Assembly: GCF_019613955.1 (NCBI RefSeq) | Contig: NZ_CP080443.1 | Coordinates: 1,860,001 to 1,924,000, forward strand | From: Chryseobacterium sp. LJ668 | GTDB lineage: Bacteria > Bacteroidota > Bacteroidia > Flavobacteriales > Weeksellaceae | Direction: 5' to 3' | DNA length: 64,000 bases | Part shown: one piece after another, positions 1 to 64,000 of the stretch | Numbering within the stretch: the stretch's first letter is position 1 | Layout of the letters: each line of letters starts with the position of its first letter | The notes under the pieces: model-generated | What the model saw: only the letters and a program-made list of their open reading frames with translations | The model's database searches: none | What the model was told of the DNA's origin: nothing | Program-made: the position numbers and the translations under genes

Positions 1-242
1 GGAATTATAGACATGAGACGCATCAGTAAAACGCTGTCTATATTCAGAAATTTTGAGAAAAATATGGGAATGTTAATGTATAAAAAATGCGAAAGAGGTG
101 TCGCATGAGTTATAAATGTGCAGTTTTCAACATCTAAAACAAATCCAATTGAGTCTCCGAACGATATTTTAGAAAAACTTCCTAGGTAATAAATCAGAAA
201 AAAAAGTAAAAAAATTAAGAAAGGAATAGTTTTACTTTTCAT
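1..242 (-). CDS. Polytopic membrane protein, N-terminal part, cut by window edge
   Basis: The minus-strand frame from an ATG at 242 stays open for 80 codons to the window edge, so the C-terminus is missing. The first 20 residues are almost wholly hydrophobic (a run of Phe/Leu/Ile), then GDSIGF and an HATPLSHF segment lead into a second hydrophobic stretch. The order of membrane anchor, acidic GDS and HxxPLSH resembles the start of DUF2723-type membrane glycosyltransferase-like proteins, but this is a weak resemblance only. The DUF2480 gene upstream on the same strand ends 3 bp before this start, which suggests co-transcription. Confidence 0.5.
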   Translation of the reverse strand, partial: MKSKTIPFLIFLLFFLIYYLGSFSKISFGDSIGFVLDVENCTFITHATPLSHFLYINIPIFFSKFLNIDSVLLMRLMSII

Positions 243-245
243 CAA

Positions 246-755
246 TTAATTTTTAAAGATAGGCACATTCGAACAAGCTTCTCCGAACATCAGCGATTTC
301 ACAATAGGTTTCAGCTGTTCTACCAGTTCGATGTAAGCGTTTTCAGGAATCTCTTTATCCGAACAGCCTTTTACCAGCACTCGTTTCCCTTTTAAATCAT
401 CAAAATCATACGTCTGAATGGCATTATGCATCAGAAGAACTTCCAGATCTTCCTTATTGCCGTAAATTACTTTTTTGGCAACATCTGTTATTCTTGCCGT
501 GATCAAAAAATACGCCCACAGCGGAACGATCGCATCTGCAGAATTATATATGTAAACATACTGATCTGCGTAATCATCAGGATTTATCGCTGCTACTTTT
601 TCTCGGAAATCTTTTTCCTTTAAAATCATTTCCATGTAAAGAAAATCTTTAAGATCAATTCCTGTTCTGATGCCTTTTGGGACCAAATCAGTAAGGTCAA
701 AATTAATCAATCCGCTGGAGGCAACTTTATTTTTTATTTCAAATTCGTCTGACAT
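246..755 (-). CDS. DUF2480 family protein
   Basis: A 169-residue acidic soluble protein matching the Bacteroidota family DUF2480 in length and in its opening (MSDEFEIKNKVASSGLINFD). There is no signal peptide or membrane segment. The family has no assigned function that I know of. The C-terminal GEACSNVPIFKN block with its single Cys is typical of the family. Its start faces lpxB across a 104-bp divergent intergenic region, and it is followed almost without a gap by the membrane protein that runs off the window edge. Confidence 0.85.
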   Translation of the reverse strand: MSDEFEIKNKVASSGLINFDLTDLVPKGIRTGIDLKDFLYMEMILKEKDFREKVAAINPDDYADQYVYIYNSADAIVPLWAYFLITARITDVAKKVIYGNKEDLEVLLMHNAIQTYDFDDLKGKRVLVKGCSDKEIPENAYIELVEQLKPIVKSLMFGEACSNVPIFKN

Positions 756-765
756 TTTTTATCAT

Positions 766-773
766 TATCTTTG
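766..773 (+). promoter_or_regulatory. Putative -7 element for lpxB
   Basis: TATCTTTG matches the Flavobacteriia -7 consensus TAnnTTTG in the divergent region between the DUF2480 gene and lpxB, 86 bp before the lpxB ATG. No clear TTTG lies about 19 bp upstream, so the call rests on one element. Confidence 0.4.
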
Positions 774-859
774 AAGCAAATTTACTCAATTATAATTTGA
801 ATTTTAATGTTTGAAACGGTCTTTTTAATAGATCATTCATCGCATATCAATTATCATTC

Positions 860-1966
860 ATGAAATATTACATTATCGCAGGTGAGGCTTCCGGAGATTT
901 GCACGGGAGCAATTTAATGAAATCTCTTAAACAGAAAGATGCTAATGCAGAATTTAGATTTTGGGGTGGTGATCTTATGGAAAAACAAGGCGGAACTTTA
1001 GTAAAACATTATCGCGACTTGGCATTCATGGGCTTCTTAGAGGTTGCGATGAATTTAACAACTATTTTAAACAATATTAAATTCTGCAAAAATGATCTTA
1101 GAGACAACAGACCCGATGTTTTAATATTGGTCGATTATCCGGGGTTTAATTTGAGAATTGCAAAATTTGCTAAAGAACTTGGGATCAAGGTTGCGTATTA
1201 TATTTCCCCACAACTTTGGGCCTGGAAAGAAGGCAGGGTAGAAACCATCAAAAAATATGTAGATGAGATGATGGTGATTCTTCCATTTGAAGAAGATTTT
1301 TATCACAAGCATCAGGTAAAATCTCATTTCGTGGGCCATCCTTTGCTTGATGCAATTTCAACGCTGCAAGATATTGATAGTGAAGTATTTAAAATAGAAA
1401 ATAATTTAAACGAAAAAGAAATTATTGCTCTCCTTCCGGGATCCAGAAAGCAGGAAGTTGAAAAAATGCTGGAGATCATGCTTTCGGTAAGGCCTTATTT
1501 TAAAGATTATCAATTCGTTATAGCCGGTGCACCAAGTCTTGAAAAGGATTTTTATCAGAAATATGTTGATGAAAATGTGCATTTTGTTTCTAATAAAACA
1601 TACGATTTGCTGAGGTGTTCTAAAGCTGCACTAGTGACTTCAGGAACTGCAACACTGGAAACTGCACTCCTAAATGTTCCGGAAGTTGTTTGCTACCGGG
1701 GAAGCAAAATTTCTTATGCCATTGCAAAAAGACTCGTCAGACATATCAAATATATTTCGCTTGTCAATCTGATTATGGATCAAGAAGTAGTAAGAGAATT
1801 GATTCAGAATGAATTAAACACAAAAAATCTTGTTAAACAACTCAAATTTTTGCTTGAAGGCGAGACAAGAAATGATATGCTTAAAGCGTATGAAATTTTA
1901 AGAAGCAAGCTTGGCGGGGAAGGTGCGAGCGATAATGCTGCGGATATTATTTTAAAATTAAAATAA
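860..1966 (+). CDS. lpxB: Lipid-A-disaccharide synthase
   Basis: LpxB joins UDP-2,3-diacylglucosamine to lipid X to make the lipid A disaccharide at the inner face of the cytoplasmic membrane. The 368-residue length fits the GT19 family. Family landmarks are the N-terminal GEASGDLHG, FMGFLEV, the YYISPQLWAWKEGR block, PFEEDFY, FVGHPLLD, LLPGSRKQEV and the SGTATLET segment that binds the nucleotide sugar. The ATG sits directly before the KYYIIAGEASGD start seen in homologues. No terminator is visible before the comEC-like gene 56 bp downstream. Confidence 0.97.
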   Translation: MKYYIIAGEASGDLHGSNLMKSLKQKDANAEFRFWGGDLMEKQGGTLVKHYRDLAFMGFLEVAMNLTTILNNIKFCKNDLRDNRPDVLILVDYPGFNLRIAKFAKELGIKVAYYISPQLWAWKEGRVETIKKYVDEMMVILPFEEDFYHKHQVKSHFVGHPLLDAISTLQDIDSEVFKIENNLNEKEIIALLPGSRKQEVEKMLEIMLSVRPYFKDYQFVIAGAPSLEKDFYQKYVDENVHFVSNKTYDLLRCSKAALVTSGTATLETALLNVPEVVCYRGSKISYAIAKRLVRHIKYISLVNLIMDQEVVRELIQNELNTKNLVKQLKFLLEGETRNDMLKAYEILRSKLGGEGASDNAADIILKLK

Positions 1967-2022
1967 ATTTTTAAGAAATATTTTCTTTTTTTGATTACAT
2001 TCGTAGTACAAAATGATGAAAA

Positions 2023-3792
2023 TTGAACCGACAGCCACTCCTTATATTAGTTTGCTGCTTTATTCTTGGGATTTTAATTCAAGATTATTTTTCTTTTGAA
2101 CGAGATTTCGTTTTTATAATTGCATTGGTGTGTTTACTTATTGCAATTTCTCTTTTTTTTAAATCTTTTTTAATCTCAAAACTCAATTCGATACTGATTG
2201 GGTTGCTCTTTTTCGGGCTAGGAATCTCTATGCATTTTCTGAATTTCCCGAAGACTTCTCAAATTTCTTTTACAACTAATGAAAATATTACTTTCAAGAT
2301 CTCAAAAAAATTAAATTCTACGGAAAAGAATAAAAAATATGAAGCCATTGTCAAAATTAAAAATCAAATATTTAATACTGTTTTGTTAATTCCGAAAGAA
2401 AGCAAAGAGCTTGATTTTGAGCACTATTACAGAGCAAAATCATACATTAGCCAGCCACAGTCTCCGGAATATGATTTTCAGTTTGATTATGCAAAATATC
2501 TTCATCGTAAAGACATTTTTTATCAATGCTATGTAAATGGAGAAATCTCTTCAGCAAAAAGAAATGATCTTTCTTTTAATGAAAAAATCCGTCAGAAAAG
2601 ACTGGAGGTTTTAAAAGAAATCAACAATTCTGCAATGTCATCAAAAAGTCAGGAATTTCTGAAAGGAATTATTTTGGCTGACCGTACCGAAATTGATTCG
2701 GAAACTCTGCAGGATTTTAACCGTTCCGGTCTGGTGCATTTTCTTGCGATCTCAGGAACACACATTGTGGTGATTTTTGGGATGTTTTATTTTCTTTTGA
2801 TGAAATTTTTACCGTTACGCTTCAGAAAATCTGTTATTATTGTGAGCCTTGGGTTTATCTGGGTCTTTGCTCTATTCATAGGGTTTGGAAGCTCCGTAGT
2901 TCGTTCGTGCATTATGCTTACCATGTATTTTTGTTATGTTTTGCTGCAGAGAAAGCCAGATTTGTTGCATGCGTTGGCGCTGTCTGCATTTACTATTCTG
3001 ATCATTGACACCCAACAGTTGTTTGATGTAGGATTTCAGTTGAGTTTCTTAGCAGTCCTAGGGATTTATTGGTTGAATCAGCCGATTTTAAAACATCTTC
3101 CCAAGCAAAATAATCATTTTAAGAAGATCATATACAACACGGTTTCCATTTCAATTTCTGCGCAGATGGTGACGCTTCCATTAGTGCTGTTCTATTTTCA
3201 TCAGTTTTCCTTTGTATCTTTTGCTGCCAATCTTTTTATTGTTCCTTTCTCTGAAGTGATTATCATTTTTTCATTTGTAATGGCTGGTTTGCTGGCCTTA
3301 GGATTTGATTTTAAAATTATTAATATCATTTATGATGTCACCATCGATCTTTTGTTAACAGTTATCCATTGGTTTGCTGATTGTGAATCTTTGTTTTTTG
3401 AAAATATTTCAATGAATGGGGTTGAGGTTGCTATGTTGTTTGTAATTGTATACTTTTTGAGGTTTGTAATCGTTAAATCTAATTTTAGGTGTGCTCCTCA
3501 GTTTTCTTTAGCTGTTTTAATGTTTTTTATTGTAAGAATTTCTTTCACGATTTATGAAAATAAAAGGCAGGAAGTATTAGTGCATCACTATAAAAAAGGA
3601 AAAATTGTATCTGTGAAAAACAAAAGTTCAGTTTGTTTCTGGATAGAAAATGTTATTGATCAGGAAAAGATCAGGCAGTATATTATCAATCCTTACATAT
3701 CTTCTCGCAGGGTGAAAAATATTAAAATCGAAAGACTTCCCGCTGTATCAGGAAAGGTGGTTTTTAATAATAAAATCTATAATTTGAAATAA
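2023..3792 (+). CDS. comEC: ComEC/Rec2-family competence channel protein (start uncertain)
   Basis: A 589-residue multi-spanning inner-membrane protein. It has an N-terminal DUF4131-like soluble part between hydrophobic segments, then the Competence domain with the signature FNRSGLVHFLAISGTHI (around residues 226-242) and many membrane helices. ComEC forms the channel for single-stranded DNA uptake. The C-terminal metallo-beta-lactamase domain of longer ComEC proteins is absent. The only in-frame start before the conserved region is TTG at 2023. An ATG at 2016 (ATG AAAA TTG AAC CGA CAG) is one A out of frame and would give MKLNRQPLL if the run were three A. A start-proximal indel or sequencing error is therefore possible. 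Confidence 0.88.
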   Translation: MNRQPLLILVCCFILGILIQDYFSFERDFVFIIALVCLLIAISLFFKSFLISKLNSILIGLLFFGLGISMHFLNFPKTSQISFTTNENITFKISKKLNSTEKNKKYEAIVKIKNQIFNTVLLIPKESKELDFEHYYRAKSYISQPQSPEYDFQFDYAKYLHRKDIFYQCYVNGEISSAKRNDLSFNEKIRQKRLEVLKEINNSAMSSKSQEFLKGIILADRTEIDSETLQDFNRSGLVHFLAISGTHIVVIFGMFYFLLMKFLPLRFRKSVIIVSLGFIWVFALFIGFGSSVVRSCIMLTMYFCYVLLQRKPDLLHALALSAFTILIIDTQQLFDVGFQLSFLAVLGIYWLNQPILKHLPKQNNHFKKIIYNTVSISISAQMVTLPLVLFYFHQFSFVSFAANLFIVPFSEVIIIFSFVMAGLLALGFDFKIINIIYDVTIDLLLTVIHWFADCESLFFENISMNGVEVAMLFVIVYFLRFVIVKSNFRCAPQFSLAVLMFFIVRISFTIYENKRQEVLVHHYKKGKIVSVKNKSSVCFWIENVIDQEKIRQYIINPYISSRRVKNIKIERLPAVSGKVVFNNKIYNLK

Positions 3793-3864
3793 TCAAATGA
3801 CTAAAATTCCCCCACGTTATCAATGTTTCCCGTTGTTATTTAGAAAGATTACAAACTGACTAAT

Positions 3865-3884
3865 AGTGAGATTTCTCACTTTTT
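3865..3884 (+). terminator. Probable terminator after comEC
   Basis: AGTGAGA and TCTCACT form a tight hairpin followed by TTTTT, 72 bp after the comEC stop and just ahead of the sdhC promoter. The stem is short and the loop small, so it is a modest terminator. Confidence 0.5.
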
Positions 3885-3902
3885 AGTTTTATTAACATTC
3901 CT

Positions 3903-3910
3903 TAATTTTG
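3903..3910 (+). promoter_or_regulatory. -7 element of the sdhCAB promoter
   Basis: TAATTTTG matches TAnnTTTG 25 bp before the sdhC ATG. It overlaps the TTG that would otherwise extend the sdhC frame upstream, which argues for the ATG at 3935 as the real start. Confidence 0.6.
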
Positions 3911-3934
3911 TGGAAAATCAAATTTAAACTCAAT

Positions 3935-4597
3935 ATGGCAGGTTTAACAAGTTCTACGATTGGTAGAAAATATGCTATGGCGCTTTCAGCAATGTTCTTG
4001 CTGATTTTCCTAGTAATGCATCTTACCGTAAATCTATTGTCGGTTTTCGGTGAAACAGCTTATAACAATGCATCACAGTTTATGGGGTACAATCCTCTTA
4101 TTCAGTTTGTAATGCAACCCGTGTTGATGTTTGCTGTCATTTTCCATTTTGTGATGGGATTTATTTTAGAAATTAAAAATCAAAAAGCCAGACCTATCGG
4201 TTATGAAAAAAACGAAGGTTCTGCGAATTCTACTTGGTCATCTCGTAATATGATTATTTCGGGAGCCGTCATTTTAGCATTTATTTTTCTGCACATGTAT
4301 GATTTTTGGCTTCATGAGATGAATTATAAATATGTAGATGGTCTTCCCGTTGAAGAAACGCGTTTTTGGGGCGATCTTCATAGAAAGTTTGCTGATTTGT
4401 GGAGAGTGGTACTTTATGTAATTTCTTTCGGTTTGCTTGGTTTACATTTAGCTCATGGTTTTCAGTCTTCATTCCAGTCTGTGGGAGCAAGACATCCAAA
4501 ATATACTCCAATGATCAAAGCTTTCGGAAACTGGTATTCTATACTGATTCCGCTGGGCTTTATTTTCATCGCAGTTTTTCATTACATAACTCAATAA
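3935..4597 (+). CDS. sdhC: Succinate dehydrogenase cytochrome b558 subunit
   Basis: The membrane anchor of complex II (succinate:quinone oxidoreductase), carrying haem b and passing electrons to menaquinone. The 220-residue product (MAGLTSSTIGRKYAMALS...) is the single-subunit type B anchor used by Bacteroidota, with about five membrane helices. Candidate haem ligands are the His residues in the helices (VMHLTVN, IFHFVMGF, FLHMYDFW, GLHLAHGF, VFHYITQ). The start at 3935 is chosen because upstream sequence is the promoter. sdhA follows after 15 bp. Confidence 0.95.
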   Translation: MAGLTSSTIGRKYAMALSAMFLLIFLVMHLTVNLLSVFGETAYNNASQFMGYNPLIQFVMQPVLMFAVIFHFVMGFILEIKNQKARPIGYEKNEGSANSTWSSRNMIISGAVILAFIFLHMYDFWLHEMNYKYVDGLPVEETRFWGDLHRKFADLWRVVLYVISFGLLGLHLAHGFQSSFQSVGARHPKYTPMIKAFGNWYSILIPLGFIFIAVFHYITQ

Positions 4598-4612
4598 TTT
4601 CAATATACTAAT

Positions 4613-6625
4613 ATGAGTAAATTAGATTCAAAAATTCCTGCAGGTCCGCTTAAGGATAAATGGAAAAATCATAAAGACCATATGAACCTTGTTGCGCCTA
4701 ACAACCGTGATAAAATTGATATTATTGTTGTAGGTACAGGTTTGGCAGGAGGTTCTGCAGCAGCTACTTTGGCTGAGCAGGGATATAATGTGAAAGCATT
4801 CTGCTATCAGGATTCACCAAGAAGAGCACACTCTATTGCTGCTCAAGGTGGTATCAACGCTGCTAAAAATTATCAAGGTGATGGTGACTCTACTTATAGA
4901 CTATTCTATGATACGATCAAAGGAGGTGACTATAGAGCAAGAGAAGCAAACGTATATAGATTAGCGGAAGTTTCTGCTAATATTATTGACCAATGTGTTT
5001 CTCAAGGGGTTCCATTTGGTAGAGATTACGGCGGACAATTAGATAACCGTTCATTTGGTGGCGTTCAGGTTAAAAGAACTTTCTACGCAAAAGGACAAAC
5101 CGGTCAGCAGTTATTGTTAGGTGCATATTCCGCATTAAGCCGTCAGATCGGAAAAGGTAGAGTAAAGATGTACAACCGTCACGAAATGCTAGAATTGGTA
5201 ATCGTAGACGGAAAAGCAAGAGGAATTATCGCAAGAAACCTGGTAACAGGTGAAATCGAAAGACATTCTGCTCATGCAGTGGTAATTGCTTCAGGAGGTT
5301 ACGGAAATGTTTATTTCCTTTCTACCAACGCAATGGGTTCAAACGTTTCTGCAGCCTGGAAGATTCATAAAAAAGGAGCATATTTCGCAAACCCTTGTTA
5401 TGTGCAAATCCACCCGACTTGTATTCCGGTTCACGGAACACAACAGTCTAAACTGACTTTAATGTCTGAATCATTGAGAAACTCAGGGAGAATCTGGGTT
5501 CCTAAGAAAATTGAGGATTCGGTTGCCATCAGAGAAGGAAAACTGAGACCTGAAAATATTAAAGAAGAAGACAGAGATTACTATCTTGAAAGAAGATATC
5601 CTGCATTCGGAAACTTGGTTCCTCGTGACGTTGCTTCAAGAGCAGGTAAAGAAAGATGTGATGCAGGTTTCGGTATCGAAAATAATGATACTAAAGAGGG
5701 TGTTTACTTAGATTTCTCAACAGAGATTATCAAAAAAGGTAAAGAAACCGCTATCGAAAAAAATATTCATAATCCTACTGATCAGCAAATATATGATCTT
5801 GGAAAAGCTTGGATTGAAGAGAAGTATGGTAACTTATTCGTGATGTATGAGAAAATTACTGCGGATGATCCTTACAAAACTCCAATGAAGATTTATCCTG
5901 CCGTTCACTACACAATGGGTGGTGTTTGGGTTGATTATAATTTACAATCTACAATTCCTGGATGTTTCGTAATTGGTGAGGCTAACTTCTCAGATCACGG
6001 AGCCAACAGATTGGGAGCTTCAGCTTTAATGCAAGGTTTGGCAGACGGATATTTCGTACTTCCTTATACTATCGCAGATTATCTTTCTGCGGATATCAGA
6101 ACGGGAGCAATTCCTACGACTTCTGCTGAGTTTGAAGAAGCTGAAAAAGAAATTAAAGACAAAGTGAACTTCTTTGTCAATAATAAAGGAACACATTCGG
6201 TAGATTATTTCCATAAAAAATTAGGACACATTATGTGGAATAAGGTTGGGATGGGAAGAACTCCTGAAGGTTTAAGAGAAGCAATTGCAGAAATTGACGA
6301 AGTGAAAAAAGATTTCTGGCAGAATGTGAAAGTAATGGGAGAAACTGAAGGGATGAACACCGAGCTTGAAAAAGCGTTCAGAGTGGCAGATTTCATCGAG
6401 TTAGGACAGTTAATGGCTATCGATGCATTACACAGAAACGAATCTTGTGGCGGGCATTTCAGAGAAGATCATTCTACTCCGGAAGGTGAAGCAGAAAGAG
6501 ATGACGTCAACTTCAAATACGTAGGAGCTTGGGAATATCAGGGTGATGATATCAAACAGGAAGTTCTGCACAAAGAAGATCTGATCTATGACAATATCGA
6601 AGTTAAAGCAAGAAGTTACAAATAA
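4613..6625 (+). CDS. sdhA: Succinate dehydrogenase/fumarate reductase flavoprotein subunit
   Basis: The catalytic subunit that oxidises succinate to fumarate with covalently bound FAD. At 670 residues it is the long type B form. The Rossmann FAD motif [18 protein letters not shown] is near residue 42, the histidyl-FAD attachment region is [13 protein letters not shown], and [25 protein letters not shown] and the [18 protein letters not shown] block line the substrate site. It is the middle gene of the sdhCAB operon and acts at the inner membrane in the TCA cycle and respiratory chain. Confidence 0.98.
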
Positions 6626-6649
6626 TCTCCAACCAATAAATATAACATT

Positions 6650-7417
6650 ATGAGTGCAAAAAAAGGCCTTCATCTTACTCTGAAAATTTGGAGACAAAAA
6701 AATACAAAAACTAAAGGTCAGTTTGAGACCTACAAAATATCAGATGTTTCTACAGATTCTTCTTTCTTGGAAATGTTAGACATTCTGAACGAGAACTTAA
6801 TCAACGAAGGAAAAGAGCCAATCGCCTTTGATCACGACTGTCGTGAAGGAATCTGCGGTATGTGTTCTCTTTACATCAATGGTAGAGCTCACGGTCCTGA
6901 TACTGGGATTACAACGTGCCAGCTTCACATGAGGATGTTCAAAGACGGTGAAACCATCGTTATTGAGCCTTGGAGAAGTGCTGCATTTCCTGTGATCAAA
7001 GATTTAATGGTTGACAGAAGTGCATTCGACAGAGTGATGGCTGCAGGTGGATTTATCTCGGTAAATACTTCAGGAAACACTTTGGATGCCAATGCAATTC
7101 CGATTCCTAAAGAAGACGCAGATAAAGCAATGGATGCAGCAGCATGTATCGCTTGTGGAGCTTGTGTTGCTTCTTGTAAAAATGGTTCTGCCATGTTATT
7201 CGTTGGAGCTAAAGTTTCCCAGTATGCACTTTTACCGCAAGGTAGAGTAGAAGCGAAACGAAGAGTTCTGAATATGGTAAAAGCCATGGATGAAGAAGGA
7301 TTCGGAAACTGTTCCAATACAGGTGCTTGTGAAGTAGAATGCCCTAAAGGAATTTCTCTTGAAAACATCGCAAGAATGAATAGAGAATACATTACTGCTT
7401 ATGCAGATAGAGGATAG
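6650..7417 (+). CDS. sdhB: Succinate dehydrogenase iron-sulfur subunit
   Basis: Carries electrons from the SdhA flavin to the membrane anchor through three Fe-S clusters. The 255-residue protein shows the plant-ferredoxin-like cluster motif ([12 protein letters not shown] with a later Cys in TTCQLHM), [16 protein letters not shown] for the 4Fe-4S cluster, and [15 protein letters not shown] for the remaining ligands. It is the last gene of sdhCAB, followed by a strong terminator. Confidence 0.98.
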
Positions 7418-7436
7418 TTTGTTTTAAAATATATAT

Positions 7437-7470
7437 AAATTTCGTCTTCTTTAAAGAAGACGAAATTTTT
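7437..7470 (+). terminator. Rho-independent terminator of sdhCAB
   Basis: A perfect 32-nt palindrome whose central core is CGTCTTCTTTAAAGAAGACG, ending in a T run, lies 20 bp after the sdhB stop. Confidence 0.85.
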
Positions 7471-7525
7471 AGTTAAATCTTTCATAAAATCAATTCTTAC
7501 ATAGCGGTAAGTTTGTTGAAAAACT

Positions 7526-7533
7526 TATTTTTG
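7526..7533 (+). promoter_or_regulatory. -7 element for the thioredoxin-fold lipoprotein gene
   Basis: TATTTTTG matches TAnnTTTG 65 bp upstream of the chosen ATG at 7599. The TTTG at 7512 is too close to be a normal upstream element. Confidence 0.45.
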
Positions 7534-7598
7534 CTTAATTATTAAAAATTCAGATGAAATCTAAAATTCAATCATTCAAAAAAAATAACAGTACAATA

Positions 7599-9146
7599 AT
7601 GATTAAAAAATATCTTTTGTTGTTTGTCATTGCAGTATTTGCAATTTCATGTTCAAAAAAAGTTGAAGTAAAAGGAAAAATCGCAGGAAGTTCTCCTTTA
7701 GAAAGAATAGAATTTGTTGAAGCTTCAGGGGTTGCTACTCTGCCTTTGGTAAATATTGGTCTTGATAAAGACGGAAACTTTGCAGGAAGCTTCGAAGCTC
7801 CAAAAAATGGAATGTATGTGATCAATTATGCCGGAAAGCAAAATTTGATTTTCCTTAAAGGCGGGCAAAAGGTTAATATTTCTGGAACAGCAGCTACTTT
7901 CCCGAACGAATATGTAGTGACAGGTGATGCTAAGAACGATAATGATTTTTTCCAGGCAAGTCAGAAATTTCTTTCAACTTACGGCCAGGGTTTGAATATT
8001 CAGGAATTAATGACAGGTGACGAGGCGAAGTTTGTAAAAGCAATGCAGAAGATTGAAGCTGATATCAATAGAAACATTGAGGAAAATGTAAAAAAATACA
8101 ATCCTGGCAAAGAGGTGATAGAATGGAAAAAATCTGATGCCAAAGTTGCTATTCTTAATCTTATGGTTAATTATGAAATGACTAAAAAGCAGATGTCTGG
8201 TAACCCTTCATTCAAATCAGGAAAAGTTTTCACAGATTATGAAAATAAATTAAAAGAAAACAATGACGAAATGGTGAAGAAAAGCCCTTTCTACAGACAA
8301 TATCTTTTAACAAAAATGAGCCCTGATTTCCAGAAATTTGCAGAAGCAAAAAGTAAAGGAAAAACAGATATCACAACTTCAGAACTGTTCAATGACTTTT
8401 TAAAGTCTCAAAAAGAAGTTTCTCAAGTTACCAAAGATTATTTACTGGCATTCGTAATGGCTCAGTCAGATATTCATCCGCAAACTCCGGCTAAGACGAC
8501 AGATAAAATTAAAAAAATCATTGAAGAAGATATCAAAGATGCTGGAGTTAAAGCTGATATAAAAAAAATGCAGTTTACCATCAACGGATTCAAAATAGGT
8601 GATGATGCACCGGAAGGTTCATTGGTAAAAGCAGACGGTTCAGCTTACAAACTAAGTGATAATAAAGGAAAACCTTATGTATTGGTTTTTTATGCATCTT
8701 GGAATCCTTACATTGCAGAAGGTACAGTTCCTGTATTGAAAGAAGTGGTAAATTTCTATAAATCTAAAATGAATTTCGTTTTTGTAAACCTTGATGACAC
8801 TAAAGATCAGTTTACAAAAACAAGCAATGCAATGATGAAAGGAATTCAGGGAACTAATGTTTATGCAGAAGGTGGGCTTAATTCTGATATTGCAAAAAAA
8901 TACGGAGTATACGGATTTAAACTTCCAAACTTCATCGTAGTAGATAAAAATGGTAAAGTTGCCAGCAGATCTTTTGTAAACTTAGGCGATCAGGAATTGA
9001 TCACCATCTTAGATAAGCAAACAGGTCTTTCTGCACCTAAAGTTGCTCCTCAGCCACAAATGATGCCACAGATGAATATGGATCCTTCAGCTCAGCCGGC
9101 TCCTCCGGTTCAGGAAGCTCCACAACAATCGGCTCAGACAAAATAA
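7599..9146 (+). CDS. Thioredoxin-fold (TlpA/AhpC-TSA-like) lipoprotein lacking the CxxC pair
   Basis: From the ATG at 7599 the 515-residue product has a lipoprotein signal peptide with lipobox FAISC (Cys18). A DUF4369-like beta region follows (GKIAGSSPLERIEF...), then a helical middle, then a thioredoxin fold from about residue 340 (GDDAPEGSLVKADGSAYKLSDN). The active-site segment reads YASWNPYIAE (residues 365-374). Where related TlpA/ResA proteins have W-C-x-x-C, this has W-N-P-Y-I, so both catalytic cysteines are missing. The tail is rich in Pro, Gln and Met. It is probably periplasm-facing and has a binding or structural role instead of thiol-disulfide exchange. An in-frame ATG at 7554 would put 15 residues before the signal peptide and is rejected. 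Confidence 0.85.
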   Translation: MIKKYLLLFVIAVFAISCSKKVEVKGKIAGSSPLERIEFVEASGVATLPLVNIGLDKDGNFAGSFEAPKNGMYVINYAGKQNLIFLKGGQKVNISGTAATFPNEYVVTGDAKNDNDFFQASQKFLSTYGQGLNIQELMTGDEAKFVKAMQKIEADINRNIEENVKKYNPGKEVIEWKKSDAKVAILNLMVNYEMTKKQMSGNPSFKSGKVFTDYENKLKENNDEMVKKSPFYRQYLLTKMSPDFQKFAEAKSKGKTDITTSELFNDFLKSQKEVSQVTKDYLLAFVMAQSDIHPQTPAKTTDKIKKIIEEDIKDAGVKADIKKMQFTINGFKIGDDAPEGSLVKADGSAYKLSDNKGKPYVLVFYASWNPYIAEGTVPVLKEVVNFYKSKMNFVFVNLDDTKDQFTKTSNAMMKGIQGTNVYAEGGLNSDIAKKYGVYGFKLPNFIVVDKNGKVASRSFVNLGDQELITILDKQTGLSAPKVAPQPQMMPQMNMDPSAQPAPPVQEAPQQSAQTK

Positions 9147-9163
9147 TAAAACTTACGCAATAG

Positions 9164-9194
9164 AAAAAAACCTTGTCTTCGGATAAGGTTTTTT
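9164..9194 (+). terminator. Terminator after the thioredoxin-fold lipoprotein gene
   Basis: An A-run, CCTTGTC, a TTCG tetraloop and GATAAGG followed by eight or more T. The stem has one G-U pair. Confidence 0.85.
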
Positions 9195-9200
9195 TTATTG

Positions 9201-9208
9201 TATTTTTG
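9201..9208 (+). promoter_or_regulatory. -7 element for rlmD
   Basis: TATTTTTG matches TAnnTTTG directly after the preceding terminator and 59 bp before the rlmD ATG. Confidence 0.5.
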
Positions 9209-9267
9209 CAAAGTGAAACCGAAAGGTAAATCTAAATATAGAAAAATAGAAAATTTACGGAGATAAA

Positions 9268-10707
9268 ATGGAAAGTTTACTCCGTATTGATAGAATTGAT
9301 ATGAAAAAGAAGAAAGACGTATTTCTTGAAAATATAAAGCTCATAACTGCAGGTGCAAAAGGAGTTGCCATAGGAAAAACTGAAGATGGGAAAACTGTTT
9401 TGGTTTCCGGAGGCATCCCCGGAGATGTGGTGAATGTGAGAGTTAAGAAATCAAAATCAAACTATATTGAGGCCGAGGTAAAAGAGATTGTAGAAAAATC
9501 ACCGTACCGAGTAGAACCGAAATGCATTCATTTCGGAGTTTGTGGAGGCTGCAAATGGCAGAACATGAGCTACGAAAAGCAACTTGATTTCAAGCAGGAA
9601 GAAGTGTACAACAATATCAAAAGAATTGGCGGAATCGACGATTTTGAAACCGTTTCCATCTTGGGTGCAGAAGAGCAGTATTTCTACAGAAATAAAATGG
9701 AATTTTCATTTTCCAATGCAAGATGGTTGACTCAGTACGAAATTAGCGCTGAAGAAAACTACGGCAGCAGAGATGCTCTCGGATTTCATATCCCGGGAAT
9801 GTGGAGCAAAATTCTAGATTTGAAAGAATGCTGGCTGCAGGAAGATCCTTCAAATGCGATTCGTTTGGCCGTTAGAAATTTCGGAGTTGAAAATGGCTTA
9901 GACTTTTTTGATGTGAGAAACCAGGCAGGATTTTTACGTACTTTAATGATGAGACAGAATTCAAAAGGAGAATGGATGGTTTTATTTCAATTATATAGAG
10001 AAGAAAAAGCAAACCGAGCAAAACTTTTTGATTATCTGCTAGAACAGTTCCCGCAAATTACAACATTAGTGTATGCAATCAATCCAAAACAAAATGATTC
10101 TATTTATGACTTAAATGTCAATACCTATTTCGGGGAAGGATTTTTAATGGAAGAAATGGATGGTTTAAAATTTAAAATCGGTCCGAAGTCATTTTTCCAG
10201 ACCAATTTTAAGCAGGCCTTAGAATTATACAGAAAGACACTTGAATTTGCAGATTTAAAAGGTGATGAAGTAGTTTATGATTTATACACCGGAACAGGAA
10301 CAATTGCACAATATGTTGCAAGAAATGCAAAACACGTCATCGGAATCGAATCTGTGCAGGAAGCCATTGACGCAGCGATAGAGCATGCTGAATTAAATGG
10401 TTTAACGAATACCACCTTCTATTGTGGAGATATGAAAAATGTATTCAACGATGAATTCATGGAAAACCATCCGAAAGCAGATGTATTGATTACTGACCCG
10501 CCAAGAGATGGAATGCATCAGAAAGTGGTAGAACAAATCATAAAATTGGGACCGGAAAAAGTGGTATATGTGAGCTGTAATTCGGCAACACAGGCAAGAG
10601 ATATTGCCTTGATGAAAGAGCATTATACATTGGTGAAAATTTTACCGGTAGATATGTTCCCACAAACTCATCATGTCGAAAATATTGCATTACTGATCAA
10701 AAAATAA
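9268..10707 (+). CDS. rlmD: 23S rRNA (uracil-5-)-methyltransferase RlmD
   Basis: An SAM-dependent enzyme that makes 5-methyluridine in 23S rRNA (U1939 in E. coli numbering). An N-terminal TRAM domain (about residues 18-78) is followed by the 4Fe-4S cysteines CIHFGVCGGCKW, with a likely fourth in LKECWLQ. The methyltransferase domain has VYDLYTGTGTIAQYVA for SAM, DPPRDGMH and the nucleophile motif VSCNSATQARD. It is 479 residues from the ATG at 9268; an in-frame ATG at 9301 would drop 11 residues and is also possible. In Flavobacteriia this enzyme can sit next to DUF6452/DUF6048 genes, as it does here apart from one intervening protease gene. Confidence 0.93.
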   Translation: MESLLRIDRIDMKKKKDVFLENIKLITAGAKGVAIGKTEDGKTVLVSGGIPGDVVNVRVKKSKSNYIEAEVKEIVEKSPYRVEPKCIHFGVCGGCKWQNMSYEKQLDFKQEEVYNNIKRIGGIDDFETVSILGAEEQYFYRNKMEFSFSNARWLTQYEISAEENYGSRDALGFHIPGMWSKILDLKECWLQEDPSNAIRLAVRNFGVENGLDFFDVRNQAGFLRTLMMRQNSKGEWMVLFQLYREEKANRAKLFDYLLEQFPQITTLVYAINPKQNDSIYDLNVNTYFGEGFLMEEMDGLKFKIGPKSFFQTNFKQALELYRKTLEFADLKGDEVVYDLYTGTGTIAQYVARNAKHVIGIESVQEAIDAAIEHAELNGLTNTTFYCGDMKNVFNDEFMENHPKADVLITDPPRDGMHQKVVEQIIKLGPEKVVYVSCNSATQARDIALMKEHYTLVKILPVDMFPQTHHVENIALLIKK

Positions 10708-10712
10708 TTATT

Positions 10713-10720
10713 TAAATTTG
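10713..10720 (+). promoter_or_regulatory. -7 element for the zinc metalloprotease gene
   Basis: TAAATTTG matches TAnnTTTG 24 bp before the ATG at 10745. It overlaps a TTG at 10718 that would extend the reading frame, so the ATG is preferred. Confidence 0.55.
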
Positions 10721-10744
10721 ACATATAAACCAAATAATAGTAAT

Positions 10745-13219
10745 ATGATAAAGAACTGTAAAGCATTCTTCTTATTAGCAGCTTTAGTTTTCTGCCAGCA
10801 AAATTTATTTTCACAGGAAAAGCCTAAAGATTCTGCTGTGGCAAAAACCGATACGGCTAAAGTAAAAAAAGACGATAAAAAGAAAAGCCTGATCAAACCT
10901 TTTAAAGAAATCATTACTGATAAAGCGGTTTCTGATCAGGGAGTTTTTACAGTTCATAAAGTAGACGATAAATATTATTTTGAAATTCCGGATTCGATGC
11001 TGAAAAAGGAATTTCTTCTGGTGACCAGATTAACAAAAGCTGCTGCCGGAATGCGTTCAGGTACTTCAGGATATGCGGGAGACCAGATTGGTCAGCAATT
11101 GATTGCTTTTGAAAAAGGACCTAAAGATAAAATTCTGCTACGATCAATTTCTCACGTTGATTATGCAAAAGATTCTACCTCTGAAATGTACAATTCGGTA
11201 ATGAGAAATAACGTACAGTCGATCATTAAATCTTTTGATGTAAAAGCATATGGGATCAAAAAGAATTCGTCTGTCATTGAAGTTACTGATGTTTTAAATT
11301 CTGATAATGAGTTGACTTCATTTTCAGTCTGGTCTAAAGATTCTTACAGAGTTGGAGCTTTTCAGAAAGATATGTCTTATGTCAATTTTGTTAAATCTTT
11401 CCCTACAAATATTGAGATCAACACCACCAAAACTTTTGCAAGAACTTTGGGTACACCTGCAGCGCCTGCAATCCCTGGAATGCCGGCTCCTAAAGTAAGT
11501 GGAAATTATACGGTAGAGATCAATTCTTCATTTGTACTTCTTCCGGAAAACAAAATGCAGTCAAGATATTTTGATCCCAGAGTTGGATATTTTACTGTCG
11601 GATATACAGATTTTGATCTTGATCCTCAAGGTGTAAAAAAGATTTCTTTGGTTAAAAGATGGCGTCTTGAACCGAAGCCTCAGGATTTGGAAAAATACAA
11701 CAGAGGAGAATTGGTAGAGCCGGCAAAACAAATTGTATTTTACATCGACCCTGCAACGCCAAAAAAATGGGTTCCTTATTTAATACAAGGAGTTAATGAT
11801 TGGCAGAAAGCTTTTGAGAAAGCGGGTTTTAAAAATGCAATTATAGCGAAAGTTCCGGATCCGAAAGTCGATACAGAATGGAGTCTTGAAGACGCAAGAT
11901 TTTCGGCAATTGTTTACAAGCCGTCAGATGTTTCGAATGCTTCAGGACCATCAATTGCAGATCCGCGAACCGGAGAAATTCTGGAAAGTCATATCAATTG
12001 GTATCATAATGTAATGTTGCTGTTGAGAAACTGGTATTTCGTCCAGGCTTCGCCTAACGATCCGAGAGCCAGAAAAATGGAATTTGATGATAAACTGATG
12101 GGTGAGCTGATCCGCTTCGTTTCTTCACACGAGGTTGGGCACACTTTAGGTTTGAGACATAATTATGGTTCAAGCTCCACAGTTCCTGTAGAAAAATTAA
12201 GAGATAAAAAGTGGTTGGAGAAAAACGGACACACCCCTTCAATAATGGATTATGCAAGATTCAACTATGTTGCACAGCCGGAAGATAATATTGGTGATGC
12301 CGGAATTTTTCCAAGAATCGGAGATTACGATGATTGGGCAATTGAGTGGGGGTACAAAAGATTTAACCAGTTTAAATCTCCCAAAGCCGAAAAAGAATAT
12401 CTGAACCAGTGGGTGATTCAAAATCTTAAAAACGAAAGACTTTGGTTCGGAACAGAATCAAATCCTTTAGATCCCAGATCACAAAGCGAGCAGGTAGGAG
12501 ACAACGCCATGACTGCAAGTACATACGGAATCAAAAACCTTCAGAGAATTGTGGATAATTTAGAAAAATGGACGAAAACTCCAAACGAGGATTACGCAAA
12601 TCTTGATATGATGTATGATCAGGTAACTTCGCAGTTTAGAAGATATTTAGGTCACGTTTCAAAATACGTCGGCGGGCAGATGGAAACTCCGAAAACGGCA
12701 GAACAATCCGGAGCAATATACGAAGCTGTGACTAAGAAAGATCAGAAAGAAGCCTTGAAATTTTTAGACGAAAATATTTTCACCACTCCGCAATGGCTGA
12801 TTAAAAAAGATATTTTTGAGAAAACAGGAAAAACTCCTGTGAAAACAATAGAAGAAATTCAGAATGGTGTTTTAGGAAGAATTCTGAGTCCGATGGTTCT
12901 TCAGAATATGTATCAGATGGAAGCAGTGGAACCCAATACATACTCGGTGATCGAATTGCTTTCAGATCTAAATACTTCCATTCTTAAAAAAGATAATCCG
13001 GATATGTACGGAAGAAATCTTCAGAGAAATTATATAGATTCGTTAATAAAGCTCGTTGATAATAAATCATCAGACAAATCAGACATTTCTGCATTGGTAA
13101 GAGGAAATTTAAATACAATCAAAAAAGAACTATCAACAAAACCAGCTTCAGATTTGGTGAATAAATATCATTATGAAGACTTGGTTTTCCGCATTGAAAA
13201 AGCTTTAGATCCAAAATAA
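10745..13219 (+). CDS. Exported zinc-dependent metalloprotease (DUF5117/DUF4953 type)
   Basis: An 824-residue exported protein. The signal peptide (MIKNCKAFFLLAALVFCQQNL) ends near LFSQ, a Lys/Asp-rich linker follows, then DUF5117-like beta structure. The catalytic domain carries HEVGHTLGLRH, with zinc ligands His462, His466 and His472 and catalytic Glu463. The Met-turn candidate is SIMDYARFNY. Large Bacteroidota proteins of this type are annotated as zinc-dependent metalloproteases with DUF5117, DUF5118 and DUF4953; the substrate is unknown. No T9SS sorting domain is present, so it is probably periplasmic. It begins 37 bp after rlmD and ends 5 bp before the DUF6452 gene. Confidence 0.9.
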   Translation: MIKNCKAFFLLAALVFCQQNLFSQEKPKDSAVAKTDTAKVKKDDKKKSLIKPFKEIITDKAVSDQGVFTVHKVDDKYYFEIPDSMLKKEFLLVTRLTKAAAGMRSGTSGYAGDQIGQQLIAFEKGPKDKILLRSISHVDYAKDSTSEMYNSVMRNNVQSIIKSFDVKAYGIKKNSSVIEVTDVLNSDNELTSFSVWSKDSYRVGAFQKDMSYVNFVKSFPTNIEINTTKTFARTLGTPAAPAIPGMPAPKVSGNYTVEINSSFVLLPENKMQSRYFDPRVGYFTVGYTDFDLDPQGVKKISLVKRWRLEPKPQDLEKYNRGELVEPAKQIVFYIDPATPKKWVPYLIQGVNDWQKAFEKAGFKNAIIAKVPDPKVDTEWSLEDARFSAIVYKPSDVSNASGPSIADPRTGEILESHINWYHNVMLLLRNWYFVQASPNDPRARKMEFDDKLMGELIRFVSSHEVGHTLGLRHNYGSSSTVPVEKLRDKKWLEKNGHTPSIMDYARFNYVAQPEDNIGDAGIFPRIGDYDDWAIEWGYKRFNQFKSPKAEKEYLNQWVIQNLKNERLWFGTESNPLDPRSQSEQVGDNAMTASTYGIKNLQRIVDNLEKWTKTPNEDYANLDMMYDQVTSQFRRYLGHVSKYVGGQMETPKTAEQSGAIYEAVTKKDQKEALKFLDENIFTTPQWLIKKDIFEKTGKTPVKTIEEIQNGVLGRILSPMVLQNMYQMEAVEPNTYSVIELLSDLNTSILKKDNPDMYGRNLQRNYIDSLIKLVDNKSSDKSDISALVRGNLNTIKKELSTKPASDLVNKYHYEDLVFRIEKALDPK

Positions 13220-13224
13220 CTAAG

Positions 13225-13689
13225 ATGAAAAGATTACTGTCATTCCTTATTGTATTATTGCTGACGATTTCATGTGGTGGAGACGATGACATTTGCGAAA
13301 GCGGAGAAGGAACACCAAGAATGAAAATCACCTTTAAAAAAGCAGACAAAATAACGACCTTAGATTCTGTAAAAGTATACGTCGATTACGGAGTACGAAC
13401 CGTTGATCTTGGGTGGAGTCGTAATACAGATTCTATTTTGATTCCGCTTCGTGTGGATGAGTCACCTTTCACAGATTTATTTATAAAAACAACAAAAAAA
13501 GGAGACTCCTCAAAAATCCGTGTCAGTTACACGGCTCGCTCTATTTACGTTTCTCCGGGTTGCGGCGCTAAATTAAATTATGAAAATGTAAGCGGTCAGT
13601 TATTAAAAGCAACACCTGTCGTAAAAGTAGAATCCGGACAAAATTTTATTCAAAATGAAGAAAAAACTAATCTTTACCTCGTTTTTTAG
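13225..13689 (+). CDS. DUF6452 family lipoprotein
   Basis: A 154-residue protein with a short lipoprotein signal (MKRLLSFLIVLLLTISC, Cys17), an acidic GGDDD segment and a beta-rich remainder (DSVKVYVDYG, TDSILIPLRVDES). It matches the Flavobacteriia family DUF6452. Its 3' end overlaps the DUF6048 gene by 35 bp, and this pairing recurs in flavobacteria. That suggests a joint envelope role, perhaps lipoprotein plus outer-membrane barrel. Function unknown. Confidence 0.85.
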   Translation: MKRLLSFLIVLLLTISCGGDDDICESGEGTPRMKITFKKADKITTLDSVKVYVDYGVRTVDLGWSRNTDSILIPLRVDESPFTDLFIKTTKKGDSSKIRVSYTARSIYVSPGCGAKLNYENVSGQLLKATPVVKVESGQNFIQNEEKTNLYLVF

Positions 13690-14314
13690 TCTTTTGGGAC
13701 TACTTGTTTCTGCGCAGGAAAAGAAAGCCGCCGAAAAAGAAAAATGGAAATATGAACCCAACTTTATGGTAGGTGTTGATGTATTGAATACGGGGTTTTC
13801 TTTCTTCTCAGACAGACAGTTGTTTCAGGGTTTTATTTCATCAAAAATAAAAGGAAATATCCACGCAATTATAGAAGCGGGATTTGAAAAAAATATCTAT
13901 CAGAAGAATGGCTATGATGCAACCGCTAACGGGCCTTTTGCGAAAATTGGAGCATTTTATATGCTTGCTAAAGACCCGGAGAATGAATTCAATGGTTTTT
14001 ATGGTGGAGCAAAAATAGGAGGTTCATTTTATAATCAGAAATATGATGCCATTCCTATCAGGGGTTTTGGAGGAAGCAGTTCTTCGGTATCGTTGCCCGC
14101 ATCTTCCCAGTCATCTTTTTGGATAGAAGGTGCAATCGGCGGCAGAGTGCAGCTTTTTGAATCTAATTTTTTCATTGACGTCAATATGCAGCCGAGATAT
14201 CTTATGGTGACTTCAAAACAGGAAGAGGTTGTCCCAATGATCGTTCCCGGTTTTGGCAGAAGCTCTTCAAAATTTAATATGGGCTTTGCCTGGAATATTG
14301 CGTATAAGTTTTAG
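13655..14314 (+). CDS. DUF6048 family outer-membrane beta-barrel protein
   Basis: A 219-residue exported protein: signal peptide MKKKLIFTSFFSLLGLLVSAQ, a short charged linker (EKKAAEKEKWKYEPN), then alternating amphipathic strands ending in the aromatic terminus MGFAWNIAYKF, typical of an outer-membrane barrel recognised by the BAM complex. It matches DUF6048. The start lies inside the DUF6452 gene, so translation is probably coupled. Its stop overlaps the convergent lipoprotein gene's stop by 4 bp. Confidence 0.85.
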   Translation: MKKKLIFTSFFSLLGLLVSAQEKKAAEKEKWKYEPNFMVGVDVLNTGFSFFSDRQLFQGFISSKIKGNIHAIIEAGFEKNIYQKNGYDATANGPFAKIGAFYMLAKDPENEFNGFYGGAKIGGSFYNQKYDAIPIRGFGGSSSSVSLPASSQSSFWIEGAIGGRVQLFESNFFIDVNMQPRYLMVTSKQEEVVPMIVPGFGRSSSKFNMGFAWNIAYKF

Positions 14315-14790
14315 CGTATTTTTGGTTTTGTACCTATTCCTGATTTGTTTTTTAGCAATCTATATAATGCATCCAGTTCTTTTGGTGGAATCCCCTCGTC
14401 AAAGGTAGAAGACTCATAAGTGTTGCTACCAGAAGTAATAATTATTTTTGAAGCCAATGCTCTGTCTGAGTATCTTCCTGTAGTTAAAGATTCATAGGAA
14501 GAAATTTTTGATAAATCTAAGATATTGGTTTCTTTTATGATATTCTCCCATTCTATTGAGGTCATTGGTGACTTTGTCTCGACTCCGTTTACAGAAGTTA
14601 TAATTCCCGAGGCCAAATAGGTTAGTGATCTGTTTGTTCCTCTTGTTTGCTCAGTGACAATAATTTTATCGATCTTGGTGTTTTTTTGAGTTACCTTTGA
14701 GATATTATTATTAATATCAGGTTTTAATTGATGACTACAGCTTAAATTAACTAAAATTAATTGTAATAATACTATAATTTTTAATTTCAT
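14311..14790 (-). CDS. Hypothetical lipoprotein
   Basis: A 159-residue protein with a lipoprotein signal peptide (MKLKIIVLLQLILVNLSC, Cys18) and a polar mature part containing TYLASGIITSVNG and FDEGIPPKELDALYRLLKN. I do not recognise a named family. The DALYRLLKN-like end recalls small flavobacterial lipoproteins of unknown role. It is convergent with the DUF6048 gene and divergent from the first M43 protease gene. Confidence 0.7.
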   Translation of the reverse strand: MKLKIIVLLQLILVNLSCSHQLKPDINNNISKVTQKNTKIDKIIVTEQTRGTNRSLTYLASGIITSVNGVETKSPMTSIEWENIIKETNILDLSKISSYESLTTGRYSDRALASKIIITSGSNTYESSTFDEGIPPKELDALYRLLKNKSGIGTKPKIR

Positions 14791-14858
14791 TTTTTAATTT
14801 TTTTATAAAAGTATTGTTTTTTTTGTTGATTAAATTAATAAAATACATCAAGAACTAA

Positions 14859-14866
14859 TATATTTG
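14859..14866 (+). promoter_or_regulatory. -7 element for the first M43 protease gene
   Basis: TATATTTG matches TAnnTTTG 28 bp before the ATG at 14895. Confidence 0.55.
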
Positions 14867-14894
14867 TAAAAAAAAATTATTTAATATATTTTAT

Positions 14895-16901
14895 ATGAAT
14901 ACGAAGATTATCTTTAAATTACCTTTTCTATTATTTGTTATGCTTTTCTGTTCTGTTTTTGCACAAAAAAATGGTGAACAGGACAAGATAGTTTTTGGTA
15001 AAAAGTATACCATTGAGGATTTAAAAAGAATGAACGGGGTCATCAGATGTGCTTCTACAGAATATGAGGCACTGTTGCAAAAAAAAGACCCAAAGAGAAT
15101 GACAAATGCTCAATTTGAGGCATGGATTGCTCCTTTGATTGCTAATGCACAAGCGAATAAATCTCAAAATGGAGGAATAATAACAATTCCTGTTGTAGTA
15201 CACGTCATCCACAGCGGTCAGGCATTAGGTGTTGCTCCAAATATTACTGATAGTCAGGTTATGTCTCAAATTACCGTAATGAATAATGATTTCAGAAGAA
15301 TGGCATCAACGCCGGGATTTAATACAAATCCTGTAGGTGCAGATACAATGATTCAGTTTGCACTAGCAAAAGTAGACCCTAAAGGTAATCCTACTGATGG
15401 GATTGATCGTGTAAACCTGTGTCAAATATCTTGGGCAACTGCTGCCATTGATGGTTATGTAAAACCTCTTACTATTTGGGATCCTACTAAATATATGAAT
15501 ATGTGGAGTGTAAACTTCGATGATTCTAGTTTATTAGGATATGCTCAATTTCCATCAACTTCTGGTCTTCCTGGTTTAGATGCAAATGGTGGATTTGCAA
15601 ATACTGATGGTGTAGTAGCCAATTTCAGCACTTTCGGGAGTAGTGATTATGGTACTGATTTCTTTTTAGATGCTCCTTTTGATAAAGGCAGAACAATGAC
15701 TCACGAAGTTGGTCACTTCTTAGGATTGCGTCATATTTGGGGTGATGCTCAATGTGGCACAGATTACTGTGCAGATACTCCAACAGCTCATGATGCTAAT
15801 GGAGGTTGCCCTACTACAATTGCAAGTTGTGATAATCCATCAATCTATGAGATGGTTCAAAATTATATGGATTATACAAACGATACATGTATGAATATCT
15901 TTACAATTAATCAAAAAGATAGAATCACTGCCGTAATGAATAATTCTCCTAGAAGAATGGAGCTAAAGACTTCGGTTGCAGACCAGGCAATCCCTTTATT
16001 TGCAAATGATGCAGAATTGAAAGGTGAAAAAAGCTGTAGCCAAACTTCTTGTGGTACTCCTTCAAATGTAACTGTACAATATATGCTGTACAATAGAGGA
16101 ACATCTGCTCTTACTTCGGCTGTAATTTCTTACTCAGTTAATGGAGGCGCTATGCAAACTACGAACTGGACAGGTAACTTGGCTCAAAACAAATATGCAA
16201 TGGTAAACATTCCTACAGGTGCATCTCAAGGGAGTATTACTGCTGAAATTGTATCTGTGAATAGTACATCAGATCAGAGAGTAGGAAATAATTCATCAAC
16301 TATAACAATAGGAAATTCAGTTCCTGTAACAAGTACAAGCTTTACATTTGAATTGCAGAGAGATTATTGGGGATCAGAAACTAATTGGAATTTAAAAAAT
16401 AGCGCAGGAACTACATTATATAGTGGTGGGCCTTATACTAATACGGTTCCTAATTTTCCTGCTTTAATTACTCAGACATGGACGCTTCCTTTAAATGATT
16501 GTTATACTTTTACAATTAATGATACTGCAGGTGATGGGATCTATGATTATGACGGAGGCTACATCATAAAAAATTCGGCGGGTGTACCTGTTGTATCTGG
16601 TAATGCTTTTACATTTACTCAACAGAGAGTTTTCAAAGTGATTCCGGCTTTAGTGTTAGCAACAAATGAAGTGAAAAAAGATGTGTTTGGTATTTATCCA
16701 AACCCGGCTGATGAAGTTTTAAATATAACTAAAGTTTCAGAGAAAGCTAAATTTGAAATTCATAATGCAGTAGGGCAAATAGTTAAATCAGGAGAAATTA
16801 AAAATAATCAGGTGAGAGTTTCTGAATTGATAAAAGGAACTTATATAATTACAATTAAAGATAAAAATATATCTGAAAGTATTAAGTTTATTAAAAATTA
16901 A
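14895..16901 (+). CDS. Secreted M43 (pappalysin-like) zinc protease with T9SS sorting domain, copy 1
   Basis: A 668-residue protein: signal peptide ending near SVFAQ, a propeptide-like segment, and an M43 catalytic domain (VVVHVIHSGQ, MNNDFRRM, then HEVGHFLGLRHIWGD with His270/274/280 and Glu271, and an NYMDYTNDTCMN Met-turn). Two beta domains follow: a CARDB-like part beginning KTSVADQAIPLFAND and a second with FTINDTAGDGIYDYDGGY. The type A T9SS sorting domain (FGIYPNPADEVLNITKVS ... GTYIITIKD) ends the protein. It should cross the outer membrane through T9SS and be released or surface-bound. The next gene is a close paralogue with identical architecture. Confidence 0.93.
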   Translation: MNTKIIFKLPFLLFVMLFCSVFAQKNGEQDKIVFGKKYTIEDLKRMNGVIRCASTEYEALLQKKDPKRMTNAQFEAWIAPLIANAQANKSQNGGIITIPVVVHVIHSGQALGVAPNITDSQVMSQITVMNNDFRRMASTPGFNTNPVGADTMIQFALAKVDPKGNPTDGIDRVNLCQISWATAAIDGYVKPLTIWDPTKYMNMWSVNFDDSSLLGYAQFPSTSGLPGLDANGGFANTDGVVANFSTFGSSDYGTDFFLDAPFDKGRTMTHEVGHFLGLRHIWGDAQCGTDYCADTPTAHDANGGCPTTIASCDNPSIYEMVQNYMDYTNDTCMNIFTINQKDRITAVMNNSPRRMELKTSVADQAIPLFANDAELKGEKSCSQTSCGTPSNVTVQYMLYNRGTSALTSAVISYSVNGGAMQTTNWTGNLAQNKYAMVNIPTGASQGSITAEIVSVNSTSDQRVGNNSSTITIGNSVPVTSTSFTFELQRDYWGSETNWNLKNSAGTTLYSGGPYTNTVPNFPALITQTWTLPLNDCYTFTINDTAGDGIYDYDGGYIIKNSAGVPVVSGNAFTFTQQRVFKVIPALVLATNEVKKDVFGIYPNPADEVLNITKVSEKAKFEIHNAVGQIVKSGEIKNNQVRVSELIKGTYIITIKDKNISESIKFIKN

Positions 16902-16922
16902 TAAATATTTATTGAAACATAG

Positions 16923-16953
16923 TACCCTAAACATGATTGTTTGGGGTATTTTT
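16923..16953 (+). terminator. Terminator after M43 protease copy 1
   Basis: TACCCTAAAC, loop ATGATT, GTTTGGGGTA, followed by TTTTT. The stem contains one G-U pair. Confidence 0.8.
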
Positions 16954-17113
16954 ATTTGTATTTTAATTTGAATTAATGTTTCGTCTCCTCAATTTTATAA
17001 TTTTGAAAAAATCATTAAGCGAATGAAAATCAATATAAAGAGAATTATTGCGCTAATCATAAATAATTGAGAGATTTATATATAATATACTTAAAAAATT
17101 TCATTTTTTAAAC

Positions 17114-17121
17114 TACATTTG
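17114..17121 (+). promoter_or_regulatory. -7 element for the second M43 protease gene
   Basis: TACATTTG matches TAnnTTTG 20 bp before the ATG at 17142. Together with the terminator upstream this makes the second copy its own transcription unit. Confidence 0.5.
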
Positions 17122-17141
17122 TAAAACAAAAAAGTTTTATA

Positions 17142-19163
17142 ATGAAGAATTTTACTATGTCGAAAATGATTTTAATTCTTTTTATTTCTTTGACAAATAT
17201 TTTGTTTGCTCAAAAATTAGAAAATGAAAAATTGGTTTTTGGTAAAGCTTATACTATAGATGAGCTTAAAGACGCAAACGGAATCATCCGTTGCGCATCT
17301 ACTGGATATGAAAAATATCTGCAGGCTGTTTATCCGGATAGAATGACTGAATCTCAGTTTGAAGCATGGATAAATCCGTTAATAGAAAATGCAAAACAGA
17401 ACAAGTCTCAAAACGGAGGGATTATTACAATACCAGTTGTTGTGCACGTTATTCATTCAGGGCAGGCTTATGGAGTTGCTCCGAATATTACAGATACTCA
17501 GGTTCAGTCTCAAATCACTGTGATGAACAATGATTACAGAAAACTTACGGGAACTCCAGGATTTAATTCAAATCCTGTAGGTGCTGATGTAATGATTCAA
17601 TTTGCTTTAGCTAAAGTAGATCCTTTTGGAAATCCTACTAACGGTATTGATAGAGTTAATCTTTGTTATGCAAGTTGGACACAAGCAGGTATTAACTCTT
17701 ATGTTAAGCCAAAAACTATTTGGGATCCTACAAAATACATGAATATGTGGAGTGTACAGTTTGGGGGCAGTAGTTCAAACCTTTTAGGATATGCACAATT
17801 TCCTTCAAATTCAGGATTGGCTGGCTTAAATACAAATGGAGGGCTTTCTTCAACAGATGGTGTTGTAGCCAATTATGCAACATTTGGTAGTACAGATTAC
17901 AATGATGGGACATTTATAATGTCAGCTCCTTATGATAAAGGAAGAACAATGACCCATGAAGTAGGACACTTTCTAGGATTAAGACATATTTGGGGTGATG
18001 CATCTTGTGGGACAGATTATTGTATTGATACACCGACTGCTCATACTGCAAATTATGTTTGTAACAAAAGTATTGTAAGTTGTGATAATCCATCAGTTTT
18101 TGAAATGGTAGAAAATTATATGGATTACACCAACGACACATGTATGAATATTTTTACTATTAACCAGAAAGACAGAATTACAGCAGTAATGAATAATTCT
18201 CCGAGAAGAGTCGAGCTAAAGACTTCAGTTGCAGATATAGCAATTCCATTATTTGCTAATGATGGTGAGGTGAAACTGGAAACCAACTGTTCTACTGCAA
18301 ACTCAACTTGTGGAGGAACAGCATCAACGACCGCTAAAATATCTTTATATAATAGAGGAACGAGTAACATGACTTCCGCAGTTATTACTTTTGGTGTAGG
18401 AACTAATATACAAACTTACAACTGGGCAGGGAATTTAGCTCCGAATCGTTACGCATTAGTAGATTTGCCAATTCCTGGAACAACGCCTACTGGTACTATG
18501 ACTGTTACAGTAACTACAGTTAACGGAGTGGCTGATCAGAGAGCTTCAAATAATTCTTTTAATACATATTTTGTTGGTTCAGGTGCTGTAGGTGCAGGAC
18601 AAGGTACTTATACTTTCAATTTACAAAGAGATTATTATGGTACTGAGATTACTTGGGATTTGAAAAACAGTGCCGGTATAGTTCTTTATAGTGGTGGTCC
18701 ATATGCAGATACTCCTACAACTGGTGCTCTTCCTGCAATTGATGCTTCTTCATGGGCTTTAACTCCCGGTTGTTACACATTCACTATTAATGACTCTTTT
18801 GGAGATGGAATTTATGATACTGGAGGGTATTATAATTTAAAAGATTCTCAGGGTAATATTGTATTCCAAGGTAGCCGATATACAACTACTCAAACAAGAG
18901 CTATAAATGTAACCGTATTAGCAACAGGTGAGACAAAATCGGATCAATTTGCTATATATCCAAATCCAGCTGATGATGTTTTAAACATTACAAAAGTTTC
19001 TGATGAAGCCAAATTTGAAATACATAATGCTGTAGGACAATTGGTAAAAACCGGTGAAATTAAATCTAATCAGGTAAAAGTTGCAGAACTTGTAAAAGGA
19101 ACTTATATTATTACAATTAAAGATAAAGCTATTTCTCAAAGCATTAAATTTATCAAGAAGTAG
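17142..19163 (+). CDS. Secreted M43 (pappalysin-like) zinc protease with T9SS sorting domain, copy 2
   Basis: A 673-residue paralogue of the preceding gene with the same order: signal peptide (ending LFAQ), prodomain, M43 catalytic domain with HEVGHFLGLRHIWGD (His272/276/282), MDYTNDTCMN turn, CARDB-like domain, a domain with FTINDSFGDGIYDTGGYY, and a T9SS type A sorting domain (FAIYPNPADDVLNITKVSDE). Sorting domain and catalytic core are nearly the same as in copy 1. The beta domains differ by several small insertions, which indicates a tandem duplication followed by divergence. An in-frame Met at codon 6 is an alternative start. Confidence 0.93.
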   Translation: MKNFTMSKMILILFISLTNILFAQKLENEKLVFGKAYTIDELKDANGIIRCASTGYEKYLQAVYPDRMTESQFEAWINPLIENAKQNKSQNGGIITIPVVVHVIHSGQAYGVAPNITDTQVQSQITVMNNDYRKLTGTPGFNSNPVGADVMIQFALAKVDPFGNPTNGIDRVNLCYASWTQAGINSYVKPKTIWDPTKYMNMWSVQFGGSSSNLLGYAQFPSNSGLAGLNTNGGLSSTDGVVANYATFGSTDYNDGTFIMSAPYDKGRTMTHEVGHFLGLRHIWGDASCGTDYCIDTPTAHTANYVCNKSIVSCDNPSVFEMVENYMDYTNDTCMNIFTINQKDRITAVMNNSPRRVELKTSVADIAIPLFANDGEVKLETNCSTANSTCGGTASTTAKISLYNRGTSNMTSAVITFGVGTNIQTYNWAGNLAPNRYALVDLPIPGTTPTGTMTVTVTTVNGVADQRASNNSFNTYFVGSGAVGAGQGTYTFNLQRDYYGTEITWDLKNSAGIVLYSGGPYADTPTTGALPAIDASSWALTPGCYTFTINDSFGDGIYDTGGYYNLKDSQGNIVFQGSRYTTTQTRAINVTVLATGETKSDQFAIYPNPADDVLNITKVSDEAKFEIHNAVGQLVKTGEIKSNQVKVAELVKGTYIITIKDKAISQSIKFIKK

Positions 19164-19185
19164 TAAAAATATCTTAATACTTAAT

Positions 19186-19217
19186 AAATCCTCAGGTTTT
19201 TCCTGAGGATTTTTTTA
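19186..19217 (+). terminator. Terminator after M43 protease copy 2
   Basis: AAATCCTCAGG, loop TTTTT, CCTGAGGATTT, then a T run. Confidence 0.85.
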
Positions 19218-19297
19218 TTATCAAATAATAAAAGCTTTATTTATTCAATGCCTTCAAAAAAAATAATTAAACATATCTTCAAATAACAAAAAATGAT

Positions 19298-19305
19298 TAG
19301 ATTTG
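19298..19305 (+). promoter_or_regulatory. Putative -7 element upstream of the fibronectin-repeat protein gene
   Basis: TAGATTTG matches TAnnTTTG 163 bp before the large gene's ATG at 19469. A 32-codon open frame (19332-19430) lies between. Confidence 0.35.
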
Positions 19306-19331
19306 TAATTAATATAAATTTAATAAAGCCT

Positions 19332-19430
19332 ATGAGTGATTTTTTTACTTCTTTAACACATTTTCTAAACTCAGAATACGATATTGCTAATGAGAAAGAA
19401 TATCTAAAACAATTCATTAACACTAATTAA
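19332..19430 (+). CDS. Possible small ORF, 32 residues
   Basis: ATG-initiated frame MSDFFTSLTHFLNSEYDIAN... ending in TAA, 26 bp after a plausible -7 element and 38 bp ahead of the large T9SS gene. Composition is soluble and mixed-charge. I recognise no family. It may be a small protein, a leader ORF or chance. Confidence 0.22.
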   Translation: MSDFFTSLTHFLNSEYDIANEKEYLKQFINTN

Positions 19431-19468
19431 CAAACTTATGTGTCCATTTGGATTTAAATCTTTATAAT

Positions 19469-22400
19469 ATGAAGAAAATATTACTAATTTTTGCCTTTAT
19501 ATTGGCATTTTTAACTAATGCTCAGGTAAGTTCTTATAGTTTCTTGCAATCTAACGGAACTTATACACCTTTAGCAGCATCGTCTGCTACTGTTCTGGCA
19601 ACTGCGACATCAGCCAATTCGCTTGATAACGCAGTATATCCGGTTACATTGCCGTTTAATGTTTCATTTAATGGAGTAAACTATTCAGCTTTGAATGTTT
19701 CTACCAATGGATTCATTACTTTCGGAACTACAGTGCCAGGAACAGCAACTTATTCTCCGATTTCAAGTACGGAAACATATGCCGGTGCGATTTCTGCATG
19801 GGGTAGAGACCTTAATGCTATAGCGAATGTTACCAGTGTTTTTGGAAATGTAAGCTGGGGCGTAGAAGGAACGGCTCCCAACAGAGAAATTGTAGTGCAA
19901 TGGACTGATTTCAGACCTGCTTACACAACATCTGCGACAAATGCTTATACTTTCTCTTTTCAAATTAGATTAAGAGAAACGTCTAAAACTATTGCTGTCG
20001 TTTATAAGAGCGGATCATATCTTGCAGGTACTACAGCAATTGCTAACACAGTGCAGGTTGGTCTTAGAGGGGCTACAAATGCTGACTTTAACAATCGATT
20101 AAATTCAACGGCTCAGGCTTTCAACAGTTCTACAGCAGGTACTGCAAATACAAGTGCTCAGGCATATAATACTTCTGCTGCAACACCGGGAATGCCGGGT
20201 GACGGACTTACGTATACGTGGAGTCCTCCAAGCTGTTTTGCACCTTCAGGTTTAGTTTCTAATGCAACATCTCCTGTATCCGCAAATATTGGCTGGTCAG
20301 CACCTAGTACTGTACCTGCAAATGGATATGAATATATTGTATCTACAACCAATACAACTCCACTTCCAGCCACAGCAGGTACGCCTACAACAGCACTATC
20401 AGTTCCTGTGAATACACTTATTACAGGTACAACTTATTATTGGTGGGTAAGGTCAATTTGCTCTACTACAGATAAAAGTACATGGGTAGCAGGTCCTCCG
20501 TTTACGCCTGGTCAAATTGGTTCTGGTACAGCTTCTTCTGGAAATTTACCAATATATTCTTGCTTTGGTTATAACTACTCTCAACAGATTTATACCGCTG
20601 CTGAAGTAGGTGGTGCCATTGGTACAAACAATTTTATTACTAAAATAAGATTCTACGTAGAGTCTACCGCAACTACTCAGGCCAATTATAACCAGTGGGT
20701 AGTTTATATGGGGAATACAACACAGGCAAATTTTGCCACTACGACGAGCTGGGTTCCATTATCAGGTATGCAACAAGTGTATACCGGTACTTTACCAACC
20801 ATGACTAATGGTGGTTGGGTTGAATTGAATTTAACAAGTCCTTTTGTTTGGAACGGTACTTCAAATATTGTTATAGCAGTAGATGAAAATGCATCAGGTT
20901 ACTCTTGTACTCAAAACTGGGGTAATTATCCTGCTGGTACCAATAGAGGTATTCTTCAGTATAGTGATTCTGTGAATGCAGATCCAGGTGCACCTCCTAC
21001 GGCTAGTGCCAGATATTCTGATATTCCAAGAGTACAACTTATTGCTATAGCACTACAGCCATGTACAACTGCTCCACCAGCTAATATTACAATGGGGCAA
21101 ATTACAACAACATCCGCAAGTGTTTCTTGGACTCCAACTATTGGTGCAACATATATTCTTAGATATAGAATTGCTCCAAGTGGTCCATGGATAACAGTTC
21201 CCTTAAATACACCGCTTACAAGCAACTATACAATGGTAGGCCTTCAGGAATTAACAAGTTATGAAGTTCAGATTGCGACCATTTGTGGTGGTACTACAGG
21301 AGCCTTTTCTCCTAGTACAACCTTTACAACTCCTGCTATATCGTATTGTTCTGCTGCAGCAACAAGTGCAGATGAATATATATCAAATGTTACTGTAGCG
21401 CCTCTTGCTTTGGCAGCAATGAGCAGCACATCAGTAATGGCTACAACTGGACCTTATTATTCAGATTATACTGCAGATCCTGCAAGATTGGTTTCACTAA
21501 TAAGAGGTTCTGCAAACAATAGTATTTCTGTTACAAAAGCATGGCCACCAGGAGGTACTCAGTATTCAAACGCAGTAGGTGTTTGGATTGATTTTAACAG
21601 AAATGGAATTTTTGAAACTACTGAAAGAATTCTAACTGGTCCTAGCAATGCTACAGCATTGGTAACGGGTACTTTTTCGGTGCCGACAATCGCTTCTGGA
21701 CTTGTTTATACAGGAAACCTAACTACAAGGATGAGAGTGATCATCCAAGAATTTACAGATCCTAGTCCATGTGGAAGTTTTAGTTATGGAGAAGTAGAAG
21801 ATTATTCAGTTAAATTTATCGATTTACTACCGTGTACTACAGCTGCACCTACTCCGATAACAGTGTCTAACCTTACATCTTCGACAGCATTCGTTTCATG
21901 GTTGCCAGCTGCAAATGCTAATTATCTTATTAGATGGAGAGAGGGAGCTACAGGCCCATGGATACCTTCTAATACAGGTTTGGCTCTTCCTGCGGGACAA
22001 AGTTATCATACGCTTACAGGTCTTACAGAACAAACTGCTTATCAGGTACAAGTTGCTACTATATGTAATGGAACTACAGGTGCCTTTGGTGCTTCGGTGA
22101 ATTTCACAACTCCACCATTAACATATTGTAATATGACAGGAACAGGTACTATCGATCACATTTCAAACGTGAAAGTGACACCGGTGAATTTCCCGGTAAT
22201 GGATAATACTTCTGTTCAGACTAATTATATCAGTTATAATACACCAGCAACGTTAATCAATTTAGAAATTGGATCTACTGGAAATCAAATATCAGTAAGT
22301 AAAGCTTGGACAGGAACAAACACCTTTGCTGATGCTGTTGATGTTTACATTGATTTTAACAGAGATGGAATATTTGCTGTTACTGAAAGAATCATGAATT

Positions 22401-24148
22401 CTGCATCAAGTACAACTACTCCTGTTACAGCTACATTTAATGTTCCTGCTACTGGTGTTTATACAGGACCTTACAATACCACAATGAGAGTTATTCTGAA
22501 ACGTGGAAGTGCTCCTGTAATGTGTGCTAACGCAGATAATGGTGAAGTAGAAGATTACGCGGTTAAATTAAGACCATGTAGTAATGTTACCCCAACAAAC
22601 GTAACAGTTACCAATATTACTCACGTTTCTGCTACAGTAGGATGGACGTCAGGTCTAAACAATAACGCTTTTGTGTTAGAATACAGACCAGTTACAACTC
22701 CTGCATCAGCTTGGACGGTTGTTAATGCTTCGGTTTTAGCAGGTAACCCGCCGGTACAGCTTACTGGTTTGACGCCAGCGACAATGTATGAAGTAAGGAT
22801 CGCTGCAAAATGTGGAAGTGGCGGATTAGGTGCTTATACGCCTAGTAAAACATTTACTACAAGATGTGATCCTACACCTCCGAATGTTACAATAACAAAT
22901 GTTACTGCGACTTCAGCAGTTGTTACCTGGAATCCTATAGTTCCTAGTGCAACATATATCATCAGATACAGACCAGTAGGTACTGCAACATGGATTTCTG
23001 TAACAGCTCCGGCGCCACCAGCAAACTCTGTTACACTTACAGGATTAACATCTTTTGTAACATATGAAGTGCAAGTTGCTAATATCTGTGTAGGTGAAAC
23101 GACTCCAAATCCATGGTCAAATCCTCAGGTGTTCACAACAGTAAGAATTTGTGAAATACCACCTCCGGGATTAACTATTACTACATTGACGCCAACAAGT
23201 GCAGAAGTTACTTGGAGTGCATATACAGGTCCGGGAGCTACTGGTAGTTATATCTTAAGATATAGAAAAGTAGGTATTCCTAGCTGGACAAACATTCCGG
23301 TGAATGTAAATACGTACACGATCACAGGATTGTTAGAATTAACGAAGTATGAAATGCAGGTAGCAAACGTTTGTACAGGAACACCTGGAAACTTTACGCC
23401 TCCTTACTTCTTTACTACACCGACAATTGTATATTGTCAAATGTCATCAACAAGTTCTGCAGCAGGATTTATTGAAAAAGTGACGGCCAAACCTACTGGT
23501 AAACCTGAAATGATTAATGAGTCTCTTGGATCTACCTATACTGATTATACTGGCTTTACAGGAGTTCCGGTGAAATATATTGAAATGATTCAGGGTTCTT
23601 CAGGAAATCAGATTACAATTGACAAAAACTTAGGCTCAGGTACAAGTGCAGGAGTTGCAGTTTGGATCGATTTTAACAGAAACGGGTATTTCGACATCAA
23701 TGAAAGAGTTCTTGCAGACGGACCAAATACCAACCCTACTGCCAGCGCAACATTCAGTGTACCTGCTGATGCATTTGTAAGCATGACAGATTACAAGTAT
23801 GTAACGATGAGAGTTGCAATGCAGAAAGATGGAATTCCGGTAAACTGTTTAAGCTTTGCCGATGGTGAGGTTGAAGACTATACAATTAGAATTTCTAAAC
23901 TTGGTGTACCAAACGCAGTTAACCAAACAGAAATATTGATTTATCCGAATCCGGTTAGCACAGTTTTAAACGTAAAAAATATCAGCAAAAAGGCGAATTA
24001 TAAAATTTACAGTGCAGCAGGACAAGTGGTATCAAGCGGGCTTATCTTAAATAATAAGATTGATGTCAGCAAATTAATTAACGGATTATATGTGATCGAC
24101 ATAGAAGATGTTAAAGGTACTGTACAGAAGAAATTTATTAAAGAATAA
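19469..24148 (+). CDS. Giant secreted fibronectin-III/GEVEDY repeat protein with T9SS sorting domain
   Basis: A 1559-residue protein from the ATG at 19469; the seven codons upstream from a TTG precede the signal peptide MKKILLIFAFILAFLTNAQ and are excluded. A roughly 220-residue beta domain comes first. About six fibronectin type III modules follow, each opening with Cys-x-x-x-x-P-type linkers and carrying YEVQVATICxG...FTTP ends. Interspersed are three related modules that pair an IDFNRNGxF motif with GEVEDY (GEVEDYSVKF, GEVEDYAVKL, GEVEDYTIRI). The end is a T9SS type A sorting domain (ILIYPNPVSTVLNVKNISKK). It is probably a cell-surface or released adhesion/binding protein. No catalytic motif was seen. 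Confidence 0.92.
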   Translation: MKKILLIFAFILAFLTNAQVSSYSFLQSNGTYTPLAASSATVLATATSANSLDNAVYPVTLPFNVSFNGVNYSALNVSTNGFITFGTTVPGTATYSPISSTETYAGAISAWGRDLNAIANVTSVFGNVSWGVEGTAPNREIVVQWTDFRPAYTTSATNAYTFSFQIRLRETSKTIAVVYKSGSYLAGTTAIANTVQVGLRGATNADFNNRLNSTAQAFNSSTAGTANTSAQAYNTSAATPGMPGDGLTYTWSPPSCFAPSGLVSNATSPVSANIGWSAPSTVPANGYEYIVSTTNTTPLPATAGTPTTALSVPVNTLITGTTYYWWVRSICSTTDKSTWVAGPPFTPGQIGSGTASSGNLPIYSCFGYNYSQQIYTAAEVGGAIGTNNFITKIRFYVESTATTQANYNQWVVYMGNTTQANFATTTSWVPLSGMQQVYTGTLPTMTNGGWVELNLTSPFVWNGTSNIVIAVDENASGYSCTQNWGNYPAGTNRGILQYSDSVNADPGAPPTASARYSDIPRVQLIAIALQPCTTAPPANITMGQITTTSASVSWTPTIGATYILRYRIAPSGPWITVPLNTPLTSNYTMVGLQELTSYEVQIATICGGTTGAFSPSTTFTTPAISYCSAAATSADEYISNVTVAPLALAAMSSTSVMATTGPYYSDYTADPARLVSLIRGSANNSISVTKAWPPGGTQYSNAVGVWIDFNRNGIFETTERILTGPSNATALVTGTFSVPTIASGLVYTGNLTTRMRVIIQEFTDPSPCGSFSYGEVEDYSVKFIDLLPCTTAAPTPITVSNLTSSTAFVSWLPAANANYLIRWREGATGPWIPSNTGLALPAGQSYHTLTGLTEQTAYQVQVATICNGTTGAFGASVNFTTPPLTYCNMTGTGTIDHISNVKVTPVNFPVMDNTSVQTNYISYNTPATLINLEIGSTGNQISVSKAWTGTNTFADAVDVYIDFNRDGIFAVTERIMNSASSTTTPVTATFNVPATGVYTGPYNTTMRVILKRGSAPVMCANADNGEVEDYAVKLRPCSNVTPTNVTVTNITHVSATVGWTSGLNNNAFVLEYRPVTTPASAWTVVNASVLAGNPPVQLTGLTPATMYEVRIAAKCGSGGLGAYTPSKTFTTRCDPTPPNVTITNVTATSAVVTWNPIVPSATYIIRYRPVGTATWISVTAPAPPANSVTLTGLTSFVTYEVQVANICVGETTPNPWSNPQVFTTVRICEIPPPGLTITTLTPTSAEVTWSAYTGPGATGSYILRYRKVGIPSWTNIPVNVNTYTITGLLELTKYEMQVANVCTGTPGNFTPPYFFTTPTIVYCQMSSTSSAAGFIEKVTAKPTGKPEMINESLGSTYTDYTGFTGVPVKYIEMIQGSSGNQITIDKNLGSGTSAGVAVWIDFNRNGYFDINERVLADGPNTNPTASATFSVPADAFVSMTDYKYVTMRVAMQKDGIPVNCLSFADGEVEDYTIRISKLGVPNAVNQTEILIYPNPVSTVLNVKNISKKANYKIYSAAGQVVSSGLILNNKIDVSKLINGLYVIDIEDVKGTVQKKFIKE

Positions 24149-24169
24149 TTAAATACTTATAAATAACAG

Positions 24170-24200
24170 AATAAGCTCTCAGAAATGAGAGCTTATTTTT
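24170..24200 (+). terminator. Terminator after the fibronectin-repeat gene
   Basis: AATAAGCTCTCA, GAAA tetraloop, TGAGAGCTTATT, then TTT. The stem is perfect over 12 bp. Confidence 0.88.
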
Positions 24201-24220
24201 ATATAAATTCGACAAACATT

Positions 24221-24252
24221 AAGAAAACCGCTGATCAATCAGCGGTTTTCTT
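24221..24252 (-). terminator. Terminator of the ruvB-MBL-coaE unit
   Basis: AAGAAAACCGCTGA, loop TCAA, TCAGCGGTTTTCTT, a 14-bp perfect stem just beyond the coaE stop. Placed here it serves the minus strand and could also act on the plus strand. Confidence 0.8.
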
Positions 24253-24260
24253 AATTAAAA

Positions 24261-24890
24261 TTATTCAATTTCAAAGATGATTTTCTCAGTCTGCTCCTCA
24301 AGATCATCAAGACTGGTATTATTGTAGATGACAAAATCTGCCTGTTTTATTTTGTCTTTTTCCGGCATCTGATTACTCATAATAGTTTCAACTTCACGGT
24401 AGGTTTTTCCGTCCCTGTCCATAACCCTTTTTATTCTGATGTTGTCTTCTGAAGTTACTAAAAGTGATTTGTAGCATTGAAGATGAAGTTTCAGTTCAAA
24501 CAATAATGCTGTTTCTTTAAAGACTAAATATTTTGTTTGTTTAGAAACCCAGTTTTCAAAGTCCAATCGTACTGCCGGATGGATAATTTCATTGAGCTTA
24601 TGTAATAAATCAGTATCAGTAAAGACTCTTTCCCCAACAAATTTTCTATTATACAGCCCATTTTCATCATAAGAATCCGGGCCTAGTAGTTCCTTAATTT
24701 TATTCTTCAAATCTTCATTGTCATTTACAATCGTCTTAGCTCTTTCATCTGAATAATAAACAGGAAAACCACAGTTTTCAATATAGTGAGCAACAGTCGT
24801 CTTACCCGAACCAATACCTCCTGTAAGACCGATTATTTTTGAAGCAGAATCGGGTTCTGCTTTTGGGGTTTCTGTAAGTAATTCGTCCAT
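24261..24890 (-). CDS. coaE: Dephospho-CoA kinase
   Basis: Phosphorylates dephospho-CoA at the 3' hydroxyl, the last step of CoA synthesis. The 209-residue protein has the P-loop GLTGGIGSGKTT (residues 23-34), the FPVYYSDERAK substrate segment, HPAVRLDFENW and the lid-like region around RDGKTYREVE. It carries roughly 17 extra N-terminal residues (MDELLTETPKAEPDSAS) compared with usual CoaE; a later start is possible, but no later ATG precedes the P-loop. The start lies 2 bp after the MBL hydrolase stop. Confidence 0.93.
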   Translation of the reverse strand: MDELLTETPKAEPDSASKIIGLTGGIGSGKTTVAHYIENCGFPVYYSDERAKTIVNDNEDLKNKIKELLGPDSYDENGLYNRKFVGERVFTDTDLLHKLNEIIHPAVRLDFENWVSKQTKYLVFKETALLFELKLHLQCYKSLLVTSEDNIRIKRVMDRDGKTYREVETIMSNQMPEKDKIKQADFVIYNNTSLDDLEEQTEKIIFEIE

Positions 24891-24892
24891 AA

Positions 24893-25759
24893 TTAGTAAC
24901 CAAAAACTTCATTAAAGCTGTATGTTTCATCCAGACGCACTCCTTTTTCAGTCATTTTAAGGCTGGCCAATTCATTATAAGCGTCGTGCTCAAAGAACAG
25001 TAAATAGTCATTATCAATGCATTGTTTTAAAAACTTAGCTTTTTCTTCTACGGTTAAAAGAGGTCTTGTATCGTACCCCATTACGTAAACCTGAGGTATA
25101 TGACCAGCAGTGGGGATCAGATCAGCGGCAAAAACAATTGTTTTTTCCTGATACTGAATTACAGGAAGCATTTGTTTTTCGGTATGTCCATCTACAAAAA
25201 TGACATCCATTTTAAGATCTGGTGTAAAACCGTAATTTCCATTCGTGGGAAGAGGTAAGAAACCCAGCTGGCCACTTTCTTCAATAGGTAAAATGTTTTC
25301 TTTCAGAAAACTCGCTTTTTCTCTTGCATTTGGTTCGGTAGCCCATTTCCAGTGGTTTTCATTGGTCCAGAACTGAGCGTTTTTAAAAGCCGGTCTGTAG
25401 CCTGTTTTATCATCATTCCATTCTATTGCACCACCACAGTGATCAAAATGCAAGTGGGTAAAGAAAACGTCAGTGACATCTTCTTTTACAAAGCCATATT
25501 TTTTTAAGTTTTTATCTAGATTATCATCGCCCCAGAGAGAATAATGACCGAAGAATTTATCGTCCTGTTTATTTCCAAGACCACAGTCTACAAGAATCAA
25601 TTTTTTCCCATCTTCTATTAGTAATGAGCGGGTTCCTAACTCAATTAAATTTCTTTCGTCTGCAGGATTGGTTTTTTCCCAGAGACTTTTCGGGACGACG
25701 CCAAACATAGCTCCGCCGTCGAGCTTAAATTTTCCGCATTGGATAGGATATAGTTTCAT
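24893..25759 (-). CDS. MBL-fold metallo-hydrolase
   Basis: A 288-residue cytosolic metallo-beta-lactamase-fold protein with the metal-binding HLHFDHCGG motif, an early VDCGLG strand, FVDGHTEKQ and FAADLIPTAGH supplying further ligands, and a C-terminal FFEHDAY. Related enzymes include lactonases and other hydrolases, and the substrate cannot be told from sequence. It lies between ruvB and coaE on the same strand. Confidence 0.88.
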   Translation of the reverse strand: MKLYPIQCGKFKLDGGAMFGVVPKSLWEKTNPADERNLIELGTRSLLIEDGKKLILVDCGLGNKQDDKFFGHYSLWGDDNLDKNLKKYGFVKEDVTDVFFTHLHFDHCGGAIEWNDDKTGYRPAFKNAQFWTNENHWKWATEPNAREKASFLKENILPIEESGQLGFLPLPTNGNYGFTPDLKMDVIFVDGHTEKQMLPVIQYQEKTIVFAADLIPTAGHIPQVYVMGYDTRPLLTVEEKAKFLKQCIDNDYLLFFEHDAYNELASLKMTEKGVRLDETYSFNEVFGY

Positions 25760-25805
25760 ATAATATTTTATTTAAATGTATAGTTCTTTATGTAAAAGTT
25801 TTAGA

Positions 25806-26828
25806 CTAAAATAGCTCACCAGGATTTCGCGGGATTGCAATATTCAGATGTCGATACGCTTTTTCAGTGACCTCTCGTCCTCGAGGAGTTCTGATGATAA
25901 AACCTTCCTGAATCAAAAACGGTTCATATACTTCTTCCAAAGTCTCTGGGTTTTCAGCAATTGATGTTGCCAAAGCAGAGATTCCTACAGGTTTTCCCTT
26001 GAAATTTTCAATCATAACGCGCATGATCTTATTATCCATTTCATCCAATCCGAATTCGTCAACATTCAAAGAATTCAGGGCATACTTGGTAATGTTGATT
26101 TCAATTTCTCCATTTCCTTTAATTTCAGCGAAATCGCGGACTCTTCTCAGCAAAGCATTGGCGATTCTTGGAGTTCCTCGGCTTCTTCTCGCTATTTCAA
26201 TGGCTGCATCTTCGTAAATTGTTACGCCTAAAACTCTTGCGCTTCTTATAATGATAGTAGAAAGAAGCTCTATTGAATAATACTCTAATCTGCTTTGAAT
26301 CCCAAATCTGGCAAGCATTGGTTTGGTTAGCATTCCGCTGCGTGTGGTTGCGCCTACTAAGGTAAAAGGATTTAAACTGATCTGAACACTTCTCGCATTA
26401 GGACCCGTTTCGAGCATAATATCAATTTTATAGTCTTCCATTGCAGAATACAGGTATTCTTCTACTATAGGAGATAGACGGTGAATTTCATCAATAAAAA
26501 GAACATCATTTTCTTCTAAATTAGTCAATAAACCGGCTAAACTTGCGGGCTTATCCAAAACAGGACCGGAAGTGATTTTGCAATTTACTCCCAATTCATT
26601 TGCTATAATATTTGATAAAGTCGTTTTTCCTAAACCAGGTGGGCCATGGAGTAGTACGTGATCTAGTGCACCACCACGGTTTTTTGCGGCAGCAACAAAA
26701 ACTTCGAGATTCTCTAATGTTTTTCTTTGACCGGCAAAATCTTTAAAACTCTGCGGGCGAATTTTTTCTTCCTGTATGAGTTCGTCATCGGAATAATTTT
26801 CCTTATCAGGATGTAAAAAATCTGGCAT
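25806..26828 (-). CDS. ruvB: Holliday junction branch-migration helicase RuvB
   Basis: The AAA+ motor that drives Holliday junction migration with RuvA and hands products to RuvC. The 340-residue protein shows Walker [11 protein letters not shown], Walker B FIDEIHRL, sensor [10 protein letters not shown] and the Arg-finger segment [13 protein letters not shown]. The C-terminal winged helix carries [12 protein letters not shown]. It is the first gene of the minus-strand unit ruvB-MBL-coaE. Confidence 0.97.
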
Positions 26829-26847
26829 TAATTCATTTCATTTACCT

Positions 26848-26855
26848 CAAAGATA
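26848..26855 (-). promoter_or_regulatory. -7 element for ruvB
   Basis: The minus strand reads TATCTTTG, matching TAnnTTTG, 19 bp before the ruvB ATG. Confidence 0.5.
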
Positions 26856-26968
26856 GCAAATTTAAGATTAGACTGAGACGGAGATTGATGAAAATTTCAG
26901 ACTAAGTTTAAGGTAAAACAGCATACAAGTCTTATGAGATACCATTTATTAAATTGATATATTTTAAG

Positions 26969-26976
26969 TAATTTTG
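26969..26976 (+). promoter_or_regulatory. -7 element for hutIG
   Basis: TAATTTTG matches TAnnTTTG 61 bp before the hutI ATG. No properly spaced upstream TTTG was found. Confidence 0.4.
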
Positions 26977-27037
26977 ATAGAGAAAATTTCAGCGTCGCGG
27001 TTTTTCGCTCTAACCTTAATCTTAACTTTAATTTTTA

Positions 27038-28267
27038 ATGAAACTAATAGGACCATTTAAGCAAATCGTAACATTATCCAACCTTTCTTTAAGAGGAAAA
27101 CTATCAGATGAACAGCTTGAGATCATTGTGGATGGCGGAATTTTAATTGATCAGAATAAAATTCAAGAAGTAGGAAATTTCGCAGATTTAAAATCAGAAA
27201 ATCAAAGTATAGAAATAGAAAAAATTGAAGGTGAGCAGATTCTTCTTCCTGCATTTGTAGATTCTCACACTCATATTTGTTTTGGAGGAAACCGTGCGAA
27301 TGATTTTGCTATGCGCAATGCAGGTAAAACCTATTTGGAAATTGCAGAAAGCGGCGGCGGTATCTGGAGCTCTGTACAACACACTAGACTGGCATCAGAG
27401 GATGAATTATTAAAAACTTTGCTGGAAAGAATCAATATTTTAATTTCTTTGGGAATTACAACGATTGAAATAAAAAGCGGATATGGTTTAGATGTGGAAA
27501 ATGAACTCAAGATGCTCCGAATCATAAAAAAAGCCCAGTTGGAGACTCAAGCCACATTAATATCAACTTGTTTGTCCGCACACCTAAAACCAAGAGATTT
27601 TAACGGTGATAATCAAGAATATCTAAATTATGTTCTGACAGAAATTTTACCAAAAGTAAAAGAAGAAAACTTATCAGAAAGAGTTGATATTTTTATTGAG
27701 AAATCAGCATTTCAGCCTGAAGAAAGTAAAGAATTTTTATTGAAAACTAAAGATTTAGGTTTTGAAATTACGGTACACGCCGATCAATTTACAGCAGGAA
27801 GTTCAAGAATTGCAGTTGAAGTCGGTGCAAAATCTGCTGATCATCTGGAAGCAACAATAGACGAAGATATAGAGTTTTTAGCGCTATCAAATACCGTAGC
27901 AACTGCTTTGCCTGGTGCAAGCCTTGGGCTGGGAGAAAAATTTACTCCGGCAAGGAAACTATTGGATGCTGGCGCAATTTTGGCAATAGCCAGTGATTGG
28001 AACCCGGGTTCAGCTCCTATGGGAAATTTGATTACACAGGCTTCCATTTTGGCAACCTATGAAAAATTGACTACAGCAGAAGTTTTAGCAGGAATGACTT
28101 TCCGTTCGGCTTATGCATTAGGTCTTAATGATAGAGGTAAATTGGATAAAGGGTTAAAAGCTGATTTTGTAGCTTACAAAACCGATAATTTTCAGAATGT
28201 ATTGTATAATCAAGGGAGCCTGAAAATTCAGAATGTGTATATTGACGGTCATAAAATTAAATTATAA
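27038..28267 (+). CDS. hutI: Imidazolonepropionase
   Basis: Hydrolyses 4-imidazolone-5-propionate to N-formimidoyl-L-glutamate, the third step of histidine degradation. The 409-residue amidohydrolase-fold protein has the metal-binding DSHTHICFGG, KSGYGLD, VHADQFTAG, AKSADHLEA and IASDWNPGSAPMGN motifs. It is followed after 8 bp by hutG, which acts on its product. hutH and hutU are not in the window. Confidence 0.96.
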   Translation: MKLIGPFKQIVTLSNLSLRGKLSDEQLEIIVDGGILIDQNKIQEVGNFADLKSENQSIEIEKIEGEQILLPAFVDSHTHICFGGNRANDFAMRNAGKTYLEIAESGGGIWSSVQHTRLASEDELLKTLLERINILISLGITTIEIKSGYGLDVENELKMLRIIKKAQLETQATLISTCLSAHLKPRDFNGDNQEYLNYVLTEILPKVKEENLSERVDIFIEKSAFQPEESKEFLLKTKDLGFEITVHADQFTAGSSRIAVEVGAKSADHLEATIDEDIEFLALSNTVATALPGASLGLGEKFTPARKLLDAGAILAIASDWNPGSAPMGNLITQASILATYEKLTTAEVLAGMTFRSAYALGLNDRGKLDKGLKADFVAYKTDNFQNVLYNQGSLKIQNVYIDGHKIKL

Positions 28268-28275
28268 TAATATAA

Positions 28276-29199
28276 ATGAATCAAAATATTTGGCTAGGCA
28301 GAACAGATGGTGAGGAACTACTTTATCACAGAGTTTTTCAAAGAGTACAAGAGATCAACAACTACGATCTAGTTTCAACTAACGATTTCGTTTTACATGG
28401 ATTTGCTGTTGATGAAGGAGTAAAAAGAAATAAAGGCAGAGTAGGCGCAAGACATGCGCCGGATGTCATTAGGAAAAATATGGCTAATTTTCCGGTCATT
28501 CTTCCTGATTTTTCAATGCTCGATTTTGGAAATATTACCTGTGATGATGAGAATTTAGAAAAAACACAGAATGAGCTTGCTGAAAAGGTTGCAAAAGTTT
28601 TAAATAAAGGAGGAAAGTCTATAGTCCTTGGTGGGGGACACGAATTGACCTACGCTCATTATTCAGGAATCAGAAAAGCTTTTCCCGATAAAAAAATAGG
28701 AATCATTAATATTGATGCGCATTTTGATAACCGCAAACCTGAAGATGAGGTGGGAGCAAGTTCTGGAACCGGATTCTGGCAAATCGCACAAGAAGAAAAT
28801 AACCATACATTACATATCGGGATCCAACGAAATTCAAATACTTTAAAATTATTTGATACCGCCCATCATTTGAGTATGAAATATATTTTGGCTGATGAAT
28901 TATTTTTCGAAAATCTTCCTTCAGTTTACGAAAGGATCACCGAGCTCACAGAATCAGTCGATGTTTTATACCTTACTGTTTGCATGGATGTTTTCAATGC
29001 GTCAATTGCACCCGGCGTTTCTGCAGCAGCATACAACGGATTATTCACAGATGCTGCTTTTATGCATTTTTATAAACATATTCTCAAAAGTCCTAAACTT
29101 ATTGCCTTAGATGTGGCAGAGGTAAATCCTCAGTTTGATATTCAGGAAAGAACTTCCAGATTGGCTGCAAGCTTAGTCAATGAATGGTTTATGATTTAA
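28276..29199 (+). CDS. hutG: Formimidoylglutamase
   Basis: A ureohydrolase (arginase-fold) enzyme converting N-formimidoylglutamate to glutamate and formamide, the final step of one Hut route. Mn-binding motifs are GGGHELTYAH, NIDAHFDNR and CMDVFNASIAPGVSAA, and the C-terminal LDVAEVNPQFD matches the family. At 307 residues the length is normal. Adjacency to hutI supports HutG over arginase or agmatinase. Confidence 0.94.
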   Translation: MNQNIWLGRTDGEELLYHRVFQRVQEINNYDLVSTNDFVLHGFAVDEGVKRNKGRVGARHAPDVIRKNMANFPVILPDFSMLDFGNITCDDENLEKTQNELAEKVAKVLNKGGKSIVLGGGHELTYAHYSGIRKAFPDKKIGIINIDAHFDNRKPEDEVGASSGTGFWQIAQEENNHTLHIGIQRNSNTLKLFDTAHHLSMKYILADELFFENLPSVYERITELTESVDVLYLTVCMDVFNASIAPGVSAAAYNGLFTDAAFMHFYKHILKSPKLIALDVAEVNPQFDIQERTSRLAASLVNEWFMI

Positions 29200-29253
29200 A
29201 AGACAAATTTATTAAATAGAAATAATCATCTTTTTAAATTGATCTAAGGAATA

Positions 29254-29261
29254 TATTTTTG
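29254..29261 (+). promoter_or_regulatory. -7 element for the aldehyde dehydrogenase gene
   Basis: TATTTTTG matches TAnnTTTG 60 bp before the ATG. A small inverted repeat CAAAAGA...TCTTTTG (29283-29304) lies in the implied 5' leader. Confidence 0.45.
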
Positions 29262-29321
29262 CTTCCTTTACGATGCTTTAGACAAAAGAATAATTCGTCT
29301 TTTGATTTTTAAGAATATACA

Positions 29322-30614
29322 ATGGAACAATCAGTAGAAAATAAACTTTTAAAAGCCGATAAAGCTTTTATAGAATGGAAAAATGTATCGTTTGCTGACA
29401 GGCAAAAATTAATTAAAAAAGCTGCAGAATTATTAAAAAACAATTCAGAAAAGTTTGGTAAAATCATAACCAGAGAAATGAATAAGCCTATTTCACAATC
29501 AATCTCTGAAGTGGAAAAATGCGCTCTGATGATGAATTATTATGCTGCAGCAGAAAATGTTTTACGGCCTGAAAAAATTGATTCTGAATATTCTATTTCG
29601 GAAATTCATTATGTTCCTAAAGGTGTAATTCTCGGAATAATGCCGTGGAATTTTCCTTTCTGGCAGGTTTTAAGATTTGCGGTGCCTGCAATTTTATCTG
29701 GAAATACGGTAGTTCTGAAGCATGCATCAATATGTTTTGGGAGTGGAAATACGATTGAAGAAATATTTTTGGAAGCTGGTTTCCCGGAAGGTGTTTTTCA
29801 AAATTTAGAGGTTGGTCATAAGGATGTGAAAGAAATTCTTGAGCATCCGGTCATCAAAGGGGTAAGCCTTACCGGAAGCGAAAAAGCTGGTGCTGAAGTG
29901 GCATCAATTGCCGGACAGAAAATTAAAAAATCTTTGCTTGAACTCGGCGGAAGTGATGCTTTCATCGTCTTAAATGATGCAGATCTGGATGAAGCAGCGA
30001 AAGTAGGTGCTTTGGCAAGACTTCAAAATTGCGGACAGACTTGTGTGGCAGCCAAAAGATTTATTATTCAAAGAGATATAGAGTTTGATTTTCTTCCAAA
30101 ATTCATTGAAGAATATAAAAAATATGTTCCTGAAGATCCGATGAATAAGGAAACAAAATTGAGCGGTATGGCAAGAGCAGATTTAGCTGATGATTTAGAA
30201 AAACAATATCAGAAAGCTTTAGATCACGGCGCAGAAGCGATTATTCCTTTAGAAAGAATTTCTGATACAGAATTTAATCCAGGATTAATTAGTATCAAAG
30301 AGGGAAATCCTATTTTGCAGGAGGAGCTTTTCGGGCCTTTAGGGATCGTGATGATTGCAAAGGATGATGATGAAGCTTTGGAAATGGCCAATAATATTCC
30401 TTTCGGGCTCTCAAATTCCGTCTGGACTCAAAACAGAGAACGGCAGCAATTTTTCATCAACGGCCTAGAATCCGGAACAGTTAATATCAACAGAATGACA
30501 AGTTCTGACCCACGCTTCCCGTTTGGAGGAACGAAATCTTCGGGTTATGGTACTGAGCTTTCTTTGTTAGCTTTGAAAGAATTTGTCACGGCAAAGACCA
30601 TTTTGGGGAAATAA
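29322..30614 (+). CDS. NAD(P)-dependent aldehyde dehydrogenase, succinate-semialdehyde type
   Basis: A 430-residue ALDH-superfamily enzyme of the short succinate-semialdehyde dehydrogenase (Sad/YneI-like) group. Visible motifs are the cofactor segment GIMPWNFPFWQ, SLTGSEKAG, the catalytic Glu in LELGGSDAFIV, and catalytic Cys in QNCGQTCVAAKR; EELFGPLGIV and FPFGGTKSSGYG are near the end. It oxidises a semialdehyde or other aldehyde to the acid. The exact substrate is inferred from family likeness only. It has its own promoter downstream of hutIG. Confidence 0.9.
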   Translation: MEQSVENKLLKADKAFIEWKNVSFADRQKLIKKAAELLKNNSEKFGKIITREMNKPISQSISEVEKCALMMNYYAAAENVLRPEKIDSEYSISEIHYVPKGVILGIMPWNFPFWQVLRFAVPAILSGNTVVLKHASICFGSGNTIEEIFLEAGFPEGVFQNLEVGHKDVKEILEHPVIKGVSLTGSEKAGAEVASIAGQKIKKSLLELGGSDAFIVLNDADLDEAAKVGALARLQNCGQTCVAAKRFIIQRDIEFDFLPKFIEEYKKYVPEDPMNKETKLSGMARADLADDLEKQYQKALDHGAEAIIPLERISDTEFNPGLISIKEGNPILQEELFGPLGIVMIAKDDDEALEMANNIPFGLSNSVWTQNRERQQFFINGLESGTVNINRMTSSDPRFPFGGTKSSGYGTELSLLALKEFVTAKTILGK

Positions 30615-30617
30615 TTA

Positions 30618-30775
30618 ATGAGAAATATCTTACTAATAACTATATTTTTATCATTTACTTTTGGATATGCGCAAAGGCTATTTACCCTAGACCAATATGC
30701 AATAATGATATTTATAAAAGTAGAGTAGAAAAATATTATGTTGAGGAAAGACTTGATAAAGAAGATTTCCAATAA
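30618..30775 (+). pseudogene. Small exported-protein gene with an apparent -1 frameshift
   Basis: The ATG at 30618 opens a clean signal peptide, MRNILLITIFLSFTFGYAQ, and the frame then stops after 36 codons at 30728. The -1 frame from about 30674 continues as KAIYPRPICNNDIYKSRVEK and on through an acidic tail to TAA at 30775, just before the terminator. One extra A in the AAA run at 30673-30675 would join the two into about 52 residues ending EERLDKEDFQ. It is a broken or mis-sequenced gene for a tiny secreted protein, or the remnant of a longer one. Family not recognised. Confidence 0.5.
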
Positions 30776-30803
30776 AAAAGCTCTCGATTTTCGAGAGCTT
30801 TTT
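30775..30803. terminator. Bidirectional terminator between the small exported gene and pyk
   Basis: AAAAAGCTCTCGA, loop TTT, TCGAGAGCTTTTT, a 13-bp perfect stem with an A run on one side and a T run on the other. It suits both the plus-strand unit and the minus-strand pyk operon. Confidence 0.88.
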
Positions 30804-30820
30804 GTTTTTATAAGAGAATA

Positions 30821-32266
30821 TTACACTGTTGTTAATCTCAGCGTATTCGTTTTTCCGCCTTCGTATGATGGAGTAGCATTGATATTAATGACAAAATCTC
30901 CGCTTTCAATATAACCGTAATTATGAGTCAGCATATTGACCTGGATGATCGTTTCATCTGTAGATTTATTCATATCGTAATAATAAGCACGAACTCCCCA
31001 AAGTAAATTCAGCATTGTGATTACCCTTTTATTAGAACTGTAAACGATAATGTGCGAATTGGGTCTGTGAGCAGAGATCTGAAATGCAGTATATCCTGAA
31101 TTTGTTAATGTAACAATCGCAGAAACGTTAGTGCTTTTTGCAATTCTTACGGCTGCAAGACAAACTCTATTTGTGATAAATCTCTCATCAATACAGTTAA
31201 AATCTTTCTCAATCGGCTCATTTTTGTGCTGATAAAAATTGGTCTGTTCAATGTTCCGAACAATTTTAGTCATATTTTCCACTACTTGGATAGGATATCT
31301 ACCCACAGAGGTTTCTCCTGAAAGCATTACCGCATCTGCGCCATCCAGTACAGAGTTGGCAACGTCATTGACCTCTGCTCTTGTAGGAGTTAAGCTGTTG
31401 ATCATCGTTTCCATCATCTGGGTAGCAATAATAACGGGTTTAGAATAAAACCTTGCTTTCTCAACCAATGTTTTCTGAATTGCCGGAACTTCTTCCATCG
31501 GAACTTCTACACCAAGATCACCACGGGCAACCATAATCGCATCACATTCCAATAGAATTTGTTCGATATTTTTTACACCTTCCGGCTTTTCAATTTTTGC
31601 AATGATCGGAGTTTTGAGTTTACCATTTGGATGTTTAGATATCAATTCTTTCAGATCGATAATATCCTGCGCATGACGTACGAAAGAAAGAGCGATCCAG
31701 TCTACTTCCATATCAAGCATAAAGTTTGCATCCAGAATATCTTTTTCGGTCAAAGCAGGAAGCGAAACGTTGGTATTAGGAAGGTTAACTCCTTTCTTAG
31801 AACTCAATGGTCCACCCTGAATAGTTTTTGCTTTTACAGTATCTATTTTGTTTGTTTCAAGAACCTCTAAAACCAGTTTACCGTCATCAATCAAAATTCT
31901 TTCTCCTACGTTTACATCCTGAGGAAACTGCTGATACGTCATGTAAACTTTTGTGGAATCACCTTCAATTTTTTCGTTGGTGAAAGTCAGTACATCACCT
32001 GGATTTAAATAAGAACCTTCTTTTACAACTCCAACTCTAAGTTTTGGGCCTTGTAAATCGGCTAAAATACCAACAGAATATCCGTATTCTTTATTAAGTT
32101 CTCGGATTGATTGAATATTGGTACGAACCAGGTCGTAATCTGCGTGTGAAAAATTTATTCTGAATACGTCAACGCCAGCTTTCATCAATCCTAACATTAC
32201 TTCCTTTGAAGAAGAAGCGGGCCCAAGCGTTGCAATAATTTTTGTTTTCTTTAAATACTTATTCAT
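30821..32266 (-). CDS. pyk: Pyruvate kinase
   Basis: The glycolytic enzyme converting phosphoenolpyruvate and ADP to pyruvate and ATP. The 481-residue protein has KTKIIATLGPAS near the start, FRINFSHADY, the active-site IAKIEKPEGVKN, MVARGDLGVEVPMEEVP and ATQMMETMINSLTPTRAEV, plus the C-terminal allosteric-type domain. It is the last gene of acpP-fabF-rnc-IPExxxVDY-pyk; its start overlaps the preceding gene by 8 bp. Confidence 0.97.
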   Translation of the reverse strand: MNKYLKKTKIIATLGPASSSKEVMLGLMKAGVDVFRINFSHADYDLVRTNIQSIRELNKEYGYSVGILADLQGPKLRVGVVKEGSYLNPGDVLTFTNEKIEGDSTKVYMTYQQFPQDVNVGERILIDDGKLVLEVLETNKIDTVKAKTIQGGPLSSKKGVNLPNTNVSLPALTEKDILDANFMLDMEVDWIALSFVRHAQDIIDLKELISKHPNGKLKTPIIAKIEKPEGVKNIEQILLECDAIMVARGDLGVEVPMEEVPAIQKTLVEKARFYSKPVIIATQMMETMINSLTPTRAEVNDVANSVLDGADAVMLSGETSVGRYPIQVVENMTKIVRNIEQTNFYQHKNEPIEKDFNCIDERFITNRVCLAAVRIAKSTNVSAIVTLTNSGYTAFQISAHRPNSHIIVYSSNKRVITMLNLLWGVRAYYYDMNKSTDETIIQVNMLTHNYGYIESGDFVININATPSYEGGKTNTLRLTTV

Positions 32267-32732
32267 AATACTGTATTATTTGATAAAGTTCTTCTTCAGA
32301 ACTTAGATTGTAATCCTGTATCGGAAACACAAGATTTTCAGGCAGCAAAATTACGGAAAAATCAGGGAATTGTTCCGGACTATGCAGAATATATTCTACT
32401 TCTGCCTGATTATTTAATAAAAATTTAATATTTTCTTCTTCTGAGAAAAGTTCTGTCTGTACCTTTTTTTGTTTACTGTCTGAAGATTTATTAGAAATAA
32501 AAGTGAAGCAGGTTTTTGTAAACCGATGATAACCTTCAAATCTAGGGAAATAATAATCGTAATAAATACCGTGAAAGGTTAGATCTTTTATTCTTGAAAA
32601 TTTAAAATCGTTGCTGCAGTTTATTTTGAAAAAGAACTCATGATCGGGTATATTTTTAGCTAATCTTACCAATCCTATGGTAATATCTTCAAATTCTATA
32701 TCGTCAAGATCATACAGTTTTTGGACTTCCAA
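32259..32732 (-). CDS. IPExxxVDY family protein
   Basis: A 157-residue acidic cytosolic protein placed between rnc and pyk, where Bacteroidota carry the uncharacterised IPExxxVDY family. The motif region here reads IPDHEFFFKIN, a degenerate form, and the C-terminal half has a conserved-looking VILLPENLVFPIQDYNL. It overlaps rnc by 23 bp and pyk by 8 bp, so the three are almost certainly translated from one mRNA. Function unknown. Confidence 0.8.
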   Translation of the reverse strand: MEVQKLYDLDDIEFEDITIGLVRLAKNIPDHEFFFKINCSNDFKFSRIKDLTFHGIYYDYYFPRFEGYHRFTKTCFTFISNKSSDSKQKKVQTELFSEEENIKFLLNNQAEVEYILHSPEQFPDFSVILLPENLVFPIQDYNLSSEEELYQIIQYYE

Positions 32733-33474
32733 GTATATTTTCTTTTTTATTTAAAATATAAAATGCTCTCTGTGCTGCCTTTTCTTCTGCTTTCTTTTTA
32801 GATGTTTCGGTAGCATTGGCAATTTTCTCATCATTCAGCCATACATGACAACGGAAAACAGTACTCTTATTCACTTGAATTTCTTCGCAGGTTTCATATT
32901 TAATGTTAAGCTTTTTCTTTTGGCTCCACTCCAGCAGCAGACCTTTGTAGCTTACAATTTTGTTTTCAAGCTTATTGATTTCTGATGGTGTTAGAAGTTG
33001 TTCTAACACAATTCTTTTGCATGTATCGTATTGAAAATCAAGGTAAACGGCTCCTACCAATGCTTCAAATAGATTACCGGCAATATTATCTCCCAAAGCA
33101 ACAGAATTGTTGTTTTTTTGTAAAAGATCGGTAAGTTTTAAGTCTTCTCCCAGTTTATTAAGGTTCTTCCTGTTTACAATCTTAGATTTCATCTGTGTCA
33201 TATATCCTTCGTTACCTTGGGGATATGTATGAAACAGATGGCATGAAACAATTGTACCCAAAACAGAATCTCCCAAAAACTCGAGTCTTTCGTAGTTGCT
33301 GTCTTGATTTTTAGAAGAACTTTTAATAGAAAAAGCTTCACGGTAAAAGTTGATATTTTGTACTGGCGTGCCTAAAATTTTATTAAGCTCTATGCTCAGA
33401 AAATAATCTCTTTCCGTTAAAACTTTTTTTCTTTGTTTGAGAAGGAATCTAGAAAAGTATTTCTGTAACTCCAT
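32710..33474 (-). CDS. rnc: Ribonuclease III
   Basis: The double-strand-specific endonuclease that processes rRNA precursors. The 254-residue protein has the signature ERLEFLGDSVLGTIVS with its catalytic acids, GNLFEALVGAVYLD as the second metal-binding region, and a C-terminal dsRNA-binding domain (about residues 170-240, ending EKAAQRAFYIL). The N-terminal extension of about 30 residues (MELQKYFSRFLLKQRKK) is seen in Bacteroidota homologues. It starts 10 bp after fabF. Confidence 0.95.
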   Translation of the reverse strand: MELQKYFSRFLLKQRKKVLTERDYFLSIELNKILGTPVQNINFYREAFSIKSSSKNQDSNYERLEFLGDSVLGTIVSCHLFHTYPQGNEGYMTQMKSKIVNRKNLNKLGEDLKLTDLLQKNNNSVALGDNIAGNLFEALVGAVYLDFQYDTCKRIVLEQLLTPSEINKLENKIVSYKGLLLEWSQKKKLNIKYETCEEIQVNKSTVFRCHVWLNDEKIANATETSKKKAEEKAAQRAFYILNKKENILGSPKTV

Positions 33475-33484
33475 TCAGTAATAA

Positions 33485-34729
33485 TTAGATTTTCTTGAAT
33501 AGAACGCAAGCGTTGTGCCCACCAAATCCGAAAGTGTTGCTCATCGCTACTTTCACATCTTTTTTCACAGCTTCGTTGAATGTAAAATTCAATCGGCTGT
33601 CGATTTTATCATCATCCGTAAAATGATTGATGGTAGGAGGAACAATACCATGAATAATAGTTCCCAAGGCTGCAATTGCCTCAATAACTCCGGCAGCACC
33701 CAAAAGGTGGCCTGTCATAGATTTTGTAGAATTAATCTGAATGTCGTAAGCATGCTCACCAAACAATTTTGAAATTGCACTGGATTCGGCTAGATCTCCT
33801 AATGGAGTAGAGGTACCATGCATATTGATATGGTCTACTTCATCAGCAGTTAACCCTGCGTCTTCTAAGCAATTTTTCATTACTAAATAAGCACCCAAAC
33901 CTTCAGGATGCGGTGCCGTCATATGATGAGCATCTGCACTCATACCGCCACCTAATAATTCTGCATATATCGTTGCACCGCGCTTTACAGCGTGCTCATA
34001 TTCTTCAAGAATGATTGCACCTGCACCTTCACCCAATACAAAACCATCTCTGTCTTTATCAAAAGGTCTTGAAGCTGTTTTAGGATCTTCATTTCTTGTA
34101 GAAAGTGCCATCATTGCATTGAATCCACCGACGCCGCTTGCTGTAACGGCAGCTTCGGAGCCTCCGCAAACAATCACATCTGCTTTACCAAGCTGGATCA
34201 GCATTTTAGAATCAATCAATGCGTTTGCAGAAGAAGCACAAGCAGAAACAGTAGTATAATTGGGACCGTGAAAACCATATTCTATTGAGATATGTCCCGG
34301 TGTGATGTCCGCAATCATTTTAGGAATAAAAAACGGGTTGAATCTCGGAATATCAGTGTTTGCCCATCCTAAAACCTCAGTTTCAAAAGTTTCTAAACCG
34401 CCAATTCCAGAGCCCCATATTACTCCGACTCTGTGTTTGTCTACATTGTCTTCCATAATCCTGGAATGTGCAACTGCTTCTCTTGCAGCAACCATCCCAA
34501 GTTGGGTGTTTCTATCCATCTTTTTTGCATCTTTCTTATCGAAATGATCTAATGGATTGAAGTTTTTCACCTCACAAGCAAACCTTGTTTTAAAGTTTGT
34601 GGCATCAAAAAGAGTAGTCGGAGCGGCTCCGCTCTCGCCCTTTAACAGGCTTTCCCAGTATTCATTCGCATTATTACCGATGGGTGTTAAGGCGCCAAAA
34701 CCGGTTACAACTACTCTTTTTAATTCCAT
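33485..34729 (-). CDS. fabF: 3-oxoacyl-[acyl-carrier-protein] synthase II
   Basis: Condenses malonyl-ACP with acyl-ACP to lengthen fatty acids. The 414-residue protein has the Cys-His-His triad: nucleophile in TVSACASSANAL, first His in NMHGTSTPLGD, second in STKSMTGHLLGAAG, and a C-terminal NTFGFGGHNACVLF. It directly follows acpP, its partner. Confidence 0.97.
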   Translation of the reverse strand: MELKRVVVTGFGALTPIGNNANEYWESLLKGESGAAPTTLFDATNFKTRFACEVKNFNPLDHFDKKDAKKMDRNTQLGMVAAREAVAHSRIMEDNVDKHRVGVIWGSGIGGLETFETEVLGWANTDIPRFNPFFIPKMIADITPGHISIEYGFHGPNYTTVSACASSANALIDSKMLIQLGKADVIVCGGSEAAVTASGVGGFNAMMALSTRNEDPKTASRPFDKDRDGFVLGEGAGAIILEEYEHAVKRGATIYAELLGGGMSADAHHMTAPHPEGLGAYLVMKNCLEDAGLTADEVDHINMHGTSTPLGDLAESSAISKLFGEHAYDIQINSTKSMTGHLLGAAGVIEAIAALGTIIHGIVPPTINHFTDDDKIDSRLNFTFNEAVKKDVKVAMSNTFGFGGHNACVLFKKI

Positions 34730-34759
34730 AAACTTTGTAAATTTTCTTATTGAAGAATA

Positions 34760-34999
34760 TTATTTATTTACTACTTCTTCAATGTAAGCAATCGCGTGGC
34801 CTACAGTAGTAATTTTTTCAGCTTGGTCATCCGGGATTTGAATGTTAAATTCTTTTTCAAATTCCATGATTAACTCAACGGTATCTAAAGAGTCAGCTCC
34901 TAAATCATTTGTGAAGCTAGCCTCTGGAGTTACCTCTGTTTCTTCAACGTCAAGCTTATCAGCGATGATAGCTTTTACTCTTGATGCAATGTCTGACAT
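34760..34999 (-). CDS. acpP: Acyl carrier protein
   Basis: The 79-residue acidic four-helix carrier of fatty-acid synthesis. The phosphopantetheine attachment Ser is in [11 protein letters not shown] (Ser36). It is the first gene of the operon acpP-fabF-rnc-IPExxxVDY-pyk. Confidence 0.97.
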
Positions 35000-35030
35000 A
35001 GTAAATTATTTTTTTAATTGTTAGATTGTG

Positions 35031-35038
35031 CAAATATA
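35031..35038 (-). promoter_or_regulatory. -7 element of the acpP operon
   Basis: The minus strand reads TATATTTG, matching TAnnTTTG, 31 bp before the acpP ATG. Confidence 0.55.
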
Positions 35039-35507
35039 TAAAATTCTTTAGGATAAAACATTTTTTTAGAGTTTTTTGTGGATGGATGATGCTTAATTTG
35101 CTGCCTGAGACTTTAGTATTTTAGTTATCAGGTATTTATCATTTAATTTAAATCCAATCAGTCCAAGCGGATATTTTAATTTTTAAATATCAAAACTTTT
35201 CGGTTTAAATTTTCATTAAAGTTTAGCTAAAACTATAGTTTTTGATATCTTATAATTTGTTTGAATTAATATTTGCAGCTTAATGAGTGTTATTAAATTT
35301 TAAAATATATTTAATGGAATACAACAATCTATTGTAAGCTTTTTTTAAGATTGGTTAAGCTGTAATCATCCCGCGGATTCTTCAAATTGATTATAAATGA
35401 TGCAAGACTCACAAATAGTTCATAATGGTAGTTTTTTGTATGCTGATTCTCAACTTACGTCTTCAATCAGATGTGGAAAATTGCATTCAATTTCATATTA
35501 TATGCAT
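35039..35507. other. AT-rich intergenic stretch without a recognised gene
   Basis: Between the acpP promoter and the terminator at 35508 I see no convincing gene. A 48-codon plus-strand frame (35401-35547) runs through the terminator hairpin and is not credible. No RNA family could be assigned by eye. Confidence 0.5.
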
Positions 35508-35541
35508 AAAAATACCAGCAAACGTGCTGGTATTTTTTTTC
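35508..35541 (-). terminator. Terminator of the lmo0937-type membrane protein gene
   Basis: AAAAATACCAGCA, loop AACG, TGCTGGTATTTTT, a perfect 13-bp stem flanked by A and T runs. It lies 22 bp beyond the small gene's stop on the minus strand. Confidence 0.8.
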
Positions 35542-35563
35542 TTTAAGTAGTTTTAGAATCGAT

Positions 35564-36093
<530 letters not shown>

Positions 36094-36130
36094 AAAAATA
36101 AAAATAACCATCTGAAAAACAAACGGTTAT
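36094..36130 (-). terminator. Terminator of ssrA
   Basis: On the minus strand ATAACCGTTTG, loop TTTTT, CAGATGGTTAT, then TTTTATTTTT. The 11-bp stem has two G-U pairs and begins 10 bp after the tmRNA 3' end. Confidence 0.7.
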
Positions 36131-36139
36131 ATTTTAATT

Positions 36140-36537
36140 AGTGGAGTTGGAGGGATTCGAACCCTCGTCCAAACAAGCAATACATAAGATTTCTACATGC
36201 TTATTTTACTATTGGTTTTCGACTGGAGGCAGAGAGCAAACACCCAACTTCCAGCTTATCTTCTGAGGTTTTCGAGTTTCAGCCGAAGCATCTGAAACCT
36301 TATTTCTGCATTACTATATCTCAGAATCAAACGCCGCAGAACAGAGCATTTGTGAGACATCTTGCTTCCTTACTATCTTCGGGAAAGCGCTTGAATCTTA
36401 CTTTATTCGGATTAAGCTGCAAGAGCGAACTCTTCGTTGCCAGTTAAAAGTTTGTAGCAAGGGATTAAAGAGATCGCGCTACGGTTCTCTGCATGCTTAC
36501 TTACCCATTGGTCTTGCTGTCGAAACCAGTCAACCCC
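36140..36537 (-). ncRNA. ssrA: Transfer-messenger RNA (tmRNA)
   Basis: tmRNA rescues stalled ribosomes and tags the truncated product for proteolysis. On the minus strand the 5' end GGGGTTGACTGG and the 3' end GGGTTCGAATCCC...CAACTCCA form the alanyl-tRNA-like acceptor and T arm; the acceptor stem pairs GGGGUUG with CAACUCC. The tag frame near 36420 ends GGC AAC GAA GAG TTC GCT CTT GCA GCT TAA, giving a tag ending GNEEFALAA. The CCA tail is not encoded in full. About 398 nt, one-piece form with its own promoter and terminator. Confidence 0.95.
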
Positions 36538-36551
36538 ATGTATTGTAGTAG

Positions 36552-36559
36552 CAAAGATA
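36552..36559 (-). promoter_or_regulatory. -7 element of ssrA
   Basis: The minus strand reads TATCTTTG 14 bp before the mature tmRNA 5' end, matching TAnnTTTG and leaving a short precursor leader. Confidence 0.6.
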
Positions 36560-36630
36560 TAAATTTAATAGATATGAATCAATTATTTTCTAAAATGGTG
36601 AAATTTAAAATCAATTTTAAGCAGAAATAA

Positions 36631-36661
36631 TTTGCTGTTCACGAAAAAAGTTATATTTTTG
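36631..36661 (+). promoter_or_regulatory. Promoter of rpsU-xer-hpf
   Basis: TTTG at 36631-36634, a 19-bp spacer and TATTTTTG at 36654-36661 match both elements of the flavobacterial consensus. The rpsU ATG is 23 bp further on. This is one of the cleanest promoters in the window. Confidence 0.75.
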
Positions 36662-36684
36662 CAATCCAAAATGAGATGTAATAT

Positions 36685-36882
36685 ATGTTAATAATTCCAG
36701 TAAAAGATGGTGAGTCCATCGACAGAGCGTTAAAAAAATATAAAAGAAAATTTGATAAAACAGGTACAGTTCGCCAGTTAAGATCTAGACAAGCGTTTAT
36801 CAAGCCTTCTGTAACTCTTAGACAATCTAGGCTAAAAGCAGCCTATAAGCAAAGAGGGTTAAGCAAGGAAGAACAAGCTTAA
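36685..36882 (+). CDS. rpsU: 30S ribosomal protein S21
   Basis: A 65-residue, strongly basic ribosomal protein (MLIIPVKDGESIDRALKKYK...) with the family's central FDKTGTVRQLRSRQAF region and basic C-terminus. S21 sits by the 3' end of 16S rRNA near the anti-Shine-Dalgarno, which is notable in Bacteroidota because they make little use of that pairing. It is followed by a tyrosine recombinase and hpf. Confidence 0.96.
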   Translation: MLIIPVKDGESIDRALKKYKRKFDKTGTVRQLRSRQAFIKPSVTLRQSRLKAAYKQRGLSKEEQA

Positions 36883-36960
36883 GAAATTTTCTTAAACACA
36901 TACTGAATCACTTCTTAAATAGTTATATTTGAGGAGTGATTTTTGTTTTATAGATATAAT

Positions 36961-37848
36961 ATGCAAGAGAAGTTTTTAGATTATCTACAGCTTGAGAAGA
37001 GGTATTCACCTCACACCATTACTAGCTACCGTAAAGATCTAGGTGATTTTTATTCTTTTTACCTGAAAACAGAAGGATCTGACAAAATTATTAAAGCTGA
37101 TAAAAAAATAATAAGAAATTTTATTGTTGAGCTGAGCGAAAATAATATTTCCAAGAGAAGTATCAACAGAAAACTCTCAACCCTTCGCAGTTTTTATCTC
37201 TTTCTTCTCAAAATTGGCGAAATTGAAACTTCCCCGGTTGAAACCATCAACTCCCTTAAATTTTACGCAGAGAAGCAAATTCCTATGTCTGCAGAAGAAA
37301 TGGAAGTGCTTCAGGATACTGTGCTCATCAATGTGGATGATGTATTAGAAAAATGTATCGTTGAGGTTTTATATCAAACCGGAATCAGAAAATCTGAGCT
37401 TTGTGGCTTAATATTTGAAAGTGTAAACATTGAAGGACAACAGCTGAAAATTTTAGGCAAAGGAAATAAAGAACGTTATATTCCGATCTCTTCGGACCTG
37501 ACGAAACTTCTTACCGAATATCTGCAGATCAGAAAACCTCAGGAGGATTTTAAACAATACTTCTTTGTCAACAAAAAAGGGAAAAAATTAACCGAAAAAT
37601 TTGTTTATTTAGTGGTTAATAAGTACCTTAGTCTGGTAACTTCAAAACAAAAGAAAAGCCCTCATATTCTAAGACATAGCTTTGCGACACACGTTTTGGA
37701 TAATGGGGCGGAGATTTCTAAAGTAAAAAAAATATTAGGGCATTCTAGTCTGGCAAGTACTCAGGTGTATACGAATGCAAATATAGAACAGTTGAAAAAA
37801 GTGTTTAATCAGGCTCATCCAAGAGCAATTAAAAAAGAAGAATTATGA
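36961..37848 (+). CDS. xerC: Tyrosine recombinase, XerC/XerD type
   Basis: A 295-residue site-specific recombinase from the ATG at 36961; a TTG at 36943 adds six residues that do not fit the family start. It has an N-terminal SAM-like core-binding domain (YLQLEKRYSPHTITSYRKDL) and a catalytic domain with Arg in YQTGIRKSELCGL, Lys in LGKGNKERYIPI, HILRHSFATHVLDNG (His-x-x-Arg), LGHSSLASTQVY with His and the nucleophilic Tyr. XerC/XerD resolve chromosome dimers at dif; which of the two this is cannot be told here. It overlaps hpf by 4 bp. Confidence 0.92.
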   Translation: MQEKFLDYLQLEKRYSPHTITSYRKDLGDFYSFYLKTEGSDKIIKADKKIIRNFIVELSENNISKRSINRKLSTLRSFYLFLLKIGEIETSPVETINSLKFYAEKQIPMSAEEMEVLQDTVLINVDDVLEKCIVEVLYQTGIRKSELCGLIFESVNIEGQQLKILGKGNKERYIPISSDLTKLLTEYLQIRKPQEDFKQYFFVNKKGKKLTEKFVYLVVNKYLSLVTSKQKKSPHILRHSFATHVLDNGAEISKVKKILGHSSLASTQVYTNANIEQLKKVFNQAHPRAIKKEEL

Positions 37849-38135
37849 AGATTTCAGTACAGGCAATCGGCTTAACTCCGCACGAACCATTAGAGTCACA
37901 TGTTGACAAAAAAGTAAGCAAGCTTAATACGTTTTACGACAAACTACAGGAATGTAAAGTGTTTTTGAAGGTGGAAAATAATTCGGATAAAGCCAATAAA
38001 ACAACCGAACTTATATTGGTAGTCCCAGGTGATGATATTGTCGTGAAAAAGACAAGCACGAGTTTTGAAGAAAGTTTAGACCAATGTGTAGACGCAGCTA
38101 AGAAACTGTTAATCAAGAAAAAAGAATTAGCTTAA
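37845..38135 (+). CDS. hpf: Ribosome hibernation-promoting factor, short form
   Basis: A 96-residue RaiA/HPF-like protein (MKISVQAIGLTPHEPLESHVDKKVSKL...) that binds the ribosome decoding centre and stores ribosomes in slow growth. Only the N-terminal domain is present, without the dimerising C-terminal domain of long HPF. It is translationally coupled to the recombinase gene by an ATGA overlap. Confidence 0.92.
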   Translation: MKISVQAIGLTPHEPLESHVDKKVSKLNTFYDKLQECKVFLKVENNSDKANKTTELILVVPGDDIVVKKTSTSFEESLDQCVDAAKKLLIKKKELA

Positions 38136-38165
38136 AAAATAAAGTTAAAAAACTTTAAAAAAAAG

Positions 38166-38197
38166 TTTGAGATTTCAAAAAATCTGTTCTATATTTG
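38166..38197 (+). promoter_or_regulatory. Promoter of the tRNA array
   Basis: TTTG at 38166-38169, a 20-bp spacer and TATATTTG at 38190-38197, 44 bp before the first tRNA. Confidence 0.75.
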
Positions 38198-38241
38198 CAC
38201 TCGCAAAAAGGAACAATCGTTTTTTGAAATCTTTTTATTTT

Positions 38242-38315
38242 GCCTCCGTAGCTCAGCTGGCTAGAGCAGCTGATTTGTAATCAGCAGGTCGTGGGTTCGA
38301 GTCCCTCTGGAGGCT
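38242..38315 (+). tRNA. tRNA-Thr (TGT), copy 1
   Basis: A 74-nt cloverleaf with acceptor GCCTCCG/TGGAGGC, anticodon loop TTTGTAA (anticodon TGT) and T arm GTGGGTTCGAGTCCC. Acceptor position 7 is a G-U pair, which is A-U in copy 2. Confidence 0.96.
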
Positions 38316-38334
38316 CAATTAATATAAAATATCT

Positions 38335-38415
38335 GGGGAGATTCCAGAGTGGCTAAATGGGACTGACTGTAACTCAGTTGCTTCGGCTTCGCAGGTTCGA
38401 ATCCTGCTCTCCCCA
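38335..38415 (+). tRNA. tRNA-Tyr (GTA), copy 1
   Basis: An 81-nt class II tRNA with acceptor GGGGAGA/TCTCCCC, anticodon stem-loop CTGACTGTAACTCAG (anticodon GTA) and a long variable arm (TTGCTTCGGCTTCG). Confidence 0.96.
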
Positions 38416-38501
38416 CATTTTATAGTAGAAAAAAGTCTTGCAGAATTAAAAGGATTTTCTTAGATTTGCAGACCGTTACCAATAATTTTGGAAACAAAAT
38501 T

Positions 38502-38574
38502 GCGGAAGTAGCTCAGTTGGTAGAGCGTCAGCCTTCCAAGCTGAATGTCGCGAGTTCGACCCTCGTCTTCCGCT
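38502..38574 (+). tRNA. tRNA-Gly (TCC), copy 1
   Basis: A 73-nt cloverleaf with acceptor GCGGAAG/CTTCCGC, anticodon loop CTTCCAA (anticodon TCC) and T arm GCGAGTTCGACCCTCG. Confidence 0.95.
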
Positions 38575-38667
38575 CCATTTCACACCGCACATTAGGCGTG
38601 ATTTTTTTTAACTGCTGATGCAGCACAGAGTAGAGTTTCTCTGATAGCTTTCAGTTTTTATTAAATT

Positions 38668-38741
38668 GCCTCCATAGCTCAGTTGGCTAGAGCAGCTGAT
38701 TTGTAATCAGCAGGTCGTGGGTTCGAGTCCCTCTGGAGGCT
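38668..38741 (+). tRNA. tRNA-Thr (TGT), copy 2
   Basis: Same as copy 1 except two bases (acceptor GCCTCCA and a C-to-T in the D loop). The acceptor change turns a G-U pair into A-U. Confidence 0.96.
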
Positions 38742-38761
38742 CAATTTAATATAAAATATCT

Positions 38762-38842
38762 GGGGAGATTCCAGAGTGGCTAAATGGGACTGACTGTAAC
38801 TCAGTTGCTTCGGCTTCGCAGGTTCGAATCCTGCTCTCCCCA
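38762..38842 (+). tRNA. tRNA-Tyr (GTA), copy 2
   Basis: Appears identical to copy 1 over all 81 nt, including the long variable arm; anticodon GTA. Confidence 0.96.
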
Positions 38843-38927
38843 CATTTTATATTAGAACAAACTTACAGATATAAAGAGTTTTCTTTTGTTTTGTATAGCG
38901 TTTACCAATAATTTTGGAAACAAAATT

Positions 38928-39000
38928 GCGGAAGTAGCTCAGTTGGTAGAGCGTCAGCCTTCCAAGCTGAATGTCGCGAGTTCGACCCTCGTCTTCCGCT
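38928..39000 (+). tRNA. tRNA-Gly (TCC), copy 2
   Basis: Appears identical to copy 1 over 73 nt; anticodon TCC. Confidence 0.95.
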
Positions 39001-39041
39001 CAAAAATCACTCTTTTACAGACGTGATTTTTTTCTTTTCAG

Positions 39042-39113
39042 GCCGACTTAGCTCAGCGGTAGAGTGCTTCCTTGGTAAGGAAGAGGTCACGGGTTCAAGT
39101 CCCGTAGTTGGCT
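39042..39113 (+). tRNA. tRNA-Thr (GGT)
   Basis: A 72-nt cloverleaf with acceptor GCCGACT/AGTTGGC, anticodon stem CTTCC/GGAAG around TTGGTAA (anticodon GGT) and T arm ACGGGTTCAAGTCCCGT. Confidence 0.95.
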
Positions 39114-39122
39114 CATTTTATT

Positions 39123-39149
39123 AATCCCGATTTCTTCGGGATTTTTTTT
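39123..39149 (+). terminator. Terminator after the tRNA array
   Basis: AATCCCGA, loop TTTCT, TCGGGATT, then TTTTTT, 9 bp after tRNA-Thr (GGT). Confidence 0.8.
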
Positions 39150-39244
39150 GCCTTAAATTTGTTCTTTTACATTAAATCGGTTTTAAATTTTAACAATATT
39201 TCTTTTTAAGTTTAAAATAATTTTGAAGATTACAAAAAACATAT

Positions 39245-39252
39245 TATATTTG
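39245..39252 (+). promoter_or_regulatory. -7 element for tRNA-Ser
   Basis: TATATTTG matches TAnnTTTG 35 bp before the tRNA. Confidence 0.55.
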
Positions 39253-39287
39253 CACCACCAAAAAACAACGATACAATCGTAGTTATG

Positions 39288-39372
39288 GGAGAGATGGCAG
39301 AGTGGTCGATTGCGATAGTCTTGAAAACTATTGACTGTAACAGGTCCGGGGGTTCGAATCCCTCTCTCTCCG
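39288..39372 (+). tRNA. tRNA-Ser (TGA)
   Basis: An 85-nt class II tRNA with acceptor GGAGAGA/TCTCTCC, anticodon stem-loop ATAGTCTTGAAAACTAT (anticodon TGA), a long variable arm and T arm GGGGGTTCGAATCCCT. Confidence 0.95.
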
Positions 39373-39379
39373 CATTATT

Positions 39380-39412
39380 AAAAGCCTCAAATATTTTATT
39401 TGAGGCTTTTTT
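39380..39412 (+). terminator. Terminator of tRNA-Ser
   Basis: AAAGCCTCAAATA, loop TTT, TATTTGAGGCTTT, then T. The 220 bp that follow, to the next terminator, hold nothing I can identify. Confidence 0.85.
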
Positions 39413-39636
39413 GTTGATAGTTCTATTAAGTTATTTGTAGATGTTGAAAGTTATCTGAATCCAAATATTAAACGATTACTTAAATTTAGAATTATGCTTT
39501 CACTTGGCTTTCGAAAATATTTCAGATTTTTTAATATAAAATCACCTGTTACAGTCTACATCAGATTTCTGTAAAATCATCCAATCACATTTGCAAAAAA
39601 CTTAGTTATAAGTCCTTATATATTGTTATAAATAAT

Positions 39637-39670
39637 AGAAGCCCGGAATAGACATCTATTCCGGGCTTCT
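39637..39670 (-). terminator. Terminator of the DUF4394 lipoprotein gene
   Basis: A perfect 16-bp stem AGAAGCCCGGAATAGA / TCTATTCCGGGCTTCT with a 2-nt centre, 22 bp beyond the gene's stop on the minus strand. Confidence 0.75.
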
Positions 39671-39692
39671 CTATGAAAATCAAGATGTATTT

Positions 39693-41195
39693 TTAGAATC
39701 CTAAACCTATCGCAAAGCCTTTTACCGGGTTAGGGTATGTAGCGAGGGAAGCTGTAGACCCATTGGTAGTGTTTACTATATAAATTTTTGTATCGCCTCC
39801 AACAGAAGCTAATAAATAAGCTTTTTGGCTGGTACTTCCGATGTCAAATCCGTTTGCAGATGTGATGTTCAGTCCTAGTGAACCTCTTTCTACCAAAGTA
39901 CCGGCATTGGGAGGATTTTGCAGATAAAGCTTATCTGTATTATGATCAATTACAAAAAGCGAAGTTGTAGTTGCGCCTGCAAAGTTGTCGCTGTAAGCTG
40001 CTGCGCCTATAGCCGGTGTCCCCGGATTAAGTGCAGTGTCGGTAGCCGTAGTAAAACCTGTAACAGGGTCTAATCTTAAATTTTGTCCCATATTGCTTAC
40101 TACTCTTATTTTATCGACCGTAGGGTTAAAATCAAAACCGAATTCAGTTCCTACAAGTGGGGTAGTAAGTGTACCTGTGCCCACCTGAGTAGCTGCACCT
40201 GTACCTAAGTTGATGGTATAAATTCTATTTGAATTCCCTAAAGCGTACAATTGTCCGTTCAGAGGTCTGAAATCAATACCAAGAATTCCTTCGCCGGTCT
40301 GTAATCCTGTAATTGCTTTTGTAACAGGCTCTGGCTTGTTTGGATCAAATATTTGAAGTGCATTTGCATTATCAATTGCATACGCCACCGGATTTGTAGG
40401 AATTGCAAGGTCAATTACTTTCTGAGACAGTGTACCAATAGTCGAAGCTTTACCCGTATCAAGATTTACAGTATATAAAGCATTTTGTCCTCCGCTTGTT
40501 GCGGCCATTAGTGCAACGCTATTTTCAGGGTTGATATCAAATGCTGCTTGACCTGTAAATGTAAGACCTAAACTTCCCACTTCAACTAAGGTCCCGGCAT
40601 TAGGCGGATCTTGTTTAAATAATTTTCCTGAAGTTAAATCAAGATCATATAAAGTAGTGGTGGCAGCACCAGATTTACTGTTAGTATATGCAATACCAGC
40701 AATAGAGGATGTCGTAGCAATGCTGGTATCGGTAGCAGCAATCACTCCAGTTTCAGGATTCAAACGAAGATTTTGGCCTGTACTTGTTACTAATCTGATA
40801 CGGTCAACAGTAGGATTAAAATCAATAGAAGCAATAGTACCTGAAATTGCAGGTGCAAATGCAGTTGTACTTACCGGTCTTGTAGCAGCGGTAGATGTAT
40901 TGATGATATAAAACTTACTTGCGCTGGATACCGCATAAAGCTCACCTGTCGCCGGTCTGAAATCGATACTGAGTAATTTTTCTCCCGATGCAAGTCCTGT
41001 AATCGGCTTATTGGAGGTGAATACGGTTGTATTATTAGCATTAAAAGCTAAGAGTTCATTATTGGCACTTAGTCCATAGACCATTACGTCAGGACCTACT
41101 ATTGGAGTTTCGGGCATGCTGTTTTCATCGTCATCGCACGAAAATACTGTGACAAGGGCAAATGCAGCCAGACAAAAGTTGGATAGTTTTTTCAT
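39693..41195 (-). CDS. DUF4394 repeat lipoprotein
   Basis: A 500-residue exported lipoprotein: signal peptide MKKLSNFCLAAFALVTVFSC (Cys20), an acidic DDDE linker, then two tandem DUF4394 domains. Each domain has SIDFRPATGELYAV/GIDFRPLNGQLYAL, DFNPTVDRIRLV/DFNPTVDKIRVV, GQNLRLNPETG/GQNLRLDPVTG and an LYDLDLTSGKLF/LFVIDHNTDKLY strand, which suggests one closed beta-propeller-like fold. No catalytic residues are evident; function unknown. No promoter was recognised upstream. Confidence 0.9.
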   Translation of the reverse strand: MKKLSNFCLAAFALVTVFSCDDDENSMPETPIVGPDVMVYGLSANNELLAFNANNTTVFTSNKPITGLASGEKLLSIDFRPATGELYAVSSASKFYIINTSTAATRPVSTTAFAPAISGTIASIDFNPTVDRIRLVTSTGQNLRLNPETGVIAATDTSIATTSSIAGIAYTNSKSGAATTTLYDLDLTSGKLFKQDPPNAGTLVEVGSLGLTFTGQAAFDINPENSVALMAATSGGQNALYTVNLDTGKASTIGTLSQKVIDLAIPTNPVAYAIDNANALQIFDPNKPEPVTKAITGLQTGEGILGIDFRPLNGQLYALGNSNRIYTINLGTGAATQVGTGTLTTPLVGTEFGFDFNPTVDKIRVVSNMGQNLRLDPVTGFTTATDTALNPGTPAIGAAAYSDNFAGATTTSLFVIDHNTDKLYLQNPPNAGTLVERGSLGLNITSANGFDIGSTSQKAYLLASVGGDTKIYIVNTTNGSTASLATYPNPVKGFAIGLGF

Positions 41196-41290
41196 AAAAA
41201 TTTATTTTAATTAAATAGTTTCAGATAAATATACGAGAGAAAAATGATCATGGATGTGTGAAGTGTTTTTTTTAATTCATTTTTTTATTA

Positions 41291-41298
41291 TAAATTTG
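41291..41298 (+). promoter_or_regulatory. Distal -7 element upstream of tuf
   Basis: TAAATTTG matches TAnnTTTG 145 bp before the tuf ATG. It may be a second tuf promoter. Confidence 0.35.
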
Positions 41299-41390
41299 CA
41301 TTTCCAATATACAAAATATAATGTTTGCACTTTTTTGAATTTGAGTAATAATTTTTTTTAACAAAAAGATTTTAGTATTTAAAATTTCAT

Positions 41391-41398
41391 TATATTTG
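41391..41398 (+). promoter_or_regulatory. -7 element of tuf
   Basis: TATATTTG matches TAnnTTTG and is followed by GCACAC, 45 bp before the tuf ATG. Confidence 0.6.
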
Positions 41399-41443
41399 CA
41401 CACTGAAAATTTGAATAAACAATAAATAAAATAATTTAATATC

Positions 41444-42658
41444 ATGGCAAAGGAAACGTTTAATCGTAACAAACCACACTTGAACATTGGTACTATTGGT
41501 CACGTTGACCATGGTAAAACTACACTTACTGCAGCAATCAGTGCTGTGTTAGCGAGCAAAGGTCTTGCTGAGAAAAAAGATTTCTCTTCTATTGACTCTG
41601 CTCCTGAAGAAAAAGAAAGAGGGATTACTATCAATACTGCTCACATCGAGTACGAAACTGAAAAAAGACATTATGCTCACGTTGACTGCCCAGGTCACGC
41701 AGATTACGTAAAAAACATGGTAACTGGTGCTGCTCAGATGGACGGTGCTATCGTTGTATGTGCTGCTACAGACGGGCCTATGCCTCAAACTAGAGAGCAC
41801 ATCCTACTTTGTCGTCAGGTAAATGTACCTAGAATCGTTGTTTTCATGAACAAAGTTGACATGGTAGATGATGCTGAGTTATTAGAGCTTGTTGAAATGG
41901 AATTGAGAGACTTATTGTCTACTTACGATTTCGACGGAGATAACTCTCCAGTAATTCAAGGTTCTGCACTTGGTGCTCTTACAGCTGCTACTGCAGAAGG
42001 AGGTGCTAAGACAGATGACCAATGGTTCAAATCTGTTGAGCAATTAATGGATGCCGTTGACGAATGGATCGAGCAACCACCAAGAGATACTGATAAGCCA
42101 TTCTTGATGCCAATTGAAGACGTATTCTCTATTACAGGTAGAGGTACTGTTGCAACTGGTAGAATCGAAGCTGGTATTATCAACACAGGAGATCCTGTAG
42201 ATATCATCGGTATGGGTGACGAAAAATTGACTTCTACTATTACAGGAGTTGAGATGTTCAGAAAAATCCTAGACAGAGGTGAAGCTGGAGATAACGTAGG
42301 TCTATTGTTGAGAGGTATTGAAAAAACTGACATCAAGAGAGGTATGGTTATCGCTAAGAAAGATTCTGTGAAGCCTCACAAAAAATTCAAAGCTTCAGTT
42401 TATATTCTTTCTAAAGAAGAAGGTGGACGTCACACTCCATTCCACAACAAATACCGTCCTCAGTTCTACGTAAGAACTACTGACGTTACAGGTGAGATCT
42501 TCTTACCAGAAGGTGTAGAAATGGTAATGCCTGGTGATAACTTAGAGATCACTGTAGAATTGTTACAACCAATCGCTCTTAACGTAGGTCTTAGATTTGC
42601 GATCAGAGAAGGAGGTAGAACAGTTGGTTCAGGTCAGGTTACTGAAATCTTAGACTAA
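41444..42658 (+). CDS. tuf: Elongation factor Tu
   Basis: The GTPase that brings aminoacyl-tRNA to the ribosome. G motifs are [17 protein letters not shown] and the NKVD/GSAL base-recognition blocks. It has 404 residues, about ten more than E. coli EF-Tu; the extra stretch lies after GSALGAL ([13 protein letters not shown]), at the end of the GTPase domain. Its own terminator separates it from tRNA-Trp and secE. Confidence 0.98.
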
Positions 42659-42674
42659 TCATCTTAATATAATT

Positions 42675-42704
42675 AAAGTTCCGTAAGGAAACTTACGGAA
42701 CTTT
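42675..42704 (+). terminator. Terminator after tuf
   Basis: AAAGTTCCGTAAG, GAAA tetraloop, CTTACGGAACTTT, a perfect 13-bp stem. The T tract is short, so read-through into tRNA-Trp-secE is likely. Confidence 0.75.
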
Positions 42705-42712
42705 ATTAATCT

Positions 42713-42783
42713 ACGGGCATCGTCCAATGGTAGGATACCGGTCTCCAACACCGTTGATCAGGGTTCGAATCCTTGTGCCCGTG
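42713..42783 (+). tRNA. tRNA-Trp (CCA)
   Basis: A 71-nt cloverleaf with acceptor ACGGGCA/TGCCCGT, anticodon loop CTCCAAC (anticodon CCA) and T arm CAGGGTTCGAATCCTTG, in the common tuf-trnW-secE-nusG order. Confidence 0.95.
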
Positions 42784-42796
42784 CAAAAAGAAAATA

Positions 42797-43000
42797 ATGA
42801 GCTTAGTAGAATTTTTAAAAGGTTCTTATAACGAATTCAGACACAAAGTAGAATGGCCGAAATGGTCAGATCTGCAGTCTTCAACTATTGTAGTTACTAT
42901 TGCAACTGTTATTTTAGCATTATTTACCTTTGGCGTTGATGAATTGTTTTCTAAAGCAATCAGCAATATAATAGGAATGCTAATTAATGTGTTCAACTAA
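42797..43000 (+). CDS. secE: Preprotein translocase subunit SecE
   Basis: The small SecYEG subunit. The 67-residue protein MSLVEFLKGSYNEFRHKVEWPKW... has the conserved amphipathic E-W-P-x-W segment and a single membrane helix (TIVVTIATVILALFTFGV). The start at 42797 avoids the tRNA-Trp gene, into which the open frame otherwise extends. Confidence 0.95.
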   Translation: MSLVEFLKGSYNEFRHKVEWPKWSDLQSSTIVVTIATVILALFTFGVDELFSKAISNIIGMLINVFN

Positions 43001-43017
43001 AAAAGTATTTTCCCATA

Positions 43018-43560
43018 ATGAGCGAATTGAAATGGTATGTGCTGAAAGCAATCAGCGGACAGGAAAATAAAGTGAAAAACTATATTGAGACAGAAATCAA
43101 ACGTTTAGGGTTTGAGCAGTACGTTACTCAAGTGGTTATTCCTATGGAAAAGGTAATCCAAATTAGAAACGGAAAAAAAGTTCCTAAAGAAAGACCTTAT
43201 TATCCTGGATACCTGATGGTGGAAGCTGATCTGATGGGAGAAATTCCTCACGTTATCAAAAACATCCCGGGAGTAATATCTTTCCTGAGCTTAACGAAAG
43301 GAGGAGATCCTGTTCCGATGAGAAAATCTGAGGTCAACAGAATGCTCGGAAGAATGGATGAACTTTCAGAGTTTGCTTCAGATGCAGAAATTCCGTTCAT
43401 CGTTGGTGAGAATGTCAAAGTAATCGATGGGCCATTCAATGGTTTCAACGGTACAGTAGAAAAAATTCTTGAGGATAAAAAGAAAGTCGAAGTATCTGTA
43501 TTGATCTTCGGAAGAAAAACTCCAATGGAATTGAGCTTTATGCAGGTAGAAAAAGTATAA
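43018..43560 (+). CDS. nusG: Transcription termination/antitermination factor NusG
   Basis: A 180-residue NusG with the NGN domain (LKWYVLKAISGQENKVKNYIE... YYPGYLMVE) that binds the RNA polymerase clamp, and a C-terminal KOW domain (VIDGPFNGFNGTVEKILED). It follows secE by 17 bp and ends in a terminator. Confidence 0.97.
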   Translation: MSELKWYVLKAISGQENKVKNYIETEIKRLGFEQYVTQVVIPMEKVIQIRNGKKVPKERPYYPGYLMVEADLMGEIPHVIKNIPGVISFLSLTKGGDPVPMRKSEVNRMLGRMDELSEFASDAEIPFIVGENVKVIDGPFNGFNGTVEKILEDKKKVEVSVLIFGRKTPMELSFMQVEKV

Positions 43561-43581
43561 CACTTTTTAAAATATAAATAG

Positions 43582-43608
43582 ACCGTTCAGAAATGAGCGG
43601 TTTTTTTT
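43582..43608 (+). terminator. Terminator after nusG
   Basis: ACCGTTCA, GAAA tetraloop, TGAGCGGT with one G-U pair, then eight T. Confidence 0.85.
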
Positions 43609-43707
43609 ATTTAGAATTTTAGAAAGTAAGAAACTATCAGAAGATCCTCTATAAGCATGTGAATATTAATTTTATTTATTTTATTCTGAAATTTAATGAG
43701 TTAAGTA

Positions 43708-43738
43708 TTTGCTAATTAAAAAATATTTCATAATTTTG
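43708..43738 (+). promoter_or_regulatory. Promoter of rplKAJL
   Basis: TTTG at 43708-43711, a 19-bp spacer and TAATTTTG at 43731-43738, followed by about 85 nt of leader before rplK. Confidence 0.75.
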
Positions 43739-43832
43739 CAGTCCGAAAGTAGGATTACTATTTGTGAGTAGGTAACCTGCTGAATAATAAATGCTTCCAA
43801 CTCATTAATTATTCAAACTTAAAAAAGAAAAA

Positions 43833-44276
43833 ATGGCTAAAAAAGTCTTTAAAATGGTAAAGCTTCAGGTGAAGGGAGGGGCAGCAAACCCGTCTCCACC
43901 AGTAGGTCCTGCATTAGGTTCTGCCGGTGTAAACATCATGGAGTTTTGTAAACAATTTAACGGAAGAACTCAGGATAAGCCTGGACAGGTTTTACCGGTA
44001 GTAATTACGGTATACGAAGACAAATCTTTCGAATTCGTAATCAAAACACCACCTGCAGCAATTCAGTTAATGGATGCCGCTAAGATCAAAGGAGGATCAG
44101 GTGAACCAAACAGAAACAAAGTAGGGGCTGTATCTTGGGCGCAAGTTCAAAAAATCGCAGAAGATAAAATGGCAGACCTTAACTGTTTTACAATGGATTC
44201 AGCTCTTTCTATGGTGGCAGGTACTGCAAGATCTATGGGATTAAGAGTAACAGGAACTAAACCAACTAACGCTTAA
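43833..44276 (+). CDS. rplK: 50S ribosomal protein L11
   Basis: 147 residues: the N-terminal domain begins [29 protein letters not shown] with the proline-rich flexible hinge, and the C-terminal domain binds 23S rRNA at the GTPase-associated centre. First gene of rplKAJL. Confidence 0.98.
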
Positions 44277-44286
44277 AACTAATAGA

Positions 44287-44979
44287 ATGGCAAAATTAAC
44301 TAAAAAGCAAAAGGAAGCTTTAAGCAAATTAGAAAAAGGAAGAATTTATAACCTTGAAGAAGGTGCTGCTCTTGTAAAAGAAGTAAACACTGCAAAGTTT
44401 GATGCTTCTGTAGATATCGCTGTAAGATTGGGTGTAGACCCGAGAAAAGCTAACCAGATGGTAAGAGGTGTAGTGTCTCTTCCTCACGGTACAGGTAAAG
44501 ATGTTAAAGTATTAGCTCTTGTAACTCCGGATAAAGAAGCTGAAGCTAAAGCGGCTGGTGCTGATTATGTGGGTCTTGACGAATACTTACAAAAAATAAA
44601 AGATGGTTGGACAGATGTTGACGTTATCGTTACTATGCCAGCTGTTATGGGTAAATTAGGACCTTTAGGTAGAGTATTAGGACCAAGAGGTTTGATGCCT
44701 AACCCTAAATCAGGTACTGTAACTATGGAAATTGGTAAAGCAGTAACTGAAGTGAAAGCAGGTAAGATTGATTTCAAAGTAGATAAGTATGGTATTATCC
44801 ATGCTGGTATTGGTAAAGTATCTTTCGATGCTGACAAGATCAAAGAAAATGCTCAGGAATTAATTTCTACATTGATCAAAATGAAACCAACTGCTGCTAA
44901 AGGTACTTATGTAAAAAGCATTTATTTGTCTTCTACAATGAGCCCGGGTATTGCAATTGATAGTAAATCTGTTAACTAA
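44287..44979 (+). CDS. rplA: 50S ribosomal protein L1
   Basis: 230 residues of the L1 stalk protein. Family motifs are [23 protein letters not shown] and [23 protein letters not shown]1 can autoregulate this operon in other bacteria; no site was identified here. It starts 10 bp after rplK. Confidence 0.98.
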
Positions 44980-44996
44980 TTTTAATCCTTAAGACA

Positions 44997-45590
44997 ATGA
45001 CAAAAGACCAAAAAGTTGTAGCAATACAAGAGATCAAAGACTTGCTTCAGGATGCTAAAGTAGTTTATGTAGCAGATTTGGACGGTTTGAACGCTGCAAA
45101 ATCTTCTGACTTCAGAAGACAGGCTTTCAAGCAAAATATTAAAGTAAAAGTGGTAAAAAACACACTTTTGCAAAAAGCAATGGAGCAGATTGACGGAGTA
45201 GATTTCTCTGAAATGTTCGAGACTTTCAAAGGGAACACTGCATTAATGATTGCTGAAACAGCTAACGCTCCTGCAAAATTAATCAAAGACTTCAGAAAGA
45301 AAGACGAGAAGCCGGCATTGAAGTCTGCTTTTGTACAGGAAACTTTCTATGTTGGTGACAACAATCTAGATGCTTTAGTAAGCATTAAATCTAGAGAAGA
45401 AATGATCGGTGAAATCATCGGATTGCTTCAGTCTCCAATTCAAAGAGTTGTTTCTGCTCTTCAAAACAAACCTGAAACTGCAGAAGCTAAAGCTGAAGAA
45501 GCTGCACCTGCTGTGGAAGAAACTCCTGCTGCTGAGGCTCCGGAAGCTCCTGCTGCAGAAAGCACTGACGAAACGCCAGCTGCTGAATAA
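44997..45590 (+). CDS. rplJ: 50S ribosomal protein L10
   Basis: The L7/L12 stalk base, with 197 residues against about 165 in E. coli. The normal core (DLLQDAKVVYVADLDGLNA ... VSALQNKPE) is followed by a roughly 35-residue Ala/Glu/Pro-rich acidic tail (EEAAPAVEETPAAEAPEAPA...), which looks disordered. It is co-transcribed with rplL 46 bp downstream. Confidence 0.97.
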   Translation: MTKDQKVVAIQEIKDLLQDAKVVYVADLDGLNAAKSSDFRRQAFKQNIKVKVVKNTLLQKAMEQIDGVDFSEMFETFKGNTALMIAETANAPAKLIKDFRKKDEKPALKSAFVQETFYVGDNNLDALVSIKSREEMIGEIIGLLQSPIQRVVSALQNKPETAEAKAEEAAPAVEETPAAEAPEAPAAESTDETPAAE

Positions 45591-45636
45591 TTACTCTCAA
45601 AAAATTAAATAAATAATCAACAAAAACATTACAACA

Positions 45637-46005
45637 ATGTCAGATTTAAAAAATTTAGCGGAAACGCTAGTAAACTTAACAGTAAAAGACGTAAATGAAT
45701 TAGCTACTATCCTTAAGGATGAGTACGGAATCGAGCCAGCTGCTGCTGCTGTAGTTATGTCTGCAGGTGGTGGAGCTGAAGCTGCTGAAGAAAAAACAGA
45801 ATTCGACGTAATTCTTAAAGCTGCTGGTGCTTCTAAATTAGCTATCGTTAAATTGGTAAAAGATTTAACTGGTGCTGGTCTTAAGGAAGCTAAAGATATC
45901 GTAGATGGAGCTCCTGCTGCAATCAAAACTGGTATCTCTAAAGACGAAGCTGAAGCGCTTAAGAAGCAATTAGAAGAAGCTGGTGCTGAAGTAGAATTGA
46001 AATAA
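45637..46005 (+). CDS. rplL: 50S ribosomal protein L7/L12
   Basis: 122 residues: N-terminal dimerisation domain, an Ala-rich hinge ([20 protein letters not shown]) and the factor-binding C-terminal domain ([27 protein letters not shown]). It recruits translation GTPases to the ribosome. A terminator follows at once. Confidence 0.98.
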
Positions 46006-46027
46006 TTCATTTCACTTTTAAATATAG

Positions 46028-46058
46028 AAGCCTGAGCAATTTGCTCAGGCTTTTTTTT
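46028..46058 (+). terminator. Terminator of rplKAJL
   Basis: AAGCCTGAGCA, loop ATT, TGCTCAGGCTT, then a T run. Between it and 46301 the sequence is AT-rich with no gene recognised. Confidence 0.88.
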
Positions 46059-46301
46059 ATTCATAATAATGTCTTTAAATTTTACCAAATGTAAACCAAT
46101 TAGAAAAATTGATTGTTCTCTAAGTAGAAGTTTTTAATAGGATAAGATGTATTTCATTAAAAAAAGGTTTAATAATGAATTTTTGATAAAATATAAGCTA
46201 CTTAAATAACGATTGTTAAAATTTATTACTTATTTGATTTCAAAGTGATAAATATCAGGCATTTAATAAAAAATTAATATAATTATAATCATATTTATAA
46301 G

Positions 46302-46309
46302 TAATTTTG
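46302..46309 (+). promoter_or_regulatory. -7 element for the 46.3-50.6 kb cluster
   Basis: TAATTTTG followed by GC matches TAnnTTTG 18 bp before the TTG start at 46328, which would give a very short 5' leader. Confidence 0.5.
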
Positions 46310-46327
46310 CGCTGTAAAGAATTATAG

Positions 46328-47011
46328 TTGAAAAGAATTCTAATAACCAAAATTATACATGCCGAATATTTGAAATATGCATACAATTTCAACATTTTAC
46401 GCATTCTTTTAATTCTCCTTTTTTTTCAATCATTCGCATACGCTCAGGATTCTCCAGCACAAGTAAAAAAGCAGCCTGCAAGTATTGTTGTTTCAAAAGG
46501 ATCTTACATTTATTCTACAGACGAAAATTTCAACAAGCAAATTCTTAACAATAAAATTGTACTGAAAAATGCTGATGTATCTTATAATTCAGGAAGACAA
46601 GATGAAATATTAATTACATCGTTGCCTGATAACAGCAAACCAAAAAAACAATTTAAAGATCAGCTTCAAACAGAAGTCAAAAAAAAGAAAAAAGAAGCTC
46701 TTAATACAATTAATAAAAAGATTAAAGAGTTTGAAAAAAGGAAAAAAGAGTTTTTTCACAGTCAGCAATTCACTCAGGATGCTTCTTCGGGACAGTTTTT
46801 AGCAATTCATCAAGGTGTTAAAGACTATATAACACCAACGTATCATCACAATAATCTTTCAAAAATAGTTAATGGATATCATAATTTTTTGATTTCATCA
46901 GCCTTAGATTATCTCCATTCTCAGAAATATTTTCAATACAATAACAAATCATTAGATTTTTGTTTCTCACAGGTCTTTTCTGTAAGGCCACCACCTGTAT
47001 TAGTTTCATAA
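46328..47011 (+). CDS. Hypothetical exported protein with charged coiled-coil segment
   Basis: A 227-residue protein I do not recognise. Its only usable in-frame start is TTG at 46328. A polar stretch of about 20 residues precedes the hydrophobic signal (ILRILLILLFFQSFAYAQ). The mature part has a beta-like segment (SIVVSKGSYIYSTDENF), a long Lys/Glu-rich helical stretch (about residues 110-145, with KKKKKEALNTI and KKIKEFEKRKKEFF), and an aromatic-rich C-terminus ending RPPPVLVS. It lies 59 bp upstream of a large exported repeat protein and probably shares its transcript. Confidence 0.6.
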   Translation: MKRILITKIIHAEYLKYAYNFNILRILLILLFFQSFAYAQDSPAQVKKQPASIVVSKGSYIYSTDENFNKQILNNKIVLKNADVSYNSGRQDEILITSLPDNSKPKKQFKDQLQTEVKKKKKEALNTINKKIKEFEKRKKEFFHSQQFTQDASSGQFLAIHQGVKDYITPTYHHNNLSKIVNGYHNFLISSALDYLHSQKYFQYNNKSLDFCFSQVFSVRPPPVLVS

Positions 47012-47070
47012 ATAGTCAATTAAAATTTATCAAAGCTTACACTTTGTAAGAAACTTATACAATTCAAAAT

Positions 47071-49404
47071 ATGAAACTTAAATATTTTTTTCAAAATATG
47101 AAAGGGCAATTTGTAATCATGCTTTTACTGATTAGCTCTTTAACTTTCTCGCAAACAATACCATCAAGTAATGCGGCAGCAAACTGTACCTCATGTGCTC
47201 CGACAGGATGGACTATTGTCACGGGAACTCCCGATATTTCCAGCCAAACAGTTGCTGCTTCCGCTGGGGGTGTAAGTGGAGGAGCCGGTGCCTTGTGGAC
47301 CAATGCTGCAGGTGGTGGGGGAACTGCGGTTACTTTGCCGGCAGCACCCAATGGTAATATTCGATGGATCTCGTTACGTGACGTTGGACCCGGAAATACG
47401 CAGGAATCGATTAGTGCACCAATCGGTTCATTGGTTGTCGGAAGAGAATATGAAGTTGTAGTATACTCTTTAACTGCAACAACAAATCAGGCAGGTACAA
47501 GTAATGTTGCATATGCGGGAACTTTCATTGATTTTTTTACCTTTCAGGTTGGTACCGGTCCACTACAGACTGTTAGTATGCTTCCTTCGGTTACACCCGT
47601 TAGAACTTGGGGTACCAGACGTCTTAGATTTATTGCTTCTGCAACTTCAGAAACCATAGTTCTTAGACCGGGTACCAATTCTGCTGGAACTTCAGCTAAT
47701 ACTGCAGCAGACTTCTTATTATTTGAAGCAGTTAATTTAGTTGTAACGGTAAATGCTGTAAATGCCGTCCCTATTTCTACTGCCGATAATACTTCTACAT
47801 TACAAAATGTTCCTGTTACAATCAATGTTGCTGCAAACGATACTGATCCCGATGGACTTGTTGTAGCAAGTACAGTAGATCTGGATCCTGCCACAGCAGG
47901 TATACAAAATACCTTCGTAAACGCCCAGGGAACATGGGCGGTTAACAATTTAGGGGCAGTTACTTTTACGCCTTTATCAACTTTTATTGGGGTAGCATCT
48001 ATTCCGTATACAATTCAGGATAATTATACATTAGATGGGAATAGTGTTCCGGGTACATCAACCCCTGTGAATATTAATGTAACGGTAATAGGAAATACAA
48101 CGGATACAGATGGTGATGGGGTCATAAATGATGTAGATTTAGATGATGATAATGATGGTATTTTAGATTCTATAGAAGGTTTTTGTACTACGACATCAAT
48201 CGCTGCAACTGACGGTTTTGATAGTCCTGTAGTTACGACCATTAATGGTAATAATATTCAGGCTACCAACCCGTATAACGGATGGACAGCTGAAGGGCAG
48301 GGTGCCGCTGCATTTAATATAGTGAGAGTAAATGGTGCGGGATATACGGAAGGTCCGGATAATGCACAATCGGGAACTCAATATGTTGATATTAATGGCG
48401 CAAGTGCAACAATATATAAACAATTCACATTTGCAGGTGCAACAGTTCTTTCAGCCTCTGCTTGGTTTGCAAACAGAGCGACTTCTAATGCAGGTTATGT
48501 ACCATATTCAACGAGAATAGAGATATTTAACACTACATCTAATACGGTAGTAGCACAGGGAAATCTATTAAACTTTACTAAAGCACAGGGTGATGAAGGT
48601 TGGTTTCAGAGTTCAGTATCTAATATTGCTCTTCCGGCAGGAACGTACAGGATAAGAATGCTTGTCAGCGATTTTGGACATGTAGATTCTATTTCATATT
48701 GTTTTTCAACAGATACTGACGGAGATACTGTTGCTGATTATATTGACACAGATTCTGATAATGATGGGTGTGCTGATGCACTTGAAGGTTCTGAAAACGT
48801 TCGTACTACGCAGATTCATGCTTTGAGTCTACCAACGTCTGATACTAATTATCCTTACAGAGGACAGATAAAAGTTCTCGCAAACGGAACAACTTCGGGA
48901 ACTCCCGCTCAAATAATAAGCACTGTTACAGCTGCAAATGGAGTGCCTCAATTGGTTAATAATGCTGCAGGAAATTCTGGCGGCGTCGCTGGTGTTGCTG
49001 ATAATACAGACGCTCCAACCCCTACTTCAGAAATAGGTCAGGGTATTGGCTCTTCTCAAAATATTGTTGTACAAGATGGAGACTGTTCACGATGCTTCCG
49101 CCCGGCGACATCTCCTGGAGTAGGAGGTTTGCCAACAAATCATGGGATCACTGCATTGTCTAGAGCGGGTACAGATAATGGCAATTGGCCGATGAAAATT
49201 ACCGGTGCTTACACAGCATTAGATGCAAAAACGAAAGGTCTTGTAATCAATAGACTGACAACGGCTCAGATATCAGCATTTACAACACCGGTAGTGGGAA
49301 TGATGATATATGATACCACGGCTAACTGTCTGAAAATTTATGACAATACCAATACATGGAGATGTTTCAGCACTCCGACTTGTGATGTTACAATCCTTAA
49401 TTAA
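47071..49404 (+). CDS. Large exported protein with thrombospondin type 3 and Ig-like domains
   Basis: A 777-residue exported protein with a signal peptide after a short polar N-terminus (MKLKYFFQNMKGQFVIMLLL, cleavage near TFSQ). An N-terminal Gly/Ala-rich beta domain is followed by an Ig/cadherin-like domain with VAANDTDPDG, then calcium-binding thrombospondin type 3 repeats (DTDGDGVINDVDLDDDNDGI). A lectin-like beta domain comes next, then a second type 3 block (DTDGDTVADYIDTDSDNDG). The C-terminal segment LVINRLTTAQISAFTTPVVG...MIYDTTANCLKIYD also has counterparts in the next gene. No T9SS type A sorting domain is seen. Probably a surface protein; an alternative ATG lies at 47098. Confidence 0.8.
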   Translation: MKLKYFFQNMKGQFVIMLLLISSLTFSQTIPSSNAAANCTSCAPTGWTIVTGTPDISSQTVAASAGGVSGGAGALWTNAAGGGGTAVTLPAAPNGNIRWISLRDVGPGNTQESISAPIGSLVVGREYEVVVYSLTATTNQAGTSNVAYAGTFIDFFTFQVGTGPLQTVSMLPSVTPVRTWGTRRLRFIASATSETIVLRPGTNSAGTSANTAADFLLFEAVNLVVTVNAVNAVPISTADNTSTLQNVPVTINVAANDTDPDGLVVASTVDLDPATAGIQNTFVNAQGTWAVNNLGAVTFTPLSTFIGVASIPYTIQDNYTLDGNSVPGTSTPVNINVTVIGNTTDTDGDGVINDVDLDDDNDGILDSIEGFCTTTSIAATDGFDSPVVTTINGNNIQATNPYNGWTAEGQGAAAFNIVRVNGAGYTEGPDNAQSGTQYVDINGASATIYKQFTFAGATVLSASAWFANRATSNAGYVPYSTRIEIFNTTSNTVVAQGNLLNFTKAQGDEGWFQSSVSNIALPAGTYRIRMLVSDFGHVDSISYCFSTDTDGDTVADYIDTDSDNDGCADALEGSENVRTTQIHALSLPTSDTNYPYRGQIKVLANGTTSGTPAQIISTVTAANGVPQLVNNAAGNSGGVAGVADNTDAPTPTSEIGQGIGSSQNIVVQDGDCSRCFRPATSPGVGGLPTNHGITALSRAGTDNGNWPMKITGAYTALDAKTKGLVINRLTTAQISAFTTPVVGMMIYDTTANCLKIYDNTNTWRCFSTPTCDVTILN

Positions 49405-49411
49405 AAGAAAA

Positions 49412-50560
49412 ATGAATAAATATATATTAACACTGTTTTTACTTTCGTCAACGATGGTTTTCAGTCAGGTTACCATTGGTAAATCTCTTGCAACTTCGGC
49501 TCCGGCAACTCTCTCTGTATCTATTGAGTTTGGTGATGCGGCAGGAGGACAAAAAGGGATTGTTTTACCATGGGCGACAACTGAAGCGGCTATTTCCGGA
49601 ACCACTCCGGCTCCTATTACCGGAACATTGTTTTTTGACTCAACTGCTAAAAAAGTAAAACTCGGCAGTTCAACAATACAAAATGCGACGGCAATAAATC
49701 AATACTTGGATCTGTCTGCAGGTGCAGCAATTCCTGCTGTTGGTGTAGGTGTTGCTGATGCTAATGCTGAAGTTTCTACATCAAAAACCGTTGTCTCAGC
49801 TGATTTGACAACTGCACAGACAAACACTACCAATGGTATTCTTGTTTTAGCAGATACTAATAAGGCTATGGTTTTGCCAAGAGTAAACTCATATGCAGAT
49901 ATCGTTAATCCTAGTCCGGGTATGATGGTTTATGTAACGGGTACTTCACCTAATCAGCTGGCTGTATTCAATGGTAGCGAATGGTCATTTTGGAGTGGTG
50001 GAATCCCAGTTGTCACTTCACCCACAACAGGCAGAATTTGGATGGATCGCAATTTGGGTGCTGCTCAGGTGGCAACATCATCTACCAACGCTGCTGCATA
50101 TGGTGATTTATATCAATGGGGACGTTTAACTGATGGACACCAGATTCGTACATCTACCACAACAGCTACAACCAGTACAACGGATGTACCGGGGAATGCT
50201 AATTTTATTACAAGTGCAACCGATTGGCGTACAGCTTCGAATAATAACTTGTGGCAAGGGATAAGTGGTATTAATAATCCTTGTCCGGTAGGTTTTCGTA
50301 TTCCTACAATAACGGAATTTACTGCTGAAACAGCGATTACAAATGCTGCTACAGCATTCACCTCTCCATTGAAATTGACTGTTGGTGGAAGTAGAACTGG
50401 TTCTACAGGTGCTTTAGCAAACGTTGGAACTACAGGAAGTTATTATACAAGTACGATTTCAGGTACTCAATCATCTGTGTATACGATTGCAGCAGCATCA
50501 GTAGCGACTACTATTGTACAACGCGCAACTGGGGCGTCAGTTCGATGTATAAAGAATTAA
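49412..50560 (+). CDS. Exported protein with a FISUMP (Fibrobacter succinogenes major paralogous) domain
   Basis: A 382-residue protein from the ATG at 49412 with signal peptide MNKYILTLFLLSSTMVFSQ; the frame extends upstream into the previous gene and that part is rejected. Two short repeats of a GIVLPWATT/AMVLPRVNS...YVTGTSPNQLAVFNG type precede a C-terminal FISUMP domain: GRIWMDRNLGAAQ, YGDLYQWGR, NNPCPVGFRIPTITE and the closing GASVRCIKN. FISUMP domains are common in Bacteroidota surface and lipoproteins, of unknown function. It starts 7 bp after the preceding gene and ends in a terminator. Confidence 0.85.
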   Translation: MNKYILTLFLLSSTMVFSQVTIGKSLATSAPATLSVSIEFGDAAGGQKGIVLPWATTEAAISGTTPAPITGTLFFDSTAKKVKLGSSTIQNATAINQYLDLSAGAAIPAVGVGVADANAEVSTSKTVVSADLTTAQTNTTNGILVLADTNKAMVLPRVNSYADIVNPSPGMMVYVTGTSPNQLAVFNGSEWSFWSGGIPVVTSPTTGRIWMDRNLGAAQVATSSTNAAAYGDLYQWGRLTDGHQIRTSTTTATTSTTDVPGNANFITSATDWRTASNNNLWQGISGINNPCPVGFRIPTITEFTAETAITNAATAFTSPLKLTVGGSRTGSTGALANVGTTGSYYTSTISGTQSSVYTIAAASVATTIVQRATGASVRCIKN

Positions 50561-50602
50561 TTATTTGTTCTTAATTTGTATAATTCATACAATTAAATAG
50601 CT

Positions 50603-50632
50603 AAGCTGTCTTTTCGGAGGCAGCTTTTTTTT
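50603..50632 (+). terminator. Terminator after the FISUMP gene
   Basis: AAGCTGTCT, loop TTTCGG, AGGCAGCTT with one G-U pair, then eight T. Confidence 0.82.
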
Positions 50633-50731
50633 GTAAGAATTAAATATTATAATTGGCTAGATTTAAGTTTCCCAAAATAAATCATAACTCGCTTTAATTT
50701 CATAATCGTTTGATAGACAACTTTAAATAAC

Positions 50732-50762
50732 TTGTGTTTTCCAAATTTAGTTAGTATATTTG
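50732..50762 (+). promoter_or_regulatory. Promoter of rpoBC
   Basis: TTG at 50732-50734, a 20-bp spacer and TATATTTG at 50755-50762. No other gene start lies between here and rpoB. Confidence 0.65.
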
Positions 50763-51087
50763 CAGTCTCTTTTGGCGCTAAAACTAAACATATTACGGTA
50801 AAACATTGTGAATCAACTCTTTCAACTATTTTGAAGGAGATTTCGTGTTTATCATTATGATTTTTTTCGTCTAAAGTAAAATTAAAAATATTTTGCATTA
50901 CGCTGTGAAAAGATATACCAGCGTTGCAGTTAGAATTAGAGTGTAGAATAAAGAATTAAAAGAAAAAGACCACTTCTGATAGCGCCAAACATCAAATGTC
51001 TTTTTATTTTGTCTCTTTTATCTTTAGTCTTTTTCTGATATTTTTTTGTAAAATCAAAATATTTTTTAACCCTTTCTTAAAAGTTTT
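50763..51087 (+). promoter_or_regulatory. Long rpoBC 5' leader
   Basis: About 320 nt separate the implied start site from the rpoB ATG, far longer than other leaders here. A pyrimidine-rich block with runs of T and repeated TCTTTT (about 50998-51075) precedes rpoB. No credible gene is present. It may be an mRNA leader with a regulatory role, such as autogenous or ribosomal-protein control, but no family was matched. Confidence 0.4.
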
Positions 51088-54000
51088 ATGAGTAAAACAA
51101 ATGCAATTACTAAAGGAAATGAGAGAATCAATTTCTCTACAGCGAAAGGAAAAATCATTACTCCGGATTTCTTAGATATCCAGTTAGAGTCATTTAAAGA
51201 TTTTTTCCAATTAGACACACTTCCTGAAGACAGAAAGAAAGAAGGTTTGCACAAGACCTTCCAAGAAAACTTTCCAATTACCGATTCTAGAAACCAATTC
51301 GTTTTGGAATTCTTAGATTATTTGGTAGATTCACCACGTTACTCAATCGATGAGTGTGTGGAAAGAGGTTTAACGTATTCCGTTCCTCTAAAAGCCAGAC
51401 TTAAACTATATTGTACAGATCCTGAACATGAAGATTTTCAGACCGTTGTACAGGATGTTTATTTAGGTCCGGTTCCTTATATGACTCCGTCTGGTTCATT
51501 TATTATCAATGGAGCAGAGCGTGTTATCGTAACTCAGTTACACAGATCTCCGGGTGTATTCTTCGGACAGACTTACCACGCAAACGGAACAAAATTGTAC
51601 TATTCAAGAATTATCCCTTTCAAAGGATCTTGGATGGAATTTACGACAGATATCAACAGCGTAATGTACGCGTATATCGACCGTAAGAAAAAATTACCTT
51701 TAACAACTCTATTAAGAGCGATCGGTTTCGAATCTGATAAAGATATTCTTCAGATTTTTGACCTTGCAGAAGAAGTGAAAGTTTCTAAAGCTGCGCTTAA
51801 AAAAGTAGAAGGAAGAACTTTGGCTGCGAGAGTATTGAACACTTGGTTCGAAGATTTCGTAGACGAAGATACTGGTGAAGTTGTTTCTATCGAAAGAAAC
51901 GAAATCATCCTAGACAGAGAAACGATTCTTGAAAAAGAACATTTAGATCTTATTTTGGATGCAGGTGTGAAATCTATCTTGATTCACAAAGAAAATTCAA
52001 ACGAATTCTCTATCATTCAGAATACATTACAAAAAGACCCTACCAACTCTGAAAAAGAAGCGGTAGAATATATTTACCGTCAGTTAAGAAATGCGGATCC
52101 ACCCGATGAGGAAACTGCAAGAGGAATCATTGAAAAATTATTCTTCTCTGAGCAAAGATATTCACTTGGTGAAGTAGGACGTTACAGACTAAATAAAAAG
52201 TTAGGTCTTAATATCCCGACTACCACTGAGGTTCTTACAAAAGAAGATATCATTGCGATCGTAAGACACTTGATCGAATTGGTAAACTCTAAAGCTGAGG
52301 TTGATGATATTGACCACTTATCAAACAGAAGAATTAAAACTGTTGGTGAGCAATTGGCAGGACAGTTCGGTGTAGGTCTTTCTAGAATTGCAAGAACAAT
52401 TAAGGAAAGAATGAACGTTAGAGATAACGAAATATTTACTCCTCTAGATCTTGTTAATGCTAAAACTCTAACATCAGTTATTAACTCATTCTTTGGTACC
52501 AACCAGCTTTCTCAATTTATGGACCAAACCAATCCATTGTCAGAAATCACGCACAAGCGTAGACTTTCTGCACTAGGACCTGGTGGTTTATCAAGAGAAA
52601 GAGCAGGTTTCGAGGTACGTGATGTTCACCATACACACTATGGTCGTATCTGTCCTATTGAAACTCCTGAGGGACCAAACATTGGTTTGATCTCTTCTTT
52701 AGGTATTTATGCTAAAATTAATACACTTGGTTTCATCGAAACACCATACAGAAAAGTAAATTCAGGTACTGTAGATTTACATGCTGATCCTATTTATCTG
52801 AATGCTGAAGACGAAGAAGATAAAGTAATTGCTCAGGCAAACGTTGAATTAGATGATAACGGAGGATTCTTAACAGACAGAATTATTGCCAGATTAGATG
52901 GTGATTATCCTGTAGTTGAACCTTCTCAGGTTAATTTGATCGACGTAGCACCAAACCAGATTTCCGGTATTTCTGCTTCATTGATTCCGTTCCTGGAGCA
53001 TGATGATGCAAACCGTGCGTTGATGGGATCAAACATGATGCGTCAGGCAGTTCCATTGTTGAAGCCTCAGGCTCCAATTGTAGGTACAGGTCTGGAGCAG
53101 CAGGTTGCTAAAGATTCTAGAATTTTGATCAATGCAGAAGGAAGTGGTGTTGTTGAATATGTTGATGCTGATCAGATTACCATTAAATATGAAAGAAGCG
53201 ATGACGAAGATCTTGTATCATTCGAATCTGCTACAAAAACATATAAATTAACTAAGTTTAGAAAAACTAACCAGAGTACAACTATTACCTTAAGACCAAA
53301 CGTAAGAGTAGGTGAGACGGTACATAAAGGTCAGGTTCTTTGCGACGGTTATGCAACCGAAAACGGAGAATTGGCTCTTGGTAGAAACTTGGTGGTTGCG
53401 TTCATGCCTTGGAAAGGATACAACTTTGAGGATGCAATTGTAATCAACGAAAAAGTTGTACGTGAAGACTGGTTTACTTCAATCCACGTAGATGAGTATT
53501 CTCTTGAAGTTCGTGATACCAAATTAGGTATGGAAGAACTGACAGCAGATATTCCAAACGTTTCAGAAGAAGCTACAAAAGATCTTGATGAGAACGGAAT
53601 GATCAGAATCGGTGCTGAAGTGAAGCCTGGTGATATCATGATTGGTAAGATTACTCCAAAAGGTGAATCTGACCCTACTCCTGAAGAGAAACTTCTTAGA
53701 GCAATCTTTGGTGATAAAGCCGGTGATGTAAAAGATGCTTCATTGAAAGCAGATTCTTCATTAAGAGGTGTTGTGATCAACAAAAAATTGTTCTCTAGAA
53801 ATATTAAGGACAAAAAGAAAAGAACTGAAGAAAAACTTAAGCTTGAAGAGATTGAAAATACTTACAAAGCTAAGTTTGACGAGTTGAGAAATACTTTAAT
53901 CGAAAAATTAAACACTTTAGTTAGCGGTAAAACTTCTCAGGGAGTTACGAATGACTTAGATGAAGAAATTATTGGTAAAGGTGTGAAATTCACTCACAAA

Positions 54001-54909
54001 TTATTGACTTCAGTTGAAGATTACGTAAACGTTAGCGGCGCAGATTGGACGGTTGACAACGATAAGAATGAATTGATCAAACAATTGATTCACAATTACA
54101 AAATCAAATTCAACGATATTCAAGGAGTTAAAAACCGTGAGAAATTCGCAATTTCTATTGGAGATGAGCTTCCTGCAGGTATCATGAAATTGGCTAAAGT
54201 TTACATCGCTAAAAAACGTAAGCTGAATGTAGGGGATAAAATGGCAGGACGTCACGGTAACAAAGGTATCGTTTCAAGAATCGTTCGTGAAGAAGATATG
54301 CCATTCTTGGAAGATGGAACACCGGTAGATATCGTATTGAATCCACTTGGGGTACCTTCTCGTATGAACATCGGACAGATTTATGAAACAGTTCTTGGAT
54401 GGGCTGGTCAGAAATTAGGAATGACGTTCGCAACGCCAATCTTTGATGGGGCAACTCTTGATCAGATTACTGAGTATACTGAGAAAGCTGGAGTTCCTCA
54501 ATTCGGTCACACTCACCTTTATGATGGTGGTACCGGAGAAAGATTTACGCAAGCTGCAACAGTAGGTATTATCTATATGCTGAAACTTGGGCATATGGTA
54601 GATGACAAAATGCACGCACGTTCTATCGGACCTTATTCATTGATTACTCAGCAGCCATTAGGAGGTAAAGCTCAGTTTGGTGGTCAGAGATTCGGAGAGA
54701 TGGAGGTTTGGGCTCTTGAAGCATTTGGAGCTGCAAATATCCTGAGAGAAATCCTGACTGTGAAGTCGGATGACGTGATTGGTAGAGCAAAAACTTATGA
54801 AGCGATTGCAAAAGGTGAAGCAATGCCTGAACCGGGTATTCCAGAATCTTTCAATGTATTACTTCACGAGCTGCAAGGTCTTGGATTAGACGTAAGACTA
54901 GAGGAATAA
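51088..54909 (+). CDS. rpoB: DNA-directed RNA polymerase subunit beta
   Basis: A 1273-residue beta subunit. Landmarks include the rifampicin-region block [34 protein letters not shown], in which the family's rif-contact residues are all present by eye, and [42 protein letters not shown] and the C-terminal [22 protein letters not shown]. It is followed by rpoC after 84 bp. Confidence 0.98.
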
Positions 54910-54993
54910 TTTTAAATTTTAAATTATAAATGTTGAATGGCAACATTCAAAAATTAATCTAAAATCTAAAATCTAAAATTTAAAATCTAACAA

Positions 54994-57900
54994 ATGTCAA
55001 ATAAAAATAAATCAAGTAGATTTAATAAAATAACCATCGGTTTAGCTTCACCTGAGTCAATTTTACAAGACTCAAGAGGAGAAGTTCTTAAGCCGGAAAC
55101 TATTAACTACAGAACGCACAAGCCGGAAAGAGACGGTTTGTTCTGTGAAAAAATATTCGGTCCTATCAAAGATTACGAATGTGCTTGTGGTAAATACAAG
55201 AGAATTCGTTACAAGGGGATCGTTTGTGACCGTTGTGGTGTAGAGGTTACGGAGAAGAAAGTGCGTAGAGAAAGAATCGGACACATCGGTTTAGTTGTTC
55301 CTATCGCGCACATTTGGTATTTCCGTTCTTTACCAAACAAAATCGGTTATCTTTTAGGTATTCCTTCTAAGAAATTAGATATGATCATCTATTACGAGAG
55401 ATATGTTGTTATTCAGCAGGGTATCGCTAAAAAAGCAGATGGTTCTGATTTCGATGATAAAGAATTCCTTACAGAAGAAGAGTATCTGGATGTTTTGGAA
55501 ACTCTTCCTAATGACAATCAATATCTTGATGATGCAGATCCAAACAAGTTCATCGCCAAAATGGGTGCTGAAGCAGTTGAAGAATTGCTGAAAAGAATTG
55601 ATCTTGATGCATTGTCTTTTGATTTGAGACACAAAGCTCACAACGAAGGTTCTAAGCAAAGAAGAACTGAAGCTCTGAAAAGATTAAACGTAGTAGAAGC
55701 ATTGAGAGGTGCCAATACAAGAATGATCAACAGACCAGAGTGGATGATTATGCGTGTGCTTCCTGTTATACCACCAGAATTAAGACCATTGGTTCCATTG
55801 GATGGAGGACGTTTCGCAACTTCTGACTTAAATGACCTTTACAGAAGAGTAATTATCAGAAATAACCGTTTGAAGAGATTATTGGAGATCAAAGCTCCTG
55901 AAGTAATTTTGAGAAACGAGAAGCGTATGCTTCAGGAATCTGTAGATTCATTATTTGATAATACAAGAAAATCTTCTGCAGTAAAATCTGAATCAAACAG
56001 ACCATTGAAATCACTTTCAGACTCATTGAAAGGTAAGCAAGGTCGTTTCCGTCAGAACTTACTAGGGAAAAGGGTAGATTACTCTGCGCGTTCGGTAATT
56101 GTTGTAGGTCCAAACTTACAGCTTCACGAATGTGGTATTCCTAAAGATATGGCAGCTGAACTTTACAAACCGTTTATCATCAGAAAACTGATCGAAAGAG
56201 GGATTGTAAAAACAGTAAAATCTGCAAAGAGAATTATTGACAGAAAAGAACCTGTAGTATATGATATTTTAGAAGGGGTAATGAAAGGTCACCCTGTTTT
56301 ACTAAACAGAGCACCTACTTTGCACAGACTGGGTATTCAGGCTTTCCAACCTAAGATGATCGAAGGTAAGGCAATCCAATTACACCCGTTAGTAACAACA
56401 GCATTCAACGCCGATTTTGATGGTGACCAGATGGCGGTACACTTACCGTTGGGTCCGGAAGCAATTTTGGAAGCTCAGTTATTAATGTTAGGTTCTCAGA
56501 ATATTTTGAACCCGGCAAACGGTTCTCCAATTACGGTACCATCTCAGGACATGGTTCTTGGTCTTTATTTCATGACCAAAGAATTAAGCTCTACAGATGA
56601 TATGAAAGTTTTGGGCGAAGGTTTGGCATTTTATTCTCCGGAAGAAGCGGAAATCGCTTATGCTGAAGGACGAGTTTCATTAAATGCTAAAGTAAGATGT
56701 AGACTGCCGGTAAAAGAAGAAGGAGTAATCACTACAAAATTGATTGAAACTTCGGTTGGTAGAATCTTATTCAACCAGATCGTTCCTAAACAGTCAGGAT
56801 ATATTAATGAACTTTTGACGAAGAAATCATTAAGAAATGTTATTGGTAAAGTACTTGCCGATACAGATTTCCCTACTACTGTGAAGTTCTTGGATGCGAT
56901 GAAAGACTTAGGTTACTCAAATGCATTCAAAGGAGGTCTTTCGTTCTCATTAGGTGACATCGTAGTTCCTGTTGAGAAAAAGAAAATGATCGCAACATCT
57001 ATTGAAACGGTAGACGAAATTAGAGCCAACTATAACATGGGTCTAATCACAGATACAGAAAGATATAACCAGGTAATCGACGTTTGGACAAACACCAACG
57101 CCGGATTAACTGAAATGATCATGAGCAGAATGAAAGTTGACCAAGGTGGATTCAATTCTGTATACATGATGCTTGATTCTGGTGCGAGGGGTTCTAAAGA
57201 ACAGATCCGTCAGTTATCAGGAATGAGAGGTTTGATGGCAAAACCGCAGAAAGCTGGTTCTACCGGTGCGGAAATTATCGAAAACCCGATTCTTGCAAAC
57301 TTTAAGGAAGGTCTTTCGATCTTAGAATACTTTATCTCTACTCACGGTGCTCGTAAGGGTCTTGCGGATACCGCTCTTAAGACTGCCGATGCAGGTTACC
57401 TGACGAGAAGATTGGTAGACGTTGCACAGGATGTGATCATTACTGAAGCAGATTGTGGAACTCTTAGAGGAACTGAAGTTACTGCACTGAAGAAAAATGA
57501 CGAAATTGTTGAAAGAATTTCTGAAAGAATCTTAGGTAGAGTATCTCTTCACAATATTTACGATCCTGAAACCGACGAATTGGTAGCAAATGCTGATCAG
57601 ATTATTGATGAGGCTCTAGCCAAAAGAGTCGAGGAAATGGGTCTTGAAGCTTTAGAAGTACGTTCTCCATTGACTTGTGAAACCAAAAAAGGAATCTGTG
57701 CCAAATGTTATGGTAGAAACCTTGCAACAGGTAAGAAAATCCATATGGGTGAAGCGGTAGGTGTAATTGCTGCACAATCTATTGGTGAACCGGGAACTCA
57801 GTTAACATTGAGAACTTTCCACCAGGGTGGGGTATCTACAAACGTATCAGAAAATCCTTCAATTTCTGCAAGAAGAGATGGTATCGTTGAATTGGATGAG

Positions 57901-59259
57901 GTAAGAACAATTACTTCTGAAGACGAAAGCGGAAACACTGCGGAAGTAGTGGTATCACGTACTACAGAATTCAGATTAGTTGCTGACAACGAATCTAGAA
58001 CTCCGTTAATGATTGCTAACGTACCTTACGGTTCTCAATTGCTGGTTAAATCTGGTGATAAGGTGAAAAAAGGAGATATTATTGCAAAATGGGATCCGTA
58101 TAATGCGGTAATCATTGCAGAAAACGCTGGTAAGGTAGAATACGAGGATATTATCCAAGGTATTTCATTCCAACTGGAGATTGATGAGCAAACAGGATTT
58201 GAAGAGAAAGTAATCTCTGAATCTAGAAATAAGAAAGCCGTACCTACATTGAAGGTGGTAGATTCTAAAGGAGTTGAGCAAAAAGGTTACAACTTACCGG
58301 TAGGAGCCCACTTAATGGTAAATGATGGTGAAAAAATTAAGGCTGGTAAAGTCTTAATCAAGATCCCAAGAAAATCTGCTAAGTCAGGGGATATCACCGG
58401 AGGTCTTCCGAGAGTTACAGAATTATTTGAAGCAAGAAACCCTTCAAACCCGGCGGTTGTTACAGAAATCGATGGGGTAGTTTCTTACGGAAAAATCAAG
58501 AGAGGTAACCGAGAATTGATCGTTGAAGCTAAAACTGGTGAGAGAAAAATTTATTTAGTTAAATTATCAAACCAGATCTTGGTACAGGAGAATGACTTCG
58601 TGAGAGCTGGTTCGCCACTTTCTGACGGTTCAGTGACTCCAGACGACATCTTGAAGATCAAAGGACCAACTGCGGTTCAGGAATATTTAGTAAATGAAAT
58701 TCAGGAAGTTTACCGTCTGCAAGGGGTAAAAATTGACGATAAGCACTTTGAAATCATCGTAAGACAGATGATGACAAAAGTATCGATCGTTGACGGAGGT
58801 GATACTCAGTTCCTTGAAGCTGCTTTAGAGCACAAATATGATTTCTTAGTAGAAAACAACAGAGTATTTGGTCTTAAAGTAGTGACAGATGCTGGTGATT
58901 CTAAAGAATTCAAGCCGGGACAAATGATTACTGCTAGAGAGCTGAGAGACGAAAACTCTAAGCTGAAGCGTGAAGATCAGAAATTAGTTGAAGTAAGAGA
59001 GGCACTTCCTGCAACCGCTACACCGGTATTGCAAGGAATTACAAGAGCGGCTCTACAAACTAAATCATTCATGTCTGCAGCATCATTCCAGGAAACAACT
59101 AAAGTTCTGAACGAAGCAGCAGTAGCTGGTAAAGTAGATACACTGAACGGTCTTAAAGAAAATGTAATTGTAGGACATAGAATTCCTGCAGGTACAGGTC
59201 TTAAAGAGTATCAGAATGTGATTGTAGGTTCTAAAAAAGAATTCGAAGATCTGAATTAA
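54994..59259 (+). CDS. rpoC: DNA-directed RNA polymerase subunit beta'
   Basis: A 1421-residue beta' subunit. It has the N-terminal zinc-binding [20 protein letters not shown] (from residue 63), [18 protein letters not shown], the catalytic NADFDGDQM (residues 472-480) that holds the active-site magnesium, and a second zinc site with CGT and [13 protein letters not shown]. The bridge-helix/trigger-loop region contains [23 protein letters not shown]. Transcribed with rpoB; DUF3467 follows after 83 bp. Confidence 0.98.
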
Positions 59260-59342
59260 TTTAAAATTTAATGTTCAGGGTTCAAAGATTTAATTTATTT
59301 TTGAGCCTTGAATTTTTTAAACATAAAACTTAAACAAAAATA

Positions 59343-59651
59343 ATGGACAACCAAAATCAAAACAACGATCCCAACAACATCAACATCCAACTGAACGAGA
59401 TGGTAGCTTCAGGTGTATATTGTAACCTGGCTTTAGTAAATCATTCTCCATCAGAGTTTGTAGTAGATTTCATCCAGCTTATGCCGGGTGTACAGCAGGC
59501 GAATGTGCGTTCAAGAGTAATTCTTGCTCCACTTCACGCTAAGAGAGTTCTTACAGCTCTTCAGCAAAACATCACCAACTACGAGCAGCAGTTCGGAGAA
59601 ATCAAAGAAGTTGAGCCTTTCGTATTAGGTGGAAACAACGTACAAGCGTAA
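59343..59651 (+). CDS. DUF3467 family protein
   Basis: A 102-residue cytosolic protein (MDNQNQNNDPNNINIQLNEM...) with the DUF3467 core VASGVYCNLALVNHSPSEFVVDFIQLMPG and SRVILAPLHAKRVLTALQQNI. It sits just after rpoC, which is its usual place in Bacteroidota. Its role is unknown; placement suggests a link to transcription. It is followed by a strong terminator. Confidence 0.9.
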   Translation: MDNQNQNNDPNNINIQLNEMVASGVYCNLALVNHSPSEFVVDFIQLMPGVQQANVRSRVILAPLHAKRVLTALQQNITNYEQQFGEIKEVEPFVLGGNNVQA

Positions 59652-59672
59652 GATTTTCTCAAAATATATAAG

Positions 59673-59705
59673 AATGCCCCGGCGAGAGTTGGGGCATTTT
59701 TTTTT
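59673..59705 (+). terminator. Terminator of rpoBC-DUF3467
   Basis: AATGCCCC, a 10-nt loop, GGGGCATT, then nine T. Confidence 0.85.
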
Positions 59706-59724
59706 ACTTTTTTTAAATTTATTT

Positions 59725-59805
59725 GGGCGCCTTTTCCGTCCTCCACTCCCGCTTTTTTGCCTCCGCTTCGCTTCGGCAAAAAGAGCTCCGTTCAGGCCGG
59801 GGCGC
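59725..59805. repeat. GC-rich intergenic element with internal hairpin, possibly a dispersed repeat
   Basis: About 80 bp of strikingly GC-rich sequence in an AT-rich intergenic region. It is bounded by GGGCGCC on the left and GGGGCGC on the right. Inside, TTTTTTGCCTCCG (59754-59765) and CGGCAAAAA (59774-59782) pair into a hairpin with loop CTTCGCTT. Very similar sequences occur in other Chryseobacterium intergenic regions as I recall them; no second copy lies in this window, so repeat status is not shown here. Confidence 0.5.
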
Positions 59806-59891
59806 AACTTTCTCCATTTTTCATTTTCAGTCGAGTATTAAAATGATATTATTTGATGAAAAATAATTTCACGAAACAATATTTCATTGTA

Positions 59892-59899
59892 TATCTTTG
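59892..59899 (+). promoter_or_regulatory. -7 element for the Crp/Fnr regulator gene
   Basis: TATCTTTG matches TAnnTTTG 24 bp before the ATG at 59924 and overlaps a TTG (59897) that would otherwise extend the frame. Confidence 0.55.
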
Positions 59900-59923
59900 T
59901 TTTTTACATTTTTAGTTAAGTAT

Positions 59924-60574
59924 ATGTTAGATCATCAGTTTATTGTTAATAAATTCGGATTTTTAGGCGCTGATTTCTTAAAAGATCTCAGCAAACATGC
60001 GATCATCAATAATGTAAAAGCTAAAACTGAAATAACCAGAGAAGGGCAGAAAAATAAATTTGTTCCATTCCTGATCAAAGGTTCAGTGCGTGTTTTTACC
60101 TTGAATGACGGCCGTGAATTGATTTACTATTATGTGAGAGAAAATGACAGTTGCATGATGACATTTTCATCTATTTTTTCAGATTATATAAGCCGTATAT
60201 ACGCTGTTGCAGAAGAAGATTCAGAGGTTTTGCTTATTCCCGTTTCGGTGATGCATGAATGGTTGATCCGGTTTCCTGCAATCAATAAATTATTTTATCA
60301 TGAGTATGACAAACGGTTTTCAGAAGTCATGAATATGGTGAATGAAGCTGTTTTTCACAGGCTGGATAAAAGAATTCTGAGCTACATAAAACACCAGATC
60401 CACTTGACAGGAAACAATCCTATAAGACTTACCCACAGAGAAATTGCAGTCAATCTCGGCACATCGAGGGAAGTGGTAAGCAGAGTTTTAAAGAAAATGG
60501 AGAACGAAGGAGAACTCTCCCAAAACAAAGAAGGAATAAGAATCCCATTGAGTGATAATGTTAGGCAACTGTAG
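59924..60574 (+). CDS. Crp/Fnr family transcriptional regulator
   Basis: A 216-residue DNA-binding protein: N-terminal cyclic-nucleotide-binding-like beta-roll (about residues 10-115), a dimer helix, and a C-terminal winged helix-turn-helix with LTHREIAVNLGTSREVVSRVLKKMENEGEL. The Arg-Glu-Val-x-Ser-Arg recognition helix is the kind that reads TGTGA half-sites. The Fnr cysteine cluster is absent, so it does not bind a classic Fnr Fe-S cluster; its ligand is unknown. It lies directly upstream of the five-gene operon whose promoter carries a matching palindrome. Confidence 0.93.
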   Translation: MLDHQFIVNKFGFLGADFLKDLSKHAIINNVKAKTEITREGQKNKFVPFLIKGSVRVFTLNDGRELIYYYVRENDSCMMTFSSIFSDYISRIYAVAEEDSEVLLIPVSVMHEWLIRFPAINKLFYHEYDKRFSEVMNMVNEAVFHRLDKRILSYIKHQIHLTGNNPIRLTHREIAVNLGTSREVVSRVLKKMENEGELSQNKEGIRIPLSDNVRQL

Positions 60575-60623
60575 GAAGTTGTAATTAGATTAAATTATTG
60601 TCTAATGAGCAAAAAAAATTCAC

Positions 60624-60643
60624 TGTGTGACTTTTGTCACACA
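60624..60643. promoter_or_regulatory. Crp-type operator, perfect palindrome
   Basis: TGTGTGACTTTTGTCACACA is a perfect inverted repeat (8-bp arms, TTTT centre) that contains TGTGA-N6-TCACA, the classic Crp half-site arrangement. Its centre (60633.5) lies 30 bp before the TAAGTTTG -7 element and about 41-43 bp before the implied start site, the class II activator position. Confidence 0.75.
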
Positions 60644-60663
60644 CTTTTGTAAGCATATCTCTA

Positions 60664-60671
60664 TAAGTTTG
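60664..60671 (+). promoter_or_regulatory. -7 element of the DUF5777 operon
   Basis: TAAGTTTG matches TAnnTTTG 25 bp before the ATG at 60697. There is no correctly spaced upstream TTTG (the nearest leaves only 14 bp), as expected for an activator-dependent promoter. Confidence 0.55.
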
Positions 60672-60696
60672 TTGTATCAATTTTAATTAGAAATAT

Positions 60697-61542
60697 ATGA
60701 CAAAAACTCTCCTCTTTTTGTCAATGTTTTCATCAATTTTTGCCTTTTCTCAGGAAGATTTGCTGAAGGATATTGACACCATTCAAACAAATACCAGCAA
60801 CACCTCACCACCGGCTTTTAAAGCGCTACAAATCGTAACAGGTCAATCAACGAAACTTACCGCAAAGAACGAATGGTATATTGTCGTTGCACACCGTTTC
60901 GGGGATATAAGCACAGGTTTTAAAAATTTTTTCGGTCTCGATGATGCTTCTACAAAACTAGGTGTGATTTATGGTGTAACAGACGGTCTGTCATTAAGTT
61001 TATCGCGGGAAACCAATATGAAAACCTTTGAATTCGGAGCAAAGTACAAGTTTCTGAAGCAAAATGAAAATTTCCCTGTTGATCTGGTGGGCTATAATGT
61101 AATGGCAATCAATACAGATTTAGATAAAGATACTTATCCGCATCTTCAGTTTGGTGACAGGCTTTCATATCTTACACAGGCGCTGATTTCCAGAAGGTTT
61201 AATGAAAACTTTTCTTTGCAGCTGAGCCCGTCTTACGTTCATAAAAATCTTTATGAGCCCAATGTTGAAGACAATAATCAATTCTTAGCAGGATTGGGAG
61301 GCCGGTATAAAATTTCTAAAAGAATATCGATCAATGCAGAATACTTTGTGAATTTCGACAGTCACAGTTTCTATAAAAATCCTCTGTCTTTAGGGATGGA
61401 TATTGAAACCGGAGGCCACGTTTTTCAGCTCTTGTTCAGTAATTCGCAACTCAATTCTGACATTGGCTATCTGACCAATGCTACAGGAAAATGGGAGAAA
61501 GGGCAGATTTTCTTTGGGTTTAATCTTTACAGAGTTTTTTAA
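60697..61542 (+). CDS. DUF5777 family beta-barrel protein
   Basis: A 281-residue exported protein: signal peptide MTKTLLFLSMFSSIFAFSQ, a short acidic linker, then a beta-barrel region (WYIVVAHRFGDISTG, KLGVIYGVTDGLSLSLSRE, FEFGAKYKFL, ending FFGFNLYRVF with a terminal aromatic). It matches DUF5777, an outer-membrane barrel family of Bacteroidota. First gene of a five-gene operon with a Crp-type operator. The cytochrome gene starts 1 bp after its stop. Confidence 0.88.
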   Translation: MTKTLLFLSMFSSIFAFSQEDLLKDIDTIQTNTSNTSPPAFKALQIVTGQSTKLTAKNEWYIVVAHRFGDISTGFKNFFGLDDASTKLGVIYGVTDGLSLSLSRETNMKTFEFGAKYKFLKQNENFPVDLVGYNVMAINTDLDKDTYPHLQFGDRLSYLTQALISRRFNENFSLQLSPSYVHKNLYEPNVEDNNQFLAGLGGRYKISKRISINAEYFVNFDSHSFYKNPLSLGMDIETGGHVFQLLFSNSQLNSDIGYLTNATGKWEKGQIFFGFNLYRVF

Positions 61543-61543
61543 A

Positions 61544-61894
61544 ATGAAAAAGATAATTTACATACTCACTCCGGTTCTATTTCTTGCTTCATGCGAGAGC
61601 AGAACGTACGAAGAGATTTCAGATAAAACTCAGTCCCCGGAAGTTGTGAAATTTGCAGCAGACATAAAACCTATTGTTGATGCCAATTGTATCATCTGCC
61701 ATTCTCCGGGCGGGTCAGCGTCTTTTCAGCCTCTTAATAATTATAATCAGGTAAAAACCAATATTGATAATATTTTAGACAGGATACAAAGACCCAACGG
61801 AGATCCTCAGAAAATGCCTCAAGGAGGATCGTTATCGGCTAGCCAGATCAATCTTTTCATTAAATGGAAAGCAGACGGATTGATTGAAAACTAA
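61544..61894 (+). CDS. Mono-haem c-type cytochrome lipoprotein
   Basis: A 116-residue lipoprotein (signal MKKIIYILTPVLFLASC, Cys17) with a haem c motif CIICH (Cys49, Cys52, His53) and a likely distal ligand Met91 in KMPQGG. The ending SASQINLFIKWKADG resembles cytochromes that sit beside Bacteroidota membrane complexes. It should be lipid-anchored at a membrane facing the periplasm and move electrons. The ORF reads further upstream in frame, but the ATG at 61544 gives the signal peptide. Confidence 0.9.
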   Translation: MKKIIYILTPVLFLASCESRTYEEISDKTQSPEVVKFAADIKPIVDANCIICHSPGGSASFQPLNNYNQVKTNIDNILDRIQRPNGDPQKMPQGGSLSASQINLFIKWKADGLIEN

Positions 61895-61906
61895 ACAATA
61901 TAAGCT

Positions 61907-62452
61907 ATGAAAAAAATATTATTAATTTCAGTATCGCTTTTGGTTTGCAGCCTCAGCTTTGCGCAAAAGTACAGCTCTAAAACAGGAAAAGTGACCTTCG
62001 AAGCATCCGTCCCTTTGTTCGAAGATGTATATGCCCAGGATGACAACAACGTAGTCGTTTTGAATGCGGATACCGGCGAGATGGCTTCTGTATCTATGGT
62101 GAAGAATTTTCATTTTAAAGTAAAGCTCATGGAAGAGCATTTTAATGAAAGCTATGCCGAAACTGCAAAATATCCGAAGACAACATTTAAAGGTAAAATT
62201 TTAAATTTTGATAAATCAAAACTCACTGCAAATGCACAAAAATATACTGTTCAGGGTACTTTGAATTTCCACGGTGTAGACAGAACGGTTTCGTCTCCCG
62301 CAACAGTATATACAAAAGATGGAAAGATTTATATGAAGGGAAATTTTGTAGCAAAATCAGCAGATTTTAAAGTAACCATTCCGAAGATGGTCATGAAAAA
62401 AGTCGCTGAAAACGTAAATGTTGAATACAATTATACACTTGTAAAGCAATGA
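61907..62452 (+). CDS. YceI family protein
   Basis: A 181-residue exported protein: signal peptide MKKILLISVSLLVCSLSFAQ and a lipocalin-like YceI beta-barrel with GKVTFEASVPL, AKYPKTTFKGKI, GTLNFHGVDRTVSSPA and a final NYTLVKQ. YceI proteins bind polyisoprenoid-like lipids, possibly quinones, in the periplasm. It overlaps the ankyrin gene by 4 bp (ATGA). Confidence 0.9.
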   Translation: MKKILLISVSLLVCSLSFAQKYSSKTGKVTFEASVPLFEDVYAQDDNNVVVLNADTGEMASVSMVKNFHFKVKLMEEHFNESYAETAKYPKTTFKGKILNFDKSKLTANAQKYTVQGTLNFHGVDRTVSSPATVYTKDGKIYMKGNFVAKSADFKVTIPKMVMKKVAENVNVEYNYTLVKQ

Positions 62453-62973
62453 AAAATATACTATTGATTTTAAGCTTCTTAAGCTTCTCTTTTTTTCACG
62501 CTCAGGAACAGGTGAAATCTGTTTTTGATGTAGCGAGAAGCGGTACTGTTGCGGAACTTAAAGTTTTAATGAAAAACAATCCGGATATTATCAACCAGAC
62601 CAATGAGCAAAAATATTCTCCGCTTATTTTGGCTTGTTATCGTGGAAATATGGAAGTTGCTGATTTTCTTATTGATCATGTAAAAGACATTAATTATAAT
62701 TCTCCAATGGGTACTGTGCTTATGGCAGTAATATTCAAAGGAGATTTGAAATTAGCTCAAAAATTATTAGATAACAAATCTGATGTAAACAAGGCAGATT
62801 CACAAGGAACAACGCCTCTTATTTTTGCTGTAAAATTGGGAAATATTGAGATGGTACAACTTCTTCTCAAATACAAAGCAAATAAAAATTTAAAAGATAA
62901 CGAAGGAAAAACGGCGTTTGATTATGCTGTATTTTCAAAAAATAATGAACTTATCAATCAATTAAAAAATTAA
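62449..62973 (+). CDS. Exported ankyrin-repeat protein
   Basis: A 174-residue protein: signal peptide MKNILLILSFLSFSFFHAQ then four to five ankyrin repeats (KYSPLILACYRGNMEVADFL, GTVLMAVIFKGDLKLAQKLL, GTTPLIFAVKLGNIEMVQLL, GKTAFDYAVFSKN). Ankyrin repeats are protein-binding scaffolds. A periplasmic copy inside a cytochrome operon suggests a partner or assembly role, which is inference. Confidence 0.9.
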   Translation: MKNILLILSFLSFSFFHAQEQVKSVFDVARSGTVAELKVLMKNNPDIINQTNEQKYSPLILACYRGNMEVADFLIDHVKDINYNSPMGTVLMAVIFKGDLKLAQKLLDNKSDVNKADSQGTTPLIFAVKLGNIEMVQLLLKYKANKNLKDNEGKTAFDYAVFSKNNELINQLKN

Positions 62974-62975
62974 AT

Positions 62976-63764
62976 ATGAAACACATTGTACTCTTTTCTT
63001 GCTTATTAATAAGTAGTTTTGGCATTTCGCAGCAAAAAACTACAGGTGATGTCCCTTTATCTCCCAATAATGGAATAACTGCAAATTTTACTTTAGATAA
63101 TGCAACCTCTAAGGTCACTTTGGTTTTAAAAGGTCCTTCTGACAGATGGTTTGGATTGGGAATTGGTGTAAATGCGGGATTTAGCATGTCTTCAGGAGAT
63201 GCGGTAGTTTATTCTGATGTTACTACTCCAAAATTAACAGATAGAAATTTTATAGGCACAACGCAACCGCCATTAGATAGTTCACAAGACTGGACGATCG
63301 TAAGTGATGTCGTTTCAGGAACTGTAAGAACGTTAACTTTAACAAGAAATTTAACAAATTCTGATCCTAATGATTATCAAATGCCATATGCTACCACAAA
63401 TTCTATAAGTTTTGCGGGACCAAGACCTGCTACAGCTACTACGACCGTAGCACCACATGGAGGTACAGCCAATGTAGGATATGCTACTGCTTCTTTTACA
63501 ACAGTATTGGGTGTAGATGAATTGAATGCTTTAGAAAAAAATAAGGTAACAGTCTACCCAAACCCTGTAAAAGAAACGGTAAACTTCAAAAATGCAGAGA
63601 AAATAAAATCGATCGACATTTATGAATCTACCGGAAGAAAAGTAAAATCTGTAAAATTAGACAGTGAAAACATCAGTGTTTCTGATCTGAAATCCGGAAG
63701 CTATTATCTGGAAATTACTTTGAAAGACGGAAGCCTTTCTTATGAGAAATTAATTAAAGAATAA
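62976..63764 (+). CDS. Secreted DOMON-like haem-binding protein with T9SS sorting domain
   Basis: A 262-residue protein: signal peptide ending near FGISQ, a DOMON-like domain (about residues 30-170) and a T9SS type A sorting domain (KVTVYPNPVKETVNFKNAEK ... GSYYLEITLKDGS). The DOMON features are WFGLGIGV, Met71 in GFSMSSGDAVVY and His161 in APHGGT, which match the Met/His axial pair of haem-b DOMON domains; also QPPLDSSQDW and LTRNLTNSDPND. Expected at the cell surface or secreted. Last gene of the operon, 2 bp after the ankyrin gene. Confidence 0.82.
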   Translation: MKHIVLFSCLLISSFGISQQKTTGDVPLSPNNGITANFTLDNATSKVTLVLKGPSDRWFGLGIGVNAGFSMSSGDAVVYSDVTTPKLTDRNFIGTTQPPLDSSQDWTIVSDVVSGTVRTLTLTRNLTNSDPNDYQMPYATTNSISFAGPRPATATTTVAPHGGTANVGYATASFTTVLGVDELNALEKNKVTVYPNPVKETVNFKNAEKIKSIDIYESTGRKVKSVKLDSENISVSDLKSGSYYLEITLKDGSLSYEKLIKE

Positions 63765-63767
63765 TTG

Positions 63768-63792
63768 AAAGCCACTGAAAAGTGGCTTTTTT
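63768..63792 (+). terminator. Terminator of the DUF5777-DOMON operon
   Basis: AAAGCCACT, GAAA tetraloop, AGTGGCTTT, then TTT and further T-rich sequence. Confidence 0.85.
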
Positions 63793-63898
63793 ATTTTTTT
63801 AATTGAGCATTTTTTGGAATTAAAATGATCGATAAAATGCTTGCTAACAAAAAAAATAAAAACTTTTTTAACAAAAAATGGCTGCGCTATAAATGAAA

Positions 63899-63923
63899 AA
63901 CCCATCGCTAATTGCGATGGGTT
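63899..63923 (-). terminator. Probable minus-strand terminator
   Basis: AACCCATCGC, loop TAATT, GCGATGGGTT. On the minus strand it is followed by a T run, so it likely ends a gene lying beyond the right edge of the window. Confidence 0.6.
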
Positions 63924-63932
63924 CTTTATTAT

Positions 63933-63968
63933 GGCTTACGGATTACAAATCCGCTAGATCGGGTTTTT
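63933..63968. repeat. REP-like palindromic element
   Basis: GGCTTACGGATTACAAATCC with a short palindrome CGGATT-ACA-AATCCG (63939-63953), then GCTAGATCGGG and a T run. This type of motif accompanies RAYT (REP-associated tyrosine transposase) elements in Flavobacteriia as I recall them. No transposase is in the window, so the call rests on likeness alone. Confidence 0.35.
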
Positions 63969-64000
63969 TTTTAGTTGGAAATTTAAGACAAAAAAACTCG

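Follow-up and report, generated by a model that had tools for sequence, protein, structure and literature searches.

The Crp/Fnr-family regulator encoded at positions 59924 to 60574 (+ strand) of the window, a 64,000-nucleotide stretch of Chryseobacterium sp. LJ668 DNA, probably binds a palindrome at 60624 to 60643 and acts as a class II activator of the DUF5777 operon beside it. Comparison across genomes suggests this through the site itself, its fixed spacing, a missing -33 box, linked loss of the parts and invariant regulator residues. From these patterns we infer both binding by the regulator and the direction of control. The preliminary description had placed a Crp/Fnr operator beside the regulator gene, and the fixed site and the linked loss support that placement.

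Results

The palindrome was read in the window sequence as TGTGTGAC-TTTT-GTCACACA, and no strand was assigned to it. The arms are 8 bp each and complementary throughout; the earlier term "perfect palindrome" holds for these arms and fails at the noncomplementary TTTT center. The TGTGA-N6-TCACA motif assigned at the same time matches the window exactly, but the conserved core is GTGAC-TTTT-RTCAC. A set of 63 distinct promoter sequences was drawn from the window and 82 other loci. The core GTGACTTTTRTCAC was constrained in 62/63 of these rows compared with only 3/63 for TGTGA-N6-TCACA; the outer TGTG/CACA bases are confined to a few genomes, and the columns flanking the core vary among rows. The core in the window (GTGACTTTTGTCAC, 60627 to 60640) occupies the same place in all 63 rows. 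The 3.47-Mb genome contains a single copy of the 14-mer GTGACTTTTRTCAC, and in relatives the site is fixed; the palindrome is therefore more than a chance occurrence. This comparison indicates that the palindrome at 60624 to 60643 is real and under constraint. A genome-wide regulon in the window's genome was rejected, with one exact 14-mer and 42 places within two mismatches versus 63 in the control reading.

The palindrome lies 49 nt past the regulator stop codon and folds with a predicted energy of -12 kcal/mol (z -2.79), features that would suit an intrinsic terminator of the regulator gene to which the promoter layout is secondary. The terminator pattern is satisfied on both strands, and some sister-genus loci have a stem of 9 to 12 pairs followed by T runs. 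However, across 44 distinct rows of this genus the four GTGA/TCAC pairs are invariant, the adjoining inner position fails to pair in 40/44, and covariation of the flanking pairs is no greater than in shuffles. The stem has 4 pairs only in 65/109 distinct units, and a terminator would need no exact distance to a -7 box. The compensated stem plus T run expected of an intrinsic terminator was not found, with covariation counted in the genus rows only, and an RNA hairpin as the conserved role in the genus was rejected because covariation in the 44 distinct rows did not rise above shuffles. A terminator is a serious rival in the sister genera, but within this genus it is not what conservation has preserved, and as an account of the palindrome it is very unlikely. 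The terminator-like character of the site had been missed in the preliminary description.

The Bacteroidota sigma factor reads TAnnTTTG, and the spacer between TTTG or TTG and the -7 box ranges from 17 to 23 nt. The -7 box TAAGTTTG at 60664 to 60671 (+ strand) is present in 59/63 distinct rows, with TATGTTTG in 3 and TAATTTTG in 1, and begins 37 nt downstream of the start of GTGAC-N5-TCAC in all 63. None of 56 units, window included, has TTTG or TTG 17 to 23 nt upstream of the box, which agrees with the earlier report that a proper upstream TTTG is lacking. In E. coli class II promoters, the CRP or FNR dimer site lies near -41.5, over the -33/-35 region. The site in the window likewise covers the -33/-35 region and the upstream element is poor; the differences are the Bacteroidota -7 box TAnnTTTG and a predicted center of -42.5 (spacing 37) or -41.5 (spacing 36). 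The transcription start was predicted at 60676 (+ strand) because the -7 box spans -12 to -5 in Flavobacterium psychrophilum (PMC9723704). The operator center, 60633.5, falls at -42.5 relative to this predicted start, within the -41.5 to -42.5 range near which class II activator sites are centered. The predicted site center and the absent -33 box make up a class II activator layout; the fixed 36- to 37-nt spacing to the -7 box and the missing -33 box sustain the earlier claim of such a layout by comparison.

An A-rich element just upstream of the operator (60605 to 60619, + strand; predicted -71 to -57) had been overlooked. The relatives' consensus, ATTGATAAAAACAAT, is exact in 45/63 distinct rows and has three or fewer mismatches in 57/63; the window copy has 5. 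This conserved element sits 21 bp, or two helical turns, upstream of the operator and has TGATAAAA in common with its reverse complement, and it might be a second operator at which two regulator dimers bind in tandem. That arrangement is unlikely, since the similarity was equaled in 1028/20000 shuffles and thus does not support a tandem second operator, the element is not clearly palindromic, and the window copy is divergent. Contact by the alpha subunit of the polymerase at a UP-like site, as known from E. coli class II promoters, fits the element equally well.

Conservation of the palindrome was checked as the preliminary description had advised. Its refuting outcome, loss of the palindrome under preserved gene order, did not occur: both site and spacing are retained in 53/53 named loci, each with the full set of six genes. 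DUF5777 is present in 111/118 genus genomes, and no orthologous regulator was found in the other 7 (three genomes with matches of only ~32%, four without a match at 1e-30). The 14-mer was present in 22/24 genus genomes, with both exceptions among the 7 without DUF5777. These distributions indicate that, within the genus, the operon, regulator and operator go missing as a set. In other Weeksellaceae, the regulators are 46 to 51% identical and the operator and spacing are kept. Exact GTGACTTTAGTCAC occurs in 14/16 regulator-bearing genomes outside the genus versus 1/112 others, and operator variants were seen in G222 and G264. The operator is 36 or 37 nt from the -7 box in 8/8 loci of the series L179-L186, where the box begins 22 to 111 nt upstream of the start codon used. 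A second operator copy stands ahead of two inserted genes in L047 and L084, and G001 and G018 have a second 14-mer without TAnnTTTG at 36 to 37 nt. The operator is also copied ahead of the regulator gene in L218, L219 and L225, and a GTGA-N6-TCAC-like block precedes the regulator gene in a paralog clade of ~50% identity. Conserved autoregulation of the window-type regulator was rejected, as no GTGA-N6-TCAC-like block was seen by eye in the 90 nt upstream in the 53 named loci and the window.

The unit GTGA-N6-TCAC-N22/23-TAnnTTTG also occurs before sdhC and a small SnoaL-like gene, even in regulator-less genomes, and the layout is therefore not unique to this regulator. G101 keeps the operon and operator, and its regulators are only 49 to 50% identical, one of them beside a second operon copy. 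Another regulator may therefore use the site, and other regulators seem to be users of the architecture. The site could accordingly be bound by another Crp/Fnr paralog, or by the adjacent regulator as a repressor, a pair of possibilities that we judge unlikely. Repression would not require the 36- to 37-nt spacing or the absence of a -33 box (found in 0/56 units), and the operator is linked to the adjacent regulator across genera and, in more distant genomes, is found at the stop codon of the regulator gene. Activation by the adjacent regulator is the preferred reading.

The regulator has 216 residues and combines the cNMP-binding-type domain and Crp-type helix-turn-helix of the Crp/Fnr superfamily (Pfam cNMP_binding and HTH_Crp_2, above cut-off); its structure model has the CRP fold (pLDDT 84.8). 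Its only cysteine, Cys77, is invariant in 111/111 distinct regulators from the fetched loci and in 50/50 of alignment A1, where Phe81, R182, E183 and R187 are also invariant. The cAMP pocket of CRP includes Glu72 and Ser83, and the FNR oxygen sensor uses four cysteines for its 4Fe-4S cluster. A cAMP-binding CRP was rejected from the phmmer alignment with CRP, in which TFSSIF replaces GELGLF and Ile stands opposite Ser83. FNR identity was rejected from the single cysteine in the window protein, and 85/111 distinct regulators have one cysteine. The regulator is neither cAMP-CRP nor FNR because these CRP residues and FNR cysteines are absent, and it is predicted to be independent of cAMP and of an FNR-type iron-sulfur cluster. 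The HcpR/HcpR2 class, which controls hcp, does not match the content of the downstream operon, where there is no hcp gene.

The operon consists of five + strand genes with intergenic gaps of 1, 12, -4 and 2 nt. They encode a DUF5777 outer-membrane beta-barrel protein (60697 to 61542; PF19089, E 9e-87), a monoheme cytochrome c-like lipoprotein (61544 to 61894), a YceI lipocalin-like protein (61907 to 62452; PF04264, E 4e-12), an exported ankyrin-repeat protein (62449 to 62973; Ank_2, E 4e-26) and a DOMON protein with a type IX secretion sorting tail (62976 to 63764; DOMON E 7e-9, Por_Secre_tail E 4e-12). The cytochrome has CIICH (CXXCH) and an N-terminal ...FLASC lipobox, both noted by eye, and a Cytochrome_CBB3 match (E 4e-4) below the curated cut-off. 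A terminator-like hairpin and T run follow the operon (63768 to 63796, + strand, by eye). Signal- or lipoprotein-like N termini were recognized by eye only on 5/5 proteins and, with the tight packing and Pfam matches, uphold the earlier proposal of an exported five-gene operon. A PDB sequence search found no match for DUF5777 or YceI, two weak matches over 20 residues for the cytochrome and only the sorting tail for DOMON. A full-text literature search with "DUF5777" found no paper.

Discussion

In the proposed mechanism, a dimer of the adjacent Crp/Fnr regulator would bind 60624 to 60643, centered ~42 bp upstream of the start, substitute for the missing -33 element and so activate the DUF5777-cytochrome c-YceI-ankyrin-DOMON operon as a class II activator. 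The signal that would set the regulator state is most likely redox, heme or sulfur, sensed at or near Cys77; the wider regulator family has sulfur genes in its neighborhoods. Arg182, Glu183 and Arg187, all in the recognition helix, would read each GTGA half-site. In CRP-type proteins, R180/E181 have been connected with the bases that are recognized (PMC1274295).

The same paper describes HcpR/HcpR2 as local Crp/Fnr regulators with a small regulon beside their own gene, as here, and the Desulfovibrio HcpR site wTGTGAnnnnnnTCACAw resembles the window operator (PMC1274295). In contrast to HcpR, the target here is an envelope operon and not hcp, and the conserved core is GTGAC-N4-RTCAC. The Porphyromonas gingivalis protein PgRsp is a Crp/Fnr protein outside the named families that was modeled on PDB 3DV8 (PMC6955866), and 3DV8 is the top PDB sequence match of the window regulator. 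Judged by number and spacing, Cys76/Met78 of PgRsp correspond to Cys77/Met79 here, and this Cys-x-Met position is the only agreement with a heme-binding, redox-responsive regulator of the PgRsp type. Single replacement of Cys76, Met78 or His85 left the heme spectra of PgRsp unchanged (PMC6955866).

The operon may serve heme/quinone electron transfer, or envelope redox or lipid protection. BcnA-LcoA-PsrA, a lipid peroxyl detoxification system, similarly has a YceI lipocalin with a genetic link to an envelope heme protein (PMC9113575). The partner there is a cytochrome b561, whereas here it is a cytochrome c-like lipoprotein together with the DUF5777 barrel and the proteins with ankyrin repeats and a DOMON domain.

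DUF5777 gains a gene neighborhood and a candidate regulator, and an envelope module encoding a YceI lipocalin as well as a cytochrome is tied to a regulator family with members among sulfur genes. Literature searches on Crp/Fnr class II promoters or HcpR in Bacteroidetes and on DUF2892 returned nothing useful, some terms being ill-formed ("Crp Fnr" misses "Crp/Fnr"). To our knowledge, activated promoters are little described in Bacteroidota, an impression from a limited literature search. The single regulator, operator, exact spacing and operon, found in most compared genomes, offer a compact test case.

The preliminary description had missed the single invariant cysteine and the Bacteroidota family, whose nearest members carry this operator where the regulator gene ends. 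In 7/7 distant Bacteroidota genomes, the stop codon of the regulator gene is the site of the palindrome, and a gene for a YgaP-like membrane protein follows. We tentatively suggest that Bacteroidota Cys-x-Met Crp regulators, moving together with an operator at or just behind their gene's stop codon, form a portable activator cassette that would serve any gene placed after it. Its ancestral cargo might have been YgaP-like and sulfur-linked, and in Weeksellaceae it might have been joined to an older DUF5777-cytochrome c-YceI module, with a persulfide, heme or redox signal acting via Cys77. Other family members sit among sulfur genes, which makes the inducing signal testable.

A probable operator separates the regulator gene from the DUF5777 operon

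The proposal under examination is that the Crp/Fnr regulator activates the adjacent operon from an operator in a class II layout. The operator, TGTGTGAC-TTTT-GTCACACA (60624-60643), falls between the regulator gene (59924-60574) and the DUF5777 gene (start 60697), the first gene beyond it. The preliminary description called it a perfect palindrome; this holds for the arms, whereas the central TTTT cannot pair with itself. Pfam confirmed the identities of the regulator and the operon genes (DUF5777, cytochrome c-like, YceI, ankyrin and DOMON), the cytochrome weakly, and gaps of 1, 12, -4 and 2 nt between the genes support the single operon described earlier. The -7 box is TAAGTTTG (60664-60671). 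A proper upstream TTTG had been described as missing and is indeed absent: none of the 56 operator-promoter units from the named loci and the window has TTTG or TTG at a spacer of 17-23 nt. In a flavobacterial start-site map (PMC9723704) the -7 box spans -12 to -5; by this, transcription is predicted to begin at 60676, with the operator centred at -42.5.

The operator-promoter distance is fixed in the genus

Promoter regions of the window and of 83 fetched loci were compared; one of those loci (L005) is the window's own, leaving 82 others. These are a non-random sample because they were picked by similarity to DUF5777 (30) or the regulator (53), and they collapse to 63 distinct promoter sequences; L001-L004, which came from a pattern search and lack this operon, were excluded. 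GTGAC-N5-TCAC begins 37 nt ahead of the T of the -7 box in 63/63 distinct sequences, and many columns between the elements, an internal control, are far less informative than the elements themselves. The operator core is GTGACTTTTATCAC in 55 sequences, GTGACTTTTGTCAC in 7 (window included) and GTGACAAATATCAC in 1. The longer TGTGA-N6-TCACA proposed initially is exact in only 3 of the 63.

The palindrome could instead be a terminator hairpin. It has a fold energy of -12 kcal/mol and matches a terminator pattern on both strands, and in some sister-genus loci the stem has 9-12 pairs and leads into T runs. Pairing was counted in 47 of the 56 available units, giving 44 distinct genus sequences. The GTGA/TCAC pairs are invariant in these, but the next inner pair is unpaired in 40/44 and flanking-pair covariation is no greater than in shuffles. 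Pair counting over these sequences speaks against a function as RNA within this genus, and the palindrome may serve as both operator and terminator in some sister-genus loci.

A further element, ATTGATAAAAACAAT, lies upstream of the operator. It is exact in 45/63 distinct sequences and has at most 3 mismatches in 57/63; the window has 5. Its likeness to the operator is non-significant (1028 of 20000 shuffles were equally good). It can reasonably be read as a candidate site at which the alpha subunit of the polymerase makes contact, upstream of a class II activator.

Operator, regulator and operon occur together

All six genes are present in 53/53 named loci, and DUF5777 is present in 111/118 genus genomes. 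An orthologous regulator was not found in any of the seven DUF5777-less genomes, three giving only matches of ~32% identity and four giving none at 1e-30. The exact operator 14-mer occurs in 22/24 genus genomes and in 0/15 genomes drawn from the order's other families; both genus genomes lacking it belong to the DUF5777-less seven. Genomes that have it have a single copy, apart from G001 and G018; their second copy, with no TAnnTTTG at 36-37 nt, is ahead of small genes that are followed by a 57-58% identical paralogous regulator. One locus (L223, genome G101) retains operon and operator without an adjacent regulator; the regulators of this genome are only 49-50% identical, and one adjoins a second operon copy. 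In another (L274, G062) the DUF5777 frame is in pieces, interrupted by stop codons.

Other Weeksellaceae carry regulators 46-51% identical to the window's, and their usual operator is GTGACTTTAGTCAC. The exact sequence was found in 14/16 regulator-bearing non-genus genomes versus 1/112 other genomes of the same search, the regulator status coming from a separate search whose listed negatives need not cover every one of the 112. The two exceptions have the variants GTGACTAATATCAC (G222) and GTGACATTAGTTAC (G264). The operator lies 36 or 37 nt from the -7 box in 8/8 loci (L179-L186), and the box begins 22 to 111 nt ahead of the start codon used. A fixed operator-promoter distance with a variable leader is what RNA polymerase contact would predict. 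Two family loci with DUF5777 and no regulator (L177, L178) have no such operator site.

Cytochrome and YceI relatives are nearby in 32/40 divergent DUF5777 loci (L177-L216), some of which are truncated where a contig ends. DUF5777, cytochrome c and YceI therefore make up an old core. The regulator, ankyrin and DOMON genes accompany this core mostly in Weeksellaceae; ankyrin and DOMON also do so in L192 and L216, which both come from another family. One report (PMC9113575) describes ubiquinone-8 binding by YceI lipocalins and, in Burkholderia, one such lipocalin acting with cytochrome b561 against lipid peroxyl radicals. The most likely role proposed for the operon is envelope redox protection or electron transfer.

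The regulator has an invariant cysteine

Cys77, the sole cysteine of the window regulator, is invariant in the 111 distinct regulator sequences from loci fetched by then and in 50/50 sequences of the regulator alignment (A1). R182, E183 and R187, equivalent to CRP R180, E181 and R185, are also invariant in A1; in PMC1274295, R180 and E181 of CRP-type proteins are linked to the bases read. CRP-type cAMP binding was rejected, as the cAMP-pocket motif of CRP is replaced. The structure model predicts a CRP fold (pLDDT 84.8), and the closest solved sequence is 3DV8. PgRsp of P. gingivalis, a redox-sensing haem binder, was also modelled on 3DV8. Its Cys76 and Met78 sit at numbers matching the Cys-x-Met of the window regulator, and single replacement of either leaves its haem spectrum unchanged.

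Related units precede other genes

A search for the genus pattern GTGA-N6-TCAC-N22/23-TAnnTTTG was positive in 114/116 genomes, while the control gave 8 hits in total. Other genes marked by the pattern are sdhC and a SnoaL-like gene, even in genomes without the window-type regulator, so other regulators seem to share the unit architecture. The sdhC-like gene (sdhA-like next; names by eye) is preceded by GTGAGATTTCTCAC, whose -7 box is at 37 nt (position 1501 of L334, L344, L347, L355 and L362), and an identical unit sequence is found in G011 and G084, neither of which has the window's regulator. The small SnoaL/NTF2-like gene of ~110 aa (name by eye) has a third unit ahead of it, close to GTGAYNATARTCAC and with its box at 36-37 nt (position 1501 of L338, L339, L350, L351 and L359). 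A 50% identical paralogue clade (L218, L219, L225) has a unit upstream of the regulator gene too, which suggests autoregulation in that clade. In two of the named loci, L047 and L084, the regulator-operon interval holds two additional genes (6788-9475 and 6803-9496, respectively), the first with a type IX sorting tail, and a second unit, GTGACATTTATCAC at 37 nt, lies ahead of them.

A profile search found family members in 129/395 Bacteroidota genomes. From a longer list, 39 loci were examined (L294-L313 without L299, plus 20 chosen). Between -40 and +250 relative to the regulator stop, 8/39 have GTGA-N6-TCAC, comprising 5/5 nearest relatives (L294-L298) and 3/34 others; the 300 nt preceding the regulator start contain it in 0/39. 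Further loci were added from the seven best-matching non-Weeksellaceae genomes (G486, G588, G609, G710, G717, G786, G810); in 7/7 the site is at -7 to +20 of the regulator stop and is followed by a YgaP-like membrane-protein frame of 67-79 aa (Pfam run on one). Across 193358 bases of such loci there are 13 sites, 12 at regulator ends, with two places counted twice. Among four of these loci checked, only L276 has an exact TAnnTTTG at 36-37 nt, which speaks against carrying the promoter claim over to such distant genomes.

Several more distant members adjoin sulphur genes (names by eye). A second member in the window's genome, outside the window (L314 3621-4253), has as its neighbours genes for TauE, for a metallo-beta-lactamase/rhodanese protein and for two proteins of sulphur transport. 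Genome G153 has a member of 35-37% identity ahead of a rhodanese gene; ~9 kb from that member, a GTGACTAAAGTCAC unit lies upstream of a disulphide reductase-rhodanese gene.
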